In this document: one piece after another, positions 1 to 64,000 of the stretch
How the letters are laid out: every line of letters starts with the position of its first letter
How positions within the stretch are numbered: position 1 is the first letter of the stretch
Assembly (NCBI RefSeq): GCF_902809865.1
Contig: NZ_CADDWH010000001.1
Location: 62,001 to 126,000 of the forward strand
Direction: 5' to 3'
Length of the DNA stretch: 64,000 nucleotides
Origin: Halobacillus sp. Marseille-Q1614
GTDB taxonomy: Bacteria > Bacillota > Bacilli > Bacillales > Halobacillaceae
The notes under the pieces: model-generated
What the model saw: only the letters and a program-made list of their open reading frames with translations
The model's database searches: none
Told to the model about the DNA's origin: nothing
Position numbers and translations under genes: made by a program

Positions 1-804
1 GGAATTGTCGTAGTCATTCCTTTCATCTATGGTTTTATTTATTCCTTCACCGACTGGAATGGATTGGCCGCTGGAGAATTCTTAGGATTGCAAAACTATT
101 TGAATTTATTTCAGGAAAAAGAGTTTCTAAACGCGATTTGGTTTACGACAAAGTTTGCTGCCGCAGCCGTTGTTTTACTCAACCTATTCGGACTGGCTCT
201 TGCTTTAATTGTGACTCGTAACATTAAATCCAATAACCTGCTGCGGACGATTTTCTTTATGCCGAACTTAATTGGCGGACTTATCTTAGGTTTCATCTGG
301 CAGTTTATTTTTATCAGCGTGTTTGGCGATATTGGGAACCTGACAGGGATCGAAGGGTTTAACGGCTGGCTGTCTACAGCGAACACCGGTTTCTGGGGCA
401 TCGTTATTTTAACATGCTGGCAGATGGCGGGATATATCATGATTATTTATATCGCGTACTTAGAAAATATTCCAAAAGACTTAATCGAGGCGGCTAAAAT
501 TGATGGCGCCAGTGCTTTCCAGCGGTTTAAAAACATTACATTCCCTCTTGTAGCGCCCGCTTTTACGATCAGCATGTTCTTAACGCTGTCGATGTCTTTT
601 AAAATCTATGACCAGAACTTATCTCTTACCAATGGCGGCCCAGCCAGCCAGACGCAGATGGTGGCGATGGATATCGTAAATACGGCCTTCTCAGATAATG
701 ACATGGCCTACGCCCAGGCAAAAGCTGTCATCTTCTTTTTGATTGTATCTGTTGTAGCGTTAACACAAGTTTATTACAACAAGAAGCGGGAGGTGGAGAT
801 GTAA
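1..804 (+). CDS. Sugar ABC transporter permease, MalF type (5' end outside window)
   Basis: One of two membrane permeases of a carbohydrate ABC importer. The frame is open from the first base, so the real start lies upstream; the TTG at 64 is internal. Several hydrophobic segments are visible, and the cytoplasmic EAA loop that contacts the ATPase reads EAAKIDGASAFQRFKNITFP, typical of MalF/UgpA-type permeases. The stop codon overlaps the next ATG (TAATG), so the two permeases are translationally coupled. The downstream alpha-glucosidase suggests a maltose or short alpha-glucoside substrate; this is inferred from context. The binding protein is presumably upstream of the window. Confidence 0.93.
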   Translation, partial: GIVVVIPFIYGFIYSFTDWNGLAAGEFLGLQNYLNLFQEKEFLNAIWFTTKFAAAAVVLLNLFGLALALIVTRNIKSNNLLRTIFFMPNLIGGLILGFIWQFIFISVFGDIGNLTGIEGFNGWLSTANTGFWGIVILTCWQMAGYIMIIYIAYLENIPKDLIEAAKIDGASAFQRFKNITFPLVAPAFTISMFLTLSMSFKIYDQNLSLTNGGPASQTQMVAMDIVNTAFSDNDMAYAQAKAVIFFLIVSVVALTQVYYNKKREVEM

Positions 805-1628
805 TGAAGAAAAACAATGAAAAGAGAAACTTAGTTTCGGTTGAAGTGCTTGGGATTATCCTCGGTCTGCTGTGGATCGCTCCCTTCTATTTAATGATCG
901 TTAATGCCTTTAAAACAAAGCGGGATATCTTTACAGGCGTGCTTGGGCTTCCTAAAGAGTGGAGCATACAAAACTTTGTGGAAGCTTTTATCGATTTAGA
1001 GTTTCTGAAGTCGCTGTTTAATTCGGTTCTGATCACGGTGCTGAGTGTGGCGGTCATCATCATTTTCTCCGCTATGGCGGGATATGCCCTGCAGAGAAAC
1101 AAAAGCAGACTCAGCGGTTTCATGTTCTTTGTTTTTGTAGCGGCGATGCTGATTCCTTTCCAGTCAGTGATGATTCCGCTGATTGCATTGTTCGGACAGG
1201 CCAATATGTTAAATGCAGGTGGATTAATCTTCATGTATTTAGGGTTTGGATGCAGTCTTTCCATTTTCTTATATCACGGGGCGATGACCGGAGTATCCAA
1301 GTCTATGGATGAAGCTGCGATTATTGATGGAGCGAATAGGTTCCAGCTTTTCTGGTTCATTATTTTCCCGCTGCTTAAACCGATCTCTGTAACGGTAGGG
1401 ATATTGAACGTCATTTGGATTTGGAATGACTACCTGCTTCCCTCTCTCGTTTTAAGTGAGTCTAATGCGACTATTCCACTTAAGATGTTCTATTTCTTTG
1501 GACAGTACACGAAGCAGTGGCACTTAGCGCTTGCCGGTTTAACGATCGCGATTATACCAGTGATTATCGGATACTTTTTTGCCCAGAAACAAATCATTCA
1601 AGGTGTTTCTGAAGGTGCTGTGAAATAG
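804..1628 (+). CDS. Sugar ABC transporter permease, MalG type
   Basis: Second permease of the same carbohydrate importer (274 aa, normal for MalG-like proteins). About six membrane segments are visible, and the EAA loop reads DEAAIIDGANRFQLFWFIIF. It ends in a short cytoplasmic tail, as MalG-type proteins do. The start ATG overlaps the stop of the first permease, and the glucosidase gene follows after about 20 bp, so the three form one operon. No ATPase gene is present here; such importers often share a general MsmX-type ATPase, which is family knowledge rather than something seen here. Confidence 0.95.
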   Translation: MKKNNEKRNLVSVEVLGIILGLLWIAPFYLMIVNAFKTKRDIFTGVLGLPKEWSIQNFVEAFIDLEFLKSLFNSVLITVLSVAVIIIFSAMAGYALQRNKSRLSGFMFFVFVAAMLIPFQSVMIPLIALFGQANMLNAGGLIFMYLGFGCSLSIFLYHGAMTGVSKSMDEAAIIDGANRFQLFWFIIFPLLKPISVTVGILNVIWIWNDYLLPSLVLSESNATIPLKMFYFFGQYTKQWHLALAGLTIAIIPVIIGYFFAQKQIIQGVSEGAVK

Positions 1629-1648
1629 TTAAAGATGGAGGTTATAAA

Positions 1649-3298
1649 ATGAAAAGGCATTGGTGGAAAGAAGCCGTCGCTTATCAAATATATCCCCGGA
1701 GCTTTATGGATTCCAATGGGGATGGAATCGGAGATATTCAGGGGATTATTTCAAAGCTGGACTACCTTCAAGATCTAGGGATCGATATTATTTGGATATG
1801 TCCGGTTTACCCCTCTCCCAACGACGATAATGGTTATGACATAAGTGATTTTAAAGGGATTATGGACGAATTTGGCACAATGACAGATTTCGATCTGCTG
1901 CTGGATGAAGTTCATAAACGAAGCATGAGGTTAATCATGGATTTAGTCATCAATCATACATCTGACGAGCATCCCTGGTTCATTGAATCGAAATCATCTA
2001 AAGATAATCCTTATAGAGACTACTACATCTGGCATCCTGGGAAAGATGGAAAAGAGCCAAATAATTGGGCTTCCATTTTTGAAGGTTCTGCCTGGGAATG
2101 GGATAGAGACACAGAGGAGTACTTCATGCATATCTTTTCCCGCAAGCAGCCGGATTTGAATTGGGAGAATCCGCAGGTAAGGGAAGATTTATATGAAATG
2201 ATTAATTGGTGGCTCGATAAAGGAATAGATGGTTTTAGGATTGACGCCATTTCCCATATCAAAAAGGCTCCCGGGCTGCTTGATTTGCCGAACCCTGAGG
2301 AGAAAGAATTCGTCTGCTCGTTTGACGGTCACCGGAATCAGAAAGGAATTCATGACTTTTTGGAGGAACTTAACAGCCGGACTTTTTCCCGCTATGACAT
2401 TATGACAGTGGGGGAAGCCAACGGGGTAAGTGTTGACGAGGCTCACGAGTGGGTCGGTGAACAAGGCGGAAAGTTTAATATGATTTTTCAATTCGAACAT
2501 ACGGATTTATGGGGGAAAGACGGAAGTAAACGTTTAGATATCCATAGATTAAAGGATATTTTTACAAAATGGCAGACCACACTCCATGGTGCAGGGTGGA
2601 ATGCTTTATTTTTGGAAAATCATGATCTTCCGCGGTCCGTTTCCGTGTGGGGAAATGATGGAGAGTATCATGATCGATCCAGCAAATGCTTAGCTATTCT
2701 GTATTTCCTGATGCAGGGGACGCCTTTCATCTATCAAGGACAGGAAATTGGCATGACGAATGTCCGGTTTTCCTCCATTGACGACTATGATGATGTCGCA
2801 GCGAAAAACCTGTATCAACACGAAATGGCCAGCGGGAAAAAGCATGAAGAAGTGATGGAAGCCATCTGGCACAGCGGCCGCGATAATTCCCGGACGCCTA
2901 TGCAATGGACAGCTGGTGAACATGCAGGATTTACCTCAGGAGAACCCTGGCTGAAAATGAATCCTAATTATAAAGAAATCAATGTCGAACACGCGCTTAA
3001 ACAGGAAAATTCTATCTATCACTTTTATAAAAAACTCATACAGCTTCGAAAGCAGCATCCTGCTTTAGTTTATGGGGATTACACACCTGTTCTGCCCGAC
3101 CATGATCAAATCTTTGCCTACCGCAGGACTCTCGGAAATGAGACGTTCCTTGTGGCCGCGAATTTATTTGAAGAGAGGACAGCACTTGAGCTGTCATCCG
3201 ACCACTCTTTGGAACTGTGTTTGAGCAACTATGAAAACAATGGGGAAGATCTCTTACAGCCATTTGAGGCAAGAGTGTATAAACTGTCCGATTTATAA
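1649..3298 (+). CDS. malL: GH13 alpha-glucosidase / oligo-glucosidase
   Basis: Cytoplasmic glycoside hydrolase (549 aa, no signal peptide) that would split the imported oligosaccharide into glucose. The GH13 motifs are complete: the nucleophile is D199 in GFRIDA, the acid/base is E256 in VGEANG, and the third carboxylate is D326 in ENHDLPR. The QPDLN motif near residues 167-171 is the mark of the oligo-1,6-glucosidase subfamily. Residue 200 is Ala; in this subfamily Ala is associated with alpha-1,4 or mixed specificity and Val with strict alpha-1,6 cleavage. The RBS ATGGAGG lies 8-14 bases before the ATG. It is the last gene of the importer operon. Confidence 0.93.
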   Translation: MKRHWWKEAVAYQIYPRSFMDSNGDGIGDIQGIISKLDYLQDLGIDIIWICPVYPSPNDDNGYDISDFKGIMDEFGTMTDFDLLLDEVHKRSMRLIMDLVINHTSDEHPWFIESKSSKDNPYRDYYIWHPGKDGKEPNNWASIFEGSAWEWDRDTEEYFMHIFSRKQPDLNWENPQVREDLYEMINWWLDKGIDGFRIDAISHIKKAPGLLDLPNPEEKEFVCSFDGHRNQKGIHDFLEELNSRTFSRYDIMTVGEANGVSVDEAHEWVGEQGGKFNMIFQFEHTDLWGKDGSKRLDIHRLKDIFTKWQTTLHGAGWNALFLENHDLPRSVSVWGNDGEYHDRSSKCLAILYFLMQGTPFIYQGQEIGMTNVRFSSIDDYDDVAAKNLYQHEMASGKKHEEVMEAIWHSGRDNSRTPMQWTAGEHAGFTSGEPWLKMNPNYKEINVEHALKQENSIYHFYKKLIQLRKQHPALVYGDYTPVLPDHDQIFAYRRTLGNETFLVAANLFEERTALELSSDHSLELCLSNYENNGEDLLQPFEARVYKLSDL

Positions 3299-3300
3299 GA

Positions 3301-3371
3301 GAACCTTATGCAGCCGTCGGCCAACTTTTCTTTCAAAGGATCAGATACAGCGAGGGGCTTTCGGGAAACCA
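3301..3371 (+). repeat. Dispersed intergenic repeat family D, copy 1
   Basis: This segment directly after the glucosidase gene resembles stretches near 45376 and 59961. The shared parts are a CCGnCGG-like core, a middle block close to TCTTTCAAAGG, and the ending GGGCTTTCGGGAAAC. It is the most divergent of the three copies. It has no coding potential. Confidence 0.4.
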
Positions 3372-3398
3372 CGCTAGCTTTAACAGGAAACTCCATAA

Positions 3399-3429
3399 AA
3401 AACACGCGGTTTTAACAGCCGCGTGTTTT
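3399..3429 (+). terminator. Terminator after the glucosidase operon
   Basis: The inverted repeat AAAACACGCGG / CCGCGTGTTTT has a 9-base loop and a short T-run. An almost identical hairpin recurs at 3908, on the other side of the repeat element. Confidence 0.7.
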
Positions 3430-3690
3430 CAGGCTGTCGAGAAAGTCTTTATGCTTTTACATGCAAACATTCATTTATATTTAACTGGTTGACGGGGTTC
3501 CTTGGCCGTAAAACAGCGCATGGGGATTGGAAGCCCCTCGCTTTCCGCAGGGAAGACGGCAAGTCTCCTCGGGCTTGGCGCCCTGTGGGGTCTTGCCAGC
3601 CTTGCATCTCCTGCAGGAGTCTCGGAGCTTCCCTTCCCATGATGTTGAAAAGGTGAATGGAACCCTTGCGAGAAGAAATGAGCGACCTCT
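3430..3690 (+). repeat. Dispersed intergenic repeat family A, copy 1
   Basis: Non-coding repeat beginning CAGGCTGTCGAGAAAGTCT and matching a second copy at 25546. The shared core includes CGCTTTCC, GGGAAGACGGCAAG, CTCGGGCTT, GCCCTGTGGG, CAGCCTTGCA and TGCAGGAGTCTCG-like blocks. The core can fold on itself (GACGGCAAG with CTTGCCAGCC; CGGGC with GCCCTG). Open frames here exist on both strands, have no clear RBS and resemble no family I know, so I treat them as chance. The rest of the gap (3691-3907) shows nothing recognisable. Confidence 0.75.
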
Positions 3691-3907
3691 GCCCCTGGGA
3701 AGAGAAAAAGCACGAACCACATAATGGGAGAAAGGCGAAGGGAAATGGGGAGACTCCTATGGGAGGAAGTACAGGGGAGATCCCGGAGGGCAAAGCCCGA
3801 GGCAGCTCACCGTACGCCCATGGAAAGCGATCCATTTCCCGCAGCCTTTTGCTGTATTATTGAAAGAAAAATTTGATGTCCCCATGCAGAGGTTTCTCTA
3901 TAAGCTG

Positions 3908-3939
3908 AAAACACGCGGTTGTTAAAACCGCGTGTTTTA
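3908..3939. terminator. Bidirectional terminator
   Basis: The hairpin AAAACACGCGGTT / AACCGCGTGTTTTA has A and T tracts on both sides. It ends the PHP gene on the minus strand and would also stop plus-strand transcription. It uses the same stem as the terminator at 3399. Confidence 0.8.
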
Positions 3940-4677
3940 TTAAACAGCTTTTTTTCTGAAAAACATGCTTACAAAATTAGCCGCTTTTATCTTAGGGTGT
4001 AAGAAAGGGGAAACGTGAACTTTATATTCTTTTCCTTTAATAGCCTTTCTCAACTGATCAATGGTTGTACATTCTGGAATTTCATTAAAGATACATCCGT
4101 AGTGAAAACGCTGATCAGCACTACTGCCACCCACAGCACCGATTTGAAGGTGAGAAGCTAAAGCTTCCACTTCATTCTTCATATTATTCCCATATCTATA
4201 TAAATCTTTTCCGTTAATATCGAAAGCATCAAACTGTTTTAAGGTTTCGTCCCTATGATGGAGCCAAGGATTGGATTCTCTTAAAGGGTGTGCTGCAATC
4301 TTCAAAACATTATCATTATGAACTAACTCCAGCAATTCGTCCGCACGGATCCCCTTCTCTTGTAGACTTAGCTTCTTATAAATGAGTTTGACAGTCTCCC
4401 GATTAGCAATAATTAAAAAGGTCCCTTTATCTTTAACCTCAACTTGCATGCCAGGAAACACTTTTAGTCCATTTACATCATAATAATCATTTTCATAAGA
4501 GAAGTTGTTATCGAGCATGTTATAAAGATTAGTAAAATTAGGGTGGTTAACATCCTCCGTTAAAGCTAACGCATCTAGTCCATTCAAGCTCGCTTCTTCC
4601 ATTTTTTGCATGAATTCATCTAAAGTAATGGGTGATTTTCTTGATAAATTTGCGTGGGTATGAAAGTCTATGTGCAT
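3940..4677 (-). CDS. PHP-domain phosphoesterase-like protein
   Basis: A 245-aa protein of the PHP (polymerase and histidinol phosphatase) superfamily. The metal-binding HTH motif sits at residues 6-8 (HIDFHTHANL), a conserved Glu follows in FPGMQVEV, another His in AAHPLRE, and a late metal ligand region in GGSSADQRF. This layout fits predicted metal-dependent phosphoesterases; the substrate is unknown. It is a single gene with a good RBS (AGGAGAG) and a shared terminator downstream. Confidence 0.8.
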   Translation of the reverse strand: MHIDFHTHANLSRKSPITLDEFMQKMEEASLNGLDALALTEDVNHPNFTNLYNMLDNNFSYENDYYDVNGLKVFPGMQVEVKDKGTFLIIANRETVKLIYKKLSLQEKGIRADELLELVHNDNVLKIAAHPLRESNPWLHHRDETLKQFDAFDINGKDLYRYGNNMKNEVEALASHLQIGAVGGSSADQRFHYGCIFNEIPECTTIDQLRKAIKGKEYKVHVSPFLHPKIKAANFVSMFFRKKAV

Positions 4678-4813
4678 TTAGCTCTCTCCTTTGTTTTTAC
4701 TAAGCTAATCATCAGCTCAAGTAAGATCCTAATTACCTATCATTGTAATCAAACATTATTAAGGGAATTATTGTAATATGTTTACGGAATGTAAATTTTT
4801 CTGAGATCTATTA

Positions 4814-4925
4814 ATTTACTGATAATATCGAGTGGCAGAATTATAGAAGAGATAGATACGATAGACCTTACTTTAAGTCTGCCAAAGGGATCGCTTTGAT
4901 TGAAGAAGGAGATTTAAAACGATGA
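4814..4925 (+). pseudogene. Possible 3' remnant of an unknown gene
   Basis: A short open stretch with coding-like composition (its end reads GIALIEEGDLKR) stops at 4923-4925, with no start codon or RBS and an in-frame stop just upstream. It may be the tail of a decayed gene. The rest of the AT-rich gap 4678-4975 shows no other feature. Confidence 0.2.
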
Positions 4926-4975
4926 TCGAATATTAATACTTAAGGTTTTAAAATTCGAAAAAATAGGAGGAAATC

Positions 4976-5371
4976 ATGGGGAGATTAGTTCATTTCGAAA
5001 TTCATGTGGATGACATGGAACGGGCCAGGAAATTTTATGGAGAGGTATTTGGGTGGACGTTTGAAGATTGGAGTGAGTACGCGGGCATGCCTTACCTTGG
5101 AGCCGTGACCGGCGACAAAAAGGAGCTGGGCATCGATGGAGCATTAATGCAGCGCCAGGGCCCGCCCCTAAAAGCAAACCAGCCGGTCAATGGTTATGCC
5201 TGCACCATGGCTGTAGAGGATTTTGATGCCAGTGAAGCTAAAATTATCGAACATGGAGGCAAGGTGGCCATGCCGAAACATGCCCTGCCTGGGATGGCGT
5301 GGCAGGGATACTTTATTGATACAGAGGGAAATATTTTTGGTGTTCATCAGCCGGATGAAAATGCTGAATGA
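4976..5371 (+). CDS. VOC (glyoxalase/bleomycin-resistance) family protein
   Basis: Small cytoplasmic protein (131 aa) with one VOC fold built of two beta-alpha-beta-beta-beta units. The opening VHFEIHVDDMERARKFYGEV is the classic first half, and the end WQGYFIDTEGNIFGVHQPDE carries the late metal or substrate face. Proteins of this type often annotate as predicted lyases or dioxygenases. No specific substrate can be read. The RBS AGGAGG is 5 bases before the ATG. It stands alone. Confidence 0.9.
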   Translation: MGRLVHFEIHVDDMERARKFYGEVFGWTFEDWSEYAGMPYLGAVTGDKKELGIDGALMQRQGPPLKANQPVNGYACTMAVEDFDASEAKIIEHGGKVAMPKHALPGMAWQGYFIDTEGNIFGVHQPDENAE

Positions 5372-5442
5372 CATAGGCTATTCCCCCTTGCTGCATCGCA
5401 TTGTATAATGGAAAGGAACGACACTAGAAGGGGGACAAGCCC

Positions 5443-5781
5443 GTGAAAAAGAGACTCTGCAAGGTTCTATCATTTGTTGTTTTTCTATTCACCGGCTACG
5501 CCGCCCCTTCGGAAGATCTGGATAAGCTGGCAATCGATTCTAAGCATCAGGCACCGGCGATCACAGAAGTGGAGGCTTATTATGAAGTGGTTCCAGCTGA
5601 GCCGCCCCACTCAACAGGTGTTCCTAAAGAAAGTGACCCTTCGTTTGGAACTGTCCCGGTACCTTGGTCATCTGATAACGGGGATGACATTCATTTTGAG
5701 GACAGGCGGGAGCACGCTGTTATCGAAAAGGACAGCGGCTTTCTCTATGCAAGAAAGTATCAGTCGAGCTATTTAGTATAG
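5443..5781 (+). CDS. Hypothetical secreted protein
   Basis: A 112-aa protein starting at GTG after a GAAGGGGG RBS. It has a basic N-terminus and one hydrophobic stretch (residues 7-21, VLSFVVFLFTGYAA), so it is probably exported. The rest is acidic, Pro-rich and without Cys after the signal region. I recognise no domain. A small membrane-protein gene follows 45 bp later in the same direction. Confidence 0.6.
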   Translation: MKKRLCKVLSFVVFLFTGYAAPSEDLDKLAIDSKHQAPAITEVEAYYEVVPAEPPHSTGVPKESDPSFGTVPVPWSSDNGDDIHFEDRREHAVIEKDSGFLYARKYQSSYLV

Positions 5782-5826
5782 TCACTTATTTTTCTGCCCC
5801 AAACATTTGGAAGGGAGAATGTACAA

Positions 5827-6021
5827 GTGACGTCATCTTTAAAAACTAATAAAAGCCAAACGTCGGAATGCTTTATTGCTATTTTCGGCATCCTTCTTTT
5901 ATTTTTCGGCATCATCTGGGTGTCTGGAAATATGGCAGGATTAAACTTAATGGAACACTTCCCTTCGTTTTCATGGGAATTAGTGAACGCGGAGGAACTG
6001 AGAAGGGTTATCCCATTTTAG
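5827..6021 (+). CDS. Small single-span membrane protein, unknown
   Basis: A 64-aa protein from a GTG start behind a GGAAGGGAG RBS. Residues about 17-35 (IAIFGILLLFFGIIWVSG) form one membrane helix. No family is recognised. A strong terminator follows, which supports it as the end of a transcription unit with the preceding secreted protein. Confidence 0.55.
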   Translation: MTSSLKTNKSQTSECFIAIFGILLLFFGIIWVSGNMAGLNLMEHFPSFSWELVNAEELRRVIPF

Positions 6022-6030
6022 AAGAAGGCA

Positions 6031-6068
6031 GAGAACAAGTTCCTATGAAGGAGCTTGTTCTTTTTTTT
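6031..6068 (+). terminator. Intrinsic terminator
   Basis: AGAACAAG-TTCC pairs with GGAGCTTGTTCT, followed by eight T residues. Confidence 0.85.
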
Positions 6069-6147
6069 GTAAAGTTTTCCATTATTTGAAGGGATGTGAA
6101 AGGGTTTATCGAACTTATTCCCAAATACATAGAAGGAGTGTTTAAAA

Positions 6148-7257
6148 ATGAGGAAATGGATGGTATTGATGGCTGTTGTTCTAATTCTGATGACCAGCCC
6201 TGTTCAAGGAGCCAGTATACTTTCTGTTGAGGAAGCAATGAATCAGCCAAACGGTGCGGATATAACGGTAGAAGGGTACATCGTTGGTGTTCCAACAGCC
6301 ATTGATTACGTGCAGCAGAGTCATTTTACGAGTAACTATGCCCTTGCCCTGGCCGATGACCCAAATGAAACGCAAGTGAATGAAATGATTTTTGTGAAGC
6401 TTGAGGCTGACTATAGGAGGGAGTTTGGGCTTGCGGACAATCCGGAAAATATGGGGCAGTGCATGCAAGTCGATGGTACAAGAGATCCTTATTTCAGTCA
6501 TGAAGGAATGGAAAGCATCCGTTCGATTTCAGCGGTTAATGACGAGGGCAATGAAGGCGGAGACGATGAGACAAGCCCGGCTGGTTATTATGATAGTGCT
6601 GACGGACTTTCGGGGGACGTTTTAAAACAAGAACTCCATAATATTATCGACGACCACACGGAATTATCTTACAGCAGCGTTTGGGAGGCATTAAGAGAAA
6701 CGGACGAAGACCCCAATAACTCGAATAATGTCCTTCTTTTGTATTCCGGAAAGTCTCTTTCTAAATTTGATAACGGAGGAAATGGCGATGATTGGAACCG
6801 GGAGCACGTATGGGCCAAATCACACGGAGACTTCGGAACCTCCCGCGGTCCGGGTACAGATATCCACCATTTACGACCGACGGATGTAACGGTCAACTCG
6901 GCGCGCGGAAACCTGGATTTTGATAACGGAGGCTCCACTTTTCCGGAAGCACCGGGAACTTACTATGATTTGGATTCCTGGGAGCCGCGTGACGAAGTGA
7001 AAGGGGACGTGGCTCGAATGATCTTTTACATGGATGTTCGTTATGAAGGCGATGTCGGCGAGCTGGACCTGGAAGTCGCTGATTATGCCGGGACAAGCGG
7101 ACCATACTTAGGGAAGCTGACTACCTTAAAACAATGGCATGAAAACGACCCTGTCGATGCATTTGAACGACATCGCAATGACGTGATTTACAGCGACTAT
7201 CAAGGCAACCGTAACCCGTTCGTAGATCACCCGGAATTCGTAGAACAAATTTGGTGA
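6148..7257 (+). CDS. Secreted endonuclease I family nuclease with N-terminal OB-like domain
   Basis: Exported nuclease (369 aa). Residues 1-21 form a signal peptide ending at VQG-AS. Residues about 25-130 look like the DUF6359/OB-fold domain found ahead of some bacterial nucleases (SVEEAM...ITVEGYIVG). The C-terminal half is an endonuclease I domain, with the catalytic NREHVWAKSHG motif, DIHHLRP, and a metal-site Asn region in ARGNLDFDNGG. B. subtilis BsnA belongs to this family but is shorter. It probably degrades extracellular nucleic acid for nutrients; this is inferred from the family. Confidence 0.92.
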   Translation: MRKWMVLMAVVLILMTSPVQGASILSVEEAMNQPNGADITVEGYIVGVPTAIDYVQQSHFTSNYALALADDPNETQVNEMIFVKLEADYRREFGLADNPENMGQCMQVDGTRDPYFSHEGMESIRSISAVNDEGNEGGDDETSPAGYYDSADGLSGDVLKQELHNIIDDHTELSYSSVWEALRETDEDPNNSNNVLLLYSGKSLSKFDNGGNGDDWNREHVWAKSHGDFGTSRGPGTDIHHLRPTDVTVNSARGNLDFDNGGSTFPEAPGTYYDLDSWEPRDEVKGDVARMIFYMDVRYEGDVGELDLEVADYAGTSGPYLGKLTTLKQWHENDPVDAFERHRNDVIYSDYQGNRNPFVDHPEFVEQIW

Positions 7258-7270
7258 CAGCCAGCCGGTT

Positions 7271-7306
7271 AGGACTAAATCGTGACTGGTTTAGTCCTTT
7301 TTTTAT
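7271..7306 (+). terminator. Terminator of the nuclease gene
   Basis: AGGACTAAA pairs with TTTAGTCCT across a 10-base loop and is followed by a T-run that merges into the start of repeat B. Confidence 0.85.
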
Positions 7307-7487
7307 TGTCTAGGAAATATCAAATTCCAAGCTGTGGATATATATGTTTAAAAGTGCGACATCCAGCTTCAGCGCCCAGACACTCGCGTCATAAGCAATC
7401 CGCCCTGCTAAAAGGGAAGGCCGCCTTCCTCCGGCCGTTTTGCTTATGCGTTTCGTGTCTGCCAGGGCGCTTTAAGCCTTTGTTCTT
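7306..7487 (+). repeat. Dispersed long-hairpin repeat family B, copy 1
   Basis: A segment of about 180 bp starting TTGTCTAGGAAAT, nearly identical to 63080-63261. It can fold into one long imperfect hairpin: AGCGCCCAGACAC pairs with GTGTCTGCCAGGGCGCT, then GCGTCATAAGCAA with TTGCTTATGCG, then GAAGGCCG with CGGCC-type bases near the tip. It has no coding signal and directly follows a terminator in both copies. Confidence 0.85.
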
Positions 7488-7531
7488 GGATGGCTGCTCG
7501 TCTCATTTCTTGAGTGAATAACTATTCCACA

Positions 7532-7569
7532 CAAATTACTTTGACACACAAAGTAATTTGGTCTATATT
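7532..7569 (+). promoter_or_regulatory. padR promoter with overlapping palindromic operator
   Basis: TTGACA at 7541-7546 and TATATT at 7564-7569 have 17-bp spacing. A perfect 11-bp inverted repeat (CAAATTACTTT at 7532-7542, AAAGTAATTTG at 7550-7560) covers the -35 box. This fits autorepression by the PadR protein encoded next. Confidence 0.8.
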
Positions 7570-7592
7570 GTAATTGAGGAGGTGAGGTTATT

Positions 7593-7952
7593 TTGTCAAA
7601 GAATATTTCTAATGACTTGATTCGCGGGCATACGGATACCATTGTGCTCAATATTCTTCAGAGGCATGACAGTTACGGTTACGAAATTTACAAAACCATT
7701 CTGTCGTTAAGTGAAGGGCAGTACGAACTGAAAGAAGCGACCCTTTATACGGCCTTCCGCCGCCTGGAAAAAGACGGCTGCATCGCTTCATACTGGGGGG
7801 ATGAAACACAAGGAGGGCGCCGTAAGTATTACCGAATGACCGATGAAGGCAAGGAAAGGCTCCGGCAAAACAAAGAGGACTGGGAATTCGCTAAAGAAAT
7901 TTTAAACAAATTAATCGAAGGGGGAAGAGATCCGAATGAAGTATCAGAGTAA
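7593..7952 (+). CDS. PadR family transcriptional regulator
   Basis: A winged-helix repressor of 119 aa starting at TTG behind a strong GAGGAGGTGAG RBS. The PadR pattern is clear: an early Tyr-rich helix (HDSYGYEIYKTI), the recognition region KEATLYTAFRRLEKDG, and the wing GGRRKYYRMTDEGKERL. It overlaps the next gene by 17 bp, as PadR genes commonly do with their small membrane-protein partner. The palindrome over its own promoter is the likely binding site. Confidence 0.93.
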   Translation: MSKNISNDLIRGHTDTIVLNILQRHDSYGYEIYKTILSLSEGQYELKEATLYTAFRRLEKDGCIASYWGDETQGGRRKYYRMTDEGKERLRQNKEDWEFAKEILNKLIEGGRDPNEVSE

Positions 7953-8592
7953 CCTGGATAAGAAGATTCACACCTATCTTGATCGGGAATTCGCAGGCAT
8001 AGGGGAGAGCCAGCAGCTGTATGAATTGAAAGAAGAACTAGCTATCAATCTAAAAGAAAAAACAAAAGATTATGAAAAAGCAGGCCAAACCGAGGAAAAG
8101 GCTTTTAAAGAAGCGATTAGTACCATGGGGGATCTAAGCGGGCTAAAGGAAGATATGCGTCGTCTTGGAGAAGACAAAGCCAGAAAAGAAGTGTACACAT
8201 CCATGTCGTCGAGAATATCTGCCGCGGGACTGATTGTCGGCATTCTCGTCATCGTATTTGGCGCCCTGACGACTGCCATGCTGTATTTTATGGATCTTCC
8301 TGGCGAAGCTGTGACCGGGCCGGCATTTTTTATTGTAATCGGCGGATCGCTTGCGGCGTATAGCATGCTCACACGTGAAACGGCAAAATATTATGCCATG
8401 ACTAAAGGAAGAGCATTACTCTATACCCTGGCGGTCGGCCTCATATTGTTCAGCCTATTTACAGCAGTTACTTCAGGCATTGCGACAGGAGAAATGTTTA
8501 TAGCCATCAGCTCATTTATGGTATTCTTCATGATTGGGTTAGGATTATGGTTAGTTCTTTTATTTACAACACGTATCAGCAGAAAGAAATAA
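7936..8592 (+). CDS. HAAS/permease-prefix-domain membrane protein partnered with PadR
   Basis: A 218-aa protein with a charged helical N-terminal part (about residues 1-85, with ELKEELAINLKEKTKDYEKAG) like the HAAS or permease-prefix domain that occurs beside PadR regulators. Four hydrophobic segments follow (about residues 95-210). Its own role is not established; partners of this kind are often stress-induced membrane sensors. It is translationally coupled to padR by a 17-bp overlap. Confidence 0.8.
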   Translation: MKYQSNLDKKIHTYLDREFAGIGESQQLYELKEELAINLKEKTKDYEKAGQTEEKAFKEAISTMGDLSGLKEDMRRLGEDKARKEVYTSMSSRISAAGLIVGILVIVFGALTTAMLYFMDLPGEAVTGPAFFIVIGGSLAAYSMLTRETAKYYAMTKGRALLYTLAVGLILFSLFTAVTSGIATGEMFIAISSFMVFFMIGLGLWLVLLFTTRISRKK

Positions 8593-8596
8593 AAGG

Positions 8597-8683
8597 ATGG
8601 TGGCTATGAAGATGAAAAAGAAGCCATTTAGAAAACAGGCAGCCTCTATAAAAAAACAACCACCCTATATCAAAAAGACATAA
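8597..8683 (+). CDS. Possible micro-ORF, basic 28-aa peptide
   Basis: ATG at 8597 (or 8606 after GGATGGTGG) opens a 25-28 residue Lys-rich peptide ending KKQPPYIKKT, just before a terminator and just after the PadR partner gene. Only position and RBS support it; it may be chance. Confidence 0.25.
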   Translation: MVAMKMKKKPFRKQAASIKKQPPYIKKT

Positions 8684-8712
8684 GGTGGAGACATAGAGAT
8701 AGTGACTCTATT

Positions 8713-8743
8713 AAGAGAAGTGTTGCAGCACTTCTCTTTTTTA
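8713..8743 (+). terminator. Terminator of the padR unit
   Basis: AGAGAAGTG pairs with CACTTCTCT, followed by six T residues. Confidence 0.85.
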
Positions 8744-8892
8744 TCATACCTTACCCGTCATAAATCTTACAACCGCCTGCTGAAAGAAGCAGATTAGGGA
8801 GTGAAAGGCTGACCAGATACTGGAATCATTTAATGAACTTTGAAATAATGCAATTCCTAAAAATTTAATAAAGAAAGGTGATAAATTCGCTG

Positions 8893-9267
8893 ATGACATC
8901 TGAAATTAATATGACATCCTCTACACCGATTTTCCGTATTTTTGATGAAGGAAAGGCGAAAGAATTTTATTTGACATTCTTGGAATTCGAACTGGATTGG
9001 GAACATAGATTTGAAGATGATCTGCCTCTATACATGCAAATCTCTTATGATAATTGTGCGATTCACCTGTCAGAAAACCATGGGGACTGCTGTCCAGGGG
9101 CTGCTATTAGAATTGAAGTAGAAAACTTAGAGTTACTCCATTCAAACCTTACCTCAAAGAAATACAAATATGCTCGCCCTGGTGTCGAAACCACTCCCTG
9201 GAATACTCGGGAGGTACGCATTGGAGACCCATTTGGAAATAGAATCGTATTCTTTGAGAACCTTTAA
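8893..9267 (+). CDS. Glyoxalase-superfamily (bleomycin-resistance-like) protein
   Basis: Small VOC-type protein (124 aa from ATG 8893; a GTG at 8878 and a CTG at 8890 are alternative starts, and the GAAAGGTG RBS suits 8890-8893). The first unit reads IFRIFDEGKAKEFYLTFLEF and the last strand reads VRIGDPFGNRIVFFENL, both typical. Proteins of this shape in Bacillaceae are named bleomycin resistance-like, but binding of a drug is not shown by the sequence. Single gene. Confidence 0.85.
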   Translation: MTSEINMTSSTPIFRIFDEGKAKEFYLTFLEFELDWEHRFEDDLPLYMQISYDNCAIHLSENHGDCCPGAAIRIEVENLELLHSNLTSKKYKYARPGVETTPWNTREVRIGDPFGNRIVFFENL

Positions 9268-9537
9268 AACTAGAGTCCGGCTCCAGGGAAATTCCTTTTT
9301 AAGGGTGTAGGCGATTACAGTATTAAGCAATCGCCCCTATACTGTAAGACTTGATTTCGAGATATATTGGGGCTGAACTTAAACTAACGCACCCGTTACT
9401 TCAATACCTTTGTCTTTGAACACAAGTATTCAACTAAAGGGGCAAGAACAGAAGGTTTTTAAAGATGTTTGAACTTAAGTGTTTTTACAAAAATACTTGG
9501 AACAGGCTATTAAATTAATTTAACTGGAGTGCAGGTA

Positions 9538-9954
9538 ATGGTGAAAAAAAATGAATACTCAAATAAGTCGTATTTTGGATGGGAAAATGATAATGGAATA
9601 GGTGAGAAATTAATTAACCAAATTAAAAAAGGTCAAAAAACAGCCACTTGTTCTCCGAAGGAATTATATGGAGAGGAAGAACTAAAGGAATTATTGGCAA
9701 TGAAAGATCAATATGTAACTGTAATGGATAAATTCGATAATCCTAGGTGTAATATACATATTATAGATATTTTTGAAACTAGTTTTGGTAACCCCGATCC
9801 TAGATTAATTGAGGGAGAGTCTGTAAGCAATGGAAATAATGTTGATGTTTTTAAACAACAACATAGACGGGCTTGGAAAGAAGAAATTGAAGAAGGTTTT
9901 ATACTAAATGATGATACGATATTAATTGTAGAATTATTTAAACTAATAAATTGA
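9538..9954 (+). CDS. ASCH domain protein
   Basis: A 138-aa protein with an ASCH (PUA-like RNA-binding) fold: the GxKxxT-type motif appears as IKKGQKTATCSP near residues 28-39, and a central strand reads YVTVMDKFDNPRCNIHIIDI. The start ATG at 9538 has GGAG/AGGT upstream; a GTG at 9529 is possible. Local DNA is more AT-rich than the neighbours. ASCH proteins are thought to bind RNA or modified nucleosides. Confidence 0.8.
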   Translation: MVKKNEYSNKSYFGWENDNGIGEKLINQIKKGQKTATCSPKELYGEEELKELLAMKDQYVTVMDKFDNPRCNIHIIDIFETSFGNPDPRLIEGESVSNGNNVDVFKQQHRRAWKEEIEEGFILNDDTILIVELFKLIN

Positions 9955-10179
9955 AACATAAAATGTATTGTCAAGTCATTCTATAAGTGAGGAAAAATAG
10001 ATTGTAAGAGCTCATTTACTTGTGAAATGTGTGGTGACTGAATCCATTACTCAAGAATAGGGGGCGTTCATCTAAGAAGGGTAACGCCACTATTTGATAA
10101 GAATCGGGCAGAAGAGTACAAGAAGAAGGAGACAAACAGACAGGCACAGAGTAAGTGTCAATAAGAATTGGAGGCCCAA

Positions 10180-10737
10180 ATGCAAATTCAACAAATCGAC
10201 CTTTCAAAGCTTTCTGAATACGCAAAAGTTTCAATTGCATTCGAAGTGAAAACCAAACTTCAAATTTGTCCAATAAACAACGGGCTTGGGGGACTTCAGT
10301 TGGTGGAAAGACCATGTAGATCCTATGTGAAGGACTATGATCTCTTACCAGATTGTCATCCACTCAGTTGGAAAAAGCAGTTTGACTTAGATGCATGGGG
10401 ATTGTTCATAGCTTTAGAAAACGACATTTACGTTGGCGGAGCTGCGGTGGCTCCAGAAATGGCGGGGTTTAAGAGAGGTGCGGCAAACTTATGGGACTTA
10501 CGTGTTCAGCCTGATGCTAGGAATAAGGGCATTGGAGGGAAACTACTTGAAGCGGTGAGACTTTGGTCCAAAGAACGAGGTTACAGAACACTGATGGTTG
10601 AAACCCAAAACGTGAATACTCCTGCTTGTAAATTTTACTCTAACAAGGGATTTGTTTTAGAAACTATCGACCTACATGGATATGGCGAATCCTTAGTTGA
10701 GGATGAGGCTAAATTAATGTGGTACATGGACATCTAA
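10180..10737 (+). CDS. GNAT family N-acetyltransferase
   Basis: Acetyl-CoA-dependent transferase of 185 aa. The acetyl-CoA-binding loop reads LRVQPDARNKGIGGKLLEAV, and the C-terminal part (NTPACKFYSNKGFVLE) is typical GNAT motif B. The N-terminal part carries an antibiotic-acetyltransferase-like arrangement, but no substrate can be assigned. The start at 10180 is chosen because GGAGG lies 5 bases upstream; the TTG at 10168 overlaps that RBS. Confidence 0.88.
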   Translation: MQIQQIDLSKLSEYAKVSIAFEVKTKLQICPINNGLGGLQLVERPCRSYVKDYDLLPDCHPLSWKKQFDLDAWGLFIALENDIYVGGAAVAPEMAGFKRGAANLWDLRVQPDARNKGIGGKLLEAVRLWSKERGYRTLMVETQNVNTPACKFYSNKGFVLETIDLHGYGESLVEDEAKLMWYMDI

Positions 10738-10907
10738 TTAATGGTTGTACTTAAAGTAACGGTGGTTTCTATGAACATCTATTGCAGAGGGATAATGATA
10801 TAATCAAGTAGAGATAATATATTTGGTGAGAGATGTATTTGCGGAATGCCCCATAAGGCATGAGTAATGACACCGTTTAAAATATCTTTTGTTTAAGGAG
10901 ACATAAC

Positions 10908-11279
10908 ATGAAAGTTTTTTCGAATTTTTTAACAGGTATCGATAACCCTGACCACCGCGACCGAGCAGAAGAAATTTTGGCGTGGGTTGCTAATAAATTC
11001 CCAAGCTTGGAACCGCAGATCAAGTGGAATACGCCAATGTTTACGGATCACGGTACATTTATCATCGGTATTTCCACAGCGAAGCATCATATGAGCTTCG
11101 CACCAGAAGAAGCAGCCATGGCGCACTTTGCCGATGACATTGCACAAGCTGGCTACAGCGCTACCAAGGGCCTGTTTCGGATTCGGTGGAATGAGCCGGT
11201 AAATTACGAATTACTTGAGAAAATAATAGAATTTAATATTCAAGATAAAGCTGACTGTTCAACTTTTTGGCGGAAGTAA
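10908..11279 (+). CDS. DUF1801 / Fra (YdhG)-type iron chaperone
   Basis: A 123-aa cytoplasmic protein matching the length and pattern of the YdhG/Fra frataxin-like family: [20 protein letters not shown] at the start, [20 protein letters not shown] in the middle, and a C-terminal [17 protein letters not shown]. In B. subtilis the family member delivers iron for Fe-S cluster and heme assembly. The AAGGAGACATAAC RBS supports the ATG. It stands alone. Confidence 0.8.
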
Positions 11280-11435
11280 ATGTCTTGATTTCAAGTCTTC
11301 AGCTGTTGATGGCTTTTATTGCTTGCTGCTGAAGCTATTAAACATACATATGGTGATGGAAGCTCCAATGGGCTCCCGGACATTTTAAGTCCTTTGGATG
11401 CTTGCACTGTATAGCAAGATGTACTAAACTGATCA

Positions 11436-11453
11436 GGAATGAATGTTCATTCC
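11436..11453 (+). promoter_or_regulatory. BM3R1-type operator ahead of the TetR gene
   Basis: GGAATGAATGTTCATTCC is an 18-bp near-perfect palindrome. It is almost the known BM3R1 operator core of Bacillus megaterium (GGAATGAACGTTCATTCC). A second copy lies at 12082, ahead of the P450 gene. Confidence 0.88.
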
Positions 11454-11477
11454 GAAACAGAAGGAGGAAGTTTCCAG

Positions 11478-12053
11478 ATGCCAACATCTACAAGTAAACG
11501 TGATCATATCTTGCATAGTGCGCTGACTCTATTTGCAGAACGTGGATTCGATGCCACAACGATTCCGATGATTGCTAATGATGCCAATGTGGGAGCAGGA
11601 ACCATATATCGCTATTTTGAGAACAAAGAGGTTCTCGTTAATACATTGTTCCAACATTATGTAACATTGTTCACTAATACGCTGGCGGAAGATTATCCGC
11701 AAGAACATAGTATCCGTGATCAATTTCATCATTTATTTCAAGGGATGGTCCGTTTTACAAATGAACATGAGCATGCCCTTTATTTCATAAAAACACATAA
11801 TGCTGCTTACTTTCTTGATGATACGAGTCGAGAGCAATTTAATCATCTGCTGATGATTCTCGAGAATTTCTTAGATCAGGGGAAAGAAGAAAAGCAGATA
11901 AGAGAGCTTCCATCGAAGGCGTTAATTGCTATTATATTTGGTGGTTTTCTGGAGCTTTTTAAATTGATTCGTACAGGTGAGATCGAAGCATCGGACGAAT
12001 TATTGGCCGGAGTAGAGGAAAGCTGCTGGGACGCTGTGCGTCATCCTGAGTGA
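11478..12053 (+). CDS. TetR family repressor, BM3R1/FatR-like
   Basis: TetR regulator (191 aa) with an N-terminal helix-turn-helix (ALTLFAERGFDATTIPMIAN, then VGAGTIYRYFENKEVL). The start at 11478 is preferred over the in-frame ATG at 11439 because AAGGAGG lies 11 bases upstream and the earlier ATG falls inside the operator. Matching palindromes precede this gene and the P450 gene. By analogy with BM3R1 (B. megaterium) and FatR (B. subtilis), it should repress both and release on binding fatty acids. Confidence 0.92.
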   Translation: MPTSTSKRDHILHSALTLFAERGFDATTIPMIANDANVGAGTIYRYFENKEVLVNTLFQHYVTLFTNTLAEDYPQEHSIRDQFHHLFQGMVRFTNEHEHALYFIKTHNAAYFLDDTSREQFNHLLMILENFLDQGKEEKQIRELPSKALIAIIFGGFLELFKLIRTGEIEASDELLAGVEESCWDAVRHPE

Positions 12054-12081
12054 TGGGGCTCAGTTTTTTTCTCCTACTTTA

Positions 12082-12099
12082 GGAATGAATATTCATTCC
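12082..12099 (+). promoter_or_regulatory. BM3R1-type operator ahead of the P450 gene
   Basis: GGAATGAATATTCATTCC is a perfect 18-bp palindrome lying 35 bp before the P450 start and matching the copy at 11436 in all but one base. Confidence 0.9.
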
Positions 12100-12133
12100 G
12101 TTATTTTCAATTCCATGAAAGAGGTGTTTGTTC

Positions 12134-15100
12134 ATGAATCATATAGAAAAACTACCACAACCGAAATCCTATGGACCGCTCGGCAATTTACCGGGCATAG
12201 ATAAAGAAAAACCTGTGCAATCGTTTATGAAGCATGCTCGGGAGCTGGGGCCGATCTATCGATTTCAATTCCCAGGCCGGGTAAGTACCTTCGTTTCCAG
12301 TGCCCGCTTTGCTGCAGAAATCTGTGACGAGACGCGATTTGATAAAAAAGTGGGACCCGCTCTTCAAAAGGTACGCGCCTTTGGCGGAGATGGTTTGTTC
12401 ACAAGTGAGACGGAAGAACCGAATTGGAAGAAAGCCCACAATATCCTGCTGCCTAGTTTCAGCCAGCAGGCGATGAAGGGGTACCATGAAAAAATGGTCG
12501 ATCTTGCTTCACAGCTGATCCAAAAATGGGCCAGGCTTAATTCGAACGAAGAAGTTGATGTGCCGGATGATATGACACGTCTTACGCTGGATACGATCGG
12601 TTTGTGTGGATTCAACTATCGTTTCAACAGCTTCTATCGTGAAGATGCTCATCCATTCGTAGAAAAAATGGTGAGGGCGATGGATGAATCGATGAGCCAG
12701 ACGCAGCGGCTGGGGATCCAGGATAAGCTGATGGTCCGGTCTAAACGGCAGTATAAAGAAGATATTGATTATATGTTCAATCTTGTCGATCAATTAATCG
12801 AAGAACGTAAACAAGCGGGTGATCAAGGAGAGAACGATTTACTTGCCCACATGCTGAAAGGGAAAGACCCTGAAACAGGGGAATCTCTTGATGATGAGAA
12901 CATCCGATTTCAAATCATTACCTTTCTGATTGCCGGGCACGAAACAACGAGTGGTCTTCTTTCTTTTGCCACCTATTATTTGTTGAAACATCCTGAGAAA
13001 TTACAGAAAGCCTATCAAGAAGTGGATGAAGTGCTTGGTGATGATACGCCTTCTTATAAACAGGTGAAACAGTTGAAATATGTGCGAATGATCTTAAATG
13101 AAGCTTTACGATTATGGCCGACTGCACCGGCTTTTTCTGTTTATGCCAAGGAAGATACGACCCTTAATGAAGAATATGAAGTTGAAAAAGGAGACACGTT
13201 CACCCTCCTTATACCGGAGCTGCACCGTGACCCGTCTGTCTGGGGAGAAGATGCAGAAGAGTTTAAACCAGAGAGGTTTGAAGATCCTGCCAGCATCCCG
13301 CATCATGCGTATAAACCTTTTGGGAATGGGCAGCGGGCCTGCATTGGCCAACAGTTCGCTCTTCATGAAGCGACGCTCGTCCTCGGCATGGTTCTGCAGT
13401 ATTTTGAGCTTGAAGATCATACGGATTATGAACTTAACGTCAAAGAAACGTTAACGTTCAAGCCTGATGGATTAACGATGAAAGTGAAATCCAGAAAAGA
13501 AGCAAAGGTCTTCCAAGCGGCGAAAGCCGAAGAGAAAAAAGAAACCTCCGTAGAATCGAAGGCGGGGCCTGTCATCCAATCCCATGGAACACCGTTACTT
13601 GTGTTATTTGGATCCAATTTGGGAACGGCAGAGGGCGTAGCCCGGGAGCTTGCGGAAACCGCGCGATATCAGGGATTTGAAGTGACCACTTCACCACTCG
13701 CTGAATTTGCTGGGAATCTTCCGACTGAAGGGGCTGTCTTGATTGTATCTGCGTCCTATAACGGAAACCCGCCAGATAATGCCGCCTCCTTTATGAATTG
13801 GCTTCCTTCTGCTGATAAAGCAGATCTGGAAGGGGTAACCTACGCCGTCTTCGGCTGCGGGGATCGTAATTGGGCGAACACCTATCAACGCATTCCGGCC
13901 ATTATCGATGGAGAACTTGCAGCCAAAGGGGCTTCAAGACTCCTTGAACGTGGAGAAGGAGATGCCAGTGAAGATTTTGATGGGGATTTTGAAAAATGGC
14001 AGGAGCGTTTATGGCCCTCTTTAGCGGATCGTTTTAACCTTGAGCTGGAGCAAGGGGATCATACGTCTAGTCACGTGTCTATGGAATTCGTCAGTGGAGT
14101 CAGCTATACACCAGTTGCCCGCACGTATGATGCTTTCTCAGCGGTTGTTTATGACAACCGGGAACTCTTGAATTCAAGTGATCGCAGCACTCGTCACATT
14201 GATGTGCAGCTGCCTTCAGGGGTCACCTACAAGGAGGGCGATCATCTTGGAGTGCTTCCCGAAAATACATCATCACTTGTGAACAGGGTGTTGAGACGGT
14301 TTGGAATAAAAGGAGAAGAGTACGTCATTCTTGGGGAAGGTACAGGAAGAGCGAACCACCTGCCTACCGACCAGCCTGTTCAGCTTGCTCAATTGTTATC
14401 GTCTTATGTGGAACTGCAGGAGCCTGCGACTCGCGCGCAAATTCGTGAGCTCGCAGCCAGCAATCCTTGCCCTCCTCACAAAATGGAGCTTGAACAGCTC
14501 GTAGAGGATGAAATCTATAAACGAGAGATTTTGGAGAAACGGCAGACTATGCTTGAGCTGCTGGAAGCTTATCCTTCCTGTGAAATGGAATTTGAACGCT
14601 TTATATCATTGCTGCCATCCTTGAAAGTCCGTTATTATTCGATCTCAAGTTCTCCACGTGTGGATGAACATCAAACAAGTATTACGGTCAGTGTCGTCCG
14701 TGGAGAGGCCTGGAGCGGCAAAGGTGAGTATGAGGGAGTGGCTTCTAATTATCTGGCATCACGAGAGAAAGGGGACAAAATCGCCTGTTTCATCCGGACG
14801 CCGCAATCGGACTTTCAGCTGCCTGACGATCCTGAAACTCCGATGATTCTCGTAGGACCAGGAACGGGAATCGCACCTTTTAGAGGCTTCATCCAAGCTC
14901 GCCGTGTGCTGCAAGAGGAAGGCGAAATGCTGGGAAAAGCCCATCTGTACTTTGGATGCCGTCATCCAGAACAGGACTTTTTGTACGAGAAAGAGCTGAA
15001 GGAAGCCGAACGCCTCGGGCTTATTGAACTTCATAGTGCTTTTTCCAGACAGGAGAATGAAGAAAAGTTGTATGTGCAGCATTTGATGAGGAAAAATGCA

Positions 15101-15301
15101 CAAACGATTCTTTCCCTCTTAGATCAAGGAGGACGACTGTACATCTGCGGCGATGGCAGCAAGATGGCTCCTGAAGTGACGGATACGCTGATCAGGTGTT
15201 ATCAAAATCTTCATCAAACAAGCGATCAAGAAGCAGCTGCATGGTTGGAAGGACTTGAACAATCCGGTCGCTTTGCGAAGGATGTCTGGTCTGGATCTTA
15301 A
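12134..15301 (+). CDS. Bifunctional cytochrome P450 / NADPH-P450 reductase (CYP102A, BM3 type)
   Basis: Self-sufficient fatty-acid hydroxylase of 1055 aa, full length for CYP102A. The heme domain shows the I-helix AGHETTSG and the heme loop [18 protein letters not shown] with Cys403 as ligand. The reductase half has the FMN site [13 protein letters not shown], the FAD site [11 protein letters not shown], the NADPH site [16 protein letters not shown], and the usual end RFAKDVW. The start ATG 12134 fits GAAAGAGGTG upstream better than TTG 12128. B. subtilis relatives are CypB and CypD. The upstream TetR and operators suggest induction by fatty acids. Confidence 0.97.
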
Positions 15302-15381
15302 GGGTTTTTAACAATACGAACGACATTCTGATAGACCTGCTTATCACTGTTGTATTTACGTGTATGGATTATTGAACTAAC

Positions 15382-15417
15382 GAGGGCGATTACCTAGGTG
15401 ATCGCCCTCTCTTTCGT
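15382..15417 (+). terminator. Terminator after the P450 gene
   Basis: GAGGGCGAT pairs with ATCGCCCTC; only a broken T-run follows (TCTTTCGT). Confidence 0.65.
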
Positions 15418-15450
15418 AATTAGGAAGGTCAAACGCCTTACACTCAGAGT

Positions 15451-15486
15451 AAAACCGGTACACTTATTTGAGAGTGCCGGTTTTCC
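15451..15486 (+). terminator. Second terminator before the glucitol operon
   Basis: AAAACCGGTAC pairs with GTGCCGGTTTT with one mismatch, followed by a short T-rich tail. Confidence 0.65.
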
Positions 15487-15498
15487 TTTGGATTTTTT

Positions 15499-15626
15499 GC
15501 ACAAATGTGCGATTGATACACAAATTTTCTAATATTCGTTATATTTTATTGACTACGCTTACATTACTCCTTTATTATGACAATAACTTATTTAGCACAT
15601 ATGATTAAGATTACGCACAAATGTGC
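15499..15626 (+). promoter_or_regulatory. Glucitol operon promoter with two SorC operators and a cre-like site
   Basis: The palindrome GCACAAATGTGC occurs at 15499-15510 and again at 15615-15626. Between them lie TTGACT (15549-15554) and TATTAT (15573-15578), spaced 18 bp. A cre-like sequence TGACTACGCTTACA (15550-15563, one mismatch to the relaxed consensus) covers the -35 box. The layout suggests looping control by the SorC regulator plus CcpA repression. Confidence 0.75.
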
Positions 15627-15648
15627 AAAAGGAAAGGGAGATTGAGAA

Positions 15649-16617
15649 ATGGACTGGGATGAACAGCGTCGATTAATAAAGGTGTCGAAAATGTATTATG
15701 AAGACAATTTGACTCAAAATGAAATTGCTAAGAAAACGGGCATTTATCGCACCACAATTACCCGTTTACTTCAAAAGGCAAGGGATGAAGGGATTGTTCA
15801 AATTACGATTAAAGGTGATTACAGGGAGCAGGTGAATTTAGAACAACAATTGCAAGATAAGTTCGGTTTGAAAGAGGTGGTAGTTGTTCCTGCTGAAGAC
15901 ACGGAATCGAAGGATGAACGACAACAAAAACTAGGGGAATCGGCTGTTCATTTAATTGACGGCATTATGAAAGACGGCGATGTTGTTGGATTTGCGTGGG
16001 GAAGTACCCTTGGAAAAATGGTGGATGCCTTAGGAGGCTCGAAAAATAGAGACGTAGAGTTTGTTCCATTAGTCGGAGGACCAGGAAAGATGCCTGTAGA
16101 GCATCACGTGAATACAATTGTCTACTCTTACGCTAAGGCCTATAAGGGACATGCCAATTTTATCGATGCGGCAGCTATTGTTCCTTCCCCTCAGAGTAAA
16201 AAAGAAATCGTAGAATCAAAATATTTTCAAGACATTATTAGCTTGTGGGAGAATTTGACGATTGCCGTTGTGGGTGTTGGTACACCCGTTAGCTCTTCCA
16301 ACCTTGTATTTTCTGGGTTCTTTGGTGAAAGCGATCTCAATTATTTGAATGACAAAGGTGCTATTGGTGATATATGTTCAAGATTTTATGACATTCACGG
16401 GGAACAGATTGTTGGAGAGATTGATGAACGGACGATTGCCATTACGCTAGAAAAACTAAAAAGCCTTTCCTATTCCATAGGAGTGGCGGAGTCTATAGAG
16501 AAAACAGAATCGATCGTCGGGGCACTAAGAGGAGGATACCTCTCTCATCTCGTGACCAATGACATAACAGCCAAATCGATTTTGGGATTTTCTGAAGGGA
16601 GTGAAAAAGAGAATTGA
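15649..16617 (+). CDS. SorC/DeoR-like sugar-binding regulator of the glucitol operon
   Basis: A 322-aa regulator with an N-terminal helix-turn-helix (YYEDNLTQNEIAKKTGIYRT, then TITRLLQKARDEGIV) and a C-terminal sugar-binding domain (VVGFAWGSTLGKMVDAL; FVPLVGGPGK). Domain order and length match the SorC family. It is the first gene of the operon and lies just downstream of two identical palindromes, so it very likely controls its own promoter, with glucitol 6-phosphate as the probable effector. Its stop overlaps the gutM start (TTGA). Confidence 0.93.
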   Translation: MDWDEQRRLIKVSKMYYEDNLTQNEIAKKTGIYRTTITRLLQKARDEGIVQITIKGDYREQVNLEQQLQDKFGLKEVVVVPAEDTESKDERQQKLGESAVHLIDGIMKDGDVVGFAWGSTLGKMVDALGGSKNRDVEFVPLVGGPGKMPVEHHVNTIVYSYAKAYKGHANFIDAAAIVPSPQSKKEIVESKYFQDIISLWENLTIAVVGVGTPVSSSNLVFSGFFGESDLNYLNDKGAIGDICSRFYDIHGEQIVGEIDERTIAITLEKLKSLSYSIGVAESIEKTESIVGALRGGYLSHLVTNDITAKSILGFSEGSEKEN

Positions 16618-17063
16618 TTTTCACATTACTCGGTCTAATAGCGATCATGTTTATCCTTCAAAGCGTTCTGGGTTACGGACAGTTAAAAGACTTTAATAAA
16701 AACTATAATGAAATGCGATGTCAAAATAAAGTTTCCATTGGAAGAAGTAAAGGGTTAGTGACTACGGGTGTTGTTTTGTTGATGAGAATCGATCAAAAGG
16801 CACGAATTATAGAAACAAGGAAAATGCAAGGAACTACAATTTTTGCTCGCTTTAAGACATTCGAGAAACTGAATGGGAAACAACTCCTGAAAATCGATGA
16901 AGAAACATTAGCTCAAGTGGATCGATTTACTAGAAAGGCGATTAGGGATGCTCAGCATACGTATAGGATTATTCAAGCTGGCGGAGAACCTCCAAAGCCT
17001 GCTAGTCCTGTTGAAAAACTATTAAATCTATTTAAAAAGAAAGGTGAGGTGAGTCGTTTATGA
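16614..17063 (+). CDS. GutM-like glucitol operon protein
   Basis: A 149-aa protein with one N-terminal membrane helix (FTLLGLIAIMFILQSVLGYG) followed by a basic cytoplasmic region (CQNKVSIGRSKGLVTTGVVL), the pattern of GutM, called an activator in E. coli. Its TTG start overlaps the previous stop, and its own stop overlaps the start of the EIIC gene. The position between regulator and PTS genes is the usual one in Firmicutes glucitol operons. Confidence 0.85.
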   Translation: MIFTLLGLIAIMFILQSVLGYGQLKDFNKNYNEMRCQNKVSIGRSKGLVTTGVVLLMRIDQKARIIETRKMQGTTIFARFKTFEKLNGKQLLKIDEETLAQVDRFTRKAIRDAQHTYRIIQAGGEPPKPASPVEKLLNLFKKKGEVSRL

Positions 17064-17635
17064 TGGATTTTCTGATCAACGCTGCAGAAGGTTTCATTGG
17101 CTTATTTGAACGAGGCGGAGAAACATTTATGGGGTTTGTTACCGATATTATTCCCTTACTTATTATGCTGCTAGTAGCGATGAATGCGATAGTAGCTATG
17201 GTGGGGCAAGAAAGAATTGAAAGGCTGGCCATGAAGTCTTCAGGTAACATATTTACAAGGTATTTAGTGCTTCCTCTTTTAGGGACATTTTTCTTGTTAA
17301 ACCCTATGACGTTATCTCTTGGAAGATTTCTTCCTGAGAAATTTAAACCTGGATATTATGCATCAGCAAGTTATTCCTGTCACTCGATGAATGGTCTCTT
17401 TCCTCATGTAAACCCAGCTGAACTATTTGTCTTTTTGGGTGTGGCTGCCGGTATCGAACAGTTAGGGTTCTCTACCGCAGAATTAGCGTTACGTTACTTT
17501 TTAGTCGGTCTGCTTATGAATATGATTCGAGGATGGGTGACCGACATCTGTGTCACTTTTGTGGAGAAGCAGCAAAAGACAAAATTAAAAACCACTCTCT
17601 CTGAATCTATGAAAGGAGGAAATGCCCATGCCTAA
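17060..17635 (+). CDS. srlA: PTS glucitol/sorbitol transporter subunit IIC
   Basis: Membrane subunit of the glucitol PTS (191 aa, full size for SrlA). It shows the conserved [20 protein letters not shown] start, the [20 protein letters not shown] segment and the AGIEQLG motif. It passes sorbitol across the membrane while the EIIB domain of the next protein phosphorylates it. It overlaps gutM by 4 bp and the EIIBC gene by 8 bp. Confidence 0.95.
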
Positions 17636-18659
17636 TACTCTTTATAAAAGTGTAAGAGTCAATAAGGGATCAGGAGGATTTGGGGGTCCTTTGGAAATCA
17701 CACCTACGGAAACGAAAAATAAGATCGTCAATATTACCGGTGGACCGATTTCGTCAACAGCTGAACGTATAGCTGAATTAACAGGTGCTGAACTGGTAAA
17801 TGGCTTTAAAACTTCTGTGCCGGAAGAGGAAATAGCTTGTGTCATTATTGATTGTGGCGGAACGCTAAGAGCTGGATTATATCCAAAGAAACGGATACCA
17901 ACCATTAATATCATGTCTACAGGGCAAAGTGGTCCGATGGCGAAATATATCAAAGAAGATATTTATGTATCTGGTGTCACACCAAACAACATTGAACTCA
18001 TCAATCGTTCTGGCGATGAGAGTGAATTAGAAGAGATGAAACCAAGTACAGATACACTGGAAGAAAAAATAGAAGAAGAGACTCCTTCTGGAAAGTATGA
18101 TGCAAGTAAAAAGATTAGTGAACAGTCGTCCAACGGCATCATGACTAAAGTGGGCGTCATGATGGGAAATGTGATTGGCGTCTTATATCAAGCAGGAAGA
18201 GATGCAATCGACACAGTGCTAAAAACCATTCTGCCGTTTATGGCCTTTGTATCTATGCTCATCGGTCTCATTCTAGAAACCGGAATTGGGGATGTGTTCG
18301 CAAATCTATTGTCTCCATTATCAGGGAGCATTTGGGGGCTGTTATTACTTTCAGCTATTGTTTCCTTTCCACTGCTCTCCCCGTTTCTTGGACCTGGAGC
18401 TGTCATTGCGCAAGTCATTGGTACCTTAATTGGAGTAGAGATTGGAAGAGGAAATATTCCACCGCAGTTCGCTCTTCCAGCCGTATTTGCCATTAATTCT
18501 CAAGCAGCTGCAGATTTTGTCCCTGTCGGATTAGGTTTAGCAGAAGCAGAACCAGAAACCGTCGAAGTTGGGGTGCCAGCCGTGTTATATGGACGCTTCT
18601 TAACCGGCGCGCCCACGGTGTTTGTAGCATGGTTAGCCAGCTTCGGCATGTATGAATAA
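17628..18659 (+). CDS. srlE: PTS glucitol/sorbitol transporter subunit IIB-C2
   Basis: A 343-aa protein with an N-terminal EIIB domain (phosphorylated Cys in [18 protein letters not shown], around residue 70) and a C-terminal membrane domain ([37 protein letters not shown]). The start at 17628 is chosen because AAAGGAGG lies 8 bases upstream; 17622 would be too close. It receives phosphate from EIIA and passes it to glucitol. Confidence 0.95.
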
Positions 18660-18679
18660 ACGAATAAGGAGAGAGAAAT

Positions 18680-19042
18680 ATGAAGCAGATTTATTATACA
18701 GAAGTTACAGAATTAGGAGAAATGGTTACGGAGTTTTATGAAGAAAAGATGATTATTCTTTTTAAACAAGGAGCACCAGCTGAACTTGAAGAGTTTTGTG
18801 TATCTCATGAGATCAATCAATTGAAGGAAGACATTCAAGTAAATGATACGTTAAAAGTAAATGAACATGAGTATAAAATTACGGGTGTTGGAAGTGCCGT
18901 TAACAAAAACTTAGCCTCATTAGGTCATATTACTTTAAAGTTTGATGGCAGCCAAGACCCTGAGCTGCCTGGAACATTGTCCCTGGACGATGTAGAAGTA
19001 CCTGAAATTCGTCAGGGCGATGTATTAGAAATCATTAGATAA
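18680..19042 (+). CDS. srlB: PTS glucitol/sorbitol transporter subunit IIA
   Basis: Soluble EIIA of the glucitol PTS (120 aa). The phosphorylated His is probably the one in LASLGHITLKFDG, and the C-terminal LEIIR end is typical. It takes phosphate from HPr. The AAGGAGAG RBS precedes the ATG, and it lies 20 bp after the EIIBC gene. Confidence 0.93.
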   Translation: MKQIYYTEVTELGEMVTEFYEEKMIILFKQGAPAELEEFCVSHEINQLKEDIQVNDTLKVNEHEYKITGVGSAVNKNLASLGHITLKFDGSQDPELPGTLSLDDVEVPEIRQGDVLEIIR

Positions 19043-19058
19043 TAAGGAGGAATATTAA

Positions 19059-19835
19059 ATGGGAGATAAAGTAGCAATCGTAGCGGGTGGAGGCCAGAAT
19101 TTAGGAGAACACCTTTGTTATCGTTTATCAAAAGAAGGTTATCAAGTGGTGGTTACTGATATTAATGAGGAAACAGCTTCAAAGGTTGCTGGTAAAATCA
19201 AAAATGAACTAAATGGAGAAGCAATGGCTGTCCAAATTGATGTAGCAGACGAAGTAAGTGTCGAAAACATGGTCAGCACGGTGAAAGTGACTTATGGGAG
19301 AATCGATTTATTAGTCTTTAATGCTGGGGTTGCCAAAAGTACAAAAATCACCAACTTTGAACTCAAAGACTGGGCTGCAATGATGAATGTAAATTTAACA
19401 GGATATTTCTTATGTGCAAGAGAAGTGGCGAAAGTGATGATCGAACAAGGGTACGGAAATATTATACAGATCAATTCTAAATCAGGAAAAGTGGGTAGTA
19501 AGCATAATGCGGGGTATTCATCCTCTAAGTTTGGAGGAGTGGGCTTAACCCAAAGCCTTGCCTTAGATTTAGCGGAACACGGAGTTCGAGTAAACAGTAT
19601 CATGCCTGGAAATTTATTGAAATCCCCAATGTTCCAAAGCTTGATTCCCTCGTATGCCAAAAAATTAGGTATAGCTGAGGATGAAGTTGAGCAGGTGTAT
19701 ATCGATAAAGTACCAATGAAGCGAGGCTGCACTTATGAAGATGTAGCCAATGCTGTTGTTTTTTACTCTTCAGATCAAGCTTCTTACATGACTGGGCAAT
19801 CGATTAATGTTACTGGCGGGCAAGTTATGCATTAA
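19059..19835 (+). CDS. srlD: Sorbitol-6-phosphate 2-dehydrogenase (SDR)
   Basis: Short-chain dehydrogenase of 258 aa that would oxidise sorbitol 6-phosphate to fructose 6-phosphate. The NAD-binding loop reads VAGGGQNLGEHL, followed by FNAGVA and the catalytic set Ser140, Tyr153 and Lys157 (YSSSK). The final segment QSINVTGGQVM is typical. It is the last gene of the glucitol operon, and a terminator follows. The product feeds directly into glycolysis. Confidence 0.95.
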   Translation: MGDKVAIVAGGGQNLGEHLCYRLSKEGYQVVVTDINEETASKVAGKIKNELNGEAMAVQIDVADEVSVENMVSTVKVTYGRIDLLVFNAGVAKSTKITNFELKDWAAMMNVNLTGYFLCAREVAKVMIEQGYGNIIQINSKSGKVGSKHNAGYSSSKFGGVGLTQSLALDLAEHGVRVNSIMPGNLLKSPMFQSLIPSYAKKLGIAEDEVEQVYIDKVPMKRGCTYEDVANAVVFYSSDQASYMTGQSINVTGGQVMH

Positions 19836-19919
19836 TCCTCAGAACTATAAAAATACCAATCATGTTATGTATACAGTAAGAGCAGTGATACAACTAATTG
19901 AATAACCAAATTAAGTAAA

Positions 19920-19958
19920 GAAGATGATCTCTAGGTTTATTTGAGGTCATCTTTTTTT
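19920..19958 (+). terminator. Terminator of the glucitol operon
   Basis: AAGATGATCTC pairs with GAGGTCATCTT (one G-T pair), followed by seven T residues. The rest of the 19836-20159 gap shows nothing else clear. Confidence 0.85.
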
Positions 19959-20159
19959 GACATAACAAAAATGGCTGAATACCTCTAATATTGCAAGGAA
20001 ACGCCTTTTAACTCTCTAATTATTGAAGTTTAGCGATAGAACTACATCTCCTTCTCATCAAGTATGTGCAAAAGAATATAATGTATTAATTAAAAAGCAT
20101 GTCTGACAACGACATCATTAGGGAATATGGGGGGAAAATGGTAAAGGAGGTCATTCGTA

Positions 20160-20606
20160 ATGGAACATAGAATTTCCCACCAGGGGATGGATGAGTTATT
20201 GAAGCAATTGGAAGATGATTATGTGAAAGCAGTCAAAGGCAATGAAAGCACGACCGTAGAGGGTTTCATTGAACAGTTTTTGTATGATTCCTGGGATTAT
20301 AATGATCGGAATATAGAAAACATCAAGAGCGTTTTGAGCCGGTACACAAGTGGTGAAATTTATAAAGGGACCTTCAGCGGAGCATTCAATGAAATGATCG
20401 ACCATCTTCAAGTGAAATTGGAGCAGCTGGATCCTGACATGGGATACCCTGTCCTGCACTCGAACCACGGAGCCTCAGTGCTCGTCGCTTTCGTAGACGG
20501 TTTGGTTATCCAGTACTATATAGGTACTTATGACGTCGACCAATTAAGAGAAATGACTCCATACTTTAAACGTATCATTCTTCAAGCTTTGCAAACGGAA
20601 AGCTGA
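20160..20606 (+). CDS. TetR C-terminal-domain-like protein without DNA-binding part
   Basis: A 148-aa protein with a strong AAAGGAGG RBS. Its last third (VLVAFVDGLVIQYYIGTYDV, then RMTP-like EMTPYFKRIILQAL) resembles the ligand-binding C-terminus of TetR regulators, but no helix-turn-helix is present and no missing 5' part can be read upstream. It may be a stand-alone ligand-binding or decoy domain, or a gene fragment that gained a start. The assignment is by eye only. Confidence 0.5.
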   Translation: MEHRISHQGMDELLKQLEDDYVKAVKGNESTTVEGFIEQFLYDSWDYNDRNIENIKSVLSRYTSGEIYKGTFSGAFNEMIDHLQVKLEQLDPDMGYPVLHSNHGASVLVAFVDGLVIQYYIGTYDVDQLREMTPYFKRIILQALQTES

Positions 20607-20615
20607 TGGATAAGG

Positions 20616-20652
20616 AAAACGGAGCGTCTTGAACATACGCTCCGTTTTTTAA
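20616..20652 (+). terminator. Intrinsic terminator
   Basis: AAAACGGAGCGT pairs with ACGCTCCGTTTT, followed by a T-run. Confidence 0.88.
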
Positions 20653-20746
20653 AAAGGGGAAGCCAAAGTCTTGTACTGGCAAGGTGATCAGTGGGGCTCG
20701 CATTTATAAGGATTCAAGGCTTCATTTTGTATATAGTTTTCCATAA

Positions 20747-20783
20747 GAAGGGCGATTGGTGGATGACAATCGCCCTTCTTCCT
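20747..20783. terminator. GGGCGATTG-type hairpin, possible terminator
   Basis: GAAGGGCGATTG pairs with CAATCGCCCTTC. It lies between two convergent genes and may act on the minus strand for the phosphatase gene. Similar stems occur at about 9310 and 15382. Confidence 0.6.
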
Positions 20784-20882
20784 ATTATCCAGCTATTGAG
20801 TCTTTCATAGTGATTGATACATAAAGTATCGTCCTCATAGCTTCAGAAAATAAAGCCGTAACATCTTTTGTAAGGATTAGCC

Positions 20883-22814
20883 TCACTTCATATAGCGATA
20901 TTTCATTAAACTATTCAAAATAGAAATTTCCTGTAATAATTCCTCTCCAACATTCGTTTCCAGCACCTTTTTTCTCTCTAGTTCTTTATCCACCAGTCTT
21001 TTTACTGATAAGACATCTGTTCCATTTTGCAGCACATCTTCCTTTGAGTTAAATTGTTTATGAGCGACAAGCTGCATGCCGTAGGAATTATATAATAAAG
21101 TGTATCCCGCAATGCCTGTTGTTGATTGATAAGCCTTGGAAAAGCCTCCATCGATGACAATCATCTTTCCATTGGCTTTGATTGGATTTTCTCCGTCAAT
21201 TTCTTTAACGGGTGTATGGCCGTTTATGATATGGCCTTGATCAGGATCCAGATCAAATTCTGTTAGGATTCTGCGGCAGGTTTCTTCATTTTCTCGTAAA
21301 TGATAGTAAGGGTTCTTCTTCTCTTTATGGGTGATCTTATCTTTAATGAAATACCTTTCAAACGTCGTCATTTTCCTTTTCCCAAAGAGGGAAGAATATT
21401 CTCCTGTCCACAAATACCAGACCATATCTGTCGCCAGATCATCGTTTTCTTCCGGATGGGCAAAGGAATGGCGCAGAAAATGTTCAAAGATATCAAGTAA
21501 ATCACGGCCGCCATAGGTTTTATTTTCTATATCCATTTTCTCCATATTTCCTTTTTCATCTAAAGGAATACAACCATGTATTAATAAGTTCCCATTATAC
21601 TTTAGATAAAGACTGCCTTTTTTCATAAGAAATTTCATATGTCTGGCCAGCTTTTCCGAATGTTGGAGAGAAAATAAAAGTTTGTCCATCACTTGTTCTT
21701 CTTCCTCTAATAGTTGTTCAGGCTGCTCCGGATTAACGGTTGCAAAACAGCTGTTTTCCAGTGGATATGCTTTTCCGTGAATCGTTATTTCGTTCTTCTC
21801 ATAATCCACTTTCTCTAACACAAGACGTTCTTCCATATTAAAGTTCGGACGCCGCTTGATGATCGGGCTTTCCAGTTTGAATTGAATGATGGAGATGGCT
21901 TGGTGAATTTTTGTGATTTGTAATTGTTCGTGCTCTGATGGTTTTTTGTCGGAATGGATTTTTGGCCGGAAGGCGGGATTGTCGTCATAGTATTTATCCG
22001 CCAGATTGAGAAGAGGCCGGAGATTAATTCCATACACATCTTCAATAATATCGAGATTGTCGTAGCGCGCACAGATTCGAATGATATTCGCGAGACAAAC
22101 CTTTGAACCGGCAAAGGCACCGATCCACAGCACATCATGATTCCCCCATTGAATGTCTACAGAATGGTAGTTGATCAGCGTCTCCATAATTTTATCCGGT
22201 TCAGGTCCCCGGTCATAAATGTCTCCGACGACGTGTAGGTGGTCAACAACCAATCGCTGCGTACTGTAAGCAAGCCCGATAATCAGTTTATCCGCCTGTC
22301 CGAGAGAAATAATCTGCTGAACGATTTTTGTGTAATACTGCTCCTTATTTGACGATTCATCCGTTTTGTACAGCAGCTCTTCAATAATATAGGCAAACTG
22401 ATCTGGCAGTGCTTTGCGTAATTTCGATCGTGTATATTTGGAGGAAGCATAAGAAATCAGCTTAATCATCCGTTCAATGATTTCTTTATACCATTGGTTT
22501 AATTCTTCTTCCTGGTCAAAGCCATTTTTTATCATCTGTAATTTTTCTTCAGGGTAATAGACTAAGGTCACCATTTCATTTATTTCACTTTCGTAAATGA
22601 CCCCGTTGAAGATATCCCTTATTTTTTCTTCAACCCGCCCCGAACCATTTCTTAACACATGCTGGAAGGCCTGGTACTCCCCGTGTAAATCACTGACAAA
22701 GTGCTCTGTCCCCTTTGGAAGGTTAAGAATAGCTTCAAGGTTAATGATTTCAGCGGCTACTTTTTCTTCACTATTATATTTTTGGGCAAGTAAATCTAAG
22801 TATTTTGTGTTCAA
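20883..22814 (-). CDS. fbp: Fructose-1,6-bisphosphatase, class III
   Basis: Gluconeogenic phosphatase of about 643 aa, the size of the Firmicutes class III enzyme. The metallophosphoesterase motifs are complete: [37 protein letters not shown], and a late [16 protein letters not shown]. The start is set at TTG 22814, which gives an N-terminus [13 protein letters not shown] like B. subtilis Fbp and sits behind GAAAGGGG; the longer reading to 22835 runs through that RBS. It converts fructose 1,6-bisphosphate to fructose 6-phosphate. Single gene. Confidence 0.95.
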
Positions 22815-23023
22815 CTTTATGGTATCCCCTTTCAAAATTCATCTCTATTTCATACCTGAAATAACAGGACTTCTATTTTTATAGTCATTGTTTAGAATTT
22901 TCTTAATTATATATGATAGTAACATATTTTTAACTTTTAATTTTTGTTAGATATTTGAAGAGCAATCTTTCATAAAAGGAGGCTGGTGTTTGGGGAGGGG
23001 AGGAAATTTATTTACTATTCCTC

Positions 23024-23063
23024 AAAAACCAACCCGGAGAATATTTTCTCCGGGTTGGTTTTA
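23024..23063 (-). terminator. Terminator of the antiporter gene
   Basis: A 16-bp perfect stem (AAAACCAACCCGGAGA with TCTCCGGGTTGGTTTT). It overlaps the antiporter stop codon, with U-rich sequence on the minus strand. Confidence 0.85.
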
Positions 23064-24251
23064 TTGTTTCACCAATTTTTGGGACAGCGGATAGACGCCC
23101 AGACTCTGGACTACTAAGGAAATCAATACGGCTGCAAACGCCAGCGACAGTATCATATCTACTTCTCCTGCACTCTTGGATTGCAGATTCAATATAAGAT
23201 AAACAGACATAGTTCCCTTTAAACCGGACCAGGTGAGCATAATCGATTCCCTCCAGTTGATATCATTTCTCCAATGGGGAAATAACTGGGTTGTCCCGAA
23301 AATGATCAGGAAACGTATAATCAGGGAGAGTAAAAAGATGACGATCGCAAAGCCCCAGGCTCCAAAAACAAGATGCTGGGCAGCTTGGATGCCAATCAAG
23401 AGAAAGATCAGCGCTAATACTGTCAGCTCGATGATATTCCAAAAGCCGTCCAGCTTGTCGCGCAGGTCATCTTCTTTGATCGCTCGCCCGAATTCAAAGG
23501 AAAGCATAATTCCAGCAAAAACAGTAGCAAGAACGCCGGAAAAATGGAAGTGTTCGGCCATGTTGAACACGCCGAACGCTAATACAATCGAAAGCATCAC
23601 TTGATACTCGCGGTTATGTGTAAAGTGAACAGCCTTACTGACAAGCCATCCGAATAATACGCCGATGAAAGCACCTCCGAGGGAAACGAGCAGGAATTCG
23701 CCTAAAAACGAAAGAAGTCCGAACGATTTTCCTTCTGTCAGCATTCCTGCAAGGACTGTGAAGATGACAATACTTGTCCCATCATTGATCAGCGATTCCC
23801 CTTCCACCACATCCGCCATTTTTTCATTACCCGTCGAATTCTTTAGTATTGAGGTAACAGATACAGGATCCGTCGGCGTCAATATCGCGGCAACCATCAA
23901 GGCGCCCACAAAGGATAACGATAGGAACGGTCCACTGAGCGCAAATATAGCTGCCCCAAGCAGTGCCACGGTGAGCATGATACCGATTGATGCGAGTACA
24001 CTTATGATTCCTGCATTTTCTTTAAAACCTTTGGCAGGGAACCGGTAGGCAGACGAAAATAACAGAGGAGGAAGGAAAATTTGATAAATCATATCCTTCG
24101 TCACTTCGATTGATGCAAAATAAGGGATCAGGGAAAGGCCGATACCCAGCAGCACCAGTATTGTAGGAACTGGGAAGTTTTTTTGTTTTTTATCGATCGT
24201 GAAAATGATATAACCAATGAAAATCAGCAAAATATATTGCGATATATGCAA
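23061..24251 (-). CDS. Cation:proton antiporter, CPA1 (Na+/H+) type
   Basis: Membrane transporter with about 12 hydrophobic segments (396 aa from TTG 24251). The CPA signature with paired acidic residues is visible around ILTPTDPVSVTSIL, followed by EGESLINDGTSIVIF, both hallmarks of NhaP/NHE-type antiporters. The TTG start is chosen because AGAGGTGGG lies just upstream; the longer reading to 24314 runs through the leader hairpin. It probably exports Na+ or K+ in exchange for protons. The leader contains a terminator hairpin. Confidence 0.92.
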   Translation of the reverse strand: MHISQYILLIFIGYIIFTIDKKQKNFPVPTILVLLGIGLSLIPYFASIEVTKDMIYQIFLPPLLFSSAYRFPAKGFKENAGIISVLASIGIMLTVALLGAAIFALSGPFLSLSFVGALMVAAILTPTDPVSVTSILKNSTGNEKMADVVEGESLINDGTSIVIFTVLAGMLTEGKSFGLLSFLGEFLLVSLGGAFIGVLFGWLVSKAVHFTHNREYQVMLSIVLAFGVFNMAEHFHFSGVLATVFAGIMLSFEFGRAIKEDDLRDKLDGFWNIIELTVLALIFLLIGIQAAQHLVFGAWGFAIVIFLLSLIIRFLIIFGTTQLFPHWRNDINWRESIMLTWSGLKGTMSVYLILNLQSKSAGEVDMILSLAFAAVLISLVVQSLGVYPLSQKLVKQ

Positions 24252-24278
24252 AATAAACCCACCTCTCTTTAAAGTATA

Positions 24279-24304
24279 AAAAGCCCCGCAAAGCCGGGGT
24301 ATAC
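24279..24304 (-). promoter_or_regulatory. Leader terminator/attenuator upstream of the antiporter
   Basis: On the minus strand CCCCGG-CTTTG-CGGGG is followed at once by CTTTTTA, and this lies only about 30 bases before the antiporter start. A TATAAT at about 24336-24341 (minus strand) could be the -10 box, which gives a leader of about 85 nt to the start codon. A terminator inside a leader suggests attenuation or a riboswitch; no known aptamer could be recognised. Confidence 0.5.
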
Positions 24305-24535
24305 GGAGGCACATTTCTAGATAACGTCAGTTTTAATTATAGTGGTTGATTATCCTATTTCCCTTAAAATAAAACTTCTCCGTTATGGTTACTCATGAGT
24401 GGGCAAGGTTTCAATGGCAGCAGCACGTTTGAATCAATAAACTATTCCTCAAAGTTCGAAAATTCGAATTACTTTGTTATTATAAAGTTATTCTAGAACA
24501 AAGAAGTGAGATGAGTACTAAATAGGAGGGAACCC

Positions 24536-25030
24536 GTGTTGAAAATTAAAACAGCCGATTTATGCGATCATTACCCGGATAAGTTAAGTATCGTTGACCC
24601 TTTGTTTTCAAGTTTCGGTAAAAGAAAAAGCTTTTTTGGTCCTATATCCACAGTTAAAGTGAAAGACGATAATGTCCTTGTCAGGAGGGCACTTGAAACA
24701 ATAGCTCCTGGTTCAGTTTTAGTAGTCGATGGAATGGCTTCTAAAAACTGTGCTTTGTTAGGGGGCAATTTAGCAGAAATAGCAGCCAAAAGGGGATTAG
24801 CTGGAATTATTGTTAATGGATATATTCGAGATTCAACAGAAGTATGTGAAACGGATATTGGAGTGATCGCATTAGGTACCATCCCTTTGAAGAGTCGAAA
24901 AGAAGGAAAAGGAGAAGAAAATGTAACGCTGGAGTTCGGTAATACACTATGGAATCCTAACGATTACGTTTATGTCGACGAAGATGGAGTAGTGGTGGCT
25001 TCTGAATACTTGGAGGTTACGGAAGGTTAA
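24536..25030 (+). CDS. RraA family protein
   Basis: A 164-aa protein of the RraA fold. The central GSVLVVDG and the [20 protein letters not shown] segment carry the conserved Gly-Tyr-Ile-Arg-Asp motif shared by RraA and by HMG/CHA aldolases of the same fold. The length fits RraA proper, known in E. coli as an inhibitor of RNase E; Bacillaceae lack classical RNase E, so the role here may differ. The start is GTG 24536 (TTG 24539 is possible) behind AGGAGGG. Confidence 0.88.
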
Positions 25031-25208
25031 TTTAACTAACTTAACTGGATACAGCTAGCCTTATTATTTCACGATTTGCGATATTGTATGTAATAAACAC
25101 AGGATAAAAATAAGGGATGAATAGAAGGTCTAAAAAAGATCATACTAAAAATAATGCTGGAATAACTCTGAGGATTATCCCTATTAAAGGAAAAGGAATA
25201 AATAACTT

Positions 25209-25442
25209 ATGAGCAAGACTAATTTTATGTACTTGATTGGGATTGTATCTTATCTATCGTGGATCTTTCATTTGATGTTTAATCCAAATCCTTACGAAGA
25301 GGCCGTCCTTAACGAAGGCTGGATTTATCTTATCATCGCCATCCCTGTCTATTTCACCTGTGTGTATTTCTATGGTTGGCGCAAAGGAGAGTATACGGAA
25401 GATCCTGAGGTACTCGCTGATCAGTCTCCAACAGTTGAATAG
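25209..25442 (+). CDS. Small two-span membrane protein, unknown
   Basis: A 77-aa protein with two hydrophobic segments (residues about 7-24 and 37-55) joined by a short acidic loop, and an acidic C-terminus. No domain is recognised. The upstream AAAGGAAAAGGAAT stretch can serve as RBS. A hairpin follows the stop. Confidence 0.6.
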   Translation: MSKTNFMYLIGIVSYLSWIFHLMFNPNPYEEAVLNEGWIYLIIAIPVYFTCVYFYGWRKGEYTEDPEVLADQSPTVE

Positions 25443-25452
25443 TCATTTTTGT

Positions 25453-25489
25453 TTAAGAAGTACGCTACAATTGGGGCGTGCTTCTTAAT
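25453..25489 (+). terminator. Probable terminator
   Basis: AAGAAGTACGC pairs with GCGTGCTTCTT with a wobble pair; the T-run is weak (TTCTTAATT). Confidence 0.6.
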
Positions 25490-25545
25490 TATGTGTGCCG
25501 CCTAAAGAACAGCAGCTGAAGATTCTCTCATAATAGAGGGAATCT

Positions 25546-25819
25546 CAGGCTGTCGAGAAAGTCTCAACAGTTTTTCTCATGGAGTTTCCTGTTAAAGCAT
25601 AGCGCGGCAGGCAGGATTCCATTGGCCATAAAAGGGGACGAATGGGACGGGAACCACCTCGCTTTCCACGGGGAAGACGGCAAGCCTCTTCGGGCTTTTT
25701 GCCCTGTGGGTCTTTCCAGCCTTGCACATCCTGTAGGAGTCTCGCTTGTTCCCTTCCCATTACAAGGAAAAAGGTGAATGGAATCCTCCTTATTCGAGAA
25801 GAGGAATCAGCTGACCTTT
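25546..25819 (+). repeat. Dispersed intergenic repeat family A, copy 2
   Basis: Begins CAGGCTGTCGAGAAAGTCT exactly as copy 1 does at 3430, and shares the blocks CGCTTTCC, GGGAAGACGGCAAG, GCCCTGTGGG, CAGCCTTGCA and GGAGTCTCG, then AAAGGTGAATGGAA. The two copies differ most in the first 80 bases after the shared start. It fills most of the gene-free gap 25443-26085, with no believable coding frame. Confidence 0.75.
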
Positions 25820-25939
25820 CACCCGGTACTTTGCATCCATAAGAGCGTTGACTCGGGTAGAGAGCCATAAGAACAAGAGATAAAAACTTATCCGGAGCCC
25901 TTCGCTTCATCCTATCCTTTGAAAGGAAGTAAAATTTCG

Positions 25940-26007
25940 CCCGTATTCCCTGAACTTCGAGAGTACTTCCCGAATTTCGAGGGTATTTATCGAAATATCG
26001 CGAGTAA
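25940..26007 (+). repeat. Imperfect tandem repeat of about 21 bp, three units
   Basis: Three successive units share the pattern TCCCGAACTTCGAGAGTA-like (CTGAACTTCGAGAGTA, CCGAATTTCGAGGGTA, TCGAAATATCGCGAGTA). Non-coding; function unknown. Confidence 0.55.
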
Positions 26008-26085
26008 AACTCAAGACCTGCCTCACTCTTTGGAAGGAGAACCCACCAGGGACGTTGAATAGGTATAGAAAAGGAGGGTCCACGT

Positions 26086-26382
26086 ATGAAAAGAATAAAG
26101 ATAGATAAAGTTTACCATATGGATAACAACACAGAAGTAGATTTCTCCAAAGGTCTGCTGCTGATCGACGATAAAGGCGCTCACCGTAATTGGAACGTCA
26201 GCTTATCTAAAGTTAAAGAACCGAGCGGCTTACAGTCCGATGACGCGTCGTACAGCCTGCAGTTTACGGACTTTGAAGGCACCTCGTATGTCGGCACAGC
26301 TGTCACTGAACATGTTTCCAAGGATGGGACGGTGCTGATGGCATCTAAGGGTGAGCTGAAAGAGGAACAAATGAAGTTGTAG
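26086..26382 (+). CDS. Hypothetical protein
   Basis: A 98-aa soluble protein with a good AAAGGAGGG RBS. It is rich in charged residues and short predicted strands (DKVYHMDNNTEVDFSKGLLL; DASYSLQFTDFEGTSYVGTA). I recognise no family. Coding quality (RBS, length, clean ATG) is good. It stands alone before the DUF488 gene. Confidence 0.65.
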   Translation: MKRIKIDKVYHMDNNTEVDFSKGLLLIDDKGAHRNWNVSLSKVKEPSGLQSDDASYSLQFTDFEGTSYVGTAVTEHVSKDGTVLMASKGELKEEQMKL

Positions 26383-26498
26383 AAGAACTGGCGGCTGCAA
26401 GGGACTCTTGCAAGGGTAAATAATAGATGAGAGGGTATAGTTTTTTAAATGCTCATCTTCCTATCATTCTATGAATATCCGAGAAAGGGGTCACTCTT

Positions 26499-27053
26499 AT
26501 GAAAATATATACGATTGGGCATTCGGACCATTCCCAGGAACATTTTCTGAAGATGCTGAATAAGGCTGACATCCACTTTGTAGCGGATATCCGAGCATTT
26601 CCTGCAAGCCGTAAACACCCTCAATACAAAAAGGAAAACATGGAGCAGTGGCTTGGGGAAGCGGGAATCAAATACCGTCATTTCTCGGTTCTCGGAGGCA
26701 GACGGCAGCAGTCGAGCCAGACTGGGGAGGAGCTGAATTCCGGATGGAACAATCGCTCGTTTCACAATTATGCGGATTATACGCTGACTGAGGAGTTCAA
26801 AAATGGACTGGAGAAACTTAAGGCACAAGCGGAGGATGCCAACCTGGTCTATATGTGTTCGGAACGTCATCCGGCGAGATGCCACCGTTTGCTCGTCAGT
26901 AACTGGCTGCTGGCCAATGGCTGGGATGTTTTCCACATCATCGATGGTTCAAAGGGGAATCCTGAGCTGGTCCATCATGAATTGGGGAAATGGGGGGCCA
27001 TGCCGATAATCGAAGAGGACGGCACGGTAGTGTATCCAGAACTGAATGAATAG
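26499..27053 (+). CDS. DUF488 family protein
   Basis: A 184-aa protein with the DUF488 pattern: an opening IYTIGHSDHSQEHFLKML, an early VADIRAFPASRKHPQY, the central YRHFSVLGGRR, and the late Cys-containing motif MCSERHPARCHR. The last resembles a rhodanese-like or phosphatase-like Cys loop, but the family has no settled biochemical role. AGAAAGGGG precedes the ATG. A terminator lies about 100 bp downstream. Confidence 0.9.
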   Translation: MKIYTIGHSDHSQEHFLKMLNKADIHFVADIRAFPASRKHPQYKKENMEQWLGEAGIKYRHFSVLGGRRQQSSQTGEELNSGWNNRSFHNYADYTLTEEFKNGLEKLKAQAEDANLVYMCSERHPARCHRLLVSNWLLANGWDVFHIIDGSKGNPELVHHELGKWGAMPIIEEDGTVVYPELNE

Positions 27054-27151
27054 CTGATTGATACTACGATCGTAGATGAGATTGAATCGCTTGCTCTCCG
27101 ATTAAGTGATGTGAGCTAATTTTAATAAAGGGTGACAAACTTCCATAAAAG

Positions 27152-27184
27152 CAAAAAGGACTGCCATCAAGGCAGTCCTTTGTT
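27152..27184. terminator. Bidirectional terminator
   Basis: AAAGGACTGCC pairs with GGCAGTCCTTT across a 5-base loop, with A- and T-rich flanks. It lies between convergent genes. Confidence 0.88.
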
Positions 27185-27200
27185 AACTGATCAGGCTTTT

Positions 27201-27437
27201 TTACCAAGGTACCTGTGAGTCGTGGCATTCAAACCAGCCAAGCCATTCGGAAAGGGCACAGCCTGCTGTGAATCCAGTTTGTCCGCTTTTCCAATCGCTT
27301 CCTGTAGAAGTGGAACCAATCGTTTCGCTGACTTTTGCTGCCTCCACAACATTTAGGGGGTTGGCTCCAGCAAAACTTCCAAAACTAAGTACGAATACTG
27401 CCACTAAGGCAACGGCGATTCGACCAAATTTGTTCAT
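27201..27437 (-). CDS. Small secreted peptide with two cysteines
   Basis: A 78-aa protein. Residues 1-33 form a clear signal peptide (VALVAVFVLSFGSFAGANP). The mature part of about 45 aa is Ser/Thr/Gly-rich and ends in CALSEWLGWFECHDSQVPW, with two Cys 12 residues apart and three Trp. The RBS GAGGAGATG is good. Size, Cys pair and aromatic C-terminus recall small secreted peptides such as bacteriocins, but no immunity or export gene is nearby, so function is open. Confidence 0.6.
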   Translation of the reverse strand: MNKFGRIAVALVAVFVLSFGSFAGANPLNVVEAAKVSETIGSTSTGSDWKSGQTGFTAGCALSEWLGWFECHDSQVPW

Positions 27438-27606
27438 GCTATCATCTCCTCAACAGATTGATTGTAAATCAGGCCAGTTCCTTAAAAATGGAACATACTT
27501 TAAAAACATACCAATCTATTCGAGAGATTTCCAGAGGGAATTACCCCATTTTGTATAAGATATAAGGTTAAATACTGACTGCTGGTTTGTTTACTATAAG
27601 TTTATG

Positions 27607-27630
27607 TATACCTATCCCGGGTAAAGTATA
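27607..27630 (+). promoter_or_regulatory. Palindromic operator candidate upstream of the YdhK-like gene
   Basis: A 24-bp interrupted palindrome begins TATACCTAT, ends TAAAGTATA and is centred on CCCGGG. It recalls metal-sensor (CsoR-like) operators in style. The TATACTAGTG and AATACTAGTA motifs just downstream may form the promoter. Confidence 0.35.
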
Positions 27631-27733
27631 AGGAAACGAGTTAGAATACTAGTAATCTCTCACTATAGTTTGTATACTAGTGTTGGAATATACTCCCTTT
27701 GGAGGAAACGCAGCATCAAGGAGGATCCATGAA

Positions 27734-28327
27734 ATGAACAAAAAATTGTTAACAGGCCTTACTTTTCTTTTGTTTCTGGCTTTAGTAACGGCCTGTTCAA
27801 GCAGTGAAGAAGGAAATGAAGAAACGAATGGTAACGAAAACACCGAATCAAGTGAAGAAACTGAATCTAATGAAGAATCGGATGAAATGGACCATTCCAG
27901 TTCTGGCGAGGTTCCTGAGGATCTCGAAGAAGCCGAAAACCCTACATATGAAGTCGGAAGTAAGGCTCTCATAACAGAAGGACATATGGCTGAAATGGAA
28001 GGAGCAGAAGCCACCATCTCCGGAGCTTTCCATACTGTAGCTTACGTCGTTTCCTATGATCCAACAAATGGCGGCGAACGAGTAACAGACCACAAATGGG
28101 TCATTCATGAAGAGATAGAAGAAGCCGGGGAAGAATCGTTTAAAGAGGGCGATGAAGTGACGCTGAATGCTTCCCATATGGAAGGCATGGATGGCGCCAC
28201 AGCGACCATCGATTCTGCCGAAGAAACAACTGTGTATATGGTAGATTTTGAACCAACTGATGGTGGAGAAAAAATAACAAACCACAAGTGGGTAACCGAA
28301 AGTGAATTAAGTGCTACAGAAGAATAA
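27734..28327 (+). CDS. YdhK-type lipoprotein with two DUF1541 repeats
   Basis: Lipoprotein of 197 aa. The lipobox is ALVTAC (Cys20), followed by an acidic Ser/Glu/Asn-rich linker to about residue 60. Two DUF1541 repeats follow, each with a HM-x-GM/E-type Met/His start (GHMAEMEGAEATI; SHMEGMDGATATI) and a TNHKW- or TDHKW-type end. Met/His motifs hint at copper handling, as do homologues near copper genes; this is inference. The start at 27734 follows AAGGAGG. Confidence 0.9.
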   Translation: MNKKLLTGLTFLLFLALVTACSSSEEGNEETNGNENTESSEETESNEESDEMDHSSSGEVPEDLEEAENPTYEVGSKALITEGHMAEMEGAEATISGAFHTVAYVVSYDPTNGGERVTDHKWVIHEEIEEAGEESFKEGDEVTLNASHMEGMDGATATIDSAEETTVYMVDFEPTDGGEKITNHKWVTESELSATEE

Positions 28328-28337
28328 ATATGAGGAA

Positions 28338-28375
28338 GCAGGCGTCACCTTTTAGAAGGGTGGCGCCTTTTAATT
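28338..28375 (+). terminator. Terminator of the YdhK-like gene
   Basis: AGGCGTCACC pairs with GGTGGCGCCT with a G-T wobble and is followed by TTTTAATTA. Confidence 0.75.
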
Positions 28376-28494
28376 ATGACTGGCTTACTTATAACCAATC
28401 ATCAGCAGATAAGTTAAAGACTGTCCCGCAGCTGTTAAATTATTTTAAAATTTAAAGCCTTCCACTTGTTCAAATTAGTATACTTAAGTTAGGA

Positions 28495-28587
28495 CGTTCC
28501 CGGCGAGAGTTAATGCGCCAGTTCACCACGTGAGGTGGTCAAGTTCTCGTGTTCAGGCACTAAACCGACGAGTAAAAAGGAGGATAA
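28495..28587 (+). other. Possibly structured leader upstream of the uridine-kinase-like gene
   Basis: GC-richer than its surroundings, with CACC-ACGTGA-GGTG at its centre and an outer GAGA / TCTC pairing. It lies directly before the RBS AAAAAGGAGG. No known RNA family is recognised. Confidence 0.3.
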
Positions 28588-29232
28588 ATGATGGAGAAGG
28601 TATTACAGGATTTAGCACACGTAATAAATAGGAAACGTGAAAAATTAATTATTGGGATTTCAGGTCATGGCGCTTCAGGAAAGACTACCTTTGCTAAGAA
28701 TCTCATGAAGCTTTTGACTCAGCAAAATGTGAATTACATAAATACCGACCCTTACATTATCGGCTCCGATATTAGAAAACACACGATTATAGATTATGAA
28801 TATAAGAATGAAAACCATCATTATAAAATGACAGCCTGTCATCCGGCCGCTCACCATGTATCAGCTTTAGAAAGAGATATCCATATGATCAGGAATGGGT
28901 TAGATTTTTATTCCATAGGGACGGATTATAAGAAGAGCACTATAATTTCTTCGGGCAAAAAAGTGACTATTGTTGAAGGCATGAGTGTTGCTTTTACCGA
29001 TCCAAATTTATTCGAAATCAAAATCTACTTATATACCGGTGGAGAAACAGAGTTAAATAGAAGAGGCGTTCGAGATGTTTCTGAAAGAGGGGCCGATATT
29101 AACTTTATTAGGCATTCTCATGAAGAGCGAAGAATTCAATACGACATCTTTATGCACCCTTATCATCGGAACTTTGATGTGGTGATAAAAAATAGTAACG
29201 AAGAATATTTTCTTGAAAAATTTGCTTTATAA
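28588..29232 (+). CDS. Uridine kinase-like P-loop protein
   Basis: A 214-aa kinase with Walker A at GISGHGASGKTT (about residues 22-33), a Walker B-like TIVEGMSVAF, and a mid-protein TDPYII similar to the phosphate-acceptor region of uridine/phosphoribulokinase-type enzymes. It is cytoplasmic and a single gene. The precise substrate (uridine, another nucleoside or a sugar) cannot be told. The second ATG of MMEK has the better RBS spacing. Confidence 0.8.
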   Translation: MMEKVLQDLAHVINRKREKLIIGISGHGASGKTTFAKNLMKLLTQQNVNYINTDPYIIGSDIRKHTIIDYEYKNENHHYKMTACHPAAHHVSALERDIHMIRNGLDFYSIGTDYKKSTIISSGKKVTIVEGMSVAFTDPNLFEIKIYLYTGGETELNRRGVRDVSERGADINFIRHSHEERRIQYDIFMHPYHRNFDVVIKNSNEEYFLEKFAL

Positions 29233-29343
29233 AAGAGTGGCTGGTTATTGGACAAGAGAAACTATTATTTACTTCAATTGTCTTTATATTTAGATGGAAC
29301 TTACATGTACAGCATCATCATGACTTCTAAGGAGGAATTAAAT

Positions 29344-29709
29344 ATTAGGATATATGTTTTGCTGGGTATAGTACTTTTGCTTTCAGCTTGTTTAGGGCAG
29401 GAAACATTGCGTTTTGAAGGTGAGAGTGATCATTGGAAAGTTAATTATCAAGCTGAAATTCAGGGAGAAGATAAGGAGTCTGCCAGCTTCACGATGCACT
29501 ATATAGGAGGCGGAGAACCACCTGAGGAAATTGATTGCAATATAAATGCCGGGGAGGAAACTGGCCACAATGTATCTTTAGAAAAAGGCGTTTTAGAGTC
29601 ATCTCGTCATCCTTGTTCGGGATGTTCTATTACAAGAGAAAATCAAGAGTTTGATGTGACAATAGAATGGGATGACAAGACAGAAAAACTAACTTTAGAA
29701 AGCGAATAG
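29344..29709 (+). CDS. Small lipoprotein, probable ATT start
   Basis: Lipoprotein with lipobox LLSAC and an acidic mature part containing a CSGC pair. The classic signal peptide begins exactly at ATT 29344, which has a perfect AAGGAGG ending 7 bases upstream. The longer frame from TTG 29248 would put a 32-aa non-signal extension in front. I therefore place the start at ATT, as known for infC-like cases. No homologous family is recognised. Confidence 0.6.
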   Translation: MRIYVLLGIVLLLSACLGQETLRFEGESDHWKVNYQAEIQGEDKESASFTMHYIGGGEPPEEIDCNINAGEETGHNVSLEKGVLESSRHPCSGCSITRENQEFDVTIEWDDKTEKLTLESE

Positions 29710-29765
29710 GTCTTACTAACATTATTTGTCTCATTCAGTTAAAGGTGTCCAATTCTTATAAATAA

Positions 29766-29808
29766 AATAAGGTAGCTCTATTAATACGTTAGAGCTACCT
29801 TATTTTAA
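29766..29808. terminator. Bidirectional terminator
   Basis: AATAAGGTAGCTCT pairs with AGAGCTACCTTATT, between convergent genes. Confidence 0.88.
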
Positions 29809-29817
29809 GCGCTATAA

Positions 29818-30483
29818 TCAATCTTCAAGTACCAGGTTTTTCTCGAAACGGGTAATATCCTTGTCTGCACCAATCACGATTAAGATATCACTTTCCTTTA
29901 TTGCTTCGGTAGCCACGGGGGACACAATTACATCTTTTCCTCTTTTAATGGCTACAATATTACAGCCATAGTGAGCTCGAACGTCCAATTCGGTAAGTGT
30001 CTGTCCACTCATCTTTGAGCCTGCTTTTACTTCTACGACACTATGGTCATCTGATAGTTCAATGTAATCAAGGATATTATTAGAGATAATATTGTGCGCA
30101 ATCCTCTTGCCCATGTCTCGTTCGGGGTGGATCACATGATCGGCTCCAATTTTGTTTAGAATCTTCTCATGATAATCGTTTTGGGCTTTAACTGTGATTT
30201 TCTTTATTCCTAATTCTTTAAGCATTAACGTGGTCAGCATGCTGGCCTGAATGTTATCCCCAATAGCAACGATGACATGATCGATGTTGCGTATGCCTAG
30301 TTCTTTAAGAACGATTTCGTCCGTGGAATCTGCGATAACAGCATGTGCCGCAATATCCCTGAATTCATTCACTTTGTTTTCATCACGGTCTATGGCTAGA
30401 ACTTCCATTCCTTCACGGCTGAGTTCTTTGCATATGCTTCCGCCAAACCGCCCTAAACCTATAACTGCAAAATCTCTGCCCAT
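29818..30483 (-). CDS. Potassium uptake regulatory subunit, KtrA/KtrC type
   Basis: Cytoplasmic RCK gating protein of 221 aa, the size of KtrC. The N-terminal Rossmann part has GLGRFGGS and the acidic end of strand two (AIDRDE), and the C-terminal RCK_C domain binds c-di-AMP in relatives. The start is the second Met (30483), which fits the GGAGG spacing; the GTG at 30498 overlaps that RBS. The channel partner is encoded divergently, 155 bp away. Confidence 0.93.
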   Translation of the reverse strand: MGRDFAVIGLGRFGGSICKELSREGMEVLAIDRDENKVNEFRDIAAHAVIADSTDEIVLKELGIRNIDHVIVAIGDNIQASMLTTLMLKELGIKKITVKAQNDYHEKILNKIGADHVIHPERDMGKRIAHNIISNNILDYIELSDDHSVVEVKAGSKMSGQTLTELDVRAHYGCNIVAIKRGKDVIVSPVATEAIKESDILIVIGADKDITRFEKNLVLED

Positions 30484-30638
30484 ATTTTGTTCCTCCACAT
30501 TTCAGGTAATTGAACATATTTTAACATAAAAAGGTTTCTCTTTAATTGTAAAATTTCTCAAGGGAACTTTAGGAAAAAATTATATAGGGTAGAATATACT
30601 ATACTCAATTAAATAATTAAATAATAGGAGACATTCTG

Positions 30639-31952
30639 ATGAAACTGAGTGCACTTAATCCTCCTCAAGTAGTTATCAGCTTATTTATTTCCATTATTCT
30701 TATAGGGACGTTATTATTATGCCTGCCCATTTCAAGTACAGAAGGTATATCTGTCATCGACGCTTTATTTACTGCAACATCAGCTATGACCGTAACAGGA
30801 TTAGTTGTGGTGGATACGGGCACTGCTTTTACTCTGTTTGGGCAAATGATCATCTTAATCCTTATACAGCTGGGTGGTATAGGAATCATGACATTTGCCG
30901 TACTCATTTATATTGCGGTCGGTAAAAAGATCGGAATTAAACAGCGCCTGCTTTTAAAACAAGCTTTAAATCAATCTGCTATTGGCGGAGTCGTCAGCCT
31001 GGCTAAAAAGTTATTTCTTTTTTCACTTCTAGTAGAGTTAATCGCTGTTTTTTTTCTAGCTTCAAAGTGGATTCCGGAAATGGGTTGGGGGCAAGGGATA
31101 TATGCGAGTATATTTCACGCTGTTTCTGCGTTCAATAATGCCGGGTTTTCTATTTGGTCTGACAGTTTGTCGGGGTATGTAGATGATCCTTTTGTCAACA
31201 TTATCATTTCCGTTCTTTTTATAATTGGCGGTATAGGTTTTACGGTTGTATTTGATTTGTGGAAAAGTAAAGAGTTTAATCACCTCTCCCTACAAACTAA
31301 AGTGATGGTAGTGGGTACATTAGCAATTAATGTTTTTAGTTTTCTCATGATTTTCTTCTTAGAATTTAATAACCCGCAGACCTTAGCCAATTTAAGTAAT
31401 TTCGGAAAAATCCAAGCTGCCTATTTCCAAGCAGTTACTCCGAGAACTGCTGGATTTAATACATTAGATATTGGGCAAATGGAAGAGTCCAGCTTATTCT
31501 TCATTATTACTTTGATGTTTATAGGAGGAGGAAGTGCCTCTACGGCTGGAGGAGTAAAGCTTACAACGGTTTTAACCATTCTGCTGGCCACACTCTTCTT
31601 TTTTAAAGGGAAGGAACATATCGTGATTTTTAATAGGAGTATTACCATGCACATTGTTTTAAAGGCTTTATCATTAACCATAGGAAGTGCGTGTGTAGTT
31701 ATTATAACCATCTTCATATTAGAACTGACGGAGGATGCTCCCTTTTTAACGATCGTGTTTGAAAGTATCTCAGCCTTTGGCACCGTTGGTCTTTCTATGG
31801 GGTTAACAGGGAGTTTAACATTAGTCGGGAAAATAACGATTATTTTAACGATGTTGATTGGCAAATTAGGACCGTTAACCTTTGCTTTTGCATTTGCCAA
31901 ACAAACCTCTGATCTAGTAAAGTATCCAAAAGAAGATATCCTTACAGGTTAG
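30639..31952 (+). CDS. Potassium uptake channel subunit, KtrB/KtrD (TrkH family)
   Basis: Membrane protein of 437 aa with the four MPM repeats of the SKT superfamily. Filter loops are visible as SAMTVTGL, SAFNNAGFS, TPRTAGFN and SAFGTVGLS, each with the conserved Gly. The GGGSASTAGGVK segment is the flexible loop region. It works with the divergent RCK protein. The RBS is TAGGAGA. K+ uptake is central to osmotic adaptation. Confidence 0.95.
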   Translation: MKLSALNPPQVVISLFISIILIGTLLLCLPISSTEGISVIDALFTATSAMTVTGLVVVDTGTAFTLFGQMIILILIQLGGIGIMTFAVLIYIAVGKKIGIKQRLLLKQALNQSAIGGVVSLAKKLFLFSLLVELIAVFFLASKWIPEMGWGQGIYASIFHAVSAFNNAGFSIWSDSLSGYVDDPFVNIIISVLFIIGGIGFTVVFDLWKSKEFNHLSLQTKVMVVGTLAINVFSFLMIFFLEFNNPQTLANLSNFGKIQAAYFQAVTPRTAGFNTLDIGQMEESSLFFIITLMFIGGGSASTAGGVKLTTVLTILLATLFFFKGKEHIVIFNRSITMHIVLKALSLTIGSACVVIITIFILELTEDAPFLTIVFESISAFGTVGLSMGLTGSLTLVGKITIILTMLIGKLGPLTFAFAFAKQTSDLVKYPKEDILTG

Positions 31953-32393
31953 AAGATTTGATATGAAAAGTGAATGAGGCTGAGGTCTATACTAAAGAGG
32001 AGTATTATGATTCTTCGAAAAGGAATTTATATGATAACTGGGATAAAGACTTGCACAAATGTTAACAGAATAATTTGAGAATGGCGTTCATGTGAATGGA
32101 AAAATTGATGTGACACCTGATTATTCCAAAGGTGCAGCTATTTTTGGCGAGGACGTCACAACTATATATAATTCTGTCTTACCTAATACCTATAGCCATT
32201 GCCTTTATCACAGGGATAATTGTTTTCTTTATCCTGGAGTTCGCAAATTAAATTTTTAAAAGTGTTAGTAATTAACTTAGGGTATAGAAGCATGTACGTA
32301 TTTTAACATGATATTGAATCCTCCATAAAACTGGATCAAGCATGATTCATGAAACCTTGGAATATAAAGAAATAGGAAGGGGGGATTCCTATT
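31953..32393 (+). pseudogene. Gene-free stretch with a decayed membrane-protein remnant
   Basis: Between about 32071 and 32255 two frames join into one coding-like stretch: NGKIDVTPDYSKGAAIFGED in one frame, then AIAFITGIIVFFILEFAN (a membrane helix) in another, ending in a stop. This looks like the tail of a small membrane protein broken by a frameshift. Nothing else in the gap is recognisable. Confidence 0.35.
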
Positions 32394-33320
32394 ATGAAAA
32401 AAATTCTTTTATTTTGTGATCCTGGAATTGATGATTCCTTAGCCATTATTTATGCCATAATGGATCCTGAAATTGACCTCGCCGGTATCGTTACAAGTTA
32501 TGGGAATGTGACTAAAGACCAAGCTACAGCCAATGCTGCTTATTTGCTGCAATTAGCGGGTAGAAAAGATATTCCCATTATTCCTGGAGCTTCCAATCCT
32601 GTGCAGCAGGAGGAAGTGACCTTTTACCCGGAAATCCACGGTGAGGAAGGCATTGGCCCGATACAGCCTCCTGGTAATATGCAATATCAGACGTATCCTT
32701 TTGACACGATTCGTCTCATTATAGAAAGATACAGGAATGAGCTCATTATTGTAGACACTGGCCGTTCGACTACTCTGGCAACTGTATTTATCCTGTTTCC
32801 AGATCATATGAAAATGGTTCATTCCTTTTACGTGATGGGCGGGGCCTTCTTTGTTCCAGGAAACGTAACAGCACTGGCAGAAGCAAACTTCTTTGGAGAC
32901 CCGACTTCCTCTAATTATGTTCTTAAGTATGCGCATAACCTAACGATAACTCCGTTAAACGTCACTCAATTCGCTATCATTACTCCGGATATTGTTGATA
33001 ACATCTCTAAAAACAAGAAAAACATTTATGCTTTCATGATGGCTCCCATTTTTGAGTATTACTACAAATTCTATAAAAAATCTGTGCCAGGTATTATAGG
33101 TGCGCCTATTCATGATCTTCTAACGATAATTCTTGTTAAAAATCCTAACGTTGTGGATTACATATATTATGATGCCCATGTAATTGAGGGTATAGAAGCA
33201 AGGGGACAGTCCTATATTGACCTTCGTCCCACAAGTAAAACAGGAAATACAAGTATTGCTGTCCATCTCCATTACGAAGCGTTTTTAAAAGAGTTTACTA
33301 AAGTTATGTTACCTGAGTGA
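32394..33320 (+). CDS. Inosine-uridine-type nucleoside hydrolase
   Basis: A 308-aa enzyme that would hydrolyse ribonucleosides to base and ribose. The calcium-binding N-terminus reads FCDPGIDDSLAI; the usual DTDPG is CDP here. Later motifs are VTSYGNV, PIIPGAS, the active-site FYVMGGAF and ITPLNVT. No signal peptide. Single gene with an AAGGGGGG RBS. The relaxed N-terminal motif may point to a nonstandard substrate. Confidence 0.88.
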   Translation: MKKILLFCDPGIDDSLAIIYAIMDPEIDLAGIVTSYGNVTKDQATANAAYLLQLAGRKDIPIIPGASNPVQQEEVTFYPEIHGEEGIGPIQPPGNMQYQTYPFDTIRLIIERYRNELIIVDTGRSTTLATVFILFPDHMKMVHSFYVMGGAFFVPGNVTALAEANFFGDPTSSNYVLKYAHNLTITPLNVTQFAIITPDIVDNISKNKKNIYAFMMAPIFEYYYKFYKKSVPGIIGAPIHDLLTIILVKNPNVVDYIYYDAHVIEGIEARGQSYIDLRPTSKTGNTSIAVHLHYEAFLKEFTKVMLPE

Positions 33321-33473
33321 TTTCGTGTGAAAAGGGGAGTGAAGGACGTGTCTTCCGCATAAGGGGGCAATTCTTAAATGGAATTGTTCTCTTTTTCATT
33401 CCATCATTTATAAAATTTTGAAAGTGGTCTAGAATTGTAAGTGTCAGCGTTATCATTAAAGGGAGAGAAGGAT

Positions 33474-34517
33474 ATGGATACTCATTGGGTTGCTGAACGA
33501 TTTAATCATTTTGCGATTTTAGAGTGTGAAGGTTCAAGTGAACTTTATAAAAATTTGTCCCTGCAGATTGCGAAAGATCATGATTTATTAGAGTTATGTC
33601 TATATGCTCGACAAGGACAGCCTATTCCAAATTTGCTCTTTGGTGCTGTCCATTATTTACTACTCCAAGGTACTGATCACGAACTAAAGGAATACTACTC
33701 AAGTATAGTCGATAACACTAAGAAAGATAGTCACTCCTTCGCATTATTTAAAGATTTTTGCCTGAAAAACGTAACGAATATAAAGTCCATTTTAAAAAAT
33801 AAGCGGGTGCAGACTAATGAAGTCCGTCGTTGTGCTTATTTATATCCTGTATTCTGTTACATTTATCAGCAGACTAATAAACCGCTCTCTCTTATAGAAA
33901 TCGGGACAAGTGCAGGTCTCCAGCTGTTATGGGATCATTATTCTTATTCATACGAGAAGGATCATCTTTATGGCAATGAAGATTCCTTTGTACATTTAAC
34001 CTCTAAAGTGCGTGAAGGAGGACTTCCTCATCAATTATTATCTCTAAACCCTCCAGTTAATGATCGACTAGGGATTGACTTACATATTAGTGACCTTACC
34101 GATGAAGAAGATTACTTATGGTTAAAAGCCCTAATATGGCCAGAACATAAGGACAGATTTGTAAACTTTGAAGACTCTGTTAAGCAATTAAGGTTACATC
34201 CTCCTCATCTTATCGAAGGAGATGGCGCAGCTCTATTATCAGAGGCAGTAGAAGAAATTCCTCCTGATACGACACTTTGTATCTTTCATACTCATGTAGC
34301 TAATCAGATGCCACGTAGTGTTAAAGAAAGTTTACTACAAAAAATAAATGAAATTGGCGGCCAAAGAGATATTTTTCACATTTACAATAATATGGAGGAT
34401 AGAAAGCTGCATGTAGATTCAATTTTAAATGGAAAAGTCCAGAAGAAAACTGTTGGGGAAACAGATGGACATGGCCGTTGGTTTGATTGGAAATTATCGG
34501 GCGATTGTTCCATATAA
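33474..34517 (+). CDS. DUF2332 family protein
   Basis: A 347-aa cytoplasmic protein resembling the DUF2332 family: VAERFNHFAILECEGSSELY at the start, the PNLLFGAVHYLLL segment, then LIEIGTSAGLQLLWD, which looks like a SAM-binding-style glycine loop, and VCIFHTHV-like TLCIFHTHVANQM. Function is not known. The start at 33474 fits GGGAGAGAAGG; the TTG/GTG-type start at 33441 is less good. Confidence 0.85.
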   Translation: MDTHWVAERFNHFAILECEGSSELYKNLSLQIAKDHDLLELCLYARQGQPIPNLLFGAVHYLLLQGTDHELKEYYSSIVDNTKKDSHSFALFKDFCLKNVTNIKSILKNKRVQTNEVRRCAYLYPVFCYIYQQTNKPLSLIEIGTSAGLQLLWDHYSYSYEKDHLYGNEDSFVHLTSKVREGGLPHQLLSLNPPVNDRLGIDLHISDLTDEEDYLWLKALIWPEHKDRFVNFEDSVKQLRLHPPHLIEGDGAALLSEAVEEIPPDTTLCIFHTHVANQMPRSVKESLLQKINEIGGQRDIFHIYNNMEDRKLHVDSILNGKVQKKTVGETDGHGRWFDWKLSGDCSI

Positions 34518-34569
34518 CGTGGCCGTTTAATCCTTATAAAACTTTTACTAATAATAAGGAGGAATTAAT

Positions 34570-35136
34570 ATGACAAAAAGAAATACGGAGTTGTCAGTAG
34601 AGCAGCGTGAAGAACTATTCAGAACTTTGAAAGCCCGTTTTGAAAAAAACATGAACCGCCATAAAGATGTTAAATGGGCTGAAGTACAAGCTAACCTCGA
34701 AGCTCATACTGAAAAGATGTGGTCTCTTCATGAAATGGAAGGAACTGCCGGTGAACCGGATGTTGTGGGTTATGATAAAAAGACTAATGAATATATTTTT
34801 TATGATTGTTCAGCGGAAAGTCCTAAAGGCCGCAGAAAGGTTTGTTACGACCGTGAAGCGCAGGAGTCAAGGAAAAAATACAAACCAGAGAATAACGCTA
34901 GTGATATGGCAGCTTCAATGGGCATTGAACTTTTAACGGAAGAACAATACCGGGAGCTGCAGGAGCTTGGAAATTTTGACTTGAAAACATCGAGCTGGGT
35001 GCAAACACCTGCTCATATTAGAAAACTTGGCGGTGCCCTCTTTTGTGACCGTCGCTACGATACTGTCTTTGTGTACCACAATGGAGCAGAATCCTACTAT
35101 AGTGCAAGGGGGTTCCGTGGATCGCTAAGGGTCTGA
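34570..35136 (+). CDS. DUF4256 family protein
   Basis: A 188-aa soluble protein matching the DUF4256 pattern, with the DVVGYDKKTNEYIFYDCSAE core, the SPKGRRKVCYDREA block and the final FVYHNGAESYYSARGFRG. The family is common in Bacillaceae and has no known function. Good AAGGAGGAA RBS. A strong terminator follows. Confidence 0.88.
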   Translation: MTKRNTELSVEQREELFRTLKARFEKNMNRHKDVKWAEVQANLEAHTEKMWSLHEMEGTAGEPDVVGYDKKTNEYIFYDCSAESPKGRRKVCYDREAQESRKKYKPENNASDMAASMGIELLTEEQYRELQELGNFDLKTSSWVQTPAHIRKLGGALFCDRRYDTVFVYHNGAESYYSARGFRGSLRV

Positions 35137-35204
35137 ATTTTGCACAGACATCTAGTTTGCGAGTCAGCCCGAAGAATCATCTCCCAGCCAGCATCCAGCG
35201 TAAA

Positions 35205-35250
35205 GTAAAACACTCCCTGCTTCTAAGAGGCAGGGAGTGTTTTACATTTA
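35205..35250. terminator. Bidirectional terminator
   Basis: An 18-bp perfect stem (GTAAAACACTCCCTGCCT-like, loop AAG), shared by the convergent DUF4256 gene and PTS operon. Confidence 0.9.
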
Positions 35251-35251
35251 G

Positions 35252-36622
35252 TTATGCTGCGTCGTTTGTACCCTTATTGTTCTCATTTGATTTTGATTTA
35301 AAGCCGGCCAAGAACAAGAGGGCTAGGATGAGAATGATTCCTCCAATGATGATAATATTGGAATCAAAAAGATTGATCAGATTACCTAGCACGATTCCAA
35401 CTACACCGAAGTCAGCATCCCCGAACGTTGTTCCCTGGAACCCTAGTGTGCCTAGAACTGGCAGCAAGAGGGCTGGCAGGAAGCTGATCATTACACCGTT
35501 CGCCATGGAGCCGATAATCGCTCCTCTTCGACCGCCGGTTGCATTACCGAAGACTCCGGCCGCTGCACCTGTGAAGAAGTGAGGGACTAGTCCGGGAACG
35601 ATTACTTTCAAACCTAGTAAAGGTAAGAATAGCATGCTGACGAGTCCAGCGATGAAGCTGAATAGGAAACCGATGATGACAGCGTTTCCAGCGAATGGGA
35701 AAATGGCTGGGCAATCAAGCGCAGGTTTAGCGTGAGGGACGATTTTATCCGCAATTCCTTTGAAGGCTGGAACAATTTCAGCAAGAAGCATACGCACACC
35801 GGCTAAAATGATATAAACACCAGCTGCAAATGTAAGACCCTGCATAAAGGCGAAAACCAGGAAGTTCTGTCCACCGCTTAGTTCTCCTTCCACGAAGGCT
35901 GGACCGGCTGCAGCTGCGACGACAAAGAACAGGATGACCATGGTTAACGCTACGGAAACAGAGGTGTCTCTGAGAAAGCCGAGTGATTTTGGAACTTTGA
36001 TATCCTCTGTCGATTTTGAACCTTTTCCGACAGCTTTACCGACTAACGCGGACACTAAATAACCAACTGATCCGAAGTGGCCGATGGCAAAGTCATCCGA
36101 ACCGGTGACTTTTCGGGTGAAAGGCTGAAGCATCGCTGGGGAAAGGACCATCAATGCCCCGAGAATAACTGATCCAAGGATGATCATTGTAATACCGGAA
36201 AATCCTCCAGTGATTAAGATGACAGCGATTAAACAGGCCATAAACATGGTATGATGTCCAGTTAAAAAGATATATTTAAAAGGCGTGAATCGTGCAAGCA
36301 GAATATTGACAATCATACCAAACAGCATGATCATCGCTGTCTCTGTACCAAATGATTCCTGTGCAAGCGCGACGATCGCTTCATTGTTCGGGATCACCCC
36401 GTTGACAGCGAAGGCTTCGTCGAACATGCTGCTGAACTGGTCCAGGGACTGGACGAGTACATTCGCCCCAGCCCCAAGGATGACGAAGCCCATTACCGTT
36501 TTAAGAGTTCCGGAGACGACGTCTCCGGAATTTTTGCGTTGCACAAGGAGTCCGATTAAGGCGAATAGACCGACCAGGATCGCAGGGGTACCTAAGATAT
36601 CCTTCATTATTAAATCAATCAT
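35252..36622 (-). CDS. ulaA: PTS ascorbate-type transporter subunit IIC
   Basis: Membrane EIIC of the L-ascorbate PTS family (456 aa, about 11 helices). Family-typical stretches are GFVILGAGANVLVQSL, FTPFKYIFLTGHHTMFMACL and PHFFTGAAAGVFGNATGGRR. It is the last gene of a three-gene minus-strand operon: regulator, IIB, IIC. No ascorbate catabolic genes (UlaD/E/F/G types) are nearby, so the true substrate may be another sugar acid or pentitol. Confidence 0.92.
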   Translation of the reverse strand: MIDLIMKDILGTPAILVGLFALIGLLVQRKNSGDVVSGTLKTVMGFVILGAGANVLVQSLDQFSSMFDEAFAVNGVIPNNEAIVALAQESFGTETAMIMLFGMIVNILLARFTPFKYIFLTGHHTMFMACLIAVILITGGFSGITMIILGSVILGALMVLSPAMLQPFTRKVTGSDDFAIGHFGSVGYLVSALVGKAVGKGSKSTEDIKVPKSLGFLRDTSVSVALTMVILFFVVAAAAGPAFVEGELSGGQNFLVFAFMQGLTFAAGVYIILAGVRMLLAEIVPAFKGIADKIVPHAKPALDCPAIFPFAGNAVIIGFLFSFIAGLVSMLFLPLLGLKVIVPGLVPHFFTGAAAGVFGNATGGRRGAIIGSMANGVMISFLPALLLPVLGTLGFQGTTFGDADFGVVGIVLGNLINLFDSNIIIIGGIILILALLFLAGFKSKSNENNKGTNDAA

Positions 36623-36651
36623 ATTTAACGCTCCTTTTGTTTTTTAGTGGA

Positions 36652-36918
36652 TTACAAATTTTGTTCTAAGGCTTCACGAAGCTCGTTTTTATCCATCAAA
36701 TTCTTCAGTTTTACGACATTTTTATTGCCATCTTCCAGATTTCCGACAATATCCTCTGACCCCAAGTAGAGATCGGCTTGTTCAGACTTGGCGGAAGTTA
36801 AATCCGTGTGGGAAACGTCCGCTTCTTTCCCCATTTCCTTAAGTGCTGCTTTCACGTTCATTTCTACAATCATGCTGCTGCCTAAACCATTTCCACATAC
36901 GATTAATACTTTTTTCAT
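36652..36918 (-). CDS. ulaB: PTS subunit IIB, ascorbate/lactose-like
   Basis: An 88-aa soluble EIIB. The phosphorylated Cys is in VLIVCGNGLGSSM near the N-terminus, the standard P-loop of the ascorbate/galactitol IIB group. It would pass phosphate to the substrate carried by the adjacent IIC. The RBS (GGAGGAAAC) is good. No separate IIA gene is present in the operon. Confidence 0.93.
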   Translation of the reverse strand: MKKVLIVCGNGLGSSMIVEMNVKAALKEMGKEADVSHTDLTSAKSEQADLYLGSEDIVGNLEDGNKNVVKLKNLMDKNELREALEQNL

Positions 36919-36940
36919 AATAGTTTCCTCCTCAAATTTT

Positions 36941-39052
36941 TTAAACTTCGACGGATTGATTGATTAAATCAATAACAGTTTTACTATCACTTGCTGAAAT
37001 TAACTTCTCGACATTGTCTTCCTCCGATAACAATTCCGTGAGCTGGGCTAACGCTTTTAGATGGGTTTGATTATCAATCGCCGCTAGTACGATGATTAAC
37101 TGAGCGCGATGTTTCTCTTTTTCGGAGAAATAAACCGGTTCTTTCAATCGTAAGAAACTCATTCCCAGCTGTTCGACCCCTGTTTCTGGGCGCGCATGGG
37201 GGATAGCGATTCCTGGGGCGATGACAATATAAGGTCCTAACTCGTTTACATTATCAATCATTGCCTGAACGTAATGCGGTTTAATCGATTGCTGGTCGAT
37301 CAGTGGCTGAGCCGCCACTCTGATGGCTTCCTCCCAGCTTTGTACATTGTCTTTAAATTGGATCGTTTGATCCGTTAGTAATTCATTGAGCATAGGCTTT
37401 TTGAGCTCCTTTGTTCGCGGGTTATTTTTTTCTAAAAGGTGAACCAATTCTCTTTTCAGTTCGTCTTTTTGATGGATCGTCGCATGGCGTTCGATCACAT
37501 CCATCAGGTGATCGATAGAATTCTTTTCTGGCGGCTTCGAATCGAAAAGCTCATTCATCCGTTGTATGACCCGTTCCTTCTCGATGTCAGTTAAGATGGC
37601 CGGAACGTGGATGACGGGAATGTCTTTCGGTTTGATATAATTCGTTGAAAAGATCACGTCCACCTGATGTTCATTGTTTTGATATTCTCTCATCGACAGG
37701 GTGGTGATGACATTCAAGCCGGCAATCAAGTTTTCTAATTGGGTCCGTAACATGTTGGAGGTCCCGATCCCATTCTCACAAACGATGATGGCTCTGAGCT
37801 TTGTTTCGACATGCTTTTTCTCTTTTGTCAGCCAGCCTCCGAAGTGTAAGGTAATGTAAGCCACTTCTTCATCAGGAATCGTCTTCCCAACATACAGCTC
37901 CAGGTGCCTCATCACCCCTTTCGTCAAATGGAAAATGTCTGGATAGGTTTCTTGAATGGTATCAGCTAAGTCATTCGCGATTTGCACCCCATACTTCAGC
38001 CGATAATATGTTGGCTTGATATGAGAAATCAGGTTTTCCTCAAGTCCTTCCTTATCATCAAACACCACAAAAGCAGAAAGTTGAAAATCAGCAATCATCT
38101 GTTGAACGACTTCTTTCAGCCCCGACAGCTCTCGATCGGAATAACGGCTGAAGTCATCCTGTTGGACTTTAGAACCCAACAGATTCATGGTAATAAAGCA
38201 AACCTCATCCTCTGGGAAAGCAACCCCCCATAAGTTTTCAAGCTTATTCGTGATGAGTAAGGAAGCCTGGTAAGCTTCTGTTTGCTGCAATACCTGCTTC
38301 TCTTCTGGCTCAACCAGGATATACTTCTGTAACTTGATTCGCTTCATAATCATTAAGATCTGTAAGGAAAGGATCTCAACCATTTCATCTGTCAAAGTCA
38401 ATCCTAATTCTTTTTCAGCTTCAAAAAGAAGGTTTCTCACAGAGCGCCGCTGATCGGTCTCCTGTGACCAAGTATCGGCTTCCGGCAGGATCATCTTATG
38501 AACCTCATTCCTGACGTTGTGCCAAGCCGGATGTGAGATGATGGTCGCCAGGATATTGGAAAGCATCGTTCTTTTTGCATCCTCAGAACCATTCAAGCGG
38601 TATCCTGAGCCTTTTTGGTAGTACAAATACAGACCAGCTTCCTTGAACTCTTGCTTGATAGACTTAATGGATTTGGCGAGCGTTCCCCGGCTCATGCTTG
38701 TCAGGTCCATAAACCTCTGCATCGATGCATCATGTTCTTCTAATAGAATTTTTGCTTTAATCAGAATTTCGCGTTCCTGCTTTGATAATTGGTACTGCCA
38801 ATCTTCAAAACTCTGATCCTGCTGAATCATCAGTTTCTCTTTCGATGAATCAGGCAAAAGCAATCCCTTGCCATGTATACTTTCAATTGGTTCCAGGTTC
38901 TGAGTCCTTAACCAACTATTAATCTGATCGAGATCGTAATAAATCGTGCGTTGCGATACATTCATTTTGGCAACAAGATCTTTTGCCGGGACCGGATCAG
39001 TTGATTGTTGAATGATGGATAATAAGTGTGCACGTCTTTTATCCAGTACCAT
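36941..39052 (-). CDS. BglG-family (MtlR/LicR-like) transcriptional activator with PTS domains
   Basis: A 703-aa multidomain regulator. In order: N-terminal HTH (DLVAKMNVSQRTIYYDLDQI), a second HTH, two PRD domains with conserved His (TYYRLKYGVQIANDL; GVMRHLELYVG), an EIIB-like domain (IIVCENGIGTSNM), and a C-terminal EIIA domain with its active His intact (His619 in IAIPHARP). Activity is set by PTS phosphorylation of these domains. It is the first gene of the operon, so it is likely autoregulated. Confidence 0.93.
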   Translation of the reverse strand: MVLDKRRAHLLSIIQQSTDPVPAKDLVAKMNVSQRTIYYDLDQINSWLRTQNLEPIESIHGKGLLLPDSSKEKLMIQQDQSFEDWQYQLSKQEREILIKAKILLEEHDASMQRFMDLTSMSRGTLAKSIKSIKQEFKEAGLYLYYQKGSGYRLNGSEDAKRTMLSNILATIISHPAWHNVRNEVHKMILPEADTWSQETDQRRSVRNLLFEAEKELGLTLTDEMVEILSLQILMIMKRIKLQKYILVEPEEKQVLQQTEAYQASLLITNKLENLWGVAFPEDEVCFITMNLLGSKVQQDDFSRYSDRELSGLKEVVQQMIADFQLSAFVVFDDKEGLEENLISHIKPTYYRLKYGVQIANDLADTIQETYPDIFHLTKGVMRHLELYVGKTIPDEEVAYITLHFGGWLTKEKKHVETKLRAIIVCENGIGTSNMLRTQLENLIAGLNVITTLSMREYQNNEHQVDVIFSTNYIKPKDIPVIHVPAILTDIEKERVIQRMNELFDSKPPEKNSIDHLMDVIERHATIHQKDELKRELVHLLEKNNPRTKELKKPMLNELLTDQTIQFKDNVQSWEEAIRVAAQPLIDQQSIKPHYVQAMIDNVNELGPYIVIAPGIAIPHARPETGVEQLGMSFLRLKEPVYFSEKEKHRAQLIIVLAAIDNQTHLKALAQLTELLSEEDNVEKLISASDSKTVIDLINQSVEV

Positions 39053-39089
39053 GAGGATCCCCCTTGTCTTCTATCTCTTAAGGTGTCAG

Positions 39090-39218
39090 TTTTTGCATAA
39101 TTGAACAGGTAGTAATTCGATGATCATCTTATGGCTTTATTATATAGGCTTTTTATCAGTTTTGAAAGGGTTTTCAGTGTGTAGAGTTTGTATATCGGTT
39201 TTTTGCAAAAATGAACAG
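39090..39218 (-). promoter_or_regulatory. Promoter of the ascorbate-type PTS operon with direct repeats and cre box
   Basis: The minus-strand promoter is TTTCAA (39162-39167) with TATAAT (39139-39144), spaced 17 bp. A near-perfect cre box, TGAAAGGGTTTTCA at 39163-39176, covers the -35 box. Two direct repeats, TTTTTGCAtAAtTGAACAG (39090-39108) and TTTTTGCAaAAaTGAACAG (39200-39218), flank the promoter and are likely regulator sites. Confidence 0.65.
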
Positions 39219-39231
39219 TTGAGTTTGATGT

Positions 39232-39272
39232 GTACCTGGTACCGAGTCAGCCTTTCTCGGTACCAGGTACCA
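39232..39272 (+). repeat. GGTACC-type repeat (family C), copy 1, as hairpin
   Basis: A 15-bp perfect stem (GTACCTGGTACCGAG with CTCGGTACCAGGTAC) followed by an AGAAAAAAGAAAAAAAG tail. The same motif and A-rich tail occur at 49340 and 50768. Confidence 0.75.
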
Positions 39273-39468
39273 AGAGAAAAAAGAAAAAAAGTTCATTGAG
39301 GGCTATATATCCAGAAGCTGCTGTAAAAGAAGGAGGGAGGAATAAAGTAACCGCCTTTTAGTTACTCCATAAAAGGGGCAGCTAACTGCAACAATTTATT
39401 ATAGAAGGAATTTAACTTCTTCGAAGAGAATATGGAAGATAAGTTATAAAAAGCAGGAGGACCCGTTG

Positions 39469-39912
39469 ATGGATTGTAAAAAGGTTAACAAAGTCTTTAG
39501 AGTTGTAGGCATAAAAGGTAGTGGGAATTTTTGTGAGTTGGGTAAAGAGGTTCCAAAACTTGCCCAACAATTTATAGCTCGTAAAGATGAAATTAAGAAT
39601 CATTGCAACACCGAAATAGCACTCTTTGAGCCTAAAAGAGATGCTGGTCATAAAACAGGGCACTATTATGTAGGGTTAATTGTTAATGAAACTCTAAGAG
39701 AGGTTCCTTTTGGAATGGAATATATCGAAAAGGCTCAAGATTATGTATCGACAAGGGGAAATATAAATAATCTCGATAGCCTGCATAATCATTTATTAAA
39801 ATGGGCAGAGGGACAGGGATATAAAAGAGATCTAGAATCTTATATCATTGAAACCTATCATCCAATGGTAAATGGGGAAGAAGTAGAGATTTACTTACCG
39901 ATCTATAATTAA
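39469..39912 (+). CDS. GyrI-like / effector-binding domain protein
   Basis: A 147-aa protein resembling the AraC-type effector-binding (GyrI-like small-molecule-binding) domain: FRVVGIKGSGNFCELGKEVP at the start, HYYVGLIVNE in the middle and YHPMVNGEEVEIYLPI at the end. This is the usual shape of SHS2/GyrI domains, which bind small molecules without an attached DNA-binding part. ATG at 39469 sits 8 bases after CAGGAGG. Single gene. Confidence 0.75.
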   Translation: MDCKKVNKVFRVVGIKGSGNFCELGKEVPKLAQQFIARKDEIKNHCNTEIALFEPKRDAGHKTGHYYVGLIVNETLREVPFGMEYIEKAQDYVSTRGNINNLDSLHNHLLKWAEGQGYKRDLESYIIETYHPMVNGEEVEIYLPIYN

Positions 39913-39923
39913 TAATTACTAAA

Positions 39924-39942
39924 AATGAATCATTCATTTTAT
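39924..39942 (+). other. Perfect AT-rich palindrome
   Basis: AAAATGAA-TCA-TTCATTTT lies just after the effector-binding gene. It could be an operator or weak stem; its role is unknown. The rest of 39943-40177 shows nothing. Confidence 0.3.
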
Positions 39943-40177
39943 CTTGATCGCCTCTTCAAAATGATGAATTCAAGATACCTTCATAAATACCAATACTATA
40001 ATAAAGGATTCATAACTTTTATGTTTAATTATGGAAGAGTATGGTTAGTACGAAAATTTGGAAACAGAAGTCGACTTAAGCGCCAAATTATGGAGTAAAG
40101 GAAAATGTTCAGCATTCATATGTGATAAACTTTAAAAATTGACTTAGTGAAAGTACGTCAAAAAGGAGGGTTTAATC

Positions 40178-40663
40178 ATGTTAGATTCATCAAGAAATAA
40201 GAGAACAGATTCTGTCTCAAGAGTGATTAAGGCATCATCGCAAGCCATTTATCAGGCATTCATAAACCCAGAAGCATTAGTGTCGTGGCTTCCCCCGAAA
40301 GGAATGTCGGGTCATATTGACTTGTTTGATCCCCGCGAAGGCGGAACTTATCGAGTGACCCTCACGTACGAAACGGATCACTCAAACCCAAACCCTGGTA
40401 AGACTTCGGGAAACACTGACGTAGCCCAAGGGAAGTTTTTAGAGTTGGTTCCAGACAAGCGAATTGTACAATCAGTAAAATTTGATTCTGAGGATCCATC
40501 GTTTTCAGGTGAAATGACGCAGAAATGGCTATTGGAGCCCATTTCAGAAGGCACAAAAGTCACTATCGTTTGTGAGAACGTACCTGAAGGAATACGTAAG
40601 GAAGATCACCACACAGGTTTAATGTCCACATTGGAGAATCTCGCTATCTTTACCGAACGATAA
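40178..40663 (+). CDS. SRPBCC (AHSA1-like) family protein
   Basis: A 161-aa protein with a START-like fold of the Aha1-C / polyketide-cyclase type: SRVIKASSQAIYQAFINPEA, then WLPPKGMSG, the GGTYRVTLTYE strand, and the late VTIVCENVPEGIRKEDH helix start. These proteins hold small hydrophobic ligands; the ligand is unknown. Strong AAGGAGGG RBS. Single gene. Confidence 0.88.
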   Translation: MLDSSRNKRTDSVSRVIKASSQAIYQAFINPEALVSWLPPKGMSGHIDLFDPREGGTYRVTLTYETDHSNPNPGKTSGNTDVAQGKFLELVPDKRIVQSVKFDSEDPSFSGEMTQKWLLEPISEGTKVTIVCENVPEGIRKEDHHTGLMSTLENLAIFTER

Positions 40664-40700
40664 ATTATTTTTGATGTCTGTATAAATAAACGAACTTAAG

Positions 40701-40739
40701 GCTTCCTGTGCTGACTAAAAGCTCACAGGAAGTTTTTTA
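40701..40739. terminator. Bidirectional terminator
   Basis: CTTCCTGTG pairs with CACAGGAAG, followed by a T-run; it lies between convergent genes. Confidence 0.82.
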
Positions 40740-41303
40740 ATCCAAATAAGAAAATCCATAATTAATAAAATTATTAATCATCACAGCCATTTCTTTCGGC
40801 GGCTGATCCATGTTATTTGCGAGCCAATCCTTAATCACATGAATCGCTCCGCTGATCACAAAGGAACTTAAATACTTCGATTCTTCCCTCTTCAAATAGT
40901 TCTCACTCAACCAATTGTTCACCATAAATCCGCGGGTCAATTCCATCATTCGTTTTTCAAAGGTAGGGGCTGCATCCTTGTTCAGCAAGGTTTGGAACAT
41001 GAATTTGTTTTCGATAATGTATTCCAGGATCTTCTCGGTCATCTGGATAGATTCTTCCTCAATTTCGTAGCTGTAGCTGTTCAAGTATTTGTTCATATCC
41101 TCTGTGATTTCTTCTTCAATTTTATCCAATAGATCGAAATGGTCGGAATAATGAGTGTAGAAAGTCGAGCGGTTGATATCTGCGATTTCACAGACTTCTT
41201 TTACCGTAATCTCTGAAATTGATTTTTGGGCGAGCAGGGTAATCAGGCTTTCTTTCAAGACTTTTCGCGTATATTTTTTACGTCGGTCTAATTTCTCGCT
41301 CAT
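40737..41303 (-). CDS. TetR/AcrR family regulator of the MMPL operon
   Basis: A 188-aa regulator with N-terminal HTH (LLAQKSISEITVKEVCEIAD, INRSTFYTHYSDHFDLL) and a C-terminal ligand domain of the DhaS-like type. It is transcribed away from the MMPL pair, and a GACACAGTGTC palindrome lies in the shared spacer, so it probably represses the transporter operon and itself. The RBS AAAGGAGCC is good. Confidence 0.92.
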   Translation of the reverse strand: MSEKLDRRKKYTRKVLKESLITLLAQKSISEITVKEVCEIADINRSTFYTHYSDHFDLLDKIEEEITEDMNKYLNSYSYEIEEESIQMTEKILEYIIENKFMFQTLLNKDAAPTFEKRMMELTRGFMVNNWLSENYLKREESKYLSSFVISGAIHVIKDWLANNMDQPPKEMAVMINNFINYGFSYLD

Positions 41304-41394
41304 CTCTAAAGGCTCCTTTTGTTAAATTTGTGTGACAATCCAACACAAACGCAGCATTATGTTGGGAAACTGACGGAATTTGTGAAACTGTTTG

Positions 41395-41424
41395 TTGAAT
41401 ATCCGACACAGTGTCAAATACAAT
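41395..41424 (+). promoter_or_regulatory. MMPL operon promoter with TetR operator in the spacer
   Basis: TTGAAT (41395-41400) and TACAAT (41419-41424) are spaced 18 bp. The perfect palindrome GACACAGTGTC (41405-41415) sits between the two boxes, where a bound repressor would block RNA polymerase. Confidence 0.65.
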
Positions 41425-41485
41425 ATTAGAGTGTGTGAAAGGTGTATGCAAGAGAGGATGACGTCTTATCGGTCTGTCAGCACGA

Positions 41486-43519
41486 ATGATTAAACATAAA
41501 AAAAGCATTGTTTTTACATTTCTTATCATCACGTTGATCAGTGCGGTTGCGCAATTTGGCGTATCGGTCAATCACAATATGGTTGATTACCTCCCGGAAG
41601 AGGCGCCCTCCATAAAGGCGATGGATTTGATGGAGGAAGAGTTTGATACACCAATGGAGAATGCGCGAGTGATGGTAGAGGATGTCTCGATAACCGAGGC
41701 ATTAACCTATAAAGAAGAACTGGAGGCCATCGACGGGGTGAGCGAAGTTACCTGGCTCGATGATGTCGTTGATTTAAAAGTGCCTCTTGAGATGGCTGAT
41801 CAGGATATACTTAAATCCTATTATCAAAAGGAGTCTGCATTATTCTCTTTGAACATAGAAGAAGGATATGAAGTGGAAGCAACCGATGAGATTTATAAAC
41901 TGATCGGAAAAGAAGATGCGCTTGCAGGTGAAGCCTTAAATACAGCTGTTTCACAAAAGATGGCTGGCAGCGAATCGTTATATGCCGGCGCCTTATTAGT
42001 TCCGATCATTATTTTGATTTTGCTTTTATCGACGAATTCGTGGATTGAACCCGTGTTCTTTTTAACAGCGATTGGGGTTTCTGTCCTGATCAATTTAGGG
42101 ACGAACATCTTTATTGGAGAAGTCTCCTTTGTGACACAGTCGGTGGCGCCAATCCTGCAGCTGGCGGTGTCGCTGGACTATGCGATCTTCCTGCTGCATA
42201 GCTTTTCCGATTACCGCAAAGAGACGGAAAACCCTGGGGAAGCCATGCAGCTAGCAATGAAACGCTCATTCCCGGCGATCGCAGCCAGTGCATCGACCAC
42301 ATTCTTCGGTTTTACCGCACTGACATTCATGGATTTCGGCATCGGTGCTGACTTAGGTCTGAACCTGTTAAAAGGAATCCTGCTGAGCTTCCTCAGTGTT
42401 ATGGTCTTATTGCCTGCATTGACACTGATGTTTTATCACTGGATTGATCGTACACAGCACCGGCCATTTGTGCCGGCGTTTAAAAATATCGGTAAGAATG
42501 TACTTAAATCCAGATTTCCAAGTTTAGTCTTAGTACTGCTTCTGATTGTCCCTGCTTTCCTTGCGCAAAGTCATACAACTTTCATCTATGGATTTGGGGA
42601 ACATCCAAAGGACACACGAGCGGCTCAGGATGAAGCGGCCATTGAGGAAGCATTCGGGAAAAACATGCCGATGGTGCTGCTTGTACCTGAAGGGGACAGA
42701 GGCAAAGAGGAAGAACTCGTACAGGATTTAGAAGACCTTTCTCAAGTTTCAAGTGTCATTTCTTATGTCAATATGGTCAGCACAGCTGTTCCGCCTGCTT
42801 ATTTAGAAAAAGAAATGACAGAGCCATTCTATTCCGATAACTACGCACGCATGACCCTTTTCACAGAGACAGATGCGGAAGGGGAAGCGGCCTTTTCTCT
42901 GATTGAAAAAGTTCAGGATACAGCTGACTCGTATTATGAAGAAACCCATTTGCTCGGTGAGAGTGTCACGTTGTTTGATATAAGAAATGTCGTCCAGGAA
43001 GATAATAAGTTAGTGAATGGGCTGACGATCATCACGATTGCGATCGTGCTTTTGATCACGTTCCGCTCGCTATCGATCCCTGTGGTCTTGTTATTGACTA
43101 TCCAGGCTTCCGTATGGTTCAACTTGGCGGTCCCATACTTTACGGACACGCCTCTCGTTTATATCGGCTATCTGCTCATCAGCACGATCCAGCTGGCCGC
43201 TACCGTCGACTACGGCATCTTATTTACGGAAAACTACAATTACCTGAGGAAAGAAATGCCGGCAATAAAGGCGGTCAAGAAAACGATTGATGACAAGATT
43301 TTTGCGATTTTCATATCGGCTTCCATATTATCCAGTGTCGGGTTTATCTTAGGACTTACATCGTCGAACCCGATCGTGTCTTCCATCGGTTTATTGTTAG
43401 GCCGGGGAGCGCTGCTTGCGTTCGTCATGGTTGTGTTCGTCCTGCCTGCGCTGTTACTTGTATTTGATAAGGTGATTGAAAAAACAACATGGAAACCTAA
43501 TTTTTATAAGGGGAAATGA
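41486..43519 (+). CDS. MMPL (RND superfamily) transporter
   Basis: A 677-aa membrane protein with two MMPL halves, each a TM helix, an outside domain and a five-helix block. Family marks are the SLDYAIFLLHSF and TVDYGILFTENY segments, where the Asp-Tyr pair sits in the proton path of RND pumps. It is likely a proton-driven exporter of a lipid or amphiphile. The RBS before ATG 41486 is weak; a start slightly upstream at CTG 41474 cannot be excluded. It is coupled to the next gene by an ATGA overlap. Confidence 0.92.
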   Translation: MIKHKKSIVFTFLIITLISAVAQFGVSVNHNMVDYLPEEAPSIKAMDLMEEEFDTPMENARVMVEDVSITEALTYKEELEAIDGVSEVTWLDDVVDLKVPLEMADQDILKSYYQKESALFSLNIEEGYEVEATDEIYKLIGKEDALAGEALNTAVSQKMAGSESLYAGALLVPIIILILLLSTNSWIEPVFFLTAIGVSVLINLGTNIFIGEVSFVTQSVAPILQLAVSLDYAIFLLHSFSDYRKETENPGEAMQLAMKRSFPAIAASASTTFFGFTALTFMDFGIGADLGLNLLKGILLSFLSVMVLLPALTLMFYHWIDRTQHRPFVPAFKNIGKNVLKSRFPSLVLVLLLIVPAFLAQSHTTFIYGFGEHPKDTRAAQDEAAIEEAFGKNMPMVLLVPEGDRGKEEELVQDLEDLSQVSSVISYVNMVSTAVPPAYLEKEMTEPFYSDNYARMTLFTETDAEGEAAFSLIEKVQDTADSYYEETHLLGESVTLFDIRNVVQEDNKLVNGLTIITIAIVLLITFRSLSIPVVLLLTIQASVWFNLAVPYFTDTPLVYIGYLLISTIQLAATVDYGILFTENYNYLRKEMPAIKAVKKTIDDKIFAIFISASILSSVGFILGLTSSNPIVSSIGLLLGRGALLAFVMVVFVLPALLLVFDKVIEKTTWKPNFYKGK

Positions 43520-45339
43520 TGATGAAATATAAACGTATAACTGCTCTGTTCATGGCATTTCTTCTTGTGATGCCGGCCTTTCTCGTATCGGCTGAACAAA
43601 ATAAATCCTCAGAAGAGAAAACTCCCGGGGGAGAAGGGTCTTACTCTGAGAAGCATGAAGTCGTGTATGCCACATTGAATGCGTCCGGGAATCAGGAAGA
43701 AATGTATGGCGTCAACAACTTCAGCATTGAGGAACCTGGGAAAATCGTCGATCATGGATCTTATACCAGTGTGCAAAATCTGACGGATTTAACCGATATC
43801 GATCAAAACGATAACCGTGTGGAATTGACGGCGAAAGAAGATGAGTTTTATTATCAGGGAAACCTTGAAGACACGCCGCTTCCATGGAATATAGATGTTT
43901 CTTATAAATTAGATGGTGAAGAATTACAGCCTGAAGAACTGCTCGGCAAGGACGGAGAGTTTGAGATCCAGATTGATACAGAAAAAAATGAAGATGCCGA
44001 CCCAGCCTTTTTCGAAAATTATCTGATGCAGATTACTCTCACATTGGATTCCAAGCTGTATGAAAACATTGAAGCTCCAGATGGAACAGTCGCTAATGCA
44101 GGGAAGAACCGCCAAGTGACATTTACCGCCATGCCTGAAAAAGAAGGAAGTTTTACTTTAAGTGCGGATGTCACTGATCTCGAAATGGAAAGCATTGAAA
44201 TGGTGGCGATTCCATCCTCCATGTCTATTGACGCCCCAGACACGGGTGCGGTGACGGATGATATGAACTCATTATCTAACGCCACATCAGAACTCAATCA
44301 GGGTGTCGGCGAACTGAAGCAGGGGATCGCAGAACTAAACGATGGCGCCGCCGTCCTTTACGACGGTTCTGCCGAATACAAAAATGGTATAGGTGAGCTT
44401 GATAACGGCTCAGCTGAACTCGTCAAAGGATCGGCGTCGATCCAGTCCGCTCTTCAAAAAATGAGCGAATCAGTCGGAGCAGGTTCTGGTGAAATGAATC
44501 TAAGTGATTTGTCTAAGATGGAAGACGGCATACGTCAGGTCGCCGAAGGCCTGAAGGAAGCCGAGAATGGTCTTTCCAATCTAAAAGAGCAGTATGGCAA
44601 GGCTCATGGGGCACTAGGCGAGACGATCGAATCGATTCCTGCTTACAATATTACCGAAGAACAAATCCAGGTCTTGTATGAAAGCGGAGCTGACAAGGAA
44701 GTCGTCGATCAGCTTGTAGAAACTCATCAGACCGCCGCTGCCACGAAAGAAACCTATGCCAATGTAAAAGAAGTGTTCAATGCCGTCGACCCGGCGCTTG
44801 AAACGAGCGCCGGCTCACTGAACGAAATGAGCTCGAGCTTAAGCGCTCTGGCAGATAACCTGGCGAGCAGTCTTGACAGCGTGGACATTGATGAATCTAT
44901 GAAAGAGCTGCAGGAAGGACTGCAGACCCTGTCGTCCAATTATAATAATTTCCATTCCGGATTAACGGATTATACCGGCGGTGTTTCCGAATTAGCTGGA
45001 TCTTATCAGGAAATCCACAACGGCTTAGGCGAACTATCAAATGGAACGAGTGAGCTGGAAAATGGGGCAGCTGAACTTCATAATGGAACATCAGAATTAG
45101 CGGAATCAACCAGCGACATTCCTGGACAGATGCAAAGTGAAATCGATCAAATGGTGGAGGAATACGATAAATCAGATTTCGAGCCGGTTTCCTTTGTTTC
45201 ATCTGAGAACGAAAAGGTAGAGTCTGTGCAGTTCGTGATCAAGACGGAAAGCATTAAGAAACCTGAAAAAGAAGAAGAGGCCCCTAAGGAGAAAGAAGAA
45301 AAAAGCTTCTGGGACCGCTTCATAGATTTATTCAAATAA
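43516..45339 (+). CDS. Secreted YhgE/Pip-like heptad-repeat protein, MMPL partner
   Basis: A 607-aa exported protein (signal peptide to about residue 27, AFLVSA-EQ). Residues about 45-240 form a beta-rich domain. Residues about 250-310 and 510-550 contain repeats of the L-x-x-G heptad type (LNDGAAVLYDG; LSNGTSELENG; LHNGTSELAES), as in YhgE/Pip proteins, with long coiled coil between. There is no C-terminal membrane anchor; it ends basic and amphipathic (FWDRFIDLFK). The 4-bp overlap with the MMPL gene suggests the two form one machine. Confidence 0.82.
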   Translation: MMMKYKRITALFMAFLLVMPAFLVSAEQNKSSEEKTPGGEGSYSEKHEVVYATLNASGNQEEMYGVNNFSIEEPGKIVDHGSYTSVQNLTDLTDIDQNDNRVELTAKEDEFYYQGNLEDTPLPWNIDVSYKLDGEELQPEELLGKDGEFEIQIDTEKNEDADPAFFENYLMQITLTLDSKLYENIEAPDGTVANAGKNRQVTFTAMPEKEGSFTLSADVTDLEMESIEMVAIPSSMSIDAPDTGAVTDDMNSLSNATSELNQGVGELKQGIAELNDGAAVLYDGSAEYKNGIGELDNGSAELVKGSASIQSALQKMSESVGAGSGEMNLSDLSKMEDGIRQVAEGLKEAENGLSNLKEQYGKAHGALGETIESIPAYNITEEQIQVLYESGADKEVVDQLVETHQTAAATKETYANVKEVFNAVDPALETSAGSLNEMSSSLSALADNLASSLDSVDIDESMKELQEGLQTLSSNYNNFHSGLTDYTGGVSELAGSYQEIHNGLGELSNGTSELENGAAELHNGTSELAESTSDIPGQMQSEIDQMVEEYDKSDFEPVSFVSSENEKVESVQFVIKTESIKKPEKEEEAPKEKEEKSFWDRFIDLFK

Positions 45340-45344
45340 CATGG

Positions 45345-45377
45345 AAAAAGCCTTCTCTGTTAAGAGAAGGCTTTAGC
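45345..45377 (+). terminator. Terminator of the MMPL operon
   Basis: AAAGCCTTCTCT pairs with AGAGAAGGCTTT across GTTA; weak T-run. Confidence 0.8.
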
Positions 45378-45440
45378 TTGTAGAGAAACCATATGCTTAC
45401 GGACGACCGAAGGATGCAGTAAAGGATCCGGGAAACGGTT
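45376..45440 (+). repeat. Dispersed intergenic repeat family D, copy 2
   Basis: Begins GCTTGTAGAGAAACCATATGC, continues GGACGACCGAAGG and ends CGGGAAACGGTT. It parallels 59961-60043 block by block, and 3301-3371 more loosely. Confidence 0.6.
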
Positions 45441-45535
45441 CACTTTTAAGTGGGCGTACCATGCTGACTTAAACAACTAATTAAGCTGTCATGCAATACA
45501 TGACAGCCTGTTCAGTTACTTTGAGCGACTTTTTA

Positions 45536-46144
45536 TTACCAATGGTGTCGGCTTCCGGGGTGGTAATAGTAGGGATTCGCTGGATAATGGCTTCTTCCGT
45601 ACATACCAGCTTGCCCTTGGCCGCCGCCGGCACCTGGAAGTCCTGGCATCATGCCGCCGCCCGGCATACCGCCTTGGCCGCCACCGGCACCTGGAAGTCC
45701 TGGCATCATGCCGCCGCCCGGCATACCGCCTTGACTGCCGCCGGCACCTGGAAGTCCTGGCATCATGCCGCCGCCCGGCATACCGCCTTGGCCGCCGCCG
45801 GCACCTGGGAGTCCTGGCATCATGCCGCCGCCCGGCATATCGCCTTGACCGCCACCGGCACCTGGGAATCCTGGCATCATGCCGCCGCCCTGCTCCTGGC
45901 CATTTCCGCCATTGCCTTGACCGTTTCCTGTTCCGTTGCCCCCGTTTTGCCCTTGAGGTGCTCCTTCCTGACCAGCTCCTTGAAGAGGAATAGGAAAGCA
46001 TACGACAGAAAGTTCTTCTTCATCTGATGTCGTAATTGTGCCCTCCATGCCTCCTTCGAATTCGTACTGATCTTTTGGAATACAAATATAGCCCTCCTGC
46101 TGACGCGGGTACCAGTGAGGGTGGTAAGGATTATGGTAATACAT
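45536..46144 (-). CDS. Gly/Pro/Met-rich tandem-repeat protein, coat-like
   Basis: A 202-aa protein without signal peptide. The N-terminus is aromatic (YYHNPYHPHWYPRQ), residues about 18-60 form a short folded part, and then five 19-aa repeats of the form GGGMMPGLPGAGGGQGGMP follow. The C-terminus is Tyr/His/Trp-rich (NPYYYHPGSRHHW). AAGGAGGCG precedes the ATG. The look resembles spore coat or surface structural proteins of Bacillaceae; this is an inference. The repeats create false open frames on both strands. Confidence 0.75.
   Translation of the reverse strand: MYYHNPYHPHWYPRQQEGYICIPKDQYEFEGGMEGTITTSDEEELSVVCFPIPLQGAGQEGAPQGQNGGNGTGNGQGNGGNGQEQGGGMMPGFPGAGGGQGDMPGGGMMPGLPGAGGGQGGMPGGGMMPGLPGAGGSQGGMPGGGMMPGLPGAGGGQGGMPGGGMMPGLPGAGGGQGQAGMYGRSHYPANPYYYHPGSRHHW
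45617..45901. repeat. 57-bp tandem repeat, five units, in frame
   Basis: Units start at 45617, 45674, 45731, 45788 and 45845, each 57 bp (19 codons), with few differences (for example GGSQGG in one unit and LP changed to FP in the last). Because 57 is a multiple of three, copy-number change keeps the coding frame. Confidence 0.92.
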
Positions 46145-46399
46145 GAATCATTCGCCTCCTTGATATACACCCTCATCCTATTCATTAAATTTAATTTGGG
46201 CACCATCTTTTTCAAAAACTCTTACATTCATTCGAATCATTCGTCCGACATAACCTTGAAAAAATGCTTCTAAAATAGGGGATAATTAAACGGAATGGCG
46301 ACCTGGTGCTTCTGATAATGGTGCCGATAAAAGGATGGCTCCTATGATTTGTTTTTTCAAATTTATGGAAACTATAATGGGAAAGTGGAGGGGAATTCT

Positions 46400-47157
46400 A
46401 TGGATCAATTATTTCGAATATTTCGAAATCGAATCGGCTTTCCTGAAAATGAAAAAATTCCTTTTGAAAAGCTGGATGTCATCCTTCAAAAGGTATCAAG
46501 AACCATTCCTTTTGAAAAATTTACGAATTATTTTAGGTGAAAAGCAAAGGATTACGAAAGGACATCTAATAAGTAAGGCGCTCATACATCAAGAAGGCGG
46601 GGTCTGCTATGAAATCAATCCGCTTCTTTACTATTTTCTTAAAGAAAATCAGTTTCAGCCGTTGAAGGTTCAGAGACAGGTAAAACCCATGTCGCTCTTC
46701 TTCTGAAGCATGAAGGTCAAACGTATATTGTCGATGCCGGGTTTGGCGGGAACTTGCCGTTAACCCCTGTACCTTTAACCGGAAAAAATCCAAACCCCAA
46801 TTGGAGAATTCTGGGTTATTTCAACCGAGGAGGGCAGCTTTCCCTTGATGATAAAGCTTAAAGACAAAGGTAAAGAATGGAGAACCGGCTACACCTTTGA
46901 TACATCGGATCTGATAATTGATGTCACAGAATTAAATGCCATGCAGCGCATCATTGTAGAACATGAAAAATCCCCATTTAATAAACATCTATTACTGACC
47001 AAATTCACCGAAAACGGAACTGAAGATAACCGATACTTCATGGACTCCCTGGGCAGCAGGGGAAGTAAGAAAAGAGGAAATCGATTCTCTTCGGTTCAAC
47101 GAACTGGCTAGGGAATATTTTGAACTGAGTTTGAGAAGAAACGTGACCGGTAAATAA
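46400..47157 (+). pseudogene. Arylamine N-acetyltransferase, broken by several frameshifts
   Basis: Pieces of one NAT enzyme lie in order in changing frames. The start MDQLFRIFRNRIGFPENEK (ATG 46400, GGAGGGG RBS) leads to VSRTIPFEKF, then the active-site GGVCYEINPLLYYFL in another frame, then YIVDAGFGGNLPL, then WRTGYTFDTSD, then a last frame ending RREYFELSLRR-like ELAREYFELSLRRN and the stop at 47155. At least four shifts are needed. Cys and the later Asp of the catalytic triad survive, but no full protein can be made. Confidence 0.88.
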
Positions 47158-47191
47158 AGTAGTATCTATCTAAAAGGGAGGGTTACCTTAT

Positions 47192-48181
47192 ATGAATCGT
47201 ATACAGAAGGGAAAACTTGGACTAGGGACAGCACCATTAGGAAATATGTTCCGTAATATTCCTGAAGAAGAGGCGGCCGACACCGTAGATGCTGCCTGGG
47301 AGCATGGGATCCGCTATTTTGACACAGCTCCCTTTTATGGCGCCGGTCTTTCTGAGATCCGCCTCGGAAGAGCATTGTCCAATTACGATCGTGATGATTA
47401 TGTGTTAAGTACAAAAGTCGGCCGATATATGCTGGATGAAGAAGAAGAGCCAGCTAAAGGTGAACTGTTTGAGCATGGCCGTAACAATAAAGTCGTGACG
47501 GACTACAGTGCTGATGCTGTTTTACGCTCAATCGAACAAAGCCTCGAACGTTTGAACACCGACCGTCTCGATGTTGTCTACGTTCATGATGTGGCTCAGG
47601 ACTTCCACGGGGATGAGTGGCTCTCTCAGCTTGAAATCGCTCGAACAGGCGCCTTTCGCGAACTGTCGCGGTTGCGTGACGAAGGTGTCATCCATTCGTG
47701 GGGGATTGGGGTTAACCGTGTGGAACCGATTGAGATCACGCTTGACCTTGAAGAAACAAAGCCGGATCTGTGCCTGCTGGCCGGCCGTTATACGCTCTTA
47801 GATCATGAACATGCCTTACAGCGTCTGATGCCAAAAGCTATTAAACAGAATGTGAAGATTGTGGCCGGGGGTCCTTACAACTCCGGGGTCCTTGCTGGAG
47901 GAAGTCATTTCGAATACCAAGAAGCTTCGCAGGAAACCCTAGAGAAAGTGGAAAAAATTAAAAATATTGCAGATCGGCACGGGATTAGCGTAAAGGCCGC
48001 GGCTCTGCAATTTACACTCGCTCATCCGGCTGTTACTGCCGCTATCCCAGGGGCCAGCCGCCCGGAGAGGATAAAAGAAGATCAGGACGCTTTAAACACG
48101 GAGGTTCCCGCAGCCTTCTGGCAGGAAATGCGTGAAAGAAAAGTTATAGCTCCTGATGCGCCGCTGCCCTTTAAAAAGTAA
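47192..48181 (+). CDS. Aldo/keto reductase
   Basis: A 329-aa NAD(P)H-dependent oxidoreductase. The AKR pattern is plain: GLGTAPLGNMF at the start, GIRYFDTAPFYGAGLSEIRL with catalytic Asp and Tyr, LSTKVGR with Lys, DVVYVHDV with His, and the C-terminal cofactor region VTAAIPGASRPERIKED. It is closest in style to D-threo-aldose/L-fucose dehydrogenases. AAAGGGAGGG RBS, single gene. Confidence 0.92.
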   Translation: MNRIQKGKLGLGTAPLGNMFRNIPEEEAADTVDAAWEHGIRYFDTAPFYGAGLSEIRLGRALSNYDRDDYVLSTKVGRYMLDEEEEPAKGELFEHGRNNKVVTDYSADAVLRSIEQSLERLNTDRLDVVYVHDVAQDFHGDEWLSQLEIARTGAFRELSRLRDEGVIHSWGIGVNRVEPIEITLDLEETKPDLCLLAGRYTLLDHEHALQRLMPKAIKQNVKIVAGGPYNSGVLAGGSHFEYQEASQETLEKVEKIKNIADRHGISVKAAALQFTLAHPAVTAAIPGASRPERIKEDQDALNTEVPAAFWQEMRERKVIAPDAPLPFKK

Positions 48182-48190
48182 TGAACAACA

Positions 48191-48222
48191 GGAACCCTCA
48201 TTTGTTAGATGAGGGTTTTTTC
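48191..48222 (+). terminator. Terminator of the aldo/keto reductase gene
   Basis: AACCCTCAT pairs with ATGAGGGTT, followed by a T-run. Confidence 0.88.
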
Positions 48223-48475
48223 TCCAGAATCCCAGCTTCATGATATGGAAGTCCGTAGTCAAAGTACCGTCCAATTGTTTTCGTGTTCCCTATTCTTAGG
48301 AAAGCCGGTTAATTCGGAATAGTCCATCTCTCTGCTTTATATTTAGTTCGGGGTAAAGAAAGTATAACTGCTTATCGGATTGGAGAAACTTAATGCCATA
48401 GTATGTATAAAAGTGCGGTATAATAAGGAAAAATGACATGTCTGTTTTTAATAATGGATCTGAGGTGACTTCCTA

Positions 48476-49285
48476 GTGCAGCAAAACCAAGATTTAATCA
48501 TGATTGGAAAGAAGATTGAAGAAAGAAAGTACGAATTTGCCGATGCCATGAAGCAGGAGGAGAATGAAGCTCCTGAGAATCGTGAATTTCGCGCGGAGCT
48601 CTTTCAGCTTTTTGCAGACGGCCTGCAGAAAGGAAACGAAGCTACGAAGGACGAGGTGAACGCGTGGGGCGAACATATCGGCCGCCTGGCCATTGAACAA
48701 GGCGCTCAGTTGGATAATTCACTAAAAGGAACGATGGAATTTCGAGTCTACCTTTGGAATGCTCTCGAGGACATTACTAAGGAAGAGGATTTTTCCAAGG
48801 AAACGATCTTTAAAGTAGCGCGGAGCGTCGATCCGCTGCTCGACCACATTGTTTACGCGTTCAGCACCTCCTTTGTTCATTCGTATAAAGCCTCCTTAGA
48901 GAAAGCCCATCAGGAATTTTTGAATCTATCAGCCCCGGTGGTGCCTCTGTTAAATGGAGTGGCCGTAATGCCGATTATTGGAAGTGTGGATGAAAAACGA
49001 GCCTACTATATGATGGACACCACACTCAATGAAGCTATGAAGCAGCAGCTTTCCTATTTATTAATTGATCTATCAAGTGTCACGATGATCGACACACACG
49101 TTGCCAACAGCATCGCTAAGATCGTCACCTCCCTGGATTTACTCGGAGTGACTGCGATCTTAGCAGGCATTCGTCCGGAAGTGGCTCATACGATGGTGAG
49201 CTTAGGAATTGATTTCTCTGAGATTAAGACTTACAACTCCCTGCAGCAAGCTCTCTCCATTCATGTGTTCGGAAAAAGAGAATAG
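48476..49285 (+). CDS. RsbR-type STAS protein (stressosome co-antagonist)
   Basis: A 269-aa protein starting at GTG behind GAGGTGACT. The N-terminal part (1-150) is helical and globin-like as in RsbR paralogues; the C-terminal STAS domain runs from about residue 155. The conserved Thr sites lie in DLSSVTMIDTHVANSI and GIRPEVAHTMVSLG, where RsbT phosphorylates RsbR in B. subtilis. It is alone here, not in an rsb cluster, like the RsbRB-D paralogues. It feeds stress signals to sigma-B. Confidence 0.92.
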   Translation: MQQNQDLIMIGKKIEERKYEFADAMKQEENEAPENREFRAELFQLFADGLQKGNEATKDEVNAWGEHIGRLAIEQGAQLDNSLKGTMEFRVYLWNALEDITKEEDFSKETIFKVARSVDPLLDHIVYAFSTSFVHSYKASLEKAHQEFLNLSAPVVPLLNGVAVMPIIGSVDEKRAYYMMDTTLNEAMKQQLSYLLIDLSSVTMIDTHVANSIAKIVTSLDLLGVTAILAGIRPEVAHTMVSLGIDFSEIKTYNSLQQALSIHVFGKRE

Positions 49286-49288
49286 CAC

Positions 49289-49332
49289 TAAAAAAGCGCT
49301 CCTTTCTGATTTGAAGAAGGAGCGCTTTTTTC
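49289..49332 (+). terminator. Terminator of the rsbR-like gene
   Basis: AAAAAGCGCTCCTT pairs with AAGGAGCGCTTTTT; a T-run follows. Confidence 0.9.
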
Positions 49333-49339
49333 ATCAAAC

Positions 49340-49385
49340 CGGTACCAGGTACGTGAGGACAGAATTCCGGTACCAGGTACCCAGA
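49340..49385 (+). repeat. GGTACC-type repeat (family C), copy 2
   Basis: Two direct copies of CCGGTACCAGGTAC separated by about 17 bases, the second followed by CCAGAAAAATAAGAAAAAAA. Confidence 0.7.
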
Positions 49386-49392
49386 AAAATAA

Positions 49393-49423
49393 GAAAAAAA
49401 CCCTGCGCAGGCAGGGTTTTGGT
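49393..49423 (-). terminator. Terminator of the minus-strand membrane protein gene
   Basis: AAAACCCTGC pairs with GCAGGGTTTT; the T-run lies on the minus strand. Confidence 0.85.
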
Positions 49424-50685
49424 TAATCTCGTTCTTCCTCGGCATCCTTTTTCTCTTCGGCCGCTTCTTTCTTTTCTTCGGCTGCCTCTTTTTTCTCTTC
49501 CTCGGCTTCTTTCTTCTCTTCTTTGGATTCCTTTATCTTTTCGTAACGCTGGCGCTGGCGGTATCCATAAGTGGAAGACAGGACAACATCTTCATTCTCT
49601 AGGGCAGACCCGAGCGCGCCAATGATCGTTGAAACACTTGTCGCTGTCCATGCAATATAGAAGTAATTGACATACCCTGTACTGCCAGATAGCTGGGATT
49701 CCAGCATGCCTATTGGAATCAGGACAATAACTGCAACAGAGAACAAGAGGAACAATAAGACGTAATACAGACAAACGGTGACAAGGAGCGTAAAGAAAGT
49801 CGAGGCATTGTATAACTTCCTTAAATAATCATTCCCTCCACTATCGGACTTTCTTTCCCATAATCTGTGAGCCAGTATGATCCAGCCGACCATAGCCAAA
49901 ATAGCAACGATCGAAAGCATGAACATCCGCCATATCCCGTAATTATTACTGAGCTGCCATAACGTCGGAAAAACAAGGGCGTAGGAACCAGTCGTAAAGG
50001 CGATAATGATCACCTTCATAAAAGCTGGAAACATCGCCCACGGACGGTTGGCCCGGACCATCCCTGTCAAAACTCTTAATGCTCCGCTGAACCGTGACTT
50101 CACGGTAAAGCGGACATCAATATTCGATTCATTCTCATCCGGTGTTTCCCGCTGAATAGGGGAAAGGCGTTCAAACGCCCGCTTCCCGACCAGTCTCGTA
50201 GAGCTTTTATTTTTCAGCTCTTCATGTTCGCCGTCGTCTTTGGACTGGATCCGCTGTTCGGCCTTCTCCCGGTCTTCGTCCGAGCTTCCATAATACATCT
50301 CATTCACTAATTGTAAAATTGATTCACGGACTCGTTTGAGCATAGGGGTGGACCCAAGTCCTGGAAGGCTGATCAAGGCAACATTTTCTTCTTCAAATGC
50401 CTCAGCTACAATCGGCCTTTTCCCTTTAAACAACGGCAGATCGGTAAGACAGATCGCAAAATCCCATTCTTCTTCCGCCTTTTTATCCATGGTGTCCCCC
50501 AGCACTTCCAAGGACTTTTCCGTCCCGCCTGTAAGAGGGTCCTCTATATAGTCCGAATGCCACTCATATTGATCATCCACATAATAACTGAGCAAATCGG
50601 GAAGTTGACTTTGCAGTTCTTTTCCTATTTTATTTGGATATCCCGGTGCTGTAATTAATCCTAGCGTTTTCTTTGATTTGCTCAT
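49423..50685 (-). CDS. Uncharacterised membrane protein with Rossmann-like N-terminus
   Basis: A 420-aa protein. Residues 1-130 look like an alpha/beta domain (TLGLITAPGYPNKIGKELQ; WDFAICLTDLPLF; ALISLPGLGSTPMLKRV). Four membrane segments follow between about residues 215 and 355, and the C-terminal 45 residues are a Lys/Glu tail of repeated KKEAAEE units, probably a charged helix. I recognise no proven function; relatives have carried unhelpful enzyme names. The N-terminal part may sense or bind a ligand. Confidence 0.75.
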   Translation of the reverse strand: MSKSKKTLGLITAPGYPNKIGKELQSQLPDLLSYYVDDQYEWHSDYIEDPLTGGTEKSLEVLGDTMDKKAEEEWDFAICLTDLPLFKGKRPIVAEAFEEENVALISLPGLGSTPMLKRVRESILQLVNEMYYGSSDEDREKAEQRIQSKDDGEHEELKNKSSTRLVGKRAFERLSPIQRETPDENESNIDVRFTVKSRFSGALRVLTGMVRANRPWAMFPAFMKVIIIAFTTGSYALVFPTLWQLSNNYGIWRMFMLSIVAILAMVGWIILAHRLWERKSDSGGNDYLRKLYNASTFFTLLVTVCLYYVLLFLLFSVAVIVLIPIGMLESQLSGSTGYVNYFYIAWTATSVSTIIGALGSALENEDVVLSSTYGYRQRQRYEKIKESKEEKKEAEEEKKEAAEEKKEAAEEKKDAEEERD

Positions 50686-50767
50686 ATCTTCACCTCTTCT
50701 ACCTCTCTCATATTATCTAATACTATATAACCATAATTTAATTCTTCTAAACTGGAATAGCGCGTAG

Positions 50768-50845
50768 CTGGTACCAGGTACCGGTAGAGAGAGCTTCGGT
50801 ACCAGGTACCAGCAGACATCCCATCGGTACCAGGTACCCAGAAAA
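50768..50845 (+). repeat. GGTACC-type repeat (family C), copy 3 (three units)
   Basis: GGTACCAGGTACC occurs three times, about 27 bp apart; the last unit is followed by CAGAAAAAAAAAA. It is located between the membrane-protein gene and the csbD promoter. Confidence 0.75.
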
Positions 50846-50905
50846 AAAAAACTTACTGGAGCAGGATTTTGAGGATGTGAAGGGAGCGCTGATAACAAGG
50901 GGAAT

Positions 50906-50930
50906 GTTTGATTAGAAATCTTCCGGGAAT
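50906..50930 (+). promoter_or_regulatory. Sigma-B-type promoter of csbD
   Basis: GTTTGA, then 13 bp, then GGGAAT, close to the sigma-B consensus GTTTAA-N13/14-GGGTAT. It lies 38 bp before the csbD start. Confidence 0.7.
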
Positions 50931-50968
50931 ACAATCAATAACAAACGATACTAGGAGTGTGAATATTT

Positions 50969-51148
50969 ATGGCAGATAGAAACGGATTGAGTGATAAAGT
51001 GAAAGGAAACGTTAATAAAACAAAGGGAGAAGTTAGGGATCAAGTAGGAAATGCTAAAAACGATCCTGAAATGCAGTCAAAAGGAAAGAAAGATAGAGCC
51101 AAAGGAGATATGCAAAAAGGAATTGGGAATTTTAAAGACAAATTGTAG
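50969..51148 (+). CDS. CsbD family general stress protein
   Basis: A 59-aa hydrophilic protein, ATG 50969, with CTAGGAGTG upstream. The CsbD repeat KGNVNKTKGEVRDQVGN and the second half KGKKDRAKGDMQKGIGNFKD are typical. CsbD is a sigma-B-controlled bulk stress protein in B. subtilis of unknown mechanism. The sigma-B-like promoter just upstream agrees. Confidence 0.92.
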   Translation: MADRNGLSDKVKGNVNKTKGEVRDQVGNAKNDPEMQSKGKKDRAKGDMQKGIGNFKDKL

Positions 51149-51156
51149 AAATAGAG

Positions 51157-51200
51157 AGCACCCCCTTGATTGTAAATAATCGAGGGGGTGTATTTATTTT
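51157..51200 (+). terminator. Terminator of csbD
   Basis: CACCCCCTTGATT pairs with AATCGAGGGGGTG, followed by a T-rich tail. Confidence 0.85.
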
Positions 51201-51291
51201 AAGCAACGGTGAAGTTAAGAGAAGCGTTTTGAAATATTTGGCTAAAAGGTTAATAATAAGATAGAACCTATTTCTTTAAGGAGGTGGAAGG

Positions 51292-51762
51292 GTGATCCGT
51301 TTTGTTAAAAGTGAAGATTATTATGTTCTATCACCTTTGATTAATGAGTGGTGGGGCGGCAGAAACATGTCTCACCTGCTGCCAAAGCTGTTTTTTGATC
51401 ATTTTAACAATACAAGTTTTATAGTAGAAGAAGATAACAAAGCAGTTGGTTTCTTAATCGGTTTTTTATCCCAGTCTAATAAAGAGGAAGCTTACATCCA
51501 CTTCGTAGGCGTTCACCCGGAATACCGGAAGCATTATATCGGAAAACAGCTCTATCACGAATTTTATCGAGCCGTTAAAAGAGAGAATAGAAGCATTGTT
51601 AGAGCTGTGACTTCACCCGTTAACAAGACTTCCATTGCCTATCATACAAAGATGGGGTTTGAGATAAAAGAAGGGGATAAAGAAGTGGAGGGGGTTTCGG
51701 TGTATTCAGATTATGATGGACCCGGAAAAGACAGGATATTATTTATGAAAAATATTACATAA
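51292..51762 (+). CDS. GNAT family N-acetyltransferase
   Basis: A 156-aa acetyltransferase starting at GTG behind AAGGAGGTGG. The acetyl-CoA loop reads VGVHPEYRKHYIGKQLYHEF, preceded by an AVGFLIGFLSQ strand; NKTSIAYHTKMGFEI is the closing motif. The order of blocks is normal and the protein looks intact. Substrate unknown. Confidence 0.9.
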   Translation: MIRFVKSEDYYVLSPLINEWWGGRNMSHLLPKLFFDHFNNTSFIVEEDNKAVGFLIGFLSQSNKEEAYIHFVGVHPEYRKHYIGKQLYHEFYRAVKRENRSIVRAVTSPVNKTSIAYHTKMGFEIKEGDKEVEGVSVYSDYDGPGKDRILFMKNIT

Positions 51763-51858
51763 GGAACAATGTAATTACTCTGGAAGGAAACACGAAGAAA
51801 GCAGAAGTCCAACGATTTTGCGGAGCTAAAAATCCCTGGGTTCTAATTACACAGCCGT

Positions 51859-52005
51859 AATGATGAAGTGGTGCCATTTGCGCATTTCGAGTATTACTCT
51901 CATAAGCTTCCGCATGCCATGACCCGGAAATTTGAAAACTACGGCCACTTTTTTAGGGATGATCTTCCTGAACTTTTAGACGACGTCCAGTCATTACGCC
52001 GTTAA
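51859..52005 (+). pseudogene. C-terminal remnant of an alpha/beta hydrolase (YdeN/RBBP9 type)
   Basis: The frame ending at 52003 reads NDEVVPFAHFEYYSHKLPHA, then YGHFFRDDLPELLD. This is the catalytic Asp region and the catalytic His (GHF) of small serine hydrolases. No start, no N-terminal half and no Ser motif remain. Sequence 51763-51858 has no readable frame. Confidence 0.7.
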
Positions 52006-52021
52006 AAAAGAAGAGCAGAAG

Positions 52022-52657
52022 CTATTGACAGCCCTGCTCTCTGGATGTGCGCTTGAAAGTTGCCATCAGCCAAATCAGCTGCAGCCACACCAGCCCTGCA
52101 AATAATCCCGCAGCAACGTCCGTCGGGTAGTGAACACCAAGGTAAACTCTGGTCCACAGCACCGCTCCAATTATGGAAACCGTGAGGACAGCAGCCAACC
52201 CTTTTAGAAACGTGCTGTGTGTCAGATACAGCACGACAAGTAAAACAACTCCGTAAGTGAACGTGGCATACATAACATGTCCGCTTGGGAACGAAGCGAG
52301 GCTTGCATTAGTAAAAGCATCCACTGGCGGGCGCTCTCTATCGAAAAAGGCTTTTAAAGCATGATTAACCTCCCGCATGCCCCATAGGCCGACAAGAATC
52401 CAGATCAACATCCGGTATTTTTTCAAAAACAGTAGAATCAGAAGAAGCACGGCTCCTATTCTTGCACAAATCCAATAATCCCCAAAGTGTGTTAAGAAGA
52501 GGGCGGATTGCAAGGCCTCACCTTCCTGAGCCGTGCTGAACCACTCCACTGTCCGGTCGTCCCATTTTACTATGTAAGGTGTGCTTGCTTGAATAGCCCA
52601 GGCTAATAAAATAAAGAGAAGCGTACTGCCGGCCATAATACCAAGTGATCTCCTCAT
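52022..52657 (-). CDS. PAP2 family lipid phosphatase
   Basis: A 211-aa membrane phosphatase with about six helices. All three PAP2 motifs are present: KAFFDRERPP, SFPSGHVMYA and TRVYLGVHYPTDV. It probably removes phosphate from undecaprenyl pyrophosphate, phosphatidylglycerol phosphate or phosphatidate; the sequence does not say which. Single gene on the minus strand with a good GGAGG-type RBS. Confidence 0.95.
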   Translation of the reverse strand: MRRSLGIMAGSTLLFILLAWAIQASTPYIVKWDDRTVEWFSTAQEGEALQSALFLTHFGDYWICARIGAVLLLILLFLKKYRMLIWILVGLWGMREVNHALKAFFDRERPPVDAFTNASLASFPSGHVMYATFTYGVVLLVVLYLTHSTFLKGLAAVLTVSIIGAVLWTRVYLGVHYPTDVAAGLFAGLVWLQLIWLMATFKRTSREQGCQ

Positions 52658-52891
52658 AACGAACCTCCTCCATGGATTCCTTACCTAGTTTTTAGCATAT
52701 GGATTTTTTTATGCTTTAGAATCATCTTAGAAGGAGATCCTTAACTGATTCAGTATGGTTTGAAAAAAGGACTGCTGGCGGAAATGTGATTTTTCTGTGT
52801 GAGGCGTCCTTTAGAGTTAAGAATTGCTCCAAGGCAGATGGGGCATTTATTACAATGTACTAAGGAATGAGGAAGGTAAGGTGATCTAGAA

Positions 52892-53410
52892 ATGAGTATA
52901 CAAAGTAGTAAATCCATTTACATAATATCAGGTCCTTGTGGAGTGGGTAAGTCTACGATCACAAAAGCACTCGCGCAAGAGATGGAAGAGGCTGCTCTAT
53001 TAGAAGGGGATGTCATTTATTCCATGCTTACTGTTGAGCTTTCGTGGGAGCGCCATTTAGAAATCGTATGGCAGAATATCCTTTCGCTTACGAGGAATTT
53101 CGTTGAAAACAACCTTAATGTCGTGATCGATTATGTCGTGGAAAGTGAGTTGGAGTGGTTTTGTAAGCAGCTGACGGAACTAAATGTTCACATCTATTAT
53201 GTCGTTTTACGAGCAGATGAAGAGGTGCTAATGAAGCGGCTGAATAAACGAGGAGATCTTCAATTAGGGAAGCGTTCTTTACAATTATTAGAGGAACTGG
53301 AGGGGAAAAAGTCTAATCAGTCATTTCTCTATGATACAACGGACAAGCACCCATCGGAAATTGCCGAAGATTTAAGAAATCGTTTTAAACAGTTTAGAAT
53401 TAATGGATAA
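52892..53410 (+). CDS. P-loop nucleotide/small-molecule kinase
   Basis: A 172-aa protein with Walker A GPCGVGKSTITKAL at residues 14-27, a likely substrate Asp in LLEGDVIYSM and a lid-like VLRADEEVLMKRLNKRGD. It resembles shikimate- or gluconate-kinase-like small kinases and AAA-type predicted kinases. Substrate unknown. Single gene. Confidence 0.85.
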   Translation: MSIQSSKSIYIISGPCGVGKSTITKALAQEMEEAALLEGDVIYSMLTVELSWERHLEIVWQNILSLTRNFVENNLNVVIDYVVESELEWFCKQLTELNVHIYYVVLRADEEVLMKRLNKRGDLQLGKRSLQLLEELEGKKSNQSFLYDTTDKHPSEIAEDLRNRFKQFRING

Positions 53411-53719
53411 CGATTAAGTAACAGAGGGTGTAGCTTCTACTGCAAAATAAGAAACAGTTCTTTTTTAAAACTCGTACCAGCATTGTATTGAGTGCCGAAC
53501 ATTTCATATAGTCTTATATTGATTGGGGCGATTATCATTCTTGGAATATTCATCGTAGGTTGAACTTTTTAATGAAAACAGGGATACATATGCTTTTCGA
53601 TTAACAGGAGAGGTAACGAACATCAGGAGTGGAAGTCGCTCTGTCATAGAGATTGAAGTTACCCAACATGAGATCAAAGGAGATTCACAATCTTTAAGAA
53701 GAAATTAAGGAGAGATTCT
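53411..53719 (+). pseudogene. Gene-free stretch with remnants of a small gene
   Basis: Two coding-like pieces lie close together: a membrane helix (LIGAIIILGIFIVG, stop near 53564) and, in another frame, GEVTNIRSGSRSVIEIEV to a stop at about 53704. They could be one small exported protein broken by mutation. Nothing else is visible in the gap. Confidence 0.3.
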
Positions 53720-54397
53720 ATGAGCAGAACCGTTATTTTTGATATGGATGGAACACTTTTTCAAACCAATACCATTCTCGAAATATCACTAGAAGATACA
53801 TTTAATCACTTAAGATCCAACGGCCAATGGGAAGGGGAAACCCCGATTGAAAAGTACAGAGAAATCATGGGAGTACCTCTAGTTACGGTGTGGAAGAGCT
53901 TACTACCTGATCACTCCGAAGAAATAAGGCATGAAGCCGATGAATATTTCCTCGATCAATTGATTGCAAATATTAATAAGGGTAATGGCGAGTTATATCC
54001 GCATGCAATAGAAATGTTGAATAGCCTAAAGGAGAAGGGTTATTCCATTTTCATTGCCAGCAACGGGCTGCCCCAATACCTTGAGGCCATCGTTACTTAT
54101 TACAGCTTGGACCAATGGGTGAAGGAGACGTTCAGTATTCAGTCCATCCCTACGTTGGATAAAGGAGATTTAGTGAAAAGTATTTTGGTGAAGTATGAAA
54201 AGGAAAATGCGGTTGTCGTAGGGGATCGATTATCCGATATTCATGCGGCAAAAACCAATCACTTAATGGCGGTAGGCTGTAATTTTGACTTCGCTGTGGA
54301 GGATGAACTCGCTCAGGCAGACAAGGTTATCGACGATTTAATTCAGCTGCAAACAGTACTGGACGGCCAACTAGCGGAGAGAAGCAGGCGAGCATGA
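53720..54397 (+). CDS. HAD superfamily hydrolase
   Basis: A 225-aa phosphatase of the phosphoglycolate-phosphatase-like group. Motif I FDMDGTLF is at residues 7-14, motif II is IFIASNG, motif III a Lys in DKGDLVKSIL, and motif IV VVGDRLSDIHAA. A helical cap lies between motifs I and II. The stop overlaps a downstream ATG (ATGA), which now opens only a remnant. Confidence 0.92.
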   Translation: MSRTVIFDMDGTLFQTNTILEISLEDTFNHLRSNGQWEGETPIEKYREIMGVPLVTVWKSLLPDHSEEIRHEADEYFLDQLIANINKGNGELYPHAIEMLNSLKEKGYSIFIASNGLPQYLEAIVTYYSLDQWVKETFSIQSIPTLDKGDLVKSILVKYEKENAVVVGDRLSDIHAAKTNHLMAVGCNFDFAVEDELAQADKVIDDLIQLQTVLDGQLAERSRRA

Positions 54398-54471
54398 AGA
54401 TACGACGAGCAGCTGTAGAAGAGGCTGAATCCATAGCCAATCTTCAGGTGGATACGTGGAAAACCACCTAG
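54394..54471 (+). pseudogene. N-terminal remnant of a GNAT acetyltransferase
   Basis: ATG at 54394 overlaps the HAD stop and opens MKIRRAAVEEAESIANLQVD-WKTT, a standard GNAT beginning, but stops at 54469 where a Tyr would usually follow. The rest of the enzyme is missing or unreadable. Confidence 0.65.
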
Positions 54472-54565
54472 AGGTTTCTGGCAAAGTACTGAGCGAATGT
54501 GTTTATGGGTGGAAGGATATAACGAAGATCATTTAAGCATATCGCTTCCCTATGATAACGAGAAT

Positions 54566-54605
54566 AAAGAAGGCTCCCACTTAATCAAAGTGAGAGCCTT
54601 TTCTA
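54566..54605. terminator. Bidirectional terminator
   Basis: AAAGGCTCTCACTT on the minus strand pairs with AAGTGGGAGCCTT; it lies between convergent units. Confidence 0.8.
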
Positions 54606-56348
54606 TTAAACTTGTAATTCAAATTGCTTCGAATACAAATGGGAATAGTTCCCCTCTTTTTCAAGCAGCTGCTCATGCGTACCCTGCTCTGTGATTTTTC
54701 CATCTGATAGGACGATAATTCTTTCGGCATTTCGAATTGTTGATAATCTATGGGCAATCACTAAAGTTGTACGGCCTTTGGCTAATAACTCCAGAGATTC
54801 CTTCACAATGCTTTCACTTTCGTTGTCTAGTGCACTGGTCGCTTCATCGAGAATGAGGACAGGCGGGTTTTTGAGGAAAACGCGGGCAATACTTAGGCGC
54901 TGTTTCTGACCTCCTGACAGTCTTACACCACGCTGCCCAATTTCAGAGTGATACCCTTGTGGCAAGCTAGTAATGAAATCATCCGCATTTGCTTGTTTAG
55001 CTGCTGCAATGACTTCCTCATCGCTGGCCTTTGGGCTGCCATATCGGATATTTTCCATGACAGTCCCTGAAAAAAGGTAAATATCCTGGTGGACAAAGCC
55101 AATGCTGCTTCTTAGATAGGCTAGGTCAATATCACGAATATTTTTACCATCCAGCAATATTTCACCCTCAACTGCTTCATAAAAACGAGGAATCAGAGAG
55201 CAGAGAGTCGTTTTCCCTGCACCGGATGGACCGACGAGTGCCACATATTCTCCAGGCTGAATCTGCAGAGACAAATCCTCAAAAACGTGACCCAAGTAGT
55301 CTTCGTAACCAAAAGTAACATTTTTAAATTCAATATGTCCTTTAATAGCTGGCAGCCTTTTTGCGCTTGGTTTGTTGTCAATCGCTGGTTTCGTATTCAT
55401 GATTTCCATAAACCGCTGAAACCCCGTAATCCCTTCCTGAAACTGCATACTAATGTGAGTGAGACGCTGCATCGGTTCGACCATGAAACCAATGTATAAC
55501 AGAAAAGTAATCAGGTCGGCTAAGTCCAGCGACGCATTAACAATTTGCACAGCGCCAAAGATGATCACTGTAATCGTAATTAATTGAATGAACGTTTCCA
55601 TACCATTAAAAAAATAAGCTTCAGCCTTATACGTTCCCTTTCGGCTTTTAAGGAAGCGGTCATTCTCTCGATTGAATTTTTCGATTTCTAATGCCTCATT
55701 AGCAAAGGATTTAACGACACGTATGCCGGCCAGACTATCTTCGACCTGTGCGTTCACATCACCAATCCGTTCTTTATTGTTCGTTAATGCCCGGTTCAAT
55801 TTCTTATTAAAATACAAAGAAAAGATCCCAAGGATGGGCAGGAAGCAGAAGACGGCAACGGTCAGAGGAGCATTGATAAAAAATAAAATAACGAATGCTC
55901 CAACAAAACGTACGAGATACTTGACGTAATCTTCCGGTCCATGGTGATAGAGTTCAGACAGCAGCAATAAGTCGTTGGTGATTCGAGTCATAAGCTGACC
56001 TGTTTTTTGCTTATCATAAAAGCTGAAAGGAAGCTTCTGCATATGGGAAAACAATTCACTTCGTAAATCACTTTCCATGCGGGCTCCAATTTCATGTCCC
56101 TTGTAATCTACAAAATAGTTCCCGATATTTTGTACGATCACTAACAGTAACATCAGACCGCCAATCCAAAAGACATCATGTAGTGCAGTGGATAGGCTGC
56201 CTTCAAGAACGTCCTTGGTAACGTAGCGGACAAGTAACGGAAATACCAAAGTTAGTGAGGAAACGATCATAGCACAAGCTAATACGGTAAGGAAAATTCT
56301 CAGGTACGGCTTATAATACGAAAGAAATTTATTAACTGGAAATTGCAT
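54606..56348 (-). CDS. ABC exporter, fused permease and ATPase
   Basis: A 580-aa half-transporter of the MsbA/Sav1866 type. Six membrane helices occupy residues 1-310. The ATPase follows with Walker A GPSGAGKTT, signature LSGGQKQR, Walker B VLILDEATSALD and the switch His in AHRLST. It probably works as a homodimer, exporting a lipid, drug or peptide. The mRNA leader carries a small ORF and alternative hairpins, and a cre box lies at the promoter region, so expression is likely induced under special conditions. Confidence 0.95.
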   Translation of the reverse strand: MQFPVNKFLSYYKPYLRIFLTVLACAMIVSSLTLVFPLLVRYVTKDVLEGSLSTALHDVFWIGGLMLLLVIVQNIGNYFVDYKGHEIGARMESDLRSELFSHMQKLPFSFYDKQKTGQLMTRITNDLLLLSELYHHGPEDYVKYLVRFVGAFVILFFINAPLTVAVFCFLPILGIFSLYFNKKLNRALTNNKERIGDVNAQVEDSLAGIRVVKSFANEALEIEKFNRENDRFLKSRKGTYKAEAYFFNGMETFIQLITITVIIFGAVQIVNASLDLADLITFLLYIGFMVEPMQRLTHISMQFQEGITGFQRFMEIMNTKPAIDNKPSAKRLPAIKGHIEFKNVTFGYEDYLGHVFEDLSLQIQPGEYVALVGPSGAGKTTLCSLIPRFYEAVEGEILLDGKNIRDIDLAYLRSSIGFVHQDIYLFSGTVMENIRYGSPKASDEEVIAAAKQANADDFITSLPQGYHSEIGQRGVRLSGGQKQRLSIARVFLKNPPVLILDEATSALDNESESIVKESLELLAKGRTTLVIAHRLSTIRNAERIIVLSDGKITEQGTHEQLLEKEGNYSHLYSKQFELQV

Positions 56349-56435
56349 AGTTTACCCCTTTATTGTGTTATTTAAATGAACACATATAAGGGGGACGACC
56401 GTTAAACGTTAAGAAGGCGTACCACCCTTATATGT
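56349..56435 (-). promoter_or_regulatory. Alternative hairpins in the ABC exporter leader
   Basis: On the minus strand, ACATATAAGGG (inside the leader ORF, plus positions 56425-56435) pairs perfectly with CCCTTATATGT (56382-56392). The latter, extended to CCCCTT...GTGTT, can instead pair with AACAC...AAGGGG (56355-56369), which is the exporter RBS. The two folds exclude each other. Confidence 0.6.
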
Positions 56436-56465
56436 TTGTACGGTTTTGATCGTGATATTTCTCAT
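56409..56465 (-). CDS. Leader peptide of the ABC exporter
   Basis: An 18-codon ORF, MRNITIKTVQTYKGGTPS, with a very strong AAGAAGGAGG RBS 8 bases before its ATG. It ends 60 bases before the exporter start. Its 3' half forms one arm of the leader hairpins. This layout is that of translation-dependent attenuation, as in leader-controlled drug exporters of Firmicutes. Confidence 0.65.
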   Translation of the reverse strand: MRNITIKTVQTYKGGTPS

Positions 56466-56498
56466 GTAAATAGCCTCCTTCTTATTAATTAAATTTAT

Positions 56499-56512
56499 TG
56501 TAAACGTTTTCT
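56499..56512 (-). promoter_or_regulatory. cre (CcpA) box upstream of the ABC exporter leader
   Basis: TGTAAACGTTTTCT matches the cre consensus TGWAARCGYTWNCW at every position. It lies 34 bp before the leader ORF, in or near the promoter. Confidence 0.55.
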
Positions 56513-56651
56513 TGGAAAAGGAAAAGTGAATTTAGAGATGTTTACGGGATCAGAAGGGGATTAGTAATAAATCTCGAACTTGTTTTATATACCAGTTTAT
56601 AGGAAGTGAAGTAATTCTCATCATCCGAATATGAATAGGAGGGGCTATGAA

Positions 56652-57056
56652 GTGAAGGATTGGTTAATTTTAACTCTAGTCCTCGGAAGTATACTTACGG
56701 CTTGTTCAAACGATATCGAAAATAAGGGGAATGAAATTATCGTCCAAGAACGAATCGGAGAAACTGATCAATATATTGATCTAAGAAAAATAGATACCGT
56801 GGATCAAGTCGATCAGGTAAGGGATGAGATAAAAGACATGAAGTGGGAAAATGCAGTCGTAAGTATGAACCAGCCTGCGGATTTTAGATTTTACTTTCAT
56901 GAAGAAAGTAAAGTTTCAGGACTAACGTATGAACTATGGATCGGTCCAAGCCTTGAGACAATAGAATTAGTGTATGAAAATAAATATGTTCAGCTGAATG
57001 AAGAAAAGTCATCGAAACTGTTTGAGATTCTTATTGGTGAATGGTCAGGGAGTTGA
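56652..57056 (+). CDS. Small lipoprotein, unknown
   Basis: A 134-aa lipoprotein starting at GTG 56652, behind AGGAGGGG. The signal peptide leads to lipobox LTAC. The mature part is acidic and mixed alpha/beta, with no domain I recognise. The ATG at 56631 is in frame but would place the RBS inside the gene. The next ORF begins 2 bp after its stop. Confidence 0.7.
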   Translation: MKDWLILTLVLGSILTACSNDIENKGNEIIVQERIGETDQYIDLRKIDTVDQVDQVRDEIKDMKWENAVVSMNQPADFRFYFHEESKVSGLTYELWIGPSLETIELVYENKYVQLNEEKSSKLFEILIGEWSGS

Positions 57057-57058
57057 AT

Positions 57059-57310
57059 ATGAAAGAAAACAGAGATCACGGGTTTGAAGATATTTTTGAA
57101 CTATTCAAAAGGTGTAAGTTTTCTAACTGTACCCACACAAATGAGCCGGCCTGCGCAGTTCAAGAAGCCATTTTAGAAGCGATTCTTTCAGAAGAACACT
57201 TCCATAATTATTATAGAGAGAAAAATGAGACAGAATATATTTCTAAACAAAAGAATAAAACGAAGGCCAGGGATTATATGAAACAGAGGAAACTCTTTCG
57301 CAAGCCCTAA
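57059..57310 (+). pseudogene. Stand-alone C-terminal zinc domain of RsgA (truncated)
   Basis: An 83-aa reading frame whose sequence is the C-terminal zinc-binding part of the ribosome-assembly GTPase RsgA: FEDIFELFKRCKFSNCTHTN, then EPACAVQEAI, with the Cys-x5-Cys-x-His-x5-Cys pattern kept. The OB and GTPase domains are absent. It begins right after the lipoprotein gene and could still be translated. Either a decayed second rsgA copy or a captured small domain. Confidence 0.7.
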
Positions 57311-57325
57311 AAAGGAGGAATTCAG

Positions 57326-57637
57326 GTGAAAGAGTTCTATAAAACATCGGATGGCTGTACTTTTCACGGATATGAAGCCGGTGACAAAAATCTTCCTGAC
57401 CTTCATGGGATGACGGGTGATTCCCGGAGTTTTCTCGGACTGATTGATTACTTTAAAAATGATTTTCACCTCATTATTTTAGATCTTCCCGGTCATGGAG
57501 AAACGGAGCCGTTAAAATATGAGGAAGGGTATAGGTTTTCTTCCCTTGTCAAAAGGATTTTTCCTGTTATAGAAGAGATGGCGAGCAGCCCATTTTATAT
57601 TCTGGGGCATTCTTGGGGAGGGGGCCTTTCCTTATAA
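57326..57637 (+). pseudogene. Truncated alpha/beta hydrolase
   Basis: GTG 57326 behind AAGGAGG opens an alpha/beta hydrolase that runs through LDLPGHGETEP and the nucleophile elbow GHSWGGG, then stops three residues later. The acid and His of the catalytic triad are missing. A full enzyme would be more than twice this length (103 aa). No continuing frame is found in 57638-57896. Confidence 0.75.
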
Positions 57638-57896
57638 ATTTAACTTATTAAGCCAACAAAGTATTCCTTCAACAATCGGAACTTTAATGGATTTTAAAAA
57701 GGAAGCCCATGTAATGTTAATAGGACCTATACTTTTAACCCAATCAAATTTACAGCCTTCATTTGTAAGAGGGCGGCTGTAAAGACATATAATCATATAA
57801 GAGTTAACTTTTGTGTCACCTGCCGCTGCACTTCTTTCGATTATAAATTCGAAGGGTGTATTTTTTGTATTAAATATATAAGAAAGGGTGCAGGTT

Positions 57897-58613
57897 ATGT
57901 CCAAGAAAATCTTTGCCTTAGACCCAGGTCACGGAGGAAAAGACCCGGGGGCCACTGGCTCGGGAATAAAAGAAAAGGATATCGTTCTTGATATTTGCCG
58001 GCGTGTTCAGAAGTATATAGCTGAACATTATGCTGGTATCGACTGCCGGCTTACGCGTCCTGCTGACTCATTCATTTCGCTTACAGATCGTACGAAGAAA
58101 GCCAATCAGTGGAACGCAGATTGTTTTGTCTCCGTCCATGTAAACAGTGCGTCTTCCCGTGCAGCGAATGGTTTTGAATCGTACATTTACACGACTGATG
58201 GTAAAACCACAAAATCGTACGCCTTACAGCAAAAGCTTCATCCTGCCCTTGCTGAACTATGGACGGAGAAAGGACGAAAGGACCGTGGCAGGAAAAAAGA
58301 AAATTTTGCCGTCATTCGGGAGTTTAAAGGGGCGTCCGTGCTCGTCGAACTTGGGTTCATCGTCAACCAGCAGGATAATAAGCTGCTGCGGGATGAAACT
58401 TTTCTTCAAACGAATGCTGAAGCCCTGGCTGATGCCGTTGCTTCTTATCTTGATGCCGACAAATCTAAAAATAAATCCAAAGCAGCTATTTACAGAGTAA
58501 AAGTAAACGGCCGTCAGGTGGGAGCCTACGCAGAAGCGGAGAATGTGGGCCGGGCCGTAATGAAAGCCATCAATTCTGGCGAGAGTGTAATCAACGTTGA
58601 GTTAATCCAATAG
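57897..58613 (+). CDS. N-acetylmuramoyl-L-alanine amidase (Amidase_3)
   Basis: A 238-aa cell-wall hydrolase. The Amidase_3 zinc motifs are present: LDPGHGGKDPGA with the first His, a Glu in KEKDIVLDI, SVHVNSAS with the second His, and the catalytic Glu in VLVELGFI. The last 45 aa (YRVKVNGRQVGAYAEAENVG) resemble a SPOR-like wall-binding repeat. No signal peptide is seen, as in some spore or phage-like amidases. ATG 57897 follows AAAGGGTGCAGG. Confidence 0.92.
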   Translation: MSKKIFALDPGHGGKDPGATGSGIKEKDIVLDICRRVQKYIAEHYAGIDCRLTRPADSFISLTDRTKKANQWNADCFVSVHVNSASSRAANGFESYIYTTDGKTTKSYALQQKLHPALAELWTEKGRKDRGRKKENFAVIREFKGASVLVELGFIVNQQDNKLLRDETFLQTNAEALADAVASYLDADKSKNKSKAAIYRVKVNGRQVGAYAEAENVGRAVMKAINSGESVINVELIQ

Positions 58614-58621
58614 GTGGCTAA

Positions 58622-58735
58622 ATGCAGTATCATGAGGGGAATTTTGCAAAAGGGTGTTTATTTGCGTGTCTGCTGTCCATTCTGTTATGTGGAATTATTC
58701 TTGCGGTTATATTTCTATTTTACAGCCTCATGTAA
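58622..58735 (+). CDS. Small membrane protein (37 aa)
   Basis: ATG 58622, with TAGGTGG upstream, opens a 37-aa peptide with one strong hydrophobic stretch (LFACLLSILLCGIILAVIF). It starts 8 bp after the amidase stop, so the two are probably co-transcribed. No family recognised. Confidence 0.5.
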   Translation: MQYHEGNFAKGCLFACLLSILLCGIILAVIFLFYSLM

Positions 58736-58880
58736 GGAGAATAACAAAAGGGTTCTTTTTTACTAAATTAAGGGTGTTTGAGTCATGTTTGCTCTCTTTT
58801 TACTATCAGAAAAGGTCCTCTTACCTATTATAATGGAAGGTTTTTATTCTTTGATATAAGAATTGGTTAAAAGAGGAAAG

Positions 58881-58909
58881 TTGCCTTTTATATGAAGCTT
58901 TGATATATT
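58881..58909 (+). promoter_or_regulatory. Promoter of the TerC gene
   Basis: TTGCCT (58881-58886) and TATATT (58904-58909) with 17-bp spacing, just before the riboswitch. Confidence 0.75.
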
Positions 58910-58918
58910 TCGAGTAGT

Positions 58919-59037
58919 TAAAAAGGGGAGTAGCTTTAACAGTATTGTCGTCATCCCAGAGTTCAACACTCTCGGCAATACTGGCGGCATAACGTTGCTA
59001 GCAAGACCTTTACCATTACGGTAAAGGTCTATATTTT
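58919..59037 (+). ncRNA. yybP-ykoY manganese riboswitch
   Basis: The aptamer has the family hallmarks: AAAGGGGAGTAGC near the 5' side, a central TTGTCGTCAT loop, CTGGCGGCATAACG, and GCTAGCAAGACC closing the structure. Paralogous TerC genes (ykoY in B. subtilis) carry the same riboswitch. Mn2+ binding is known to switch the leader on. Its 3' side runs into AGACCTTTACC-ATTAC-GGTAAAGGTCT plus a T-run, a terminator (59003-59037). Confidence 0.92.
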
Positions 59038-59038
59038 T

Positions 59039-59090
59039 AGAGGTCTTTACCGTGTGAAATTGGTAAAGACCTCTATTTTATTTTTTGAAA
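59039..59090 (+). terminator. Second terminator-like hairpin in the TerC leader
   Basis: AGAGGTCTTTACC pairs with GGTAAAGACCTCT and is followed by ATTTTATTTTTTG. Its CTTTACC/GGTAAAG core is the same as in the riboswitch terminator just upstream, so arms can be exchanged. The TerC RBS follows directly. Confidence 0.7.
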
Positions 59091-59104
59091 GGAGAAAAAC
59101 TGTT

Positions 59105-59866
59105 TTGGATTCTATATGGATTGAATATGGCTGGACTTTATTAATCCTGATTGGCCTGGAAGGTTTGCTGTCTGCCGACAATGCACTTGTATTGGCAGTT
59201 ATCGCAAAGCACTTGCCGGAAGATCAAAAGAAACGTGCAATTAATTATGGGATTTTAGGTGCATTTATATTTAGATTTGGTACTCTATTCGCGATTTCTT
59301 TTATTGCCAACGTGTGGCAGGTTCAGGCGATCGGAGCTATTTATCTCATTTATTTAGGTTTGAAAAATATCCTTGGTAAATCATCAGATGAAATGGAAGA
59401 ATCCTCAGGAAAACAAAGGGGGAAAGGTTTCTGGCCTACAGTTGTTAAAATTGGGTTAGCTGATTTAGTATTTGCCATTGACTCGATTCTTGCCGCTGTT
59501 GCCTTAGCAATCGCTCTTCCAAATTCTCCGCTGCCGAACTTTGGAGGCATGGATGGAGGTAAATTTATCATTGTGGTAACAGCCGGAATTGCGGGGCTGG
59601 TATTGATTAAATTTGCGGCCACATGGTTTGTGAAACTTCTTGAAACTCGTCCAAGCTTAGAAACGACAGCTTATATGATTGTTGCCTGGGTTGGAGTCAA
59701 ACTTGCTGTCATCACCCTTTCTCATAAAGAAGTCGGCGTGTTAGATGTGCATTTTGCCCACGGTACGGCTTGGACCGTTACGTTCTGGACTGTCCTTCTG
59801 TCAATCGCAGCGGGCGGCTGGTTCCTATCAGGCAGGGATCTGGCTCAGGAAGGAACAAATCATTAG
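59105..59866 (+). CDS. TerC family membrane protein (manganese exporter-like)
   Basis: A 253-aa membrane protein with about seven helices. The TerC signature acidic residues are in EGLLSADNALVLAV and DLVFAIDSILAAV. The start is set at TTG 59105, with GAAAGGAG 9 bases upstream; the ATG-like start at 59054 falls inside the terminator hairpin. TerC-type proteins YkoY and YceF of B. subtilis help supply or export Mn2+. The Mn riboswitch upstream supports this role. Confidence 0.93.
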   Translation: MDSIWIEYGWTLLILIGLEGLLSADNALVLAVIAKHLPEDQKKRAINYGILGAFIFRFGTLFAISFIANVWQVQAIGAIYLIYLGLKNILGKSSDEMEESSGKQRGKGFWPTVVKIGLADLVFAIDSILAAVALAIALPNSPLPNFGGMDGGKFIIVVTAGIAGLVLIKFAATWFVKLLETRPSLETTAYMIVAWVGVKLAVITLSHKEVGVLDVHFAHGTAWTVTFWTVLLSIAAGGWFLSGRDLAQEGTNH

Positions 59867-59875
59867 AATGACTGG

Positions 59876-59908
59876 GACGCTTATCTTTAGGAGATGAGCG
59901 TCTTTTTC
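59876..59908 (+). terminator. Terminator of the TerC gene
   Basis: GACGCTTATCT pairs with AGATGAGCGTC (one wobble), followed by a T-run. Confidence 0.85.
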
Positions 59909-59960
59909 GTTTGCTTTAATATCATATAATAAAAAAATTCCCTCACCGTAAAGGGACCAT

Positions 59961-60043
59961 GAGCTTGTAGAAAAAACTCATGCTTTTTAGACGACCGACG
60001 GTTCTTTCGAAGGGTAAGTGCAAAGGGCTTCGGGAAACGGCTG
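59961..60043 (+). repeat. Dispersed intergenic repeat family D, copy 3
   Basis: Starts GAGCTTGTAGAAAAAACTCA, continues GACGACCGACGG and TTCGAAGGG, and ends GGGCTTCGGGAAACGG. It parallels 45376-45440 in block order. Confidence 0.6.
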
Positions 60044-60137
60044 GAATTAATGATTTACTTAAAATAACGATTGAGTTATTTACATCGTTTTGAAATAATT
60101 GGTATTAATAAAATAGGAGAGAAAGAAGGAAATCGAG

Positions 60138-60635
60138 CTGAAGAAATTTCTGTTAGTTATCATTATTTTTTTGGCGGGTTGCATTGGAACCAATAGCAAT
60201 ACGGAAGTACAAGTAGAAGAAATCGAAAAGAAGCCTATTGAAGAATTGTCAACTAAGGAAGCCGATATAATTGAACGTCAGGGGGTAAATCAAAACTTAG
60301 ACTTGCTGGAAAGTTTTATTGATAGTGCGGAGGCTAATCAAGAAGAAAAAATCAGGGTCGTCAAATACTATACAGACAAAGATGATCCTGGATCAGAAGG
60401 AGCGATGATCTACGAGCTGAAATCGCGGTATGACGAAAATGCCGATCAGAAGTGGATTGAAGTAAAACCGGACTATACCTATTATGAAGCTGAACAAAAT
60501 GAGGAGTTTACAGTCCTTAACTACGGGCAGCAGTGCAGCAGCATTACAACAGATGAGGAACAAATTTTTTATGTATTAAGAGAATGCCACTCAGGTTGGG
60601 AATACAGACTGGTCCCAACAAAAAATGGTGTTTAA
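60138..60635 (+). CDS. Small lipoprotein, probable CTG start
   Basis: A 165-aa lipoprotein. A classic signal peptide (KKFLLVIIIFLAGC) begins at CTG 60138, which has AGAAGGA seven bases upstream; no ATG, GTG or TTG precedes it in frame. Starting at TTG 60171 would cut the signal peptide off. The mature part is acidic, and its last 35 aa contain two Cys (QQCSSIT; LRECHSGW). No family recognised. Confidence 0.65.
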   Translation: MKKFLLVIIIFLAGCIGTNSNTEVQVEEIEKKPIEELSTKEADIIERQGVNQNLDLLESFIDSAEANQEEKIRVVKYYTDKDDPGSEGAMIYELKSRYDENADQKWIEVKPDYTYYEAEQNEEFTVLNYGQQCSSITTDEEQIFYVLRECHSGWEYRLVPTKNGV

Positions 60636-60667
60636 ATATAAGGGGAAAGGGAGGAGTGGGGATACCC

Positions 60668-62034
60668 ATGAAAAATTATCTTTACATATGGTTGTTGGGG
60701 AGTTTTCTCCTTTTAGCCGCATGCAGCGAGAGCAATGATACCTCATCTGATAAAGACGAAGAGCCACGGAAAGAGGAGGAGGCTGAGGAGGAAAGTCAGG
60801 AAACGGCTTCTCTTGGATCTGAACCATTTAAAATAGATCCAAAAGACACGATAGCCTGGATGAAGGCATGAAGGCAGGGCCTGGTCAATATCCAGCGGAT
60901 GAATATGATGAGGAAGCGGTACATGCCCAAATCGACAAATGGCCGGATGGGTTAGAGCCGGAAGAATATTTTTACGGAATTGTATCTTTGACCGCAGTAG
61001 ATTACCGGGAATATCAGGAGTTTCTGGATACAGTAGTCGTAGAATTCGATGAAGTAACAGCAACGCCAGATGGTGAGAGCGGGGGCGGTGCAGAAGCACC
61101 TTTGCCAGAACTGAACGTGCAGATTTTACTCGATGCCAGTGGGAGTATGGCAGGCCAAATAGACGGTGAAGTGAAGATGGACCTAGCGAAAGAAGCCATT
61201 ACGGAGTTCGCAGAGGATCTGCCGGAGAATGCGAAAGTTTCTCTTAGAGTTTACGGCCATGCGGGAACGAATCAGCAGGATGGAAAAGAAGAATCCTGCT
61301 CGACGACAGAAGAAGTGTATGCTTTAGGGTCCTACAACGAGAATCAATTTAATGAAGCGTTAGATCAGTTTTCGCCGACAGGCTATACGCCGATTGGGCT
61401 TGCTATCGAAGAAGCAGCCGCTGATTTAGAGGGGATAAGTGGGGATGACGTTCAAAATGTAGTCTACGTTGTGAGTGATGGAGAAGAAACGTGTGGCGGA
61501 GATCCTGTAGAAGCGGCAAAAGCTTTACATTCCTCAGATATCGGTGCTCTAGTAAACATTATTGGCTTTGATATTGCGGATTCTGAGCGCAAGGCTCTTG
61601 AAGCCATTGCACAGGCAGGAGAAGGGGAGTATTTAGGGGCAGACACCGCGCAGGATTTTCGCGAGACGTTTAGAGAAGAAAGAGCTGTTCTGATTGATGA
61701 ATGGTTTGAATGGTCCTCAGAGAATGTAGAAGCAAATTATGATCAAATGATGGAATACGTTGATTTATCGAATGAATATTCCCAGGAAGCCGTTGAATTG
61801 AACAACGAAGAAGAGCAGCGCCAAAGGGAACTGACGGAATATATGGAAGAAACGATGGAAGATGCCGACACGATTGCTGTCCGCAGTATGATTTCAAAAC
61901 GTGCTATCAACATGAGGCAGCATATACGGGATGAATTCCTCGATATGAGGCAGGAAGCCCGGGAGAAAGGCCTGGAAATTCGCCAGGAGGTACGCGAAAG
62001 AGGGCTGGAGGAACGACAGGAATTACGGGATTGA
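60668..62034 (+). pseudogene. VWA-domain lipoprotein split by an 8-bp tandem duplication
   Basis: The first part (ATG 60668, lipobox LLLAAC, acidic linker) runs to a TGA at 60869. The second part starts at ATG 60868 and holds a von Willebrand A domain with an intact MIDAS (ILLDASGSM, then YTPIG and VSDGEETCGG), then a long charged helix to RQELRD. ATGAAGGC is repeated twice at 60860-60875; removing one copy joins the two into one frame (IAWMKAGPGQYPAD). The second part could be translated by ATGA coupling but would lack the signal. Confidence 0.85.
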
Positions 62035-62188
62035 CAGATAAGGATGGAGCAGCCTTATTGAATGAACCTGAACAACAGCTGAATTGTAATCATTCAGCAT
62101 AGCGAGTGGATATTTCCTCTGGTATAACTGTAAGTGTTAAGGTGAAAAAGTCTTAGCAATAACCATTTACTATCGAGAGGAGTTTAAT

Positions 62189-62752
62189 ATGAAATATAGT
62201 TACTTTCTTTTTCTTTTGATTATATTGGCTTTTCCAATTAAAGTCGGCGCTCATACCTATTTGGAAAGTTCCAATCCAGAAACCGGTGAGACCGTTACAG
62301 CGAAAGATCCAGTAGTTACCTTAACATTTGATTCTTCTGTCCAAGATCTAAATACGATTACCGTAACTGATGCTTCCGGAAATAAAACGACGATTGAGGA
62401 AATCACACATTCTCCTGACAATGTGATGGAGGTCACGCTGCCTGAAGAACTAGAGAGTGGGGACATCCAGTTGTTTTACAGCATTGTCGGGGAAGATGGC
62501 CATGTGATGGAAGAAGAGATTACTTACACATATGAGGGTACTGAAGAAGAGGAAGCGGCTGAATCCGAAGAGCTGGCAGAAGAACAGGCCGAAGAACAAG
62601 CAGAAGAATCTAATCAAGAAACCGGTGAGGAAGCCATTGACAGTTCACAAGAGGAAGAGTCCTCTCAAAGCTCATGGCTGCTGCCGGTAATTGCTGTTGG
62701 TTTGCTTGCTGTGGCTGGAATTGCATTCTTAGTGACCAGGAAGAAGTCATGA
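62189..62752 (+). CDS. CopC-domain protein, membrane-anchored
   Basis: A 187-aa exported protein. Signal peptide to VGA, then the mature N-terminus HTYLESSNPETGETV typical of CopC, whose first His binds copper; a second His lies in GEDGHVMEEE. A Glu/Ala-rich acidic linker follows, and one C-terminal membrane helix (SSWLLPVIAVGLLAVAGIAF) with a basic end anchors it. It probably handles copper at the cell surface, like the CopC part of YcnJ. GAGAGGAG RBS; no CopD-like partner is in the window. Confidence 0.92.
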   Translation: MKYSYFLFLLIILAFPIKVGAHTYLESSNPETGETVTAKDPVVTLTFDSSVQDLNTITVTDASGNKTTIEEITHSPDNVMEVTLPEELESGDIQLFYSIVGEDGHVMEEEITYTYEGTEEEEAAESEELAEEQAEEQAEESNQETGEEAIDSSQEEESSQSSWLLPVIAVGLLAVAGIAFLVTRKKS

Positions 62753-62871
62753 TTTATGCCATTACCAATGGATTGCTCTGGGGTAGCCCTTCTGTATAAA
62801 ATCATGTTTGATGAAGCTGTGGGATGGGAAGAAATACAGTATAACCCAATTCCACAGAAAGGATGAGCACT

Positions 62872-63039
62872 ATGACAGGCAAGCAGCAGTATCAGCCGAT
62901 CAAAGGAAATGGGATCGAATTATCTGATGCGCAGGAAGTCGTTTACGCAAAAGAATTTAAGCAGGCAGATATTGCGGGAGGCTACCGCAAGCCGAAAGTA
63001 AAAGAAGCGAAAAAAGAAAATCCAGATTTAAAACAATAA
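62872..63039 (+). CDS. Small hydrophilic protein (55 aa)
   Basis: ATG 62872 with AAAGGATG upstream opens a 55-aa charged protein (YQPIKGNGIELSDAQEVVYA; GGYRKPKVKEAKKENPDLK). A terminator follows 15 bp after the stop. The shape resembles small sporulation-linked Bacillaceae proteins, but I cannot name a family. Confidence 0.6.
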   Translation: MTGKQQYQPIKGNGIELSDAQEVVYAKEFKQADIAGGYRKPKVKEAKKENPDLKQ

Positions 63040-63051
63040 CTTTCTATTAAT

Positions 63052-63079
63052 AAAGCAGCTGTAAAAGGCTGCTTTTTTG
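63052..63079 (+). terminator. Intrinsic terminator
   Basis: AAAGCAGC pairs with GCTGCTTT, followed by a T-run. Confidence 0.85.
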
Positions 63080-63261
63080 TTGTCTAGGAAATTATAAAAT
63101 TCCAAGCTGTGGATATATATGTTTAAAAGATCGACATCCAGCTCCAGCACCCAGACACTCGCGTCATAAGCAATCCGCCCTGCGGAAGGGAAGGCCACCT
63201 TCCTCCGGCCGTTTTGCTTATGCGTTTCGTGTCTACCAGGGCGCTTTAAGCCTTTGTTCTT
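63080..63261 (+). repeat. Dispersed long-hairpin repeat family B, copy 2
   Basis: Nearly identical to 7306-7487 over its whole length, with the same outer stem (AGCACCCAGACAC with GTGTCTACCAGGGCGCT) and inner stem (CATAAGCAA with TTGCTTATG). Both copies lie directly behind a terminator in the same orientation. Confidence 0.85.
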
Positions 63262-63308
63262 TGCACTTCATTTATGGGGCAAAAGTAAAATTAAATAACC
63301 AACCATAC

Positions 63309-63346
63309 AAAAAGAGCGATACGGATCATCGCTCTTTCTATATTTT
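63309..63346 (-). terminator. Terminator of the minus-strand CxxC-protein gene
   Basis: AAAGAGCGAT pairs with ATCGCTCTTT; T-rich on the minus strand. Confidence 0.78.
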
Positions 63347-63607
63347 AGTCAGTGTTTTCAGCTCAAAATGGTCGGCTATCCAGTCGAAGTTCTTCGCGGC
63401 ATTGAAAAGATGTTTTTCTGAGAAGTTGTTGATGCTTTCCCACATTTGATTATCTGTTACTTTAAAGGTATAAGTATTTCCTTCAGTGAAAAAGCAATGA
63501 TGCGGGGCATTAAGGGCTTTTCTAAACGACTCTTCATCTGCTGCTTCGGCTATGAACTTTGGAATGCTGCTCATGATACATTTTTTACACTTTGCTTCAA
63601 ATTGCAT
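63338..63607 (-). CDS. Hypothetical CxxC-containing protein
   Basis: An 89-aa soluble protein (start 63607, AGAGGTG upstream; the longer frame to 63655 covers this RBS). It has a CKKC motif at residues 7-10, another Cys in HHCFF, and several aromatic residues near the end. No family is recognised. The CxxC motif may bind metal or be redox-active. Confidence 0.6.
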   Translation of the reverse strand: MQFEAKCKKCIMSSIPKFIAEAADEESFRKALNAPHHCFFTEGNTYTFKVTDNQMWESINNFSEKHLFNAAKNFDWIADHFELKTLTKI

Positions 63608-63721
63608 ATCTAGCACCTCTTTTTTAATGATATCCTTTAAAATGAGTGTTACCAAAAATTAATAGATTTATAACTTCATAGCTATCGTTTTTAAAAAAAA
63701 CGATGAGAGGCGGGATGAGCA

Positions 63722-64000
63722 TTGCGATTGTTAAGTGCATTAGTAGGTTTGAGTTTAATATGGGGACTTTCCTTTGTATTTATAGAGAATTTAATAGGAC
63801 CCGCCGGTGTGTGGGGAACGGTTTTCCTTCGCTGTTTAGCAGGGGCCGTCATCCTGACCCCTTTATTTATTATAAAAATGAAACAAATTAATTCCCCCTT
63901 GCCATGGAAGTCCTTAATTACGTTAGGTGTTGTGAATGCCGCACTGCCATGGGGGCTTATCGCTCTTAGCCAGACGGAAATCACGAGTAATACAGCGGCT
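63722..64000 (+). CDS. EamA-family (DMT) transporter, 3' end outside window
   Basis: TTG 63722, behind GAGAGGCGGG, opens a frame that runs off the window (93 codons visible). It reads ALVGLSLIWGLSFVFIENLI, then FLRCLAGAVILTPLFIIKMK, then LITLGVVNAALPWGLIALSQ, the first three helices of an EamA-type drug/metabolite exporter. The start codon choice is provisional. Confidence 0.82.
   Translation, partial: MRLLSALVGLSLIWGLSFVFIENLIGPAGVWGTVFLRCLAGAVILTPLFIIKMKQINSPLPWKSLITLGVVNAALPWGLIALSQTEITSNTAA

Follow-up and report, generated by a model that had tools for sequence, protein, structure and literature searches.

A putative translational attenuator with an 18-codon leader before an ABC exporter gene of Halobacillus, and similar leaders before other genes of Bacilli

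The window is a stretch of 64,000 nucleotides from Halobacillus sp. Marseille-Q1614. On its minus strand, a gene for a 580-aa ABC exporter, assigned by family to the ABCB/MsbA/Sav1866 type (54606..56348), is preceded by a short ORF and by segments that can pair in two ways. This arrangement raises the question of whether a ribosome on the short ORF decides if the ribosome-binding site (RBS) of the exporter gene is open. The presence of a short leader ORF with its own RBS, and of a hairpin that computed folding and covariation indicate to sequester the exporter RBS, points to a translational attenuator: we put the probability that the leader and three arms, here called A, B and C, control the exporter RBS in this manner at roughly 0.7.

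Leader ORF, pairing arms and exporter RBS in the window

The leader ORF (MRNITIKTVQTYKGGTPS) consists of 18 codons and a TAA stop (56465..56409, minus strand). Its RBS is AAGGAGG (56480..56474), and an RBS of the AGGAGG type is seen in the aligned orthologues. Arm A (ACATATAAGGG, 56425..56435, minus strand) occupies leader codons 11-14, which read TYKG in frame; sequence and covariation mark it as the probable anti-sequestering strand. Arm B (CCCCCTTATATGTGTT, 56379..56394, minus strand), recognised by folding and covariation, begins approximately 15 nt past the leader stop and can take either A or C as its partner. Arm C (AACACAATAAAGGGG, 56355..56369, minus strand), recognised by covariation and sequence, includes the exporter RBS AAGGGG (56360..56355). 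The distance between the leader stop and the exporter start is 60 nt.

The A:B helix comprises 11 bp, in which ACATATAAGGG (56435..56425) pairs perfectly with CCCTTATATGT (56392..56382). In the B:C helix, 6 and 5 bp flank an internal loop: CCCCTT...GTGTT (within 56393..56379) pairs with AACAC...AAGGGG (56369..56365 and 56360..56355), the last segment being the exporter RBS. The computed energy was -17.6 kcal/mol for the A:B segment and -13.6 kcal/mol for the B:C hairpin. These are the features on which the earlier note was built: the ORF with a strong RBS is present, the 11-bp pairing is perfect in the window and largely kept across orthologues, and the alternative pairing of the same downstream arm with the exporter RBS is confirmed by the sequence and by covariation in orthologues. 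The folding signal of the 161-nt region was weak in a shuffle test (z -1.71; 13 of 200 shuffles folded as well or better). When the window was scanned for an openness switch, with a threshold of 0.15 in modelled openness, the leader-exporter locus was the only one flagged among 52 main ORFs and 10 leader candidates.

Transcription attenuation, as in bmrB or vmlR, is known for antibiotic-response genes of B. subtilis, as described in excerpts of PMC4191407 and PMC9226507. Such a mechanism is extremely unlikely here, since no terminator-like site was found between 56300 and 56700, and the 3' arm of the exporter-RBS hairpin is the RBS itself, followed by TAAACTATG with no U tract.

Two further elements had been proposed for the region. 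A cre box upstream of the leader, described as a full match, turned out to have one mismatch: the cre-like site AGAAAACGTTTACA (56499..56512, minus strand) agrees at 13 of 14 positions with what we take to be the consensus, TGWNANCGNTNWCA. A site with at most one mismatch occurs within 60 nt upstream of 16 of 62 exporter leaders and might provide a second, transcriptional input. The leader RBS was also said to pair with CCTTCTT at the leader end. This 7-bp pairing exists in the window, but it is not conserved: over 62 leaders, the mean longest match was 3.77, compared with 3.34 in shuffles, and the pairing was rejected as a feature of the family. A third conserved helix, ACCGTA:TACGGT, was rejected as well (55.3% of cells paired, compared with 55.6% in shuffles).

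It should be mentioned that an 89-aa ORF on the plus strand of the window (57041-57310) resembles the C-terminal part of RsgA, a ribosome-assembly GTPase (E 2e-10); the rest of RsgA is absent from the ORF.

Conservation before the exporter family

In a first alignment of 16 distinct loci, which included named Halobacillus, Rossellomorea, Metabacillus and Fictibacillus, the ORF was kept, and 98.3% of the cells of A:B and 96.0% of those of B:C were paired. A covariance model of the exporter leader element, R1, was then searched against 397 genomes of the order and 398 of the class. In the order, 46 genomes matched, and all 41 strong matches (E below 1e-5) lay directly before the exporter or its diverged clade; three of the 41 precede the diverged relative, as judged from the translated sequence. 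In the class, 18 genomes matched, and the strong matches outside the order were all before the exporter (8/8). Removal of identical elements, together with L087, L092, L093 and L094, left 62 distinct exporter-family leaders with ORF and arms. A second leader pattern matched 13 of 398 genomes: eight were leaders already known and five look like chance.

The leader was mostly absent from homologues at or below 48% identity (one doubtful candidate in 23 loci; L088 and L111 are exceptions), and no such leader was found before a 59%-identical exporter in an Anaerolineae metagenome bin. In G452, the element is split by approximately 225 nt between the leader and the RBS hairpin. By eye, the extra nucleotides of this locus (L087/L092; G452:C2:416798-417157) hold short near-repeats; the leader ORF and the hairpin are both retained.

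Covariation was assessed on an alignment of 59 rows, from which L076, L099 and L100, with long spacers, were left out. Paired cells amounted to 95.5% for A:B and 90.7% for B:C, with eight double-changed cells in each helix. None of 500 shuffles, which take no account of relatedness, reached the real value for percent paired, double-changed cells or covariation score in either helix. The number of pairs with a double change was reached by 9 (A:B) and 5 (B:C) of the 500, and that of further pair types by 49 and 1, respectively. Helices slid along the alignment were a second control. Their percent paired was at most 75.8% (A:B) and 64.5% (B:C), below the real values, and their covariation scores were 0.104 against the real 0.141 (A:B) and 0.042 against 0.066 (B:C). 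However, double-changed cells in the slid helices numbered up to 9 (A:B) and 14 (B:C), as many as or more than in the real ones; double changes alone are therefore unconvincing. Taken together, the covariation in the aligned sequences gives good support for A:B and B:C, not proof. In the comparison of related genomes that the earlier note had proposed, the leader ORF was thus kept in orthologous loci and compensatory changes occurred in both helices; loss of neither was seen.

These results bear on the simplest alternative, in which a constitutive hairpin tunes translation of the exporter and the ORF is incidental. The B:C helix by itself would lower translation, the coding signature is weak, and the z value of the region given above is modest. 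On the other hand, the ATG, the RBS and the stop are kept along with the length, and arm A covaries with B, which is relevant only if B has a second partner. This explanation is very unlikely, and an attenuator in which B changes partners remains preferred.

The leader has 18 codons in 50 of the 62 exporter leaders, and likewise in 15 of 16 leaders before hydrolase genes and 13 of 15 before GNAT genes, which are described below; most of these were found by length-aware models, whereas the hydrolase leaders from a protein search were not. In the 58 leaders that were placed by pattern or had a readable frame, the start of the arm shifts by at most one codon in either direction (the pattern did not find the arm in L088 and L111 and put it in the wrong place in L036 and L042). 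The peptide is less constrained. The pN/pS value was 0.71 for codons 2-10, 0.63 for codons 11-14 and 1.33 for codons 15-18, over 364 non-independent pairs; leaders of lengths other than 18 or 20 codons were left out, as were L088, L111, L099, L100 and any pair separated by more than 12 differences.

An attenuator of the ermC kind, with drug-specific arrest of the nascent chain, would require one compound, one fixed stall codon and dependence on the peptide. A peptide consensus, M[KR]NMTNQTVQTYKGGT, does recur in many genomes, and Thr8 and Val9 are found in 35 and 39 of 53 leaders, respectively. Yet codons 2-10 vary widely, ahead of YKG the leaders of Metabacillus and Fictibacillus have few residues in common with that of the window, and the hydrolase and GNAT leaders differ again while length and arms are mostly kept. 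A conserved arrest peptide with a fixed stall codon, as in ermCL, was not apparent from these sequences, and this explanation is unlikely. Since the peptide changes among the leaders but their length and the place of the arm are kept, what is sensed is probably the position of the stall and not a special nascent peptide. In other words, the conserved feature is geometry, which argues for sensing of ribosome position and against a specific arrest peptide.

Ribosome position and openness of the exporter RBS

The effect of a ribosome on the leader was modelled by blocking 30 nt round the P site (14 upstream and 15 downstream of its first base) and computing the pairing at each position; the footprint is an assumption, and equilibrium folding is a simplification. 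Averaged over the 62 leaders, the openness of the exporter RBS was 0.23-0.33 with the ribosome at codons 1-7 (0.31-0.33 at codons 4-5), 0.13 at codon 8 and 0.07-0.08 at codons 9-18. Accompanied with this closure, pairing between the leader and B fell from 11-12 bp at codons 1-5 to under 4 bp from codon 9, and pairing between B and the RBS rose from 3.3 to 5.5. Taken singly, 52 of the 62 leaders showed a decrease in A:B pairing and 40 an increase in B:RBS pairing. When codons were shuffled inside each leader, the early-minus-late difference of 0.240 dropped to 0.004 (replicate s.d. 0.008).

The effect is not uniform. The early-minus-late difference exceeds 0.1 in only 44 of 62 exporter leaders, and six show no gain. 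The window leader alone opens clearly at codon 4 only (0.54), the other positions from 1 to 8 giving 0.08-0.13. Mutually exclusive pairing governed by ribosome position is thus seen in the model across the family, against the permutation control, and is weak in the window leader alone.

The model suggests the following mechanism. A ribosome anywhere from about codon 8 to the stop would cover A but not B, so that B pairs with C and closes the exporter RBS. With the ribosome stopped at about codons 1-7, A would be free to pair with B, and the exporter RBS would open. Steady translation of the leader would keep the exporter off, and compounds that halt ribosomes at initiation or at the first codons would turn it on. 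With no ribosome on the leader, the mean openness was 0.26. This is near the early-stall value, and non-translation of the leader might therefore also open the exporter RBS.

In the model, any slow-down in the first codons acts identically, and the downstream genes are of resistance type by family only. The leader might accordingly report a shortage of amino acids or the general rate of translation instead of antibiotics. This seems rather improbable, as codons 2-8 carry no conserved repeat of a single amino acid and the downstream genes belong to efflux and drug-modifying enzyme families. The reading of an attenuator responsive to ribosome-targeting compounds is retained.

The earlier observation is partly confirmed: its core was right, and two side claims, the full cre match and a general pairing of the leader RBS, fail. 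Its interpretation, that occupancy of the leader by ribosomes sets access to the exporter RBS, is supported by the family-wide folding model, in which codon permutation abolishes the effect.

Similar leaders before other genes and comparison with known attenuators

A similar layout precedes genes assigned by sequence to isochorismatase-family hydrolases, GNAT acetyltransferases, an APH-type phosphotransferase and MFS pumps in other Bacilli. Weak matches of R1 fell on 18-codon leaders before the hydrolase (L090, L091, L106, L107) and before GNAT acetyltransferases (L108, L109), and on leaders of 18 and 19 codons ahead of an MFS pump (L089, L110). Their E values of 0.004-0.07 per genome, over hundreds of genomes, are singly not significant; they were accepted on the grounds that they pointed to the same genes repeatedly, and that a search with the hydrolase protein, in which the leader played no part, also came upon the leader. 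That search matched 42 of 199 genomes. Among the 30 loci listed, ten had a leader, of 18 codons in nine and 15 in L132, and all ten were among the 12 most similar loci. The leader was absent from the other two of these 12 (L131, L133), and no leader of the A/B/C type was found at the 18 less similar loci of the 30. No double changes were found in the hydrolase-leader helices. Before more distant hydrolases, a 14-codon ORF with a strong RBS was observed (MKMRGTEWLEVKEI in L144 and MKITIKEWLEAKEI in L154), possibly another type of leader.

A second covariance model, R2, was built without the exporter leaders. At E <= 0.5 it matched 103 of 299 genomes, many by chance, and 50 matched loci were inspected. 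Of the first 30, 28 had a leader and a target (13 hydrolase, 14 GNAT and 1 APH). Sixteen of these were new (2 hydrolase, 13 GNAT and 1 phosphotransferase with an APH domain); the others were 11 loci used to build R2 and L184 from the hydrolase protein search. The GNAT frame in L171 is short (78 aa), and the main frame in L183 is broken. Among 20 further matches picked from the list, four had an 18-codon leader and a target (L185, L187, L190, L196), three were GNAT genes without an 18-codon leader (L186, L191, L193), L188 lacked an intact target, and 12 look like chance. R2 also matched the window leader (E 0.0013).

Two of these loci (L187, L190) have 18-codon leaders before a second GNAT type (KSNWEEAIxLSVKEEQQ-like). 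In L196 (G274:C12:82914-83009), the gene after the 18-codon ORF belongs to the MFS and resembles TetA(P)/Tet(40) at 271 bits, below the curated cutoff, and the arms are unlike those of the family.

The ribosome walk was positive in 13 of 16 hydrolase, 13 of 15 GNAT and the single APH leader. The gain exceeded 0.1 in 10 of 16 hydrolase and 8 of 15 GNAT leaders, compared with 10% and 9% of permuted leaders. The mean swings were modest: approximately 0.6 to 0.4 for the hydrolase leaders and 0.6-0.45 to 0.3 for the GNAT leaders. The walk was clean for the 15 GNAT leaders and not for the first GNAT pair (n=2). The APH leader was open at codons 4-8 only (0.21-0.29, compared with 0.01), and in the two MFS leaders the mean openness fell from about 0.5 to below 0.1.

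Plasmid records were picked by protein similarity, seven out of 34 listed matches. Four of the seven carry a leader of 17-18 codons; modelled early and late openness differ clearly in L206 (0.48/0.24) and L208 (0.65/0.33) and not clearly in L205 (0.38/0.35) and L211 (0.38/0.27). L207 has no leader, L209 has only an unrelated 12-codon ORF, and L210, which did not pass the filter, has, by eye, a 16-codon leader. In L211 (CP065518.1, labelled as a Stenotrophomonas rhizophila plasmid), the GNAT upstream region and leader are nearly identical to those of the Lysinibacillus fusiformis plasmid (L206); the record may carry a wrong label or stem from contamination. A Paenibacillus exporter, 60% identical, is preceded by a 16-codon leader with different arm sequences. 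In the model, its exporter RBS is accessible with the ribosome at codons 1-5 (0.23-0.51), closes at codons 6-13 (0.00-0.03) and regains part of its openness at codons 14-16 (0.18-0.39).

The logic resembles that of known systems, as far as excerpts of the cited papers describe them. In ermC, translation of the leader favours an RBS-hiding hairpin and stalling leads to an alternative one (PMC4191407, PMC5418344); induction follows a macrolide stall at codon Ile9 (PMC12121999). The same choice of hairpins seems to operate here, whereas the peptide varies, the model gives a stall window of about codons 1-7, and the gene type and the arms are different. For the toiL uORF of E. coli topAI, the place of the stall is the proposed means of sensing several classes of ribosome-targeting drugs (PMC12121999), a broad sensing that the present leader may share. 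However, toiL pairs directly with the topAI RBS, and a stall at any point along it is proposed to open the gene. In the present element the partner of the leader is an intermediate strand, and the model opens the RBS for early stalls only. In vmlR of B. subtilis, RNA pairing changes when an antibiotic stalls ribosomes on the uORF, variants of the uORF sequence remain functional, and a hairpin sequesters the vmlR RBS (PMC9226507). The vmlR leader differs in also using transcription attenuation with a terminator, in a uORF of 3 codons against 18 here, and in an ABCF gene against an ABC exporter. In the bmrB-bmrCD locus of B. subtilis, a leader peptide likewise controls a multidrug ABC transporter, and some translation inhibitors act as inducers (PMC4191407). 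Its leader has 53 codons, it uses a transcription terminator, and two exporter genes follow. The present element thus differs from ermC and toiL in its fixed length, tolerant peptide, predicted early-stall window and apparent reuse before unrelated genes.

A family of attenuators with fixed length and a tolerant peptide is absent from Rfam 15, which at gathering score gave no match in the window or in 10 loci with related leaders, and no description was found in searches of an open-access library of papers. The remark of the earlier note that the peptide is unlike known leaders holds in the same two sources.

A broader reading may be considered, to which we give somewhat less than even odds. 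An 18-codon leader with a nearly free peptide and the A/B/C strand exchange would be a single module that recurs, through descent or convergence, ahead of several unrelated resistance-type genes across Bacilli. The fixed length would act as a ruler reporting any stall in the first 7-8 codons. Such a leader would tolerate changes of its peptide, detect translation inhibitors and flag unknown resistance genes. By sequence-based assignment, its genes would be the ABC exporter, the isochorismatase-like hydrolase, GNAT acetyltransferases, the APH-type phosphotransferase and MFS pumps. According to an excerpt of PMC11702664, streptothricin can be a substrate of an isochorismatase-like hydrolase; the hydrolases here are known by family assignment only.

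If this reading is true, a broad regulatory family would tie uncharacterised genes of the efflux and drug-modifying types in Bacilli to ribosome-targeting compounds. It would allow a clear-cut test of stall-position sensing that is independent of the peptide sequence, and the leader would help to find new resistance determinants in environmental bacteria.
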